32,579 nt of DNA, taken from positions 1 to 32,579 of the forward strand of contig JAOACY010000096.1 in assembly GCA_026417615.1 (NCBI GenBank), read 5' to 3'. The position numbers were made by a program, and so were the translations under genes. The notes under the pieces are model-generated. The model worked only from the letters and a program-made list of their open reading frames with translations, searched no databases and was not told the origin of the DNA. The stretch comes from Clostridia bacterium. GTDB lineage: Bacteria > Bacillota > Clostridia > Acetivibrionales > JAFADI01. This document shows, in pieces, positions 1-32,579 of this stretch (position 1 is its first letter; every line of letters starts with the position of its first letter).

Positions 1-519
1 GAAGAAAGAAGCAGGGGCTATTATCTTGAAAACACTTATATTGAATCTGCAGGAGGAAAGAAAAAGTCGGCAATGGGAAACAACCTTCCTGCGCACTGGA
101 ATAATCCTATAAAAAACTACGAAAAAGGGGCACATCATATAAGGCAGGTATACTTGAATCAGATGGAAGATGCCGCTCACACAGAAAGCAACGGCAAAAC
201 CATATTCTATAATGCATTAAAAAGAATGCTGGAAATACAGAAGATAGATTTGAGCAAGTTGAGACATTTTGTTGTCAATATGCCATCAAAGTCTGTGAGA
301 GAGCATATTATGCAAGAGTGTACAGAACTTGGAATACCTTTGGACAAATTCTACAGTGCTGTGGAAAAAACAGGCTATCCCGGACCACCGGCAGCGATAA
401 TATCCATTGACAAGCTTTTAAAAAGCAAGACTTTTGAGGATGGAGACCTGATATTCAGCTTTGTAATGGAAGTAAGCAAGTTTATGCAGGGCGGCTTTAC
501 AATAAGGTATAAGGGATAA
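1..519 (+). CDS. KAS III-like protein, 3' part only (5' end outside window)
   Basis: The reading frame is open from base 1, so this is the C-terminal ~172 residues of a longer protein and the ATG at 73 is probably internal. The layout resembles the C-terminal half of a KAS III (FabH-like) thiolase fold: a strand and helix around RHFVVNMPSKS, LGIPLDKFY, then a Gly/Pro-rich loop, a GD turn and a last strand ending in GGFTIRYKG. KAS III enzymes normally carry a catalytic His in HQAN and an Asn in YGN. Here the aligned stretches read VNMPSK and GYPGPPAA, so both residues look lost. The active-site Cys, if present, lies outside the window. It could be a KAS III-derived acyltransferase or a non-catalytic partner. 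A radical SAM gene follows after 10 bases, so it is part of the same operon. The family call is moderate and the function is open. Confidence 0.6.
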   Translation, partial: EERSRGYYLENTYIESAGGKKKSAMGNNLPAHWNNPIKNYEKGAHHIRQVYLNQMEDAAHTESNGKTIFYNALKRMLEIQKIDLSKLRHFVVNMPSKSVREHIMQECTELGIPLDKFYSAVEKTGYPGPPAAIISIDKLLKSKTFEDGDLIFSFVMEVSKFMQGGFTIRYKG

Positions 520-529
520 AGGAGAAAAT

Positions 530-1933
530 ATGAATATATTGCTTGTTAATCCTCCCATTCCAAACAAATTTAAAATTTTTGATTACTGTGATGAAGAAGG
601 AAGGGATGCCATAAGGAAAAGAGTGCTTGTAGGTCCGCCTCTGGCACTTAATGAGCTGGCAGGAATGCTTCCGGAAGAAAACGTATTGATAATTGACCAG
701 AAGGCAGAAATCGACAGCAATCCAAGCTATGATTACATCGATGAGCTCATTAAGGAAATAAACAGATTCAAGCCCGACATAGTAAGCTTTACCTGCCTTA
801 CTGCGCAATACAACTGTGTTATCAAGCTGCTTGAGACGGTTAAAAAAGTTGACAGCGGTATTCTGACATCCATTGGAGGAATACACCCGTCTTCATGTCC
901 TGAGGATTTTGTAGGTTCAAAGGCTGATATCATATCAATAGGACTTGGAAAACACAGCTATTACCATATGGTGCAAGAGTACAAAAAGAACAGGGCAAAC
1001 CCTGATTTTACAAATATTCCTGGGCTTGCATTGAATCTTGGTGACAGGCTTGTCTACACTCGCTCCTTATGTGATATGAGCTACAAGGAGTTCAAGGAAA
1101 ACTACCTGCTTGATGAGGTGTTACCAAACAGGTCGCTTACAGACAGATACGACTATACAATTGCCCGGATTAACAAAAGGCTGCACTATATCAGTACTTC
1201 CCAGGGGTGTACCCATAAATGCAATTTCTGCTATTTGTGGAAGATGACAAACGGGTATTATTTTCACCGCAATGTGGAGTCCATCATAAATGAGCTTAAG
1301 CAAATGGACAGGTATTATCTTATAAGATTTTGCGATGCAAATACCTTCGGTGATATAAAAAAGTCAAAAGAGCTATTTACAAGGATTATTGAAGAGGGAC
1401 TTAATCTAAACCATGCTTACATGGGCGATGTGCGTACCGATACAGTGATAAGGCATCCTGACCTTTTAGAGCTTGCTGCCAAGGCTGGGTTGAAGGTAAC
1501 GGTGTGCGGCCTGGAAGCTACAAATGATGAAGAATTGAAAAAATACGGAAAAGACTGTACAACCGATACTATCAGGGAAGCCCTCAAGATACTCAATGAA
1601 TGCGGAATTTATGTAAACGGTAACTTTATTGTGCGTCCTGATTACGAAGAAAAGGATTTTGAAGGTTTAGCACGCTTCATTGAGGATAATCCCATTTACA
1701 ATGCTGCTTTGACTATTTTGACTCCCTTTCCCGGTACTGAACAATGGAACGAGTTGAAGGATCAGATAGTTGAATGGGACTACGATTACTTCAACCTCAC
1801 CAACAGTGTGCTTAAGACCAGGCTGCCCGAGGATGTTTTCTACAAAAAGATATCAGAGGTTTATAAGGTTAGTGCAAAGTCTGGAAGAAAGTTTATGGAA
1901 ATGTACGGAGAGAAAAACCAAAGAGCTGTTTAA
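530..1933 (+). CDS. B12-binding-domain radical SAM protein
   Basis: This is a 467-residue protein with a good ribosome binding site (AGGAG) before the ATG. The N-terminal ~190 residues have the Rossmann-like start MNILLVNPPIP, PPLAL and the GGIHPSS turn seen in cobalamin-binding domains of BchE-like enzymes. The radical SAM barrel follows, with CTHKCNFC at C227, C231 and C234 (CxxxCxxC) that would bind the [4Fe-4S] cluster used to cleave S-adenosylmethionine. A GLEA strand and a TPFPGTE loop lie further on. The DxHxxG motif that gives base-off B12 binding is not evident, so cobalamin use is not certain. The family does methylations, cyclisations and C-C bond formation on unactivated carbons. 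In this operon it probably tailors a lipid or polyketide chain. The substrate cannot be read from the sequence. Confidence 0.88.
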   Translation: MNILLVNPPIPNKFKIFDYCDEEGRDAIRKRVLVGPPLALNELAGMLPEENVLIIDQKAEIDSNPSYDYIDELIKEINRFKPDIVSFTCLTAQYNCVIKLLETVKKVDSGILTSIGGIHPSSCPEDFVGSKADIISIGLGKHSYYHMVQEYKKNRANPDFTNIPGLALNLGDRLVYTRSLCDMSYKEFKENYLLDEVLPNRSLTDRYDYTIARINKRLHYISTSQGCTHKCNFCYLWKMTNGYYFHRNVESIINELKQMDRYYLIRFCDANTFGDIKKSKELFTRIIEEGLNLNHAYMGDVRTDTVIRHPDLLELAAKAGLKVTVCGLEATNDEELKKYGKDCTTDTIREALKILNECGIYVNGNFIVRPDYEEKDFEGLARFIEDNPIYNAALTILTPFPGTEQWNELKDQIVEWDYDYFNLTNSVLKTRLPEDVFYKKISEVYKVSAKSGRKFMEMYGEKNQRAV

Positions 1934-1951
1934 ATATGGAGGACTTTTAGC

Positions 1952-3100
1952 GTGAACAGTGTAATCCGTGAAGTAGGTATAATTGGAAAAGGGAAAATGG
2001 GAAGAGACATATTTAACGAGTTTCTTCAGTATGATTACAAACTGGTAATGATATGCAGAAAACCCGAGGATATTGAAGAAATTACCGCTTCTGTTGAAAA
2101 GCAGCTAAAAAAAATGCTTAAGAGGGGCTATTTGTCGGAAGCAGAATATGAAAGAAAAATAAATTCATTTACTGTCAACACTGATTTCAGCGCTTTAAAG
2201 ACCTGCGACATGGTGATTGAATCGGTGTATGAAGACAAAGAGCTAAAAAAGAGCATTATGAAGCAGATTGAAGATATTGTCAGCAGCGATTGCATTTTGG
2301 CTTCAAATACATCCTCAATACCGTTGCAGATGGTTTTTGAGAAATGCATCAAAAAGGACAGGTGTCTGGGAACCCATTTCTTTTATCCCGTAAAAGTTAT
2401 GAAAACCGTGGAAATAAACAGGGCTTCATTTACCAGGGACGAATATGTGCAGGCAGCCCACCAGGTTTTAAGAAGCATAGGGAAAAGCACCCTTGAACTC
2501 TTTGAGGGCGCAAACATGGTATTAACAAAAATTCTTTGCGTTATGACAACACATGCATACAGAATATATGAGGAAAACTGCCTTACACTTGAACAAATTG
2601 ACGGAATTCTGAAAGAAAACCTTTTAACTTTGGGCTTGTTTGAAATTGTTGATTCCACCGGAATAGGAATTATTCTGGAAAGCATAGAGAATTTCATGAG
2701 CGACCGCTACCGCAGTCTGTTTATGCCTCTGTACAACAAAGGCAAAAAAGCCATTGAGGCTGGCTTCCCCGGAGGAACTGGAAACATGGGACTTGCCGCA
2801 TATGAAGAAGAACAGCATGTTGAGCGTAAAACCTTAAATGGTGAGGAAGCGTTACATTATCGCAACTATGTTTTATTATCCGTACAGAGTATTCTTATTG
2901 CAGAGATTGAGTACATCGTACAAACTCAGGGTGTAGATAGATGTAAACTGAATGAAGCCGTAAAAGAGGTTCTTGGATTGTCTGAAGACATTGACGCCAT
3001 GTTGAATAGAATAGGTCGCGAAAATATAAACGAGAATCTTTTAAACTTTTACAATAAATACAAGGATAAAATATATGAATCAATGGGAGGAATTATATGA
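1952..3100 (+). CDS. divergent, extended 3-hydroxyacyl-CoA dehydrogenase
   Basis: The start is a GTG at 1952 behind GGAGGA; the protein has 382 residues, about 100 more than the usual ~282. The N-terminal NAD domain shows GIIGKGKMG (residues 9-17), a VIESVYED strand, ASNTSS and THFFYPV. H142 and E154 fit the catalytic His-Glu pair of the family. The C-terminal helical domain is unusual: the PGFxxNR motif is replaced around residues 186-193, so the active-site Asn aligns with Thr192, and the final GKKxGxGFY signature is degraded. The extra C-terminus (about 285-382) may be a second, degenerate 3HCDH-type helical domain, as in FadB-like proteins. It likely reduces a beta-keto thioester or oxidises a hydroxy one, possibly on a carrier protein. 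It overlaps the next gene by 4 bases, which suggests translational coupling. Confidence 0.82.
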   Translation: MNSVIREVGIIGKGKMGRDIFNEFLQYDYKLVMICRKPEDIEEITASVEKQLKKMLKRGYLSEAEYERKINSFTVNTDFSALKTCDMVIESVYEDKELKKSIMKQIEDIVSSDCILASNTSSIPLQMVFEKCIKKDRCLGTHFFYPVKVMKTVEINRASFTRDEYVQAAHQVLRSIGKSTLELFEGANMVLTKILCVMTTHAYRIYEENCLTLEQIDGILKENLLTLGLFEIVDSTGIGIILESIENFMSDRYRSLFMPLYNKGKKAIEAGFPGGTGNMGLAAYEEEQHVERKTLNGEEALHYRNYVLLSVQSILIAEIEYIVQTQGVDRCKLNEAVKEVLGLSEDIDAMLNRIGRENINENLLNFYNKYKDKIYESMGGII

Positions 3101-4308
3101 ATAAAACTGTTATTACCGGAATGGGAATGGTAACATCACTGGGAACCAACATGGAAACAACATGGCAGAATCTTCTGGAAGGCCGCTCCGGGGTAAATAA
3201 TGTAACTCTCTTCGACCCTTGCAACAATGATACAAAGATTGCTGCAGAGGTCAGCAATGAGTTTGAGAAATTTGCCGAGAAAGTAATACCAAAAAGAAAC
3301 AGGAAACAGATGACCAGAACAACAAGAATGTGTATGCTTGCGGCTGATGAAGCCATCAAGGACAGCGGTATTGATTTCAGCAAATATGATAGGGTCAGGA
3401 TTGCTGTAATACTGGGTGTTATTACTGCGTCATACAATGAAATGGAGCGCAGCCAATCAGACTCCTATATTGTAGTAAGGTCTATGCCAAATGCACCAAG
3501 CGCATGGATATCACTCCTTTATGGTCTTGAAGGTCCTAATTTCAACGTTTCAACTGCTTGTGCATCCTCTGCTTACGCCATTGGTCTTGGACACCAGATG
3601 ATTAAATCTGGCATGGCTGATGTGGTTATTGCCGGAGGCTGTGATTCAAGCATCGAACCTGAGTATTTCAAAGGATTTAACCAGATAATGGCAATGTCTG
3701 TGAGAAACGACTCTCCTCAAACGGCAAGCCGTCCGTTTACTCTTTCACGTGACGGATTTGTAATGGGTGAGGGAGCGGGAATACTTGTACTTGAATCCGA
3801 GAAATCTGCTCTTGCAAGAAATGCTAGAATATATGCCGAGCTTGCCGGATATGCACTTACAAGTGAAGCAGCAGATATCACGGCACCAAAGGAAAATGGA
3901 GAGGGAATGGCAAAAACCATGAGAATGGCACTTGAGGATGCAGGTGTTGATAAAAATGAAATTGACTACATAAATGCACATGGCACTTCTACATTTTTAA
4001 ATGACAAGTTTGAGACCATGGCAATTAAGGAATGCTTCGGAGAATGGGCAAAAGAGCTCTGCGTATCCTCATCAAAATCCATGATAGGACATACCCTTGG
4101 TGCCGCAGGGGCTATTGAAGGTATTATAACAGCATTGAGCGTATACAACAGGAAGCTAACCCCAACAATTAACTATAATGACCCGGATCCGGAACTTGAC
4201 CTTGATTATGTGCCAAACAAGTCAAGGGATAAGGAAATTCGTGCCGCAATATCAAACTCTTTTGGTTTTGGCGGGCATAACGCTTCTCTTGTTTTCAAAA
4301 GGTATTGA
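3097..4308 (+). CDS. KAS II-type beta-ketoacyl-ACP synthase (FabF family)
   Basis: This is a 403-residue protein of normal KAS II length, starting with MNKTVITGMGMVTSLG. The decarboxylating-condensing triad is complete: C155 in VSTACASS, H295 in NAHGTST and H332 in KSMIGHTLGAAGA. The C-terminal NSFGFGGHNAS is also typical. It would extend an acyl thioester with malonyl-ACP. Its ATG overlaps the stop of the upstream dehydrogenase (ATGA), and AGGAGG lies inside that gene. Because it sits among tailoring genes and not beside fabD, fabG or acpP, it is more likely a specialised-metabolism ketosynthase than the housekeeping FabF. No carrier protein is seen in the window, so an ACP must come from upstream or from the fatty-acid pathway. 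Confidence 0.93.
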   Translation: MNKTVITGMGMVTSLGTNMETTWQNLLEGRSGVNNVTLFDPCNNDTKIAAEVSNEFEKFAEKVIPKRNRKQMTRTTRMCMLAADEAIKDSGIDFSKYDRVRIAVILGVITASYNEMERSQSDSYIVVRSMPNAPSAWISLLYGLEGPNFNVSTACASSAYAIGLGHQMIKSGMADVVIAGGCDSSIEPEYFKGFNQIMAMSVRNDSPQTASRPFTLSRDGFVMGEGAGILVLESEKSALARNARIYAELAGYALTSEAADITAPKENGEGMAKTMRMALEDAGVDKNEIDYINAHGTSTFLNDKFETMAIKECFGEWAKELCVSSSKSMIGHTLGAAGAIEGIITALSVYNRKLTPTINYNDPDPELDLDYVPNKSRDKEIRAAISNSFGFGGHNASLVFKRY

Positions 4309-4360
4309 TTAATTGGTTGAAATAAAAAATATGTTAAAAAATATTAAAGGAGGAAGTGTT

Positions 4361-5563
4361 TTGAAAAAGGTAATGTTTATAAGCTTCCCCGCATCAGGGC
4401 ACGTCAATGCATCGGTTAATGTTTGCAAGGAACTTGCGAGCAGGAATGTAAAAGTTATTTATTATACCCTGGAGGAACATTTTTATAAGTTTGCGGGGCA
4501 TGAAAATATTGAAGTGCGCGGTTTCCCTGAGAATTTCAAAAAGTATTATTACGAAAAAGCAGCCATTTCAGGGAAAATAATGAAGAGCCTTGTGCGGATA
4601 CTTCATATGGTATATTCATTTACTGACATTTTGATGCCCTTTGTAATAGATGAAGTTGAAAGGGAAAAGCCGGATCTTATTATGGGGGATGCTCTCAGTG
4701 TTTATGCCAAAATTATTGCCAGGATGAAGAAGATACCTCTTGTTCTTGTGTTCACTTTTTTAATACAGACGGATCCGGAAAATCCCAAGCCTCCAATACC
4801 TCCGGGTGCTATAAGATCGATGCTGCTTAATTTTCCGACATTTATTGACGCAATGAATATTAAAAACAGTATCAACAAGAAGTATGGCAATTTTTGCGAC
4901 GAACCCGGGGATTTCCTTCACCATCAGGATGAGTTTACAATAGTGACAACCTCGAAGGAATTCCAGCCTAAAGGCCATCTGTTCGGGGATAACGTAAAGT
5001 TCATGGGACCAACAAATGTTAAGCATAGCACTATTCCTGAAGTCAAAGATACTATTTTCGTAAGTATTGGTACTGTGCAGAGCAACAACCTAATTTGGGA
5101 CAGCTGCATCAATGCAACGAGAGGAATGGGGTACAAGGTAAAGTTGACCTTTGCAGGCAACAAACAAAATAAAGTGACATTAAAAGATATCCCTGACAAT
5201 GTAACAATATATGACAATCTCACACCTGACGAATACAGGGATATAATAAGCCAGTCTGTACTGTTTATAAGCCATGGAGGCATAAACAGTGTAAGCGATG
5301 CCATTCTTGGAATGACTCCTATTTTGGTTATTCCTGGAAATGACGAGACCGTGCAGATGGGACAGCTGGTTGAAAAGTACAGGTGCGGCAGAATGTACGC
5401 TTATAAGAAAATTGATGAGAAGAAGCTTAGGGAAGAGATTTCCAGGATTATTAACGACAGCTCTACGAGGTCGGGTCTTGCCGCAATGAGACAATCCTTC
5501 CTTAATTCAATGGGATGTAAAAAGGTTGTAGATGAAATGGGCAAAAAGTTTAATTTGTTCTAA
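4361..5563 (+). CDS. MGT-type GT1 glycosyltransferase
   Basis: The chosen start is the TTG at 4361 because AAAGGAGG lies just upstream and the protein then begins MKKVMFISFPASGHVNASV, the normal N-terminus of macrolide-type (UGT-like, GT-B fold) glycosyltransferases. Length is 400 residues. The C-terminal donor-binding region reads FISHGGINSVSDAILG followed by PILVIPGNDETVQMG, equivalent to the HxGxxSxxEAxxxGxPxxxxPxxxDQ signature, with Asn-Asp-Glu in place of the usual DQ pair. It probably moves a sugar from a nucleotide donor onto a hydroxyl of the pathway product, either as tailoring or as self-protection. A glycosyltransferase beside hydroxyacyl-generating dehydrogenases suggests that the product carries a free hydroxyl. 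Donor and acceptor are unknown. Confidence 0.9.
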   Translation: MKKVMFISFPASGHVNASVNVCKELASRNVKVIYYTLEEHFYKFAGHENIEVRGFPENFKKYYYEKAAISGKIMKSLVRILHMVYSFTDILMPFVIDEVEREKPDLIMGDALSVYAKIIARMKKIPLVLVFTFLIQTDPENPKPPIPPGAIRSMLLNFPTFIDAMNIKNSINKKYGNFCDEPGDFLHHQDEFTIVTTSKEFQPKGHLFGDNVKFMGPTNVKHSTIPEVKDTIFVSIGTVQSNNLIWDSCINATRGMGYKVKLTFAGNKQNKVTLKDIPDNVTIYDNLTPDEYRDIISQSVLFISHGGINSVSDAILGMTPILVIPGNDETVQMGQLVEKYRCGRMYAYKKIDEKKLREEISRIINDSSTRSGLAAMRQSFLNSMGCKKVVDEMGKKFNLF

Positions 5564-5577
5564 AGAAAGAGGGAAAT

Positions 5578-6075
5578 ATGAAAAAAGATGCTATAATTTA
5601 CAGCACATTATGCGGGACTACCAGAGAAACCGCAGAAAGAATGAGGCTTGCTTCAAAGGGGAAGGCTGACATATTCGACATTAAAGAGAATCCGTCAGTA
5701 AATATTGATAAATATTCCAGGGTGTTTGTCGGCTCGGGTATTTATGCAAAAAAGTTTTCGAAAGAAATCGATCAATTTATAACAAGCAATGCTTCCAAAT
5801 TGAACTCAAAGGAAGTTATCTTGTTTGTACATGGCCTGGCACCCGAAGCTGAAGGCAAGAAAATGGTTGAAGAAGCCGTGAATAACCGTATACCATCAAG
5901 CAAATACAAGACCTATTACCTGGGTGGTAAACTGGATTTGAAGCACAAGAACCTTTTTCTAAGAATGTTTAGCAGGTTTATTGCAAATATGGCCAAGCTT
6001 GACCCTAAAAATCCAAGCAATATAAATGAGCAAAGGGTTGAAGAGCTTATCAAATGTGTTTCGATGACATCCTAG
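5578..6075 (+). CDS. flavodoxin-domain protein (HemG-like)
   Basis: This is a 165-residue protein with an AGAGGGAA ribosome binding site. It opens with DAIIYSTLCGTTRETAERM, the FMN-phosphate loop pattern of the flavodoxin_5 group (YxSxxGxTxxxA). The second FMN-contact strand is VFVGSGIYAKKFSKE and the third is VILFVHGLAPE. This group includes the flavodoxin-like protoporphyrinogen oxidase HemG and stand-alone clostridial flavoproteins. No haem genes are nearby. An electron-transfer role, for example re-reducing the radical SAM cluster or a flavin step in the pathway, is inferred from context. The 3' end overlaps the next gene by 22 bases. Confidence 0.8.
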   Translation: MKKDAIIYSTLCGTTRETAERMRLASKGKADIFDIKENPSVNIDKYSRVFVGSGIYAKKFSKEIDQFITSNASKLNSKEVILFVHGLAPEAEGKKMVEEAVNNRIPSSKYKTYYLGGKLDLKHKNLFLRMFSRFIANMAKLDPKNPSNINEQRVEELIKCVSMTS

Positions 6076-6752
6076 CAAAGCTTGAATCAAACCGTTTGCC
6101 ATATTCCAATGGCTTTAAAGCCTGGGTTGTTGATGTAAGGAGTTTTAAGCCCTGGCTTGATGCAATTAAGAATTGCCTTTCAAAGGAAGAAATGATAAGA
6201 GGATGCACTATAACTAACAAAAATGCGCAAGAATTGTTTTTTCTGAGAAAGGGAATAGCGAGGATATTGATTGCACATTTTGCGAGCAGGCACCCTTGTG
6301 AAATCACATTTGAGCGAACCGACGAAGGAAAACCTTTTATTGCATTGCCAATACCTAACTGCATATACTTTAATATTTCACATTCAAAGGAATACCTCCT
6401 GGTGGGAATATCTGAAAACAGGGATATTGGAGTAGATATTGAAAAAATAAGACAGGATGCGGGTCATGCTGTTTTGGCGGAAAGTGTTTTTTCACCGCTA
6501 GAAAAGGCCTTGTACAGCAGTTACAGCCCTTCTGAAAAGCTGCGTTGCTTTTATAAGGCCTGGGTGCAGAAGGAAGCAGTGTCAAAAGCAGTTGGAAAAG
6601 GTATTTCATACGGATTTGATACTCTGGATGTTTTAATTGAACCAAACAAATTGCATGAAGAATACAATTTACTTATTGAGGGTTTAGAGCTGCCGGCAGA
6701 AATAATGCTTAGATTTGAAAAGGATTATGTATTTGCAGTGTGTATGCTGTAA
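6054..6752 (+). CDS. Sfp-type 4'-phosphopantetheinyl transferase
   Basis: This is a 232-residue protein of Sfp/AcpT type. Visible motifs are GKPFI (92-96), FNISHS (106-111), GVDIE (126-130, with D128 and E130 as Mg2+ ligands) and WVQKEAVSK (170-178, with K173 and E174). The enzyme moves phosphopantetheine from CoA to a conserved Ser of a carrier protein, making the holo form. Its presence implies that a dedicated ACP or PCP belongs to this pathway although none is encoded in the window. The start lies inside the flavodoxin gene. The ribosome binding site is weak, so translation is probably coupled to that gene. Confidence 0.93.
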   Translation: MCFDDILAKLESNRLPYSNGFKAWVVDVRSFKPWLDAIKNCLSKEEMIRGCTITNKNAQELFFLRKGIARILIAHFASRHPCEITFERTDEGKPFIALPIPNCIYFNISHSKEYLLVGISENRDIGVDIEKIRQDAGHAVLAESVFSPLEKALYSSYSPSEKLRCFYKAWVQKEAVSKAVGKGISYGFDTLDVLIEPNKLHEEYNLLIEGLELPAEIMLRFEKDYVFAVCML

Positions 6753-6775
6753 GAAAAGAGAAAGTTGGTGAGGTA

Positions 6776-8131
6776 ATGAAGAGAAAACCTGTAAAAGCTT
6801 GTTTTATGGATAGCTGCATGCGGATAATGCCGGGAAAGGTTTCCTGCAATACCTTTTACATGTTTTTTAATGCTAACTCTGAGTTTAGTATTGAAGCATT
6901 TTCAAAGGCGTTCGAACGGTTTGCCGAGGATATGCCAATATTTACCTGCAGGTTGTCCAGAGGATATTTCAAAGATAAATGGGTACCGGTAGAAGGCTAT
7001 GATTCGAGTAAAACCATTGAGTTATTCAATATTTCGACAGCCTCCGAGGGAGATTCGGTTTATGATGAGCTTTTCTCAAATTTTTCCTCCCTTTCAAACA
7101 AGCACATTGACATTGAAAAAGAACCTCCCCTTAAGATTAAGATATTCCATGACACAAATTCGGGTAGAAATCTTCTGGTAATGTGCGTTCACCACTGCCT
7201 TGCGGACGGAAGGGGATGGCTGCAGAGTCTTAAGCTGCTTGGAGAGTACTATGATGCCGCTTTGAAAGGACAAACGGTAAGGCAGCATAAGAAAAACTGC
7301 CGAAGTATTTCAAAATTTGTTTTTTCTGTCAAGCCCGGGGACTTTTTGACTACGTTTAAAAACCTTTCCAAGCCAAGCAAAATTAAAGAGATGAAGCCTG
7401 TGATGGAGCTGGGGGATTATAAAAATTTAAGAATTGACTTTGATGATTTAAGTATAGAGAAAATTGTTATTAACAAAGAACAGCTGGCTGACATTAAAAA
7501 TAGTTATAAAAAGTATGGTTTTACAATAAATGATATCCTTATGCACATTGTTCTGAAAATTACAGATAAGTTCAATATGGAACTTAGCGATCCAAACAGG
7601 TATATTGGCACAGGCATTCTTGTGGATCTCAGAAGATACTTCAAACAAGAAGGGTTGACGATAGCTAATTATTTTGCGCTTGAATCCTTTGAAATAGACA
7701 GGACGTATATTTATGACCTTGAGAAATTTTCCGAAGAACTTGCTGCCTTCAAGAGAAGGCCTTTAGGATTGGCGTTTATTGTGCCCATCCTTTTTACAAG
7801 CCTGTTTCCCGTAAGGATGCTGGAGAATATTATTGCCGGAATGATGGATGGGTTTAATGTTCAGTCCTATATGGGTCTGGCTACAACTAACTTTGGCAAG
7901 TATGATGACTATGTTGCCGGCTTCGGAAGCTGCATTGAGGGCGCTGCGGCTCTTCCCACTTCAGGAGTGCATGGCTTTCCCAGTGTTCTGGTTTCTGGAT
8001 TTAAGGATGTATTGACACTTTGTATTGTGAAGTATAACGATAAGGAAAAGCTTACAAAAAGAATAAAGGATGAACTTGTACAAATGTTTGACAGCCTTAA
8101 GGCACAGGGAGGAAAAGCTAATGAGAATTAA
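6776..8131 (+). CDS. condensation-like acyltransferase (first of tandem pair)
   Basis: The start is the ATG at 6776 behind GGTGAGG, giving 451 residues. An upstream in-frame ATG at 6740 lies inside the transferase gene and lacks a comparable site. The protein has HHCLADG at H139-G145, the HHxxxDG signature of the CoA-dependent acyltransferase / NRPS condensation superfamily, followed by RGWLQSLKLLGEYY. The C-terminal half carries GILVDLRRYF and NFGK, which correspond to the latch and DFG-like regions of stand-alone members such as PapA-type and alcohol acetyltransferase-like proteins. It likely esterifies or amidates an alcohol or amine with an acyl thioester. The next gene is a clear paralogue, so the pair could add two acyl groups or act as a heterodimer. 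Confidence 0.82.
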   Translation: MKRKPVKACFMDSCMRIMPGKVSCNTFYMFFNANSEFSIEAFSKAFERFAEDMPIFTCRLSRGYFKDKWVPVEGYDSSKTIELFNISTASEGDSVYDELFSNFSSLSNKHIDIEKEPPLKIKIFHDTNSGRNLLVMCVHHCLADGRGWLQSLKLLGEYYDAALKGQTVRQHKKNCRSISKFVFSVKPGDFLTTFKNLSKPSKIKEMKPVMELGDYKNLRIDFDDLSIEKIVINKEQLADIKNSYKKYGFTINDILMHIVLKITDKFNMELSDPNRYIGTGILVDLRRYFKQEGLTIANYFALESFEIDRTYIYDLEKFSEELAAFKRRPLGLAFIVPILFTSLFPVRMLENIIAGMMDGFNVQSYMGLATTNFGKYDDYVAGFGSCIEGAAALPTSGVHGFPSVLVSGFKDVLTLCIVKYNDKEKLTKRIKDELVQMFDSLKAQGGKANEN

Positions 8132-9458
8132 GCCTTTTAAAGCAACTGTTCTAAACAGCGCATACTGGAATATGGACAAGGATATCAGCAATCAGACTTT
8201 TTATTTCATTACTTATGTTGATGGAAAATTCTGCGTAGATACTCTTAAGGAAAGCCTGAAATATGTTGTCAAAGAAGTTCCTTTTATAGCGTGCAGGCTG
8301 GTTAACGGTTTTTGGAGGGACAAATGGGTTGCGGTTGATAATTTTAGCACAGACCATCTTGTCAGAACTATTAATATTGATACAACAACAGAAGAGTCCT
8401 TCTATGAAGAAGCATACTCACGCTTTCTGAAAATGAAGGACAAGCGCTTAAACCTTGAGGTTGAACCGCCTTTTAAAATACTGGTGTTTCAAAGCAAGGC
8501 AACACAAAACAAGGTTGTTGTCTTTTGTTCACATCACAGCCTTTCAGACCCAAGAGGCAGCGGGTATTTCATCAGACGTATCGGTGAACACTATAATGCA
8601 TTGCAAAAGGGTACTGCCACTGAATTAAAAAAGAACTGCTATACACTTCCAAAGCTGATTTTTTCCTATGGTGTTTTAAACTCATTCAGAGAACTGATTA
8701 ATACTCCTAAAATTGACATAAACTCCTTTTATCGCATGATGGATATGGACTACCATCCTGAAAACAGAAACAGTGAGGAAACCATTGAAAGGCTGATAAT
8801 AGGGAAAGAAGAGCTTGGCAGGCTTAAAACCTTCTGCAAGGAATACGGTCTGACTCTGGACGGACTTGTTATGCTTTACGCTCTCAGAATAATCAGAAAA
8901 TATAATGAAAGATTGGAAGTTCCTTGTTCAAAGGCTTGCCTTTCTGTTGGCATTGATTTAAGAAAACACATCAAGGGTGATGTACTTAAGATTTCCAACT
9001 ATGCAGGAAGGGATTACTATCCTGTGGAAATTTCTGATGCAGATAATATTAGCAAATTTGCAAAAGATCTCAAAGATTTTAAGGAAAAGCAGCAAGGCAT
9101 TGGCAGTGTTATGCCGTTCGTGATTTTAAGCATTTTACCTATTGCAATGCAAAAGAAAATGTGGAGGTCGTCCTTTGGAACCGCATTAAGGGAATGGACG
9201 CTGCGTACCATAGTAACTACAAACATGGGAAGACTTGATGAGTTTGTTATTCCGTTCGGTGATTGTGTAAAAGATGTATCAATTGTTATGGCTTCAGCGT
9301 ACTGCGGGCTGCCGCTTATTTCTGCATCTGGCTTCAAGGACAGCATGACGGTTTATTTCACCAAATTCAATGATAAAGACCGCCTCTGCCAAAAGGTCAA
9401 AAGCGACTTTAATGCTTTACTGCAGGAGGTTGTATGTGAAAGCCGTATTATGAATTAA
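8121..9458 (+). CDS. condensation-like acyltransferase (second of tandem pair)
   Basis: The start is the ATG at 8121 behind GGGAGGAAAA, overlapping the previous stop by 11 bases; length is 445 residues. It aligns along its length with the preceding protein (PFKATVLNSAYW against PVKACFMDSCMR; FIACRLVNGFWRDKW against IFTCRLSRGYFKDKW). Its motif reads HHSLSDPRG at H138-G146. The catalytic His139 and structural Asp143 are kept, but the Gly that follows Asp is replaced by Pro. The paired His and Asp suggest that it is still an active acyltransferase, perhaps with a different acceptor. GIDLRKHI and TTNMGR match the latch regions of its partner. It is a product of tandem duplication followed by divergence. 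Confidence 0.8.
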   Translation: MRIKPFKATVLNSAYWNMDKDISNQTFYFITYVDGKFCVDTLKESLKYVVKEVPFIACRLVNGFWRDKWVAVDNFSTDHLVRTINIDTTTEESFYEEAYSRFLKMKDKRLNLEVEPPFKILVFQSKATQNKVVVFCSHHSLSDPRGSGYFIRRIGEHYNALQKGTATELKKNCYTLPKLIFSYGVLNSFRELINTPKIDINSFYRMMDMDYHPENRNSEETIERLIIGKEELGRLKTFCKEYGLTLDGLVMLYALRIIRKYNERLEVPCSKACLSVGIDLRKHIKGDVLKISNYAGRDYYPVEISDADNISKFAKDLKDFKEKQQGIGSVMPFVILSILPIAMQKKMWRSSFGTALREWTLRTIVTTNMGRLDEFVIPFGDCVKDVSIVMASAYCGLPLISASGFKDSMTVYFTKFNDKDRLCQKVKSDFNALLQEVVCESRIMN

Positions 9459-9469
9459 GGAGTTAAAGC

Positions 9470-10318
9470 ATGAAAAATAAAACGATAGGCATAATCGGAA
9501 ACGGGTTAATGGGAAAAGGCATTGCCCAGGTTTTCGCAAATAATGGGCACAAAGTGCTGTTGTTCGGAAGGAGAGCGGGCTTTGGGGTCGAAGTTGAGAA
9601 CTATCTGAGGCATGAACAAAAGCAGGAAAGGTTGTCAAAAGAAGAATTTGAGTCAATAATGAATAATTTAAGTTTTTGCAGCATTGTTGAAGATCTTTGC
9701 TCAATAAGCAGCCTCGATGTGGTGATAGAAACTGTTGCAGAGGACAGAGAGGTAAAAAGGAACATATTTTCAAGTATAAGCAATTATTTAAATGATAGCG
9801 CTATTGTTGCCACCAACACATCTTCAATGTCGGTGACCGAACTGGGATCCTTTGTTAATAAGCCAGAAAGATTTTTGGGTCTGCATTTTTTCTCTCCAGT
9901 TCCTATGATGGATCTGGTGGAAGTAGTAAAAGGATTAAGGACGGATGACTACACCGTTGAAAAGGCACTTGAACTGATGGAAGGTATTTCAAAAACAGCT
10001 TTTGTGGTTGTTGATTCTCCAGGATTTGTGTTAAACAGGATGCTGGTTCCCATGATAAATGAGGCTGTCCTTTTATATTGGGAGTACTACCGGGGCAGGC
10101 CTGAAGTGATTGATGAGATAATGAAAAAAGGTATGAACCTGAAAGTAGGGCCTTTGAAGCTGGCGGATCTTGTAGGTATAGATGTTATATATCATAGCAT
10201 GAAAAGCATATATGACTTGACACTCGATCCTAAATACAGGCCTTGTAACGGACTCAAACAAATGATTAGTGCAGGTTTTACAGGAAAAAAAGCAGGAAAA
10301 GGTTTCTATGAGTATTAA
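9470..10318 (+). CDS. 3-hydroxyacyl-CoA dehydrogenase (3-hydroxybutyryl-CoA type)
   Basis: This is a 282-residue protein, exactly the usual family length, with AAGGAG before the ATG. All hallmarks are present: GIIGNGLMG (7-15) for NAD(P), VIETVAED, ATNTSS, GLHFFSPVP with catalytic H139, E151 of the His-Glu pair, PGFVLNR with N189, GPLKLADLVG, and the terminal GKKAGKGFYEY. The family interconverts 3-hydroxyacyl-CoA and 3-ketoacyl-CoA. The genes that accompany it in the clostridial butyrate pathway (crotonase, thiolase, acyl-CoA dehydrogenase, etfAB) are absent here. A reductive role on a pathway beta-keto thioester is therefore more likely than butyrate formation. Together with the divergent homologue at 1952-3100, it may replace a FabG-type ketoreductase. 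Confidence 0.92.
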   Translation: MKNKTIGIIGNGLMGKGIAQVFANNGHKVLLFGRRAGFGVEVENYLRHEQKQERLSKEEFESIMNNLSFCSIVEDLCSISSLDVVIETVAEDREVKRNIFSSISNYLNDSAIVATNTSSMSVTELGSFVNKPERFLGLHFFSPVPMMDLVEVVKGLRTDDYTVEKALELMEGISKTAFVVVDSPGFVLNRMLVPMINEAVLLYWEYYRGRPEVIDEIMKKGMNLKVGPLKLADLVGIDVIYHSMKSIYDLTLDPKYRPCNGLKQMISAGFTGKKAGKGFYEY

Positions 10319-10335
10319 GATTGGAGGTTGGGGAA

Positions 10336-11370
10336 ATGTGCAAATTAAATACAAGCGAAAAGTATGGAGTAGGAATCAAGGCTATAGGCTATTATCTGCC
10401 GGAGAGAATAGTCACAAATGCTGAATTAATACAGAATATTGACACAACTGATGAATGGATAAGAGAAAAAGTTGGAGTCTTTGAAAGAAGAAGGGCTGCT
10501 GAAGGTGAGAGCCTTGCAGACATGGCGGTTAAAGCAGCCGAAAAAGCCATGGAAAGAGCGAATATCAAAGCAGAAGAAATAGATTTGATACTGCTTTCAA
10601 GGGTTGTTCCAGATCATATAAACCCTCCCACATCACTTAAAATACAACACAGGCTGGGAGCTGTGAATGCAGGTGCATTTGATATTGATGCAGGAGGTTG
10701 CCCTGGAAGTGTTTATGCATTGTCCATTGGTGCAAATTTTATTTTAAGCGGAAGCTATAAAAATGTTCTGGTAATATGCGGAGATATACTTAGCAGATCC
10801 TTCCTTGATTTTACAGACCGCAACACTTGCCATTTCTTCGGGGATGCGGCTGCCGCAGCAGTACTTGGCAGAGTTGAGCTTGGTAAGGGCATTCAATCCT
10901 TCTGTCTCCATTCCGATGGTTCAAAGTATGACAGGATAATGGTAAAGGCCGGTGGCCTTGAAATGCCCCTTAACAGCGACAACATACATAATAAGGATTT
11001 AAAGTACCTGAGGATGGATAACAAGTCCACATGGGAATTTGCAACCCGGGTTTTCCCTGAAAGTGTAAGATATGTTACCATGGAAGCGGGCTATGAGCTG
11101 TCAGACATAGACCTTGTGGTGTCACACCAGGCTAATATTAACATTATAAAGGCGTCCATGCAAGCCTTAGAGCTCCACATGTCAAAAACCCATACAACTA
11201 TTCACAAGTATGGGAACACAGTAGGTGCATCCCTGTTGATTACTTTGTGTGAGGCTTATGAAATGGGCAGGATTTCAAAAGATTCCAAGGTTGCCCTTGT
11301 ATCTTTCGGTTCAGGCTTGGGATGGGGCGCTATGTTTGTAAAATGGACAAGCCCTGAAGACTTCATATGA
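10336..11370 (+). CDS. KAS III-type beta-ketoacyl-ACP synthase (FabH family)
   Basis: The start is the ATG at 10336, 8 bases after GGAGG; a TTG further upstream overlaps that site. Length is 344 residues. The triad is complete: C122 in AGGCPGSVYAL, H264 in SHQAN and N294 in KYGNTVGAS. The Cys context GGCPG differs from the common AACSGF, which hints at an unusual substrate pocket. FabH-type enzymes condense an acyl-CoA starter with malonyl-ACP; relatives act as acyl or esterifying transferases. Because Cys, His and Asn are all present, decarboxylative condensation is plausible. It probably primes the chain that the KAS II at 3097-4308 extends. The stop overlaps the next start by 4 bases. Confidence 0.92.
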   Translation: MCKLNTSEKYGVGIKAIGYYLPERIVTNAELIQNIDTTDEWIREKVGVFERRRAAEGESLADMAVKAAEKAMERANIKAEEIDLILLSRVVPDHINPPTSLKIQHRLGAVNAGAFDIDAGGCPGSVYALSIGANFILSGSYKNVLVICGDILSRSFLDFTDRNTCHFFGDAAAAAVLGRVELGKGIQSFCLHSDGSKYDRIMVKAGGLEMPLNSDNIHNKDLKYLRMDNKSTWEFATRVFPESVRYVTMEAGYELSDIDLVVSHQANINIIKASMQALELHMSKTHTTIHKYGNTVGASLLITLCEAYEMGRISKDSKVALVSFGSGLGWGAMFVKWTSPEDFI

Positions 11371-11951
11371 GCAAAGATGTTTTGCATTTGCCGCAAATGC
11401 TTCTTATAGGCTCAACAGGAAGAAACAGCGGTAAAACAACCCTTGCCTCAGCTTTCATCAGTAAGTGGAAAAAGAGCTTTTCCGTTATCGGACTAAAGGT
11501 AACAACCGTGAAGGAAAGAGAGGGAAAATGCCCAAGGGGTGGAGAAGGTTGCGGTGTTTGCGGTAGCTTGAACGCAAGCTATGAAATAATTGAAGAAACA
11601 AACCTTGATACCGGTAAAGACACTTCTCTTTTATTGAAAGCAGGAGCTCACAAGGTATTCTGGCTAAAGACTTTGGAATCTCATATTTTTGAAGGTATTA
11701 AGGACTTTATGAGCAGAATTCCTGAAGGTTCACTCATAGTGTGTGAATCCAACAGCTTGAGGAAAGTTGTAAACCCTGGGTGCTTTATCATGCTGAGCAA
11801 CACACGTGATGGTGCTGTCAAGGATTCGGCAGGGGAAGTCATGCATAAAGCTGATATTGTTATTGAAGATGATTTTATTAATGATATCGGTTTGATAATT
11901 ACTCGTGTGGAAGTTGATTTGGGCAAAGTAAAAATTAATCAAGGGGTCTGA
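11367..11951 (+). CDS. MobB-like P-loop protein with Cys cluster
   Basis: This is a 194-residue protein with a Walker A loop GSTGRNSGKTT (15-25), whose Asn-Ser-Gly-Lys-Thr form resembles MobB and dethiobiotin synthetase-like NTPases. After the LKVTTV strand comes a Cys cluster at C55, C62 and C65 (C-x6-C-x2-C) in a Gly-rich loop, which could bind a metal or Fe-S cluster. Later strands (LIVCESNSL, ADIVIEDD) fit a small SIMIBI-class GTPase/ATPase. MobB helps attach a nucleotide to molybdopterin. The next gene is also molybdenum-cofactor-like, which supports a shared role. Both are co-transcribed with the lipid/polyketide genes (4-base overlap with the KAS III). No molybdoenzyme is visible, so the role is open. 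Confidence 0.62.
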   Translation: MSKDVLHLPQMLLIGSTGRNSGKTTLASAFISKWKKSFSVIGLKVTTVKEREGKCPRGGEGCGVCGSLNASYEIIEETNLDTGKDTSLLLKAGAHKVFWLKTLESHIFEGIKDFMSRIPEGSLIVCESNSLRKVVNPGCFIMLSNTRDGAVKDSAGEVMHKADIVIEDDFINDIGLIITRVEVDLGKVKINQGV

Positions 11952-11962
11952 ATATATCTGAA

Positions 11963-12886
11963 ATGAATAAATTTGATTATTCTCTGGCATGTGAGGGAAA
12001 GGTCGTTTCAACAAACGTATCAAAGAATCGATGTGCTTCAAAAATACCGGTTGGGGAGATCGTTATCACAGAAAAAGGCGTGGAAAATGATATTTCTCCA
12101 TGTATTGGTGATGTTCAAGTAAGCATGCTTAAGAAAGAGGATCTCATATCATCATCTTCAAATATGGACTTTAACCAGGGGTTTTTTACTGAAAACCTGA
12201 CTGTTGAAGGCTTTGGAAACACATGCATCAACCTGCTGGACCGTTTTTATTGCGGGGAGGTAGAGGTGGATGTCGCAAGACTTGGATTAAAATGCAGCAA
12301 AAACAACGATTGCATAGGAACCACGGATGGTATATTCCTCCGGGTAATCAACGGAGGTGCGATAAAGGCAGGAAGTCCAATAACGCATGTGCCACGATGC
12401 TTTAATTTTAAAGTGATTTCTGTCTGCAACAAGGCATATAACGGTGAATACATTGATGTAAGCGGGCTGGAGCTGAAACGGATATTGAAGGAGCGATTTC
12501 AGAAAACAAACCGCCCGACTGCCATTGACTATAGTCTCCTGCCACCCTGCCCTCAGAAGCTGGAAGAGGAAATAAACAAAGCCGTAATCTACGGCTGTGA
12601 TGTTATCTTTACTGTCGGAGGCACAGGCATAGGACCTGGAGATATTACAGTTGATATAGCTAGCGGTTTGTGTGATAAATTTATTCCCGGCATTATGGAC
12701 CACATCAGGATAAAATACGGACAAGCCAATCCGCATGCACTGCTTAGCCGTTCAATAGCAGGAGTGGTTAAAAATTCACTGATTTATACTCTCCCCGGGA
12801 GTCGGAAAGCTGTCGGGGAATATATGAATGAAATATTTGCAACAATGGAACACCTTGTATATGTAATCAATGGATTAAGTCATTAA
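11963..12886 (+). CDS. MOSC domain - MogA/MoaB-like domain fusion
   Basis: This is a 307-residue two-domain protein. The N-terminal ~140 residues look like a MOSC domain (VPVGEIVITEKGV-type start, the NLTVEGF strand, then a Cys-containing C-terminal strand LGLKCSKNNDC). MOSC proteins carry sulfur or deliver Moco-derived groups. The C-terminal ~160 residues are a MogA/MoaB-type molybdopterin-binding fold with VGGTGIGPGDIT and TLPGSRKAV. The usual Arg of the GGTGxxxRD pattern is Gly here, so substrate handling may differ from true MogA. It follows the MobB-like gene after 11 bases and is the last gene of the long operon. It could mature a molybdoenzyme encoded elsewhere or may have been recruited for another chemistry. 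Confidence 0.8.
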   Translation: MNKFDYSLACEGKVVSTNVSKNRCASKIPVGEIVITEKGVENDISPCIGDVQVSMLKKEDLISSSSNMDFNQGFFTENLTVEGFGNTCINLLDRFYCGEVEVDVARLGLKCSKNNDCIGTTDGIFLRVINGGAIKAGSPITHVPRCFNFKVISVCNKAYNGEYIDVSGLELKRILKERFQKTNRPTAIDYSLLPPCPQKLEEEINKAVIYGCDVIFTVGGTGIGPGDITVDIASGLCDKFIPGIMDHIRIKYGQANPHALLSRSIAGVVKNSLIYTLPGSRKAVGEYMNEIFATMEHLVYVINGLSH

Positions 12887-12922
12887 AAAAAACATAAAGT
12901 TAACATTCACTTAAAAAAAATG

Positions 12923-12931
12923 TGATATGAT
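12923..12931 (+). promoter_or_regulatory. extended -10 promoter for the flavodoxin-phosphatidyltransferase-permease unit
   Basis: TGA-TATGAT is an extended -10 element (TGn plus TATGAT at 12926-12931). A good -35 at 16-18 bases is lacking; the nearest TTAACA (12900-12905) is 20 bases away, and extended -10 promoters can work without one. The leader is short and ends in AGGAGG ahead of the TTG start at 12976. No strong terminator is seen between the previous gene and this promoter, so some read-through is likely. Confidence 0.5.
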
Positions 12932-12975
12932 ATATTAAAGTTGCGTGTAAGTTTTTTCAGAGGAGGAAAAACAAA

Positions 12976-13530
12976 TTGGTAAAGAAGATTTTTATAGGAA
13001 TATTTATTTTAATAGCTGTAATGGTCGGATGCCTAATTCTAACTGTTTTGCTGGTGGCATCAGCAAGCAAGCCCAAAGGAGACAGGGAGGAAATCCTCAA
13101 AAGCACTGAAAAAAAACCAAAAAAGGCATTGATAGTATACCAGCCGGCTGTTTCGGATATTACATATAAAATGGCGCAAAAAATTGCGAAGGGCTTGAAT
13201 GACGGAGGGTATGAAGTAATCCTTAATTGCCCTGGAGAGCATCTGCCGAATAATACATCGGGGTTTTCCGTTGTTGTATTTGGTTCACCGTCATACGGGG
13301 GAAAACCGTTGACAGTTTTAACGGATTACATGTCTCGAATTAATGATTTCTCTTCAAGCAGGATTGTACTTTTTTCAACGGGAGCAAACCCAAAAACGAC
13401 GGAAATAGATTTAATGGAAAGCTTTCTCAAAGACAGGAAGCCGGTAAAAAAAATCAAGTTTCCTGTTGGAGAAGGCAAAGAAAATGAAAATACAGCTTAT
13501 AAATTAGGTGTTGAATTGTCAAAGGAGTAA
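12976..13530 (+). CDS. membrane-anchored flavodoxin-like protein
   Basis: The TTG start at 12976 follows AGGAGGAAAA. The 184-residue protein begins with one hydrophobic segment (about residues 4-29, FIGIFILIAVMVGCLILTVL) and then a charged linker. A flavodoxin-like domain follows: ALIVYQPAVSDITYKMA in place of the usual phosphate loop, VVVFGSPSYGGKPL, and VLFSTGANP. The N-terminus has no lipobox or cleavage site that I can identify, so it is probably an integral anchor. The phosphate loop lacks the SxTGxT pattern, so FMN affinity may be weak. It may pass electrons at the membrane. Substrate and partners are unknown. It is the first gene of a three-gene unit, 8 bases before a CDP-alcohol phosphatidyltransferase. 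Confidence 0.68.
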   Translation: MVKKIFIGIFILIAVMVGCLILTVLLVASASKPKGDREEILKSTEKKPKKALIVYQPAVSDITYKMAQKIAKGLNDGGYEVILNCPGEHLPNNTSGFSVVVFGSPSYGGKPLTVLTDYMSRINDFSSSRIVLFSTGANPKTTEIDLMESFLKDRKPVKKIKFPVGEGKENENTAYKLGVELSKE

Positions 13531-13538
13531 CCCTTATA

Positions 13539-14138
13539 ATGTCAATATATCTGAGCAGAATACCCAACTTGCTTACAATGTTAAGGGTTGTATTGACCTG
13601 CTGGGTGAATTATCATATATTGAATTATTTTACAGACTTGCTGCTTCCAGCGGTTATTGTGCCTGTAATAATTTTAACTGACTATCTGGACGGGAAAATA
13701 GCAAGGGCTTACGGATATGCATCTGTGTTTGGTGAGGTTTTTGACGTATGTGCAGATTTGTTTTATATCCTTTCATTTTCAATTGTTTTGAGCGTATTGA
13801 ATGTTTTGCCTTTTTGGTTTGTATTTATTATATTGTTTAAATTTATAGAGTTTGTTATAACTTCATATTTTCTCCGTAGAAATAAAACAGAGAAACGTTT
13901 GTTCGTTTTTGACTTTATAGGAAAGCTTTCTGTTGCTCTATTTTATATTTGCCCTCTTCTGATTTATGTAGCTTATTGCTTGTCTCAGCCTTTATACAAC
14001 TTTATTGCAGACGTAATGCTTTTTATCATTACGCTGCTTGCCGCTGTTTCTTCATCACACCGGATTTTTAGTTGTATAAAAGCTTTAAAGGCATATTTTG
14101 TTGAAAATACATATGCCTTCAGAAAAGTAGTTAACTGA
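13539..14138 (+). CDS. CDP-alcohol phosphatidyltransferase family protein
   Basis: This is a 199-residue, strongly hydrophobic protein with about six membrane segments. The family signature D-x2-DG-x2-AR-x8-G-x3-D-x3-D is complete, with D48, D51, D69 and D73 as the metal-binding residues. Such enzymes transfer a phosphatidyl group from CDP-diacylglycerol to an alcohol, for example glycerol phosphate, serine, inositol or choline-type acceptors. Length and opening (RIPNLLTMLRVVLT) are close to PgsA-like proteins, but the acceptor cannot be assigned. Its position between a membrane flavodoxin and an FtsX-type permease, away from housekeeping lipid genes, suggests a special lipid headgroup. Confidence 0.88.
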   Translation: MSIYLSRIPNLLTMLRVVLTCWVNYHILNYFTDLLLPAVIVPVIILTDYLDGKIARAYGYASVFGEVFDVCADLFYILSFSIVLSVLNVLPFWFVFIILFKFIEFVITSYFLRRNKTEKRLFVFDFIGKLSVALFYICPLLIYVAYCLSQPLYNFIADVMLFIITLLAAVSSSHRIFSCIKALKAYFVENTYAFRKVVN

Positions 14139-14152
14139 AACGAGGTATCGGC

Positions 14153-16672
14153 ATGCTGATTATTTTAAAGTTTATTCTCAAAAATATAAAAGAAAAGAAA
14201 ATGAGGACTTTTCTTATCGTATTCTCAATTATGATTTCGTCAGCCTTGTTTTTTGCATCATCGGCGGTTACGGATTCATTAAAAAACATGTATATAGAAC
14301 AGATAAAGAAGTCATATGGTGAAGCAGAAATTGTAATTCGAGCCGGGAATGATTCTCCTTCCAAATATTTTTCAGGTACACTGCCGGCGGAGTATGAGGG
14401 ACAGATTGATTACAAGGTGGATGTATTCAACGGACTTGGAGTTTATAAGCACAGGAGGGATGGTGCCAAGGAAGAGGTTTTGGTAATCAACCTTAAAGGA
14501 ATAGAGTGGCAGGATATTCAGAAAATGACTCCTGTCACCCTTGCTGCAGAGTACAACCTGGAACCCTTCAAAGGGAAAAAACTGGTATTAAGCAAAAAAA
14601 CCGCCGATAAATACGGTATTGAGCTTGGGGAAGCAGTAGATATTTATATAGAAGGCGTGAAATATAAGTTTGCAGTATGTGCAATAGCGCAAATGACCGG
14701 TCCATTCAGCGATGACGGTCAGACTCATCAGGCTTTGGTGCCAAGGGAAACGCTTAGCACCCTGTATGGTCAAAAGGGAAGCGTTACAGATGTTTTCATC
14801 AAGCTTAAAAACCCAATTGACAAAGGGAGCATCATCAGCAGATTGTCAGAAGACCTGAAGCGTTATTCCGTGAAGGAAACAATTTCAGAAAGTGATCTTC
14901 AGGCACAGACAGGCAGCATATCAGTTATTTTATCCATGGCTCTGGTTATGGTACTTTTTATGAGCATATTTATAATATATTCATCATTTAAGGTGATAAC
15001 TACCGAAAGGCTGCCGGTGATAGGAACTTTCAGAAGCATTGGGGCAAGCAGGATGCTAACGGATTTTGTGCTGCTGCTGGAAAGCATTTTTTATGGTGTT
15101 ACAGGAGGATCGTTGGGGTGCGTTATGGGCATAGGTGTACTGTATATAATTGCCCGTGCCACAACACCGGTATGGGATTCAAATCTGAAGACGACCATAA
15201 CCTTCAGCGCAATGCAGATGGCTGCGGCCTTTGTGATAGCAGTAGTTCTATCTGTTTTCAGCTCCCTGATACCGATTCTGAAGGTTTCAAAAATACCCGT
15301 TAAAGATATAGTTTTAAACAAAATACAAACACAAAGCAAAAGGCATGGCGTTTGGAGCTTGTTAAGCGGTCTGGTGCTGCTGGCTGCCGCATTGTTCCTG
15401 CCGCCGCTGACTTCAGGCAATATCGGGCTGCCAGTTAACTCAATGTGTATATTGGGAGGGGTAGCTGCAGTAATATATCTCATCCCGCATACTACAAAGC
15501 TGTTTGTGTTGTTGTTTGAAAAGATTTATTCATTTGTTTTTGGAAATGAAGGAGTTCTTGCTGCAAAAAACATCAGGAGCAACAAAAACATTCTTAACAA
15601 TATATCACTGCTGGCTATAGGAATTTCAAGCCTGCTTGCTATCAATATTGTCAGCAAGAGCAGCATTATGGAAATAATTAATTATTTTGAGCATGGAACA
15701 AAATACGATGTGTTCTTCAGTGTTACCCAAGCTGACAGAGCTTTTGAGCTTTCTTTGAGGTCAGTGGAGGGAGTCACAGCAGCAAAAGGCTTTCTAAATG
15801 CCCGTGGGGTTGAGGTAAAGGGAAGCGGCCAAATCATAGAAAATATTGAAGGCGCAGACAAGGACTCCTTTCTGGAATATTTTAATATTTTGCTTGATGG
15901 CGGAAGGGAAGAAACAATTAAAAAATTCAGGGAGATTGATTCCGACAGAAACATAATAATTACAGGAATGTTGAAGAACAAGCTGGGAGTGAATACGGGA
16001 GACACAATTACTTTGCGTCTTCCTTCCGGTGACAGGGATTACAAGGTTCTGGGCATATGGGACACAATGATGTATGGAGGCAACTATGCCATTGTGGCAG
16101 AGAGGTTTCTCAAAATTGATTTTGGAGAAAAATATTACAAGTATATAGCTATCAAAACCAACAAAGACCCTGAACAGTTACTACAGCACCTCAAGGATAA
16201 ATATGCCAAGTACGGAGCAGGAGGGCTTACAACAAATGAAGTAATGGACATGCTTGTCAAATCAAATGCCCAAATATTTGATGTCCTTAACGGATTCTCG
16301 GTACTTACCGCCCTAATAGGTGTAATCGGTGTTTTCAACAATCTGATTATAAGTTTTATAGAGAGAAAGCGGTCTTTCGCAGTTATGCGCTCTGTAGGGA
16401 TGAGCAAAGTTCAAATTGTAAAAATGATATTTGTTGAAGCCTTCACCGGAGGCTTGATTGGCGGTGTCGGAGGAGTTTTGGGAGGCATTTTGCAGATAAA
16501 TGTAATGTATTATATGATGAGAATAATTGTTTCATCAGTACAAATGAAGTATTCGGTGTGGACACTTATGGGAAGCCTGATGGCAGGTGTTTTAATAACT
16601 CTTGCCGCTTCTGTGGGTTCGGCTATGAAATCGTCAAAGCTGAATATTATTGAAGCAATAAAGTATGAATAA
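14153..16672 (+). CDS. FtsX/MacB-type ABC transporter permease, two FtsX domains
   Basis: This is an 839-residue protein. It has an N-terminal membrane segment (LIVFSIMISSALFFASSAV, about 21-39), a MacB-like extracellular domain to about 250, then three membrane segments of the first FtsX domain. Further membrane segments around 395-500, a second extracellular domain and a C-terminal FtsX domain follow, ending in SSKLNIIEAIKYE, the usual coupling-helix end of this family. Members export lipoproteins, peptides or lipids, or act as mechanotransducers, and need a separate ATPase. None is encoded on either side within the window, so the ATPase must be supplied from elsewhere. The start at 14153 has a modest GAGG site. 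The permease closes the three-gene unit. Confidence 0.88.
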   Translation: MLIILKFILKNIKEKKMRTFLIVFSIMISSALFFASSAVTDSLKNMYIEQIKKSYGEAEIVIRAGNDSPSKYFSGTLPAEYEGQIDYKVDVFNGLGVYKHRRDGAKEEVLVINLKGIEWQDIQKMTPVTLAAEYNLEPFKGKKLVLSKKTADKYGIELGEAVDIYIEGVKYKFAVCAIAQMTGPFSDDGQTHQALVPRETLSTLYGQKGSVTDVFIKLKNPIDKGSIISRLSEDLKRYSVKETISESDLQAQTGSISVILSMALVMVLFMSIFIIYSSFKVITTERLPVIGTFRSIGASRMLTDFVLLLESIFYGVTGGSLGCVMGIGVLYIIARATTPVWDSNLKTTITFSAMQMAAAFVIAVVLSVFSSLIPILKVSKIPVKDIVLNKIQTQSKRHGVWSLLSGLVLLAAALFLPPLTSGNIGLPVNSMCILGGVAAVIYLIPHTTKLFVLLFEKIYSFVFGNEGVLAAKNIRSNKNILNNISLLAIGISSLLAINIVSKSSIMEIINYFEHGTKYDVFFSVTQADRAFELSLRSVEGVTAAKGFLNARGVEVKGSGQIIENIEGADKDSFLEYFNILLDGGREETIKKFREIDSDRNIIITGMLKNKLGVNTGDTITLRLPSGDRDYKVLGIWDTMMYGGNYAIVAERFLKIDFGEKYYKYIAIKTNKDPEQLLQHLKDKYAKYGAGGLTTNEVMDMLVKSNAQIFDVLNGFSVLTALIGVIGVFNNLIISFIERKRSFAVMRSVGMSKVQIVKMIFVEAFTGGLIGGVGGVLGGILQINVMYYMMRIIVSSVQMKYSVWTLMGSLMAGVLITLAASVGSAMKSSKLNIIEAIKYE

Positions 16673-16713
16673 GCTGATTGCAAATCTGAAGCATAAAAAT
16701 AGTATTTAAGAAA

Positions 16714-16735
16714 AAAGAGCGGCTTGGTGCTCTTT
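16714..16735. terminator. weak hairpin after the permease gene
   Basis: AAAGAGC and GCTCTTT form a 7-bp stem around an 8-base loop, 41 bases after the permease stop. On the + strand it is followed by GAAAAA and not by a T run, so intrinsic termination would be poor. It may act as a weak 3' end or transcript-stabilising hairpin. Confidence 0.35.
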
Positions 16736-16823
16736 GAAAAAATAAAACTGGACAGTTAAGGTAAAGGTATATTATCAGAGTTAAAAAAATACTCATGTTT
16801 CAGCTATGTAAAAGTTGAATACG

Positions 16824-16854
16824 TTGACATATGTAAGTGAATTTGGTATATAAT
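16824..16854 (+). promoter_or_regulatory. sigma-A promoter for the riboswitch-dapB transcript
   Basis: A perfect -35 TTGACA lies at 16824-16829. The -10 is either TATATA at 16847-16852 (17-base spacer) or TATAAT at 16849-16854 (19-base spacer). Transcription would start near 16860 and give a leader of almost 400 bases before dapB, including the riboswitch. The 100 bases between promoter and aptamer hold a small hairpin (16900-16917). Confidence 0.7.
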
Positions 16855-16961
16855 ATATATAGGGGAATTTTATTCAATTGTTTGAGGCGACAGACTGGGG
16901 GACTTTAAAAATAGTCCAAGAAGACTGAAGCCTAAATGCTTACAACTTAATAATAAATTTG

Positions 16962-17113
16962 CGCTTAATTCAAGGACGTTTCCATATCCTTGAAACGGGG
17001 GAACCACTTCGATGTGTATTACGCATCGAATAAGAAATTGGGGTGAGTCCGTTCGTAAGAACGGTAGGGTTATGTCTCTTTCGATCCGAATCCGTCAGCT
17101 AACCTCGTAAGCG
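16962..17113 (+). promoter_or_regulatory. ydaO-yuaA riboswitch (cyclic di-AMP)
   Basis: The segment carries the conserved blocks of the ydaO class in order: CGCTTAATTC (5' arm of P1), a variable hairpin (CAAGGA/TCCTTG), GAAACGGGGGAACCA, a hairpin TTCGATG/CATCGAA, GGGGTGAGTCC, a GNRA-like hairpin CCGTTC-GTAA-GAACGG, TAGGGT, CTCTTTCGATCCGAA, TCCGTCAGCTAACC and GTAAGCG (3' arm of P1). Cyclic di-AMP binding to this class normally lowers downstream expression. A strong intrinsic terminator follows 57 bases later and dapB starts after that, so premature termination of dapB mRNA at high c-di-AMP is the expected mechanism. Confidence 0.95.
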
Positions 17114-17170
17114 TTGGAGGAGAAGGTGATTGATATGCTTTATTAATGACGCACATTGTGCAATTTTTTA

Positions 17171-17202
17171 AAAAGCTGCAGACACGCTTCTGCAGCTTTT
17201 TT
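17171..17202 (+). terminator. riboswitch expression-platform terminator
   Basis: AAAAGCTGCAG and CTGCAGCTTTT form an 11-bp stem with an 8-base loop (ACACGCTT), followed by two more T residues. The loop bases ACGCTT (17184-17189) are complementary to AAGCGT (17109-17114), part of the 3' arm of riboswitch P1. The terminator could therefore be antagonised when P1 is open. Confidence 0.88.
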
Positions 17203-17256
17203 GTATCAACTGAATGTAAAATTGTGTAAAACCAACATTATTAAGGAGGTTTTGTT

Positions 17257-18135
17257 ATGATTAGGGTATGTCTTGTTGGTCTGGGTAAAACCGGTAAGGA
17301 AATTGCAAAGGCCATAATGGAACAGGAAGATATAAAGCTGGTTTCCGTTGTTTGCAGAGAACAAAGCGATAAAAGAGGCAGGGACATAGGTGAGGTCTTA
17401 GGATGCGGTAGTACAGGACTTTTAATTGACAGCTCCGAAGATCTGGAACAAGTGGTTTTCAAAACCAAGCCTGATGTGGTTGTAGATTTCTCCAGTCCTG
17501 AGGCTACAATCAGAAACGCTAAGATATTTTCAAGAATGAAGGTAAATATTGTAATAGGAACAACCGGATTTTCAATGCTTCAGCTCAGAAGGCTTTTCGT
17601 ACTTACCCGCAAGCATCATAACGGTATTGTTTACGCTCCCAATATAACTCTCGGTGTAAATGTGCTCATGCTTTTAGCTAATCTTGCATCTAGCATACTT
17701 CACAACTACGATTTCCAGATTACGGAAATTCATCATAAGAATAAAAAGGATGCGCCTTCAGGCACAGCGATTAAGATTGCTAAGGAGATTGAGAAAGGTC
17801 TGATTTCCTCCGGCGAATACGACTGCGCAAAGAATATACCCATAACTGCAGTAAGGGCAGGGGGAGTCGTTGGAAAACATGAGGTTATGATTATCGGGGA
17901 GGACGATAAGATAGAAATTTCCCATGAATCTTTTTCAAGAAAAGCATTTGCCCTGGGTGCCATACGTGCCATAAGGTTTGTTGACGGAAAGTCCGGGTAT
18001 TTTGAAATGAATGATGTTTTGAATTTGAAAAAGGTATTAGCTGATTATTTGGAGAAGGAAGATCATACTCAAAGGAAGAGGTATATCTTATATAAAACAG
18101 GATGTAAGGAATCTCAGGAGCTTTGGGCGCTTTAG
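17257..18135 (+). CDS. dapB: 4-hydroxy-tetrahydrodipicolinate reductase (DapB)
   Basis: This is a 292-residue protein with AAGGAGG before the ATG. The nucleotide-binding loop is VGLGKTGKEI, the middle strand VVDFSSPEA and IGTTGFS are DapB-like, and the catalytic segment EIHHKNKKDAPSGTA is diagnostic, with the His pair and Lys of the active site. FALGAIRAI and GYFEMNDVLNL close the fold. The enzyme makes tetrahydrodipicolinate for lysine and meso-diaminopimelate. A C-terminal tail of about 25 residues extends past the usual end. dapA, lysC and asd are not adjacent, so this is a stand-alone gene under c-di-AMP control. A second, remote possibility is a DapB-like amino acid dehydrogenase. Confidence 0.9.
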   Translation: MIRVCLVGLGKTGKEIAKAIMEQEDIKLVSVVCREQSDKRGRDIGEVLGCGSTGLLIDSSEDLEQVVFKTKPDVVVDFSSPEATIRNAKIFSRMKVNIVIGTTGFSMLQLRRLFVLTRKHHNGIVYAPNITLGVNVLMLLANLASSILHNYDFQITEIHHKNKKDAPSGTAIKIAKEIEKGLISSGEYDCAKNIPITAVRAGGVVGKHEVMIIGEDDKIEISHESFSRKAFALGAIRAIRFVDGKSGYFEMNDVLNLKKVLADYLEKEDHTQRKRYILYKTGCKESQELWAL

Positions 18136-18167
18136 AATATTGTTGGCATTGCAATTTAAGGATAAAA

Positions 18168-18203
18168 GTTGGTGTGTATGGCAAAAAAGCCATGCACACC
18201 AAC
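18168..18203 (-). terminator. terminator between dapB and the convergent carboxypeptidase gene
   Basis: A 15-base inverted repeat (GTTGGTGTGTATGGC against GCCATGCACACCAAC, one G-T pair) surrounds AAAAAA. The T run lies on the minus-strand side (TTTTATCC after the stem), so it mainly ends the carboxypeptidase transcript; on the + side the stem follows the dapB stop by 32 bases and may also stop that transcript. Confidence 0.85.
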
Positions 18204-18213
18204 TATATAGTCC

Positions 18214-19449
18214 TTAAGCCTTCCTTGCAAACAGTATTTTCTTTATAAACCGGCTGATTTTGTACAATATAAGGAGAATTTCTATAATAAGAAGAATTAT
18301 GACCAAGATGTACAGGTCATTGTTTGCTTTAAGCTTGTTTACCAGGTGAGTGAAATTGTCTTCCGGGGGCAGAAGCTCTTTATCGGAGACAAGATTAACA
18401 CTGATAATGGTATTGTCCTTAAGTGTATACGTGGCAACACCAAGTACTTTGTCCTTGGTTACGGGAAGCTTGATGTCCGGGGCTGTTTTGATGTCAAGGC
18501 TTGCAATAAAGCTGTCGCCCAAAGGATGTATGTAATAAGCGTCTTCGTTGCTGACCAAGTCAATGTTTTGGTCACTGACTGCAATGCTTTTAATGCTCTG
18601 GCCTTTGTTTACCAGCATTGACTTCTTGAAGTTGTTAAAACCATAATCCAACAGCAGTTCTGAGTCTTTTAAAACGCTTTTGGCCGGAGAATCAATAACT
18701 ACCGATATTATCCTCATCCCATTTCTAGTAGCTGTGGTGACAGCGGACTGGCGGTTCTCGTCATTGTATCCTGTCTTTCCGCCATCAACCCCGTCGTAGC
18801 TCCAGAATAGCGGATTGCTGTTTACTAGAATCTTTGAACTGCTTCCATCGTACCAAGGTATGCCCTTGCTTGAAAAATAAGTCTGAAAGGTAGAGTTTGA
18901 TATGGCATAACGTATGAGGACCGCAAGATCCTCGGCGGTCGTGTATTGTGATTCATCATACAGGCCCGTGGGGTTTTTGAAAAAGGTGTTTGCAAGATTA
19001 AGCTCGCGAGCCTTCTGGTTCATCATATCAACGAATTTGGCTATGTCTCCTGCCACAAATTCAGCGAGCGCCACTGGTGCGTCATTGGCGGAGGTTAGAA
19101 CAACGGCATATAGAAGGTCGCTTACATCGTACTTTTCACCAACCTCCAGATTGAGGATAGAACCGCTGGAGCTGGCTGATTCCTTGCTTATTGTGACCTT
19201 TGAGTCAAGCTTTGCCTTTTCAATGGTTATTATTGCAGTCATTATCTTATTTGCTATGGAAGCATGAACTTTTGAGGAGGAGAACTTTCTAAACAATACC
19301 TGGCCTCTGCCCGATTCAACAAGTATGGCTGAACCTGCCGCAATACCAGGCAAGTTATCGGAGGAGTCAGCTAAAGAAATGCTTGATATTGAGAAAAATG
19401 CAAGCATAATAATCAAAGCGGTCAGTCTGCAAAGAATTTTGCCGCTCAT
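18214..19449 (-). CDS. dacF: D-alanyl-D-alanine carboxypeptidase (DacF/PBP5-like)
   Basis: This is a 411-residue protein. It has a signal peptide (about residues 1-27, LTALIIMLAFFSISSISLADS), a peptidase S11 domain, the typical PBP5 C-terminal beta domain, and a membrane segment near the end (LYILVIILLIIEILLILY), longer than the amphipathic anchor of PBP5. The SxN motif (TSANDAP) and KTG motif (DGGKTGYN) are intact. The first motif reads HASIANKIMTA: the Ser lies four residues before the Lys (SxxxK) and not three as in the canonical PASTTK. The enzyme trims the terminal D-Ala of peptidoglycan stems. AGGG lies before the start and a clear promoter is upstream on the minus strand. Confidence 0.88.
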   Translation of the reverse strand: MSGKILCRLTALIIMLAFFSISSISLADSSDNLPGIAAGSAILVESGRGQVLFRKFSSSKVHASIANKIMTAIITIEKAKLDSKVTISKESASSSGSILNLEVGEKYDVSDLLYAVVLTSANDAPVALAEFVAGDIAKFVDMMNQKARELNLANTFFKNPTGLYDESQYTTAEDLAVLIRYAISNSTFQTYFSSKGIPWYDGSSSKILVNSNPLFWSYDGVDGGKTGYNDENRQSAVTTATRNGMRIISVVIDSPAKSVLKDSELLLDYGFNNFKKSMLVNKGQSIKSIAVSDQNIDLVSNEDAYYIHPLGDSFIASLDIKTAPDIKLPVTKDKVLGVATYTLKDNTIISVNLVSDKELLPPEDNFTHLVNKLKANNDLYILVIILLIIEILLILYKISRFIKKILFARKA

Positions 19450-19514
19450 AATATCCCTCCATATCTACTGGCATGATATATATGTTTATGTTATATTTAT
19501 TAAAATATAAATTA

Positions 19515-19543
19515 ATTATATTACTGAGTATTTATTTCGTCAA
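19515..19543 (-). promoter_or_regulatory. sigma-A promoter of the carboxypeptidase gene
   Basis: Read on the minus strand, TTGACG (19543-19538) and TATAAT (19520-19515) are separated by exactly 17 bases. The transcript would start about 60 bases before the start codon. It is divergent from the V-ATPase operon promoter. Confidence 0.7.
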
Positions 19544-19559
19544 ATTGATAAATTAAGTA

Positions 19560-19588
19560 TTTATATTATAAAAATCTTACGTTATAAT
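19560..19588 (+). promoter_or_regulatory. candidate promoter of the V-ATPase operon
   Basis: TTTATA (19560-19565) and TATAAT (19583-19588) are 17 bases apart. The -35 is imperfect (4 of 6). The untranslated leader would be about 145 bases. I see no clear riboswitch or strong hairpin in it. The whole 19450-19741 gap is AT-rich and otherwise holds only the divergent promoter. Confidence 0.45.
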
Positions 19589-19741
19589 TAGTGTTGTGTA
19601 TTAAAATTTGACTATAAATGACAATAAACTACATTGGTCAATTCGGAACAAAAAGAGATTTCCAGTAAGAAGTATGTTTAACAAATATAAATGGTTAGTT
19701 TGACAAATCCTAAAAACGGAAAATTCACAGGAGGTGATCAG

Positions 19742-20054
19742 ATGTCCATTGATTTAATCCTCAGCATAAAACAGGCTGAGCTTCAGGCGGAACAAATGCG
19801 GAGGGAGCTGGCTGAGACTGCCCGTCAGATTTTATCCGAGGCAAACAATCAGGCCTTCAAGCTGTTTGAACAGTCAATAGAAGAGGCTGAAAAGGATGCC
19901 AGGGATATTATAAAGCAAGCGGAAGAGAGGGTTGCTGTTGAAATTGAGAGGCTCAATTTGGAAGTAAGCCAGGAGTGTGATGTCATAAGGCAGCATGCCA
20001 GGGAGAAGCTGGATAAGGCAGTAGATTTAATCACGGGAAGGATTGTGACTGTCC

Positions 20055-20068
<14 letters not shown>
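19742..20068 (+). CDS. V-type ATPase subunit G/H (peripheral stalk)
   Basis: The ATG at 19742 follows AGGAGGTGATC, the best ribosome binding site in the region; an in-frame ATG at 19691 has none. The 108-residue product is almost entirely a charged helix rich in Glu, Ala, Gln and Arg, as in the stalk subunit that pairs with subunit E. The right-handed coiled-coil style of short Ala-Glu repeats, and its place directly before subunit I, fit archaeal AhaH / bacterial NtpF-like stalk proteins. It would help hold the stator of the rotary enzyme. It overlaps ntpI by 14 bases. Confidence 0.82.
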
Positions 20069-22519
<2,451 letters not shown>

Positions 22520-22535
22520 AAGGGAGTGTCCTTTG

Positions 22536-23132
22536 ATGACAGGAGTAGAGAAGATAAAAGACAGGATACTGGAGGAAGCGCGCCGGCAGGTGAAGGAAGG
22601 CGTCGAAAATGCCGAGGCGGAAGCCGAAGGCATTATTGAAACGGCCCGGAAGGAAGCTGAAGAAAAACGCAGAGCATTAATTGATAAAGCTAAAGCTGAA
22701 GCAGAAAATGTGAGAAAAAGACTTTTGGCAGTTGCGGAGCTTGAAGCAAGAAAAGAAAAGCTTAAGGCAAGGCAGGAAATTGTTGAAGAAGCCTTTGCAA
22801 GGGCCATGCAAAGGCTGTGTTCAATGCCTGACGAACAGTATCAGGCTGTCCTGGCGGACATGATTATCAATTCTGTTGAGACGGGGGAGGAAGAAATAAT
22901 TTTGTCCCCGTCAGATAAGAGCAGATTAAAGAGGGGATTTGTCGAGGATATTAATCAAAGAGCGGCAGCAAAAGGCTTGAAAGGGAATATTTCCATTTCA
23001 CAAAGGTCTGCGGACATTAGAGGCGGTTTTATATTAAAATCAGGAGATGTTGAAATAAACAACTCCTTTGAGGTTATTTTCAGAATGAAGCGCGATGAGC
23101 TTGAAGGCGAAGTCTTTAATTTGTTGTTTTAG
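22536..23132 (+). CDS. ntpE: V-type ATPase subunit E
   Basis: The ATG at 22536 is preferred over the TTG one codon earlier; AAAAGGGAG lies 9-10 bases upstream. The 198-residue product has a long N-terminal helix with KDRILEEARRQVKEG and many Ala/Glu/Lys heptads up to about 110, then a compact C-terminal domain (EEIILSPSDKSRL; GGFILKSGDVEINNSFE). The GGxxxxxGxxxxNxxF pattern is the subunit E hallmark. The subunit pairs with the G/H helix to form the peripheral stalk that contacts A and B. Its location between K and C is the common bacterial order. Confidence 0.95.
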   Translation: MTGVEKIKDRILEEARRQVKEGVENAEAEAEGIIETARKEAEEKRRALIDKAKAEAENVRKRLLAVAELEARKEKLKARQEIVEEAFARAMQRLCSMPDEQYQAVLADMIINSVETGEEEIILSPSDKSRLKRGFVEDINQRAAAKGLKGNISISQRSADIRGGFILKSGDVEINNSFEVIFRMKRDELEGEVFNLLF

Positions 23133-23143
23133 GAGGTGGCGGG

Positions 23144-24157
23144 TTGCCAAGTGCTAGCGATACCACATATGCATACGCTGTTTCCAGAATAAGGGCTATA
23201 GAAAGAAAGCTCCTGGACAAAGGCAAGCTTGACAGGATGGTGGATGCCAGAACTGCCGAAGAAGCCATGAAGGTACTTGCCGAAGCTGATTACGGTGATG
23301 CTCATTCTGAACCGGCGGAAACACAGGAGTATGAAAAATTGCTTATTAATGAGCATAAGAAGGTATACAGGCTGCTTAAGGATATTGCTCCAGAGCCTGC
23401 AGCTTTTGACGTGTTCCTTGTAGCAAACGATTATCACAATATTAAAGTAATCCTGAAAGCAGAATTTTCAGCACAAGAATTAAATGAAAGCATTCTGACG
23501 GAAACCGGCTCAATAAGCATTCCGAGCCTCAGGACCATCATAAGGGACAGGAAAATGTCGGATTTGCCTGCTATTATGAGAAATGCGGTTTTTGAATGTA
23601 TTGATGTATTCGGACGGACCGCAGACCCTCAGATGGTGGATATAATCCTTGACAAGGCTTGCTTTGCTCAAATGAAGCAAATGGCGGAGAGTACCGGTGT
23701 TGGATTTCTCAGGGATTTGATTGCTGTAATGATTGACCTTGCCAATATAAGAACGCTGATCCGCGTCAAAAGGATGAAAAAACCCTGGGACTTTCTGCAG
23801 AAGGTTTTAATTCCCGGGGGAAGAATTGATATGAAGCTGTTTGTTGAGAATGCGGACACCCCGTTTGAAAACCTTTCAGAAATGCTTAAATATACTGCTT
23901 ACAGCCAGATAGCTGAAGAAGGCTTGGAAAGCTTCAGGAATACAGGAAGCCTGACAAAACTGGAAAAGCTTTCTGATAATTTTATTATGTCCTTTGTAAA
24001 AAGAGCAAAATTCATATCCTTTGGCATTGAACCTCTTGTGGGGTATCTCATGGCAAAGGAATATGAATTGAAGAATGTAAGAATTATAATGGTTGGTAAA
24101 ATTAACAATATTTCCAATGATATAATAAGGGAAAGGCTGAGGGACGCTTATGTATAA
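23144..24157 (+). CDS. ntpC: V-type ATPase subunit C (d/AC39)
   Basis: The start is a TTG at 23144 after AGGAGGTGG. The 337-residue all-helical protein begins DTTYAYAVSRIRAIERKLLD and contains FDVFLVANDYHNIKVILKA and DLANIRTLIRVKRM, typical of the funnel-shaped AC39 family. It caps the rotor ring and joins it to the central shaft subunits D and F. The end GKINNISNDIIRERLRDAYV is the usual C-terminus (KxNxxxxxxIxxRLR). It overlaps ntpF by 8 bases. Confidence 0.94.
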   Translation: MPSASDTTYAYAVSRIRAIERKLLDKGKLDRMVDARTAEEAMKVLAEADYGDAHSEPAETQEYEKLLINEHKKVYRLLKDIAPEPAAFDVFLVANDYHNIKVILKAEFSAQELNESILTETGSISIPSLRTIIRDRKMSDLPAIMRNAVFECIDVFGRTADPQMVDIILDKACFAQMKQMAESTGVGFLRDLIAVMIDLANIRTLIRVKRMKKPWDFLQKVLIPGGRIDMKLFVENADTPFENLSEMLKYTAYSQIAEEGLESFRNTGSLTKLEKLSDNFIMSFVKRAKFISFGIEPLVGYLMAKEYELKNVRIIMVGKINNISNDIIRERLRDAYV

Positions 24158-24470
24158 AGTCGGAATCATTGGGGACAAGGACAGCATACTCGGATTCAAG
24201 GCTGTAGGCCTTCAGGTATTCCCCGCAGGTTCAGCTCCTGAGGCGGAAAAGCTTCTGGAAAGGCTGGCTGAAGAAAATTATGCTGTCATATATATAACGG
24301 AGCAAATTGCAAAAGATATTGCGCCGGCTGTTGAAAATTACAACAACCGCAGGTTTCCGGCCATAATACCAATTCCGGGCAATCAGGGATCCCTTGGCCT
24401 TGGAATGCAGAACGTCAAAAAGGCGGTGGAGCGGGCCGTAGGTGCAGACATACTGTTTAGGGACGAATAA
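24150..24470 (+). CDS. ntpF: V-type ATPase subunit F
   Basis: This is a 106-residue Rossmann-like protein starting MYKVGIIGDKDSILGFKAVG, the standard opening of V/A-type subunit F (often called NtpG in E. hirae naming). The central YAVIYITEQIA and the loop PAIIPIPGNQGS are conserved. Subunit F binds the D shaft and modulates ATP hydrolysis. It is the last gene of the first half of the operon; an inverted-repeat element lies between it and ntpA. Confidence 0.94.
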   Translation: MYKVGIIGDKDSILGFKAVGLQVFPAGSAPEAEKLLERLAEENYAVIYITEQIAKDIAPAVENYNNRRFPAIIPIPGNQGSLGLGMQNVKKAVERAVGADILFRDE

Positions 24471-24477
24471 TTACAGG

Positions 24478-24534
24478 AGGGGACATTCCTTAACGAAAAA
24501 GGAATAACTTTAATTCAATAAAGGTGTGTCCCCT
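24478..24534. repeat. short inverted-repeat element between ntpF and ntpA
   Basis: This is a 57-base element with ends AGGGGACA (24478-24485) and TGTCCCCT (24527-24534). The arms continue imperfectly (AGGGGACATTCCTTA against TAAAGGTGTGTCCCCT) around a short internal sequence. The arm motif GGGGACATTCC reappears at 27707-27755 and 32194-32240, so it is a dispersed family and not a simple terminator. The T run needed for termination is missing. It resembles the REP-like elements with GGGGAC arms known from Clostridia; mobility by an IS200-like transposase acting in trans is an inference. Confidence 0.65.
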
Positions 24535-24561
24535 TACATTGTTAGTTAAGGAGGATGAAGC

Positions 24562-26340
24562 GTGAGCCAGGGAACAATTGTCAAGGTTTCGGGGCCTTTG
24601 GTCATAGCCGAGGGCATGAGAGACGCAAATATGTTCGACGTTGTGCGTGTAAGCGAGCACCGTCTGATAGGTGAAATAATCGAAATGCATGGCGACAGGG
24701 CATCAATACAGGTTTATGAGGAGACTGCGGGACTTGGGCCGGGCGAGCCGGTGGTGTCCACTGGTGCTCCTTTGAGTGTTGAGCTGGGACCGGGGTTGAT
24801 AGAGAAAATGTATGACGGTATCCAAAGACCCCTTGAGGTTATGCGTGAGATGGTTGGAAGCAACATAACAAGAGGTATAGAAACAGTTGCGCTGGACAGA
24901 CAGAAAAAATGGAAGTTTGAACCGACAGTTGAGAAGGGTCTGAGGGTCAATGCAGGGGATATAATCGGTAAAGTTCAGGAGACGGTTGTTGTTGAGCACA
25001 AAATCATGATACCCTTCGGCTTGAGCGGCACAATTGAAGAGATACACTCCGGCAGCTTTACTGTTGAGGAAGTTGTTGCAAAGGTAAGAAAAGACAACGG
25101 GGACCTTGTTGACGTAACAATGATGCAGAAATGGCCGGTACGCAGAGGCAGGCCGTATAAGGAAAAGCTGCCGCCTGATATGCCGCTGATAACAGGTCAA
25201 AGGGTTATAGATACCCTGTTTCCCATTGCCAAGGGTGGAGTGGCTGCGGTACCCGGGCCTTTCGGAAGCGGGAAGACGGTGGTGCAGCACCAGCTGGCAA
25301 AATGGGCTGATGCAGAGATTGTGGTTTATATTGGATGCGGAGAGCGCGGAAATGAGATGACCGACGTTCTCCTTGAATTCCCGGAATTGAAGGACCCCAG
25401 AACCGGGGAATCTCTCATGAAGAGGACTGTGCTCATAGCAAATACATCCGACATGCCTGTCGCAGCCAGAGAAGCATCTATTTATACAGGCATTACAATA
25501 GCAGAATATTTCAGGGACATGGGGTACAGCGTTGCGCTTATGGCTGATTCCACATCAAGATGGGCGGAAGCTTTAAGAGAAATGTCGGGACGCCTCGAAG
25601 AAATGCCTGGCGAAGAAGGTTATCCTGCCTACCTAGGCTCGAGGCTTGCACAATTCTATGAGAGGGCAGGAAGAGTAATAAGCCTCGGAACAAACGGAAG
25701 GGAAGGCGCGCTGACTGCTATCGGAGCCGTTTCCCCTCCGGGCGGCGACCTTTCTGAGCCTGTTACCCAGGCTACCCTCAGAATAGTAAAGGTTTTCTGG
25801 GGACTGGATGCAGCGCTTGCCTACAGAAGGCATTTCCCGGCAATAAACTGGCTTCTCAGCTACTCGCTGTACCTTGACAGGCTGGATCAGTGGATCAGTG
25901 AAAACGTTGCAAGAGATTGGAGCTCATTAAGGTCTGATGCCATGAGGCTGCTGCAGGAAGAGGCTGAACTTGAGGAAATCGTAAGACTGGTTGGCGTTGA
26001 TGCCCTTTCGGCAAAGGACAGAATGACGCTCGAAGCTGCAAAGTCCATCCGTGAAGACTATTTGCACCAGAATGCATTCCATGATGTGGATACCTATACA
26101 TCCTTAAACAAGCAGTACAGACTGCTGAAAATAATTATGAGCTTCTACTATAAGGGTCTTAAGGCACTAGAAGCGGGCGTTGGCATTAAGGAGCTGTTTG
26201 CAATGCCTGTCAGGGAAAGAATAGGCAGAGCAAAATACACTCCCGAACAAGATGTCGCATCAGTGTTCCTAAGTATTGAAAATGACCTTGAAAAGCAACT
26301 GGAGCAGCTTATGACAGAGGGGGTGGCGCGTAATGCTTAA
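24562..26340 (+). CDS. ntpA: V-type ATPase catalytic subunit A
   Basis: The GTG at 24562 follows AAGGAGG. The 592-residue protein has the N-terminal beta-barrel ([16 protein letters not shown]), the non-homologous insertion unique to A subunits (about 115-190), the Walker A loop GPFGSGKT (232-239) and the catalytic Glu in GCGERGNEM (E261). [14 protein letters not shown] and [18 protein letters not shown] are also typical. It hydrolyses ATP in alternation with subunit B to turn the D/F shaft. The length is usual for bacteria. It overlaps ntpB by 8 bases. Confidence 0.98.
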
Positions 26341-27703
26341 AGAGTACAGAACAATATCGGAAGTGGCAGGCCCTTTGATGCTGGTAAAACAGGTAAAAGG
26401 AGTGAAATACGGCGAGCTTGGCGAGATAGAGCTTCCCGGAGGCGAAACCAGAAGGTGCAGGGTGCTTGAGGTTAATGAAGATAATGCACTCGTTCAGCTT
26501 TTTGAAAGCTCTGCCGGTATAAATGTTGCACTCAGCAAGGTCAGGTTTCTCGGAAGGGGCATTGAGCTTCCTGTCTCATTGGATATGCTGGGAAGAGTTT
26601 TCGACGGGCTGGGAAGACCTATTGACGGCGGCCCGAATATCATGCCCGATTCCAGACTGGACATTAACGGAGTACCAATGAACCCTGCCGCCAGGAACTA
26701 TCCGTCCGAGTTTATTCAGACCGGCGTATCCGCAATTGACGGTCTTAATACGCTGGTTAGGGGGCAGAAGCTTCCCATATTCTCCGGCTCCGGTCTGCCT
26801 CATGCTCAATTGGCTGCACAGATTGCCAGACAGGCCAAGGTTCTCGGAGCGGACAGCAGGTTTGCCGTTGTATTTGCCGCTGTGGGAATTACCTTTGAAG
26901 AATCAAACTTCTTCATAACCGACTTTAAGAAGACGGGTGCCATTGACCGCGCCGTCCTTTTCATAAACCTGGCAAATGACCCTGCAATTGAGCGTATAGC
27001 AACACCGCGTATGGCGCTGACTGCAGCGGAGTACCTGGCCTTTGAAAAGGATATGCATGTACTTGTTATCATTACAGATATTACAAACTATGCCGAAGCT
27101 CTTCGTGAGGTTTCTGCCGCAAGAAAGGAAGTGCCGGGAAGAAGGGGCTACCCAGGTTACCTGTATACCGACCTTGCAACCCTTTACGAAAGAGCGGGAA
27201 GGAAGAGGGATTCTGAAGGCAGTATAACTCTGATACCTATACTTACAATGCCGGAGGATGATAAAACCCATCCAATCCCTGACCTTACAGGTTATATTAC
27301 AGAAGGGCAGATCATACTGGGAAGAGAGCTCTACAGGAAGGGTGTCATGCCTCCTATAGATGTACTTCCTTCCCTGTCGCGATTGAAGGATAAAGGCATC
27401 GGAAAAGGCAAGACCCGTGAAGACCATGCGGACACAATGAACCAGCTTTTTGCAGCATATGCAAGGGGCAAGGAAGCGAAGGAGCTGGCGGTAATCCTTG
27501 GTGAAGCCGCTCTCACGGATACCGATAAATTGTATGCCAGGTTTGCGGATGCCTTCGAAAAGGAATATGTTTCACAGGGCTTTGACGAGGACCGCTCCAT
27601 TGAGAAGACTCTTGAAATAGGGTGGAGACTGCTTGCCATACTCCCGAGGGCTGAATTGAAGCGTATAAGGGACGAGTACCTGGATAAATATTTACCGAAA
27701 TAG
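26333..27703 (+). CDS. ntpB: V-type ATPase subunit B
   Basis: This is a 456-residue protein. It resembles subunit A but has [18 protein letters not shown] where the P-loop would be, as expected for the non-catalytic nucleotide-binding B subunit. Other landmarks are [53 protein letters not shown] and [19 protein letters not shown]. It forms the hexamer with subunit A. The overlap with ntpA supports equal production of the two. A second inverted-repeat element follows 3 bases after its stop. Confidence 0.98.
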
Positions 27704-27706
27704 GAA

Positions 27707-27755
27707 AGGGGACACTTCACTGCTAATTGGAGTCATCCTTGTTGTGGAATGTCCC
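27707..27755. repeat. short inverted-repeat element between ntpB and ntpD
   Basis: This is a 49-base element with AGGGGACACTTC at 27707-27718 and GGAATGTCCC at 27746-27755, whose reverse complement is GGGACATTCC. The arms match those of the 24478-24534 and 32194-32240 elements, while the interiors differ. It sits in the intergenic space of the operon, just before the AGGAGGG of ntpD. It could fold into a hairpin in the mRNA and affect ntpD level or RNA stability. Confidence 0.6.
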
Positions 27756-27773
27756 GGCAATAGGAGGGATATC

Positions 27774-28430
27774 TTGGCTATAATGCGTGTAAATCCAACC
27801 CGTATGGAGCTGACACGTTTGAAAAAAAGGCTGCGTGTTGCCCGCAGGGGGCATAAGCTCCTTAAGGATAAAAGAGACGAGCTGATGAAGAAGTTTCTTG
27901 AAATGGTAAGGGAGAATAAGGAATTGCGTGAAAAGGTTGAAGATATGCTGATAAGGGTTCACACCGATTTCCTTATCGCAAGAGCGGTCATGTCCTCTGA
28001 AATCCTGGAGGGCGCTCTTATGTTCCCGAAGCAAAGGGTTGAACTGGAAGTCTCAACTGCAAATATAATGAGTGTGGATGTTCCTGTGCTGGATTTTAAA
28101 ACTTCCGGCACTGATGACGGAGAAATATATCCTTATGGCTTTGCTGCAACTTCGGGTGAGCTTGACGGAGCGGTAGGAACCCTGGCAAAAGTTCTGCCGT
28201 TCATGCTCAGGCTTGCGCAGGTTGAAAAGTCAGCCCAGCTGCTGGCAGAGGAGATTGAAAAGACAAGAAGAAGGGTAAATGCCCTTGAATATGTACTCAT
28301 ACCCCAGCTGACGGATACGATAAAGTATATTACAATGAAGCTGGATGAAAATGAGAGAGGAAATCTGACCAGATTAATGAAGGTCAAGGATATGATGCTG
28401 GAACAGGCACATAAGGCCATGAACCGTTAG
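27774..28430 (+). CDS. ntpD: V-type ATPase subunit D (central shaft)
   Basis: I choose the TTG at 27774, placed 5 bases after AGGAGGG, which gives [20 protein letters not shown]; the upstream in-frame GTG at 27744 lies inside the inverted repeat. The 218-residue product is a long helical hairpin with [14 protein letters not shown] and [16 protein letters not shown] at the N-terminus and [17 protein letters not shown] near the C-terminus, all conserved in D subunits. It forms the rotating shaft with subunit F. It is the last gene of the operon and is followed directly by a terminator. Confidence 0.96.
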
Positions 28431-28477
28431 AAATTCAATCGGGGGACTTAAATAAACAACAGTCCCCTTTTGAATTT
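28431..28477. terminator. bidirectional terminator after the V-ATPase operon
   Basis: GGGGACT (28442-28448) and AGTCCCC (28461-28467) pair and are followed by TTTT. Outer AAATTCA (28431-28437) and TGAATTT (28471-28477) extend the stem. It lies just after the ntpD stop and just before the 3' end of the convergent DUF368 gene, so it can serve both. Confidence 0.85.
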
Positions 28478-28479
28478 GC

Positions 28480-29358
28480 TCAAACCTTTGAAACCCTGCT
28501 CGAAAGGTATGAAACAATATAGCCCGCAATAAGCGAAACGAGGCTTGCGGCCAATACATCAGCAGCAAGGATCAGTCCGCCCTTTATTTCGTCATATATC
28601 TGATAAACGGAAGCTATAATGAGTCCAAGTATAAAATATATAGTTTCGGAAGGATAACGCTTAAGCAAGACGCTTATTATTTTTGCAAAAAGCACTATTC
28701 CCGCTATTACTCCAACTCCGAAGAATGCTGCCGGTATCACCAGACGCTTGTCGATTATATACAGCACGTTGCCGTATTCCCCAAGACTCACAAGCAGGGC
28801 TGAGCCAGATATGCCGGGAAGGACCATTGCTCCTGCCGAGAGGAAGCCGCAGAAGGCCAGCCACAAATTGTGGTTCAAATCAATTTCCGTAAAATTCAGC
28901 ACACCAAAGAGGGAGGAAGTGATTTCAGGCTTTCTGGTAAGCTCCTCGCCTCCGCCAAGCGCTGACAGGGCTGCAACCAGCACAAAGGCTGCAAGCACAA
29001 GGGTCACCCTTATTATACTTGGCTTCATATCCTTATGCAACTTCATGATAAACGGTACCGAGCCGATAATCAAACCGGCAATAAAAAAGTATGTATGCTG
29101 GGTAGACACCGGTGATGAAAGCAGCCACGTGAAAAGCTTGGCGAATATCAGAACCCCGACGGCTGCTCCGGCGGCAATAACAGCCAGAAATGCCGCATAC
29201 TCAGGCCTTTTTTCCCGGTTTGAAATAAAGTCTCCGACCGCTTCGGTAAGCCTTTCGTATATACCCATGATTACAGCCATTGTACCGCCCGACACTCCGG
29301 GTATAATATTTGCCACTCCGATTAGAATTCCTTTGATAAAGTTTACTGCAATATTCAT
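28480..29358 (-). CDS. DUF368 membrane protein, likely undecaprenyl-phosphate translocase
   Basis: This is a 292-residue protein with about eight membrane segments. The duplicated motif of the family is clear: IPGVSGGTMAVIMGIYE in the N-terminal half and LPGISGSALLVSLGEY in the C-terminal half. DUF368 proteins (PopT and its relatives) have been shown to return undecaprenyl phosphate across the membrane for reuse in cell-wall synthesis. The assignment here rests on family knowledge. The gene has its own promoter and GAAGGTGAG before the ATG. It is convergent with the V-ATPase operon. Confidence 0.9.
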   Translation of the reverse strand: MNIAVNFIKGILIGVANIIPGVSGGTMAVIMGIYERLTEAVGDFISNREKRPEYAAFLAVIAAGAAVGVLIFAKLFTWLLSSPVSTQHTYFFIAGLIIGSVPFIMKLHKDMKPSIIRVTLVLAAFVLVAALSALGGGEELTRKPEITSSLFGVLNFTEIDLNHNLWLAFCGFLSAGAMVLPGISGSALLVSLGEYGNVLYIIDKRLVIPAAFFGVGVIAGIVLFAKIISVLLKRYPSETIYFILGLIIASVYQIYDEIKGGLILAADVLAASLVSLIAGYIVSYLSSRVSKV

Positions 29359-29397
29359 AACTCACCTTCGCTTTGCTTTTTTGACAACCACGTTAAA

Positions 29398-29426
29398 ATT
29401 ATACAGGAATATGGCATCAAATTCAA
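29398..29426 (-). promoter_or_regulatory. sigma-A promoter of the DUF368 gene
   Basis: On the minus strand TTGAAT (29426-29421) and TATAAT (29403-29398) are 17 bases apart, with the start codon about 40 bases further on. Confidence 0.65.
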
Positions 29427-29461
29427 TTATTTGCTAGAAATGAAAGTTTATGATCTGATAC

Positions 29462-29490
29462 TTGCAATAATCAAGCCGGTATGATATTAT
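29462..29490 (+). promoter_or_regulatory. promoter of the ANTAR regulator transcript
   Basis: TTGCAA (29462-29467) and TATTAT (29485-29490) are 17 bases apart. The transcript would start near 29497 and run through a leader of about 170 bases that holds an intrinsic terminator and a further hairpin before the GTG start at 29669. Confidence 0.55.
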
Positions 29491-29537
29491 AAAAAAAATA
29501 ATTTTACTACCGCGACGTAGTTTTAAACAAGCATGGG

Positions 29538-29583
29538 AGCTTTCCTGACACAGCTTTGGTCTGTATGTCCGGAAGGCTTTTTT
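29538..29583 (+). terminator. leader terminator (attenuator) upstream of the ANTAR regulator
   Basis: AGCTTTCC (29538-29545) pairs with GGAAGGCT (29571-29578), with GACACAG and CTGTATGTC pairing inside, followed by a run of T to 29583. It lies between the promoter and the coding region, 86 bases before the start, so transcription must read through it. This is the layout of an attenuator. Which signal controls it is not visible. It may be autoregulated or serve as an upstream terminator for a short RNA. Confidence 0.75.
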
Positions 29584-29603
29584 ATTAAGCATCTGCAATT
29601 GTA

Positions 29604-29638
29604 AAGTGTGAGGGAATCAAAAGCTATATTTCACACTT
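29604..29638 (+). other. stem-loop in the ANTAR regulator leader
   Basis: AAGTGTGA (29604-29611) and TCACACTT (29631-29638) form an 8-bp perfect stem with a 19-base loop, between the leader terminator and the ribosome binding site AGGGAGG (29654-29660). No T run follows. It could affect translation start or RNA stability. Confidence 0.5.
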
Positions 29639-29668
29639 CTCATTCTGAACAGCAGGGAGGTGCAACCT

Positions 29669-30241
29669 GTGGAATATGGAAAGTTCATAATTACAGGAGA
29701 AGATAAAAAAACAATGGGCTCTATAAAAAATGCGCTTGCAGCAAACGGGCATACTTTTGTTGGCTACTCCAGGGAAACCAGCGCAATTTTAAGATATATA
29801 AGGAGTCATTCTCCAGAGTTTGTAATAATTGATTTGTGTCAGAATTTCAAGGAATTAAGACAATCTCTGGAGATAGTTGATGAAGAGCTCCTTGCAGCTG
29901 TTATTCTCGTGATGGACTCAAGACAGGAAGAAATTTTTGAATTTATCAGGAACTCCAGAGTTGTGACCTATATAGTCAAACCTGTTTTTGATGAGAGTAT
30001 AATTCAAATTGTAGATTTATCACTTATAAATTTTAATAGGGTCAAGGATTATGAGCAAAAGGTCAAAAAGCTGAATGAGACCTTAGAAAGCAGGAAAGTA
30101 GTTGAAAAGGCTAAATGGATACTTGTTGAAAAGGAAGGAATGACTGAGGCTGAGGCTTATGAGGCTATAAGAAGGAAAAGCAGGGAGAACAGAATTCCTA
30201 TGAAGGATATTGCTGAGGCAATAATCCTGACAAAAGGATAA
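29669..30241 (+). CDS. ANTAR-domain response regulator
   Basis: The GTG at 29669 is 8 bases after AGGGAGG, which makes it a better start than the GTG at 29660 that overlaps the site. The 190-residue protein has a receiver-like domain (about 1-120) with D55 in FVIIDL and K104 in YIVKPV, the phosphoacceptor Asp and conserved Lys; the acidic pair of a typical receiver is less clear. A coiled coil (about 120-145) leads to a C-terminal ANTAR domain (about 137-190, VVEKAKWILVEKEGMTEAEA then IPMKDIAEAI). ANTAR proteins bind paired RNA hairpins and prevent termination. The adjacent PII-amt leader is the likely target. Confidence 0.92.
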   Translation: MEYGKFIITGEDKKTMGSIKNALAANGHTFVGYSRETSAILRYIRSHSPEFVIIDLCQNFKELRQSLEIVDEELLAAVILVMDSRQEEIFEFIRNSRVVTYIVKPVFDESIIQIVDLSLINFNRVKDYEQKVKKLNETLESRKVVEKAKWILVEKEGMTEAEAYEAIRRKSRENRIPMKDIAEAIILTKG

Positions 30242-30306
30242 AATGCAAGAAATCATATCGTTCATTGCAAAAAAACATAAAAACAATAAAAATTATTAAA
30301 AAACTG

Positions 30307-30335
30307 TTGACATTATGAAGGATATGTTGTATTAT
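30307..30335 (+). promoter_or_regulatory. sigma-A promoter of the PII-amt operon
   Basis: A perfect TTGACA (30307-30312) and TATTAT (30330-30335) are separated by 17 bases. Transcription would start near 30342, just upstream of the two-hairpin leader. No binding site for a DNA-binding nitrogen regulator is recognisable. Confidence 0.75.
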
Positions 30336-30362
30336 TAATTCAAGTTAATAAATGGAAGGCAT

Positions 30363-30402
30363 TATAAAATTCCAGGCTGAGTTTTATACCTTCAAGGCTG
30401 AG
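30363..30402 (+). promoter_or_regulatory. candidate ANTAR-binding two-hairpin leader of PII-amt
   Basis: The motif TTC-(C/A)AGGCT-GAG occurs twice, 21 bases apart (30370-30381 and 30391-30402). In each copy TTC pairs with GAG (one T-G wobble) and leaves a six-base loop, CAGGCT or AAGGCT. The first hairpin has a long stem (TATAAAATTC against GAGTTTTATA), extendable by GAAGG (30355-30359) with CCTTC (30389-30393). The second has only 3 base pairs. ANTAR targets have two adjacent hairpins with six-base loops that carry A at position 1 and G at position 4. Both loops have G4, but only the second has A1. A terminator follows at once. Confidence 0.6.
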
Positions 30403-30404
30403 AC

Positions 30405-30449
30405 GCCAGAATCTTAAGGAAATATCTCCTTATTGGGTTCTGGCTTTTT
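30405..30449 (+). terminator. intrinsic terminator in the PII-amt leader
   Basis: GCCAGAA (30405-30411) pairs with TTCTGGC (30438-30444). An inner TAAGGA and TCCTTA stem lies within, and TTTTT follows to 30449. It is placed 36 bases before the PII start, after the two-hairpin motif. Its 5' arm GCC (30405-30407) can also pair with GGC (30396-30398) of the second hairpin region, which offers a way for an RNA-binding protein to prevent termination. Confidence 0.88.
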
Positions 30450-30485
30450 GATTTTTACTCAAATATTCGAAAGGCGGTATGTTTT

Positions 30486-30824
30486 ATGAAAAAGCTGGAA
30501 ATTATTACAAGGCCGGAAAAGCTTGAAGATGTCAAGGAACTTATGAACAAATCGGGCATCTGCGGAATGACTGTCAGCATGGTGTCAGGCTGCGGCCTTC
30601 AGAAGGGAAGAAAGGAAATATACAGGGGTACGGAATACACCTTGAATCTGCTTCCTAAAGTAAAGATAGAAACAGTTGTAGCAGACAGGGTAGTGGACGG
30701 GCTGCTGGAGAGCTTGATACGAACTGTTAAGACAGGCGAAATCGGAGACGGAAAGATATTTGTCTATAACGTTGAAGATGCAGTGAAGATAAGAACAGGC
30801 GAAAGAGGAGACTTGGCAATCTAA
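30486..30824 (+). CDS. glnB: PII nitrogen regulatory protein
   Basis: This is a 112-residue protein, normal length for GlnB/GlnK. The T-loop segment IYRGTEYTLNLLPK carries Y51, the residue uridylylated in enterobacteria; whether it is modified here is unknown. GDGKIFV and RTGERGD near the C-terminus bind ATP/ADP and 2-oxoglutarate. Because amt follows after 30 bases, it is probably the GlnK-type partner that plugs the ammonium channel when nitrogen is plentiful. The start is preceded by AAAGGCGG. Confidence 0.95.
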   Translation: MKKLEIITRPEKLEDVKELMNKSGICGMTVSMVSGCGLQKGRKEIYRGTEYTLNLLPKVKIETVVADRVVDGLLESLIRTVKTGEIGDGKIFVYNVEDAVKIRTGERGDLAI

Positions 30825-30854
30825 TTAAAAAAATAAGAAAGGGATGTGATTTGA

Positions 30855-32186
30855 ATGAAAAAGAAGATATTAATATTTGCTGTTGTTTTAGCTATAATGC
30901 TGATTCCCACACTTACTCTGGCAGCTGATGAAGAAATCGGCGAGGCAACAAAGATGGCTATAAACACAGTTTGGACATTATTGGCAGCTTTTCTGGTATT
31001 CTTCATGCAGGCCGGGTTTGCAATGGTTGAGACTGGTCTCACAAGAGCAAAGAATGCGGGAAACATTATAATGAAGAATTTAATGGATTTTGCCATAGGG
31101 TCAGTTGCATTTTTTGCAGTAGGTTTTGCATTCATGTTTGGCGCTGACCAGGGTGGATTTATAGGAATGTCAGGGTTCTTTGGGCTTGATAAAATGGAAC
31201 ATCTGGGACTAGGAATCCCACTTGAAGCATTCATAATCTTCCAGACTGTGTTTGCAGCTACTGCTGCCACAATAGTATCAGGAGCAATGGCTGAAAGGAC
31301 TAAATTTATAGCCTATGTCATATATAGCGCGGTAATAAGCCTTATTATCTATCCCGTGGTTGGCCACTGGGTGTGGGGTGGAGGATGGCTGTCAAAGATG
31401 GGTTTCATTGATTTTGCTGGTTCAACGGTAGTGCATTCTGTAGGAGGATGGGCGGCATTGATTGGTGCGGCTATAATAGGTCCTAGAATAGGAAAATACA
31501 ATAAAGACGGAAAACCCAATGCTATACCCGGACACAGCATAACCCTTGCGGCACTCGGTGTATTCATACTCTGGTTCGGATGGTTCGGATTTAACCCCGG
31601 AAGCACTCTGGCGGGAACGGATATGTCAATAGGCAGAATATCCATGACCACAAATCTTGCAGCAGCTGTCAGTGCCACTGTGGTTATGATAATTACATGG
31701 ATTAGATATGGGAAGCCGGATGTAAGTATGACACTGAACGGTGCTTTGGCAGGGTTGGTAGCAATTACAGCAGGTTGTGCAGCTGTCAGCATGATAGGTT
31801 CAATGTTTATAGGCCTGGTTGCAGGCATAGTGGTGGTATTCGGCATAGAATTTATTGACAGGGTACTAAAGATTGATGATCCTGTTGGTGCAATAGGAGT
31901 TCATGGTTTGTGCGGAGCAACAGGAACTATTCTGGTTGGCCTCTTTGCAACAGAAACCGGTGCGTTCTACGGCCACGGCTTCAACCAGCTGCTTGTTCAG
32001 GCCATTGGTGTGGGTGCTGTTGCAGTCTGGGTCATCGCAACTACCTTTGTGCTTTTTAATATAATTAAGGCTACAGTAGGATTGAGAGTTGAAAAAGAGC
32101 ATGAGGAAACCGGACTGGATATCCATGAACATGGTTCGGAGGCATACGCTGACTTCCATATAAAGACGGCTGACACACTATTTTAA
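30855..32186 (+). CDS. amt: ammonium transporter Amt
   Basis: This is a 443-residue protein with a signal peptide (about residues 1-23, ending TLTLA) and eleven expected membrane helices. The FFMQAGFAMVETGLTRAKN segment, MAERTK, and the pore His pair H194 (TVVHSVGG) and H350 (GVHGLCGATG) are conserved. The C-terminal tail (GLRVEKEHEETGLDIHEHGSEAY) is the region that contacts PII. It imports ammonium. It is co-transcribed with glnB under the ANTAR-type leader. AAAGGGATG precedes the start. Confidence 0.97.
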   Translation: MKKKILIFAVVLAIMLIPTLTLAADEEIGEATKMAINTVWTLLAAFLVFFMQAGFAMVETGLTRAKNAGNIIMKNLMDFAIGSVAFFAVGFAFMFGADQGGFIGMSGFFGLDKMEHLGLGIPLEAFIIFQTVFAATAATIVSGAMAERTKFIAYVIYSAVISLIIYPVVGHWVWGGGWLSKMGFIDFAGSTVVHSVGGWAALIGAAIIGPRIGKYNKDGKPNAIPGHSITLAALGVFILWFGWFGFNPGSTLAGTDMSIGRISMTTNLAAAVSATVVMIITWIRYGKPDVSMTLNGALAGLVAITAGCAAVSMIGSMFIGLVAGIVVVFGIEFIDRVLKIDDPVGAIGVHGLCGATGTILVGLFATETGAFYGHGFNQLLVQAIGVGAVAVWVIATTFVLFNIIKATVGLRVEKEHEETGLDIHEHGSEAYADFHIKTADTLF

Positions 32187-32193
32187 GGGAAAA

Positions 32194-32240
32194 GGACATT
32201 CCTCTGCTTTGTGCTTATACTTCTTGACAAATAAATGTCC
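32194..32240. repeat. short inverted-repeat element after amt
   Basis: GGACATTCC (32194-32202) and AATGTCC (32234-32240) bound a 47-base segment just after the amt stop. The left arm matches GGGGACATTCC of the two elements in the V-ATPase operon, although the pairing is shorter (7 bases). This is the weakest of the three members. Confidence 0.45.
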
Positions 32241-32296
32241 ATAACAATTAAATATTGATGCGAAATTCCTTGAATGAATTGAGTATCACAAGGCCA

Positions 32297-32336
32297 GGGC
32301 GCCCAAATCACAAAAAAGATTTTGGCGCCCTTTTTT
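32297..32336 (+). terminator. terminator of the PII-amt operon
   Basis: GGGCGCCCAAA (32297-32307) and TTTGGCGCCC (32321-32330) form a 10-bp stem with one bulged C, followed by TTTTTT. It lies 110 bases after the amt stop. Confidence 0.92.
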
Positions 32337-32420
32337 CATATGGGACATCCGGGAGTCCCTTATCAAACTCAAAGGCAGACATTCCTTGATTTCAAAAGTG
32401 AACCCGGAATTTATAAAGGA

Positions 32421-32579
32421 GTGTGCCTATAAATAATTAAGATAGTGTAAAGTAACGTATGAAAAACATGTGCTGGAGCTATCACAAAGCAAGTGCACCT
32501 TGAAAAGTGAAGAATATACCTAAAATGATAGGATCTTGGTACTCAGTCCCAAAACCTGACAGGGGAAATAAGTACTTCC
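32421..32579 (+). other. possible 5' end of a group II intron, cut by the window edge
   Basis: No gene is seen from 32337 to the end. From 32421 the sequence begins GTGTG, the 5' consensus of group II introns (GUGYG). A GATAG/CTATC pair and stretches such as TACCTAAA and GGTACTCAGTC follow, which resemble blocks of domain I in Ll.LtrB-like introns. The catalytic domain V and the reverse transcriptase would lie to the right of the window, so this cannot be confirmed. It could also be another structured RNA or plain intergenic sequence. Confidence 0.3.

Follow-up and report, generated by a model that had tools for sequence, protein, structure and literature searches.

Candidate ANTAR-controlled attenuators with a shifted loop signature at a clostridial ANTAR-PII-amt locus

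The dual-hairpin ANTAR RNA element was defined by Ramesh 2012 (PMC3369931), where such elements are also predicted ahead of the genes for P-II, the ammonium transporter and nitrogenase in Desulfotomaculum and Pelobacter. In the EutV-RNA structure (PMC8934654), the loop residue G4 is held by R142, K149, E160 and Y164, A1 is without contact, and Met172 serves as a plug in the loop; the exchange M172A abolishes binding. Why target loops keep an A1 that EutV does not touch is left unanswered by that structure. SELEX experiments with NasR returned A1, G4 and a C:G closing pair, and the loops of actinobacterial ANTAR RNAs are relaxed, with >50% for A1 and G4 (Mehta and Ramesh 2021, PMC8164766). For Clostridia, NitR and an ANTAR gene adjoining glnA were reported in C. 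acetobutylicum and C. thermocellum (as cited in PMC4676874).

Here, we analysed a stretch of 32,579 nt from a Clostridia bacterium (the window), which is contig C1 of a genome (G000) comprising 127 contigs at ~84% completeness. The search for related loci yielded one close relative, 'Clostridia bacterium isolate SKW158' being the nearest named. The ANTAR, PII and Amt identities assigned in the original prediction were borne out by Pfam, and the promoter and leader with intrinsic terminator which it placed before both the ANTAR gene and PII-amt are two real attenuators (leaders 1 and 2, Table 1). It had missed the ANTAR gene's own leader as an ANTAR target, where a two-hairpin element is present, and had overlooked a third element downstream of amt (leader 3, 32264-32337). 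There are three ANTAR genes in this genome; the other two are located downstream of glnA (contig C54) and on contig C22.

Table 1. Features of the ANTAR-PII-amt locus, in window coordinates. P1 and P2, first and second hairpin; R1 and R2, covariance models described in the text.
Feature	Position	Strand	Basis or score
Promoter-like site, leader 1: TTGCAA-17-TATTAT, extended -10 TG	29462..29490	+	consensus match only
Leader 1 P1 hairpin ACUAC-CGCGAC-GUAGU, loop C1 and G4	29506..29521	+	model R1, 33.0 bits (sequence in seed)
Leader 1 P2 hairpin AAGC-AUGGGA-GCUU, loop A1 and G4	29529..29542	+	stem/terminator scan and model R1
Leader 1 intrinsic terminator with U tract	29537..29583	+	-18.7 kcal/mol
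ANTAR regulator, degenerate receiver domain	29660..30241	+	PF03861, E=9e-20; Arg at EutV Met172 position
DNA dyad TGCAA-N16-TTGCA	30244..30269	+	conserved ahead of orthologous leaders; putative operator
Promoter-like site, leader 2: TTGACA-17-TATTAT	30307..30335	+	11/12 consensus matches
Leader 2 P1 hairpin, 10-bp stem, loop CAGGCU (30373-30378), C1 and G4	30363..30388	+	comparison and model
Leader 2 P2 hairpin GGC-UGAGAC-GCC, U1 and G4	30396..30407	+	orthologous leaders
Leader 2 intrinsic terminator with U tract	30405..30449	+	-20.5 kcal/mol
PII nitrogen regulatory protein	30486..30824	+	PF00543, E=5.4e-29
Ammonium transporter Amt	30855..32186	+	PF00909, E=5.4e-133
Leader 3 P1 hairpin AAUUC-CUUGAAU-GAAUU, 7-nt loop, C1 and G4	32264..32280	+	model R2, 55.5 bits (sequence in seed)
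Leader 3 P2 hairpin GGC-CAGGGC-GCC, C1 and G4	32292..32303	+	folding, model R2
Leader 3 intrinsic terminator with U tract	32296..32337	+	leader -30.8 kcal/mol, z -4.9

The two-hairpin element of leader 1 (29506-29542) was picked by a scan scoring stems and terminator that was blind to the loop letters. The 3' arm of its P2 falls inside the terminator's 5' arm. The terminator hairpin proper spans 29537-29579 and is followed by a T run. In leader 2, the direct repeat TTC-NAGGCT-GAG noticed previously was found at 30370-30381 and 30391-30402, with a spacing of 21 bases. Its first copy is a real hairpin that lacks A1, as described, and the stem can be extended to 10 bp. The second copy, TTC-AAGGCT-GAG, had been misassigned as P2. 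When seven orthologous PII/amt leaders are compared, 76% of the cells for this copy are paired, versus 100% for the hairpin GGC-NNNGNN-GCC five bases further on. The letters of the repeat are not kept, and the conserved signal is not the repeat itself. The 3' arm GCC of the correct P2 forms the terminator's 5' base (hairpin proper 30405-30444, then a T run), which is the overlap required by the ANTAR mechanism. The two-hairpin architecture with G4 and C-G closing pairs occurred in 0/1000 dinucleotide shuffles of either leader 1 or leader 2, and a hexaloop scan of both strands of the window detected it nowhere beyond these two leaders.

In leader 3, P1 and P2 fold until the 3' half of the terminator is present; then the terminator forms. 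Scoring for promoters gave no good candidate at this leader. The same layout is located directly upstream of nifH in the relatives G001, G028, G053, G005, G009, G031, G030, G032, G003 and G029, and nifH of the genome studied here begins 166 bases into contig C40. Leader 3 is therefore probably the nifH leader, separated from its gene by a contig break, with the junction between C1 and C40 inferred. Nine of the eleven readable nifH leaders have 7-nt P1 loops.

To follow these elements beyond a single genome, we used a sample of 58 genomes of the order, 15 of which contain an orthologue of the window's ANTAR gene (14 relatives at 52-71% identity). Two covariance models were built, R1 from 12 leaders (threshold E<0.02) and R2 from eight nifH leaders (threshold E<0.01). 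R1 had matches in 10/15 genomes with the orthologue, many of them seed members, versus 0/43 without it; for R2 the numbers were 11/15 and 0/43. The held-out R1 matches all precede amt, PII, radical-SAM or homocitrate-synthase genes, with one of the radical-SAM genes sitting directly before the ANTAR gene (one genome), and the held-out R2 matches are the nifH leaders of G009, G029 and G005. Taken together, the genes preceded by two hairpins plus a terminator in the relatives are those for ANTAR, PII, Amt, NifH, radical-SAM proteins and homocitrate synthase. At significant scores, the elements are confined to orthologue-bearing genomes, where they precede nitrogen genes, a comparison which supports well the suggested control by ANTAR antitermination.

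With the loop letters left out of account, a stem-only scan identified the P1-P2-terminator arrangement in 16/30 flanks of orthologues versus 2/80 flanks of paralogues (p 2.4e-9), and the idea that the same elements lie beside paralogues was rejected. Among the 16 positives, G4 was present in 14 P1 and 15 P2 loops. The paired columns covary, with 96% of cells paired and a score of 0.47 versus 0.22 after shuffling (0/500). In some orthologous leaders, such as the PII leaders of G009 and G005, P1 was not recognisable. The gene nifH is present in 15/15 genomes with the orthologue compared to 19/43 without it (p 1e-4).

Several weaker matches were inspected as well. Five R1 matches with E 0.15-0.8 and a weak R2 match on contig C85 of the genome studied here were not leader-like, and most of them were located within ORFs. 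Another weak R2 match (E 0.04), in G005, is followed by a gene whose product looks like a nitrogenase-associated protein, judged from the translation only. Class-wide, two R1 matches are eut leaders with A1 and G4 in both loops and the other four are chance-like. The eut matches (L101 and L106, ~1500) are positioned upstream of an apparent eutA and downstream of a kinase-like gene, and are canonical EutV-type elements.

With regard to the dual-hairpin definition of Ramesh 2012, leaders 1 and 2 possess two hairpins of at least 3 bp with hexaloops, while the P1 heptaloop of leader 3, which is combined with a P2 hexaloop, falls outside a strict hexaloop definition. The overlap of P2 with an intrinsic terminator is present, and the A at loop position 1 is the feature from which these RNAs depart. 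In a partly hand-curated set of 54 loops from orthologue-linked leaders of the window and its relatives, G4 is kept in 53, including all six of the window, and A1 occurs in nine, one of them among the six of the window. Loops tied to Met-type ANTAR proteins (10 glnA P2 and four eut loops) have A1 in 12/14 cases versus these 9/54, with a p value of 2.7e-6 that is optimistic in counting related sequences as independent. Position 1 of the P1 loop is C or U in 22/24, and that of P2 varies with the class of the downstream gene, being mostly C or U before PII, amt and nifH and A or G before ANTAR and accessory genes. The closing C-G pair is kept along with G4, and both would be recognised in the usual way, with position 1 of P1 being mostly C or U and 7-nt P1 loops occurring.

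The protein departs from the textbook rule together with the loops. The residues contacting G4 in EutV are retained in the 15 orthologues, with R142, K149 and E160 invariant and Y164 being Y or F. The position of Met172, in contrast, is Arg in 15/15 orthologues versus Met in 45/45 paralogues of groups B and C in the order; Met also occupies it in the structures of EutV, NasR and Rv1626 and in the readable class-wide ANTAR sample. The suspicion voiced earlier that the recognition rule may differ here has gained ground: A1 is lost, G4 is kept and Met172 is exchanged for Arg. The loop change may be linked to this exchange, the two coinciding on one branch and representing a single evolutionary association rather than repeated evidence. 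By analogy with EutV, in which Met172 is essential, its loss could in principle also mean weak binding. In the receiver domain, the phospho-acceptor position is D in the window protein and D, E or S across the orthologues, M, L, F or V stands at the Ser/Thr position, and the first acidic residue is Gly throughout. Such a degenerate receiver, unlike that expected of the EutV type, makes ordinary phosphorylation unlikely, and because the conserved phosphorylation residues are absent, the predicted nitrogen signal probably reaches the protein in some other way.

Sequence and comparison show that the three structures exist, that they and the terminators exclude each other, that they are conserved and that they occur together with the orthologue. 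On these grounds we consider it very likely that the ANTAR protein, whose gene lies between leaders 1 and 2, controls all three attenuators of the window, a mechanism based on analogy and on strong comparative evidence. If no active ANTAR protein is available, each leader would proceed into its intrinsic terminator. Active protein would hold P1 and P2 folded, and the terminator could then not form because the 3' arm of P2 is part of its 5' arm. Readthrough would extend into the ANTAR gene itself, resulting in positive autoregulation, into PII-amt and most likely into the nif operon. We infer binding by the protein, antitermination, the linked paralogue as the reader and the reach of leader 3 across the contig break to nifH.

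The leaders could also be ANTAR antiterminators that are read by one of the other two paralogues, encoded behind glnA and on contig C22. The presence of these two further genes and the canonical A1 in P2 of leader 1 agree with this reading, as does the fact that P2 loops of ANTAR and accessory gene leaders begin with a purine, like those of glnA leaders. It appears improbable, however, given that the 43 genomes without the orthologue, several of which have paralogue B or C, contain no element at R1 E<0.02 or R2 E<0.01, and that P1 position 1 of the leaders considered here is mostly a pyrimidine. Attenuation by a leader peptide, in which a ribosome on a short leader ORF would choose between structures, is suggested by an ORF spanning leader 2, MEGIIKFQAEFYTFKAETPES*. 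Yet this ORF is without a Shine-Dalgarno-like sequence, and we rejected this very unlikely scheme since start codon, frame and length vary among the orthologues, where the hairpins, G4 and the closing pairs are kept. Least credible is an RNA-only sensor (riboswitch) or a set of unregulated plain terminators, for which strong terminators do exist, but a search of leaders 1 and 2 against Rfam gave no match with E as high as 1, no family reached its gathering score at leader 3, and the conserved part consists of two G4-loop mini-hairpins that track the ANTAR gene. The sole Rfam family found in the window is a c-di-AMP riboswitch (RF00379, 89.8 bits) at 16952-17129, away from the leaders.

Further observations concern the DNA upstream of the leaders and the glnA genes. 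In the relatives, a dyad of the form TGCA[A/G]-N16-[C/T]TGCA precedes the leaders of PII/nifH, ANTAR and glnA. The spacing is fixed: among 49 regions, spacing 16 accounts for 23 sites and no other spacing between 0 and 40 for more than four, and shuffles give a mean of 0.09 regions. The dyad may be the operator of a nitrogen transcription factor, although its bare pattern is also seen at 36 positions of the genome. A short repeat around TGCAAAAATCACT at C31:43029, C41:39631 and C67:13646 is by eye unrelated to this dyad. In glnA leaders (L004 ~5400 and relatives), the terminator is overlapped by a hexaloop hairpin, for example GAAC-AAUGGC-GUUC, with A or G at position 1 and G4. A clear P1 was absent by eye in these leaders, and the glnA leader is possibly a single-hexaloop attenuator for paralogue B.

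Returning to the preferred reading, control by the linked ANTAR protein, a more specific and tentative proposal, to which we give slightly less than an even chance, is that this ANTAR lineage swapped Met172 for Arg while its RNA targets moved along to a different code, with C or U replacing A at the first loop position and 7-nt P1 loops tolerated. The result would be an autoregulated antitermination system that is specific to nitrogen fixation and insulated from the A1-reading paralogues of the same cell. The locus offers a natural protein-RNA pair in which both A1 and the Met plug are changed, with the A1-type systems of paralogues in these genomes as controls, and the question of why A1 is kept can be addressed by swapping one residue and one base. 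In addition, it suggests a possible route for nif switching in a group of Clostridia. We found no description of the orthologue group, the leader of the ANTAR gene or the Arg exchange in the main text of Ramesh 2012, and none of the orthologue group or an Arg-172 class in the main texts of the open-access literature searched.

The kind of switch is already known; what differs is the recognition rule. EutV/eutP of Enterococcus faecalis (Ramesh 2012, PMC3369931; Walshe 2022, PMC8934654) shares with this locus a pair of small hairpins, of which the second overlaps the terminator, as well as the loop G4, the ANTAR domain and the G4-contacting residues. Here, in contrast, A1 of P1 is mostly C or U, most nifH leaders have a heptaloop in P1, Arg replaces the Met172 plug, the phosphorylation residues of the receiver are degenerate, and the genes are PII, amt and nif instead of eut. 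The predicted nitrogen regulons of Ramesh 2012 were built on A1 plus G4 in each loop, whereas A1 is mostly lost here. The clostridial NitR and glnA-adjoining ANTAR gene cited in PMC4676874 likewise connect an ANTAR protein similar to response regulators with the assimilation of ammonia, and this case resembles paralogue group B, encoded downstream of glnA, which keeps Met172 and is accompanied by glnA leader P2 loops that begin with A or G. Finally, the actinobacterial RNAs relax both loop positions, whereas in the system described here G4 is near-invariant and position 1 alone has moved.
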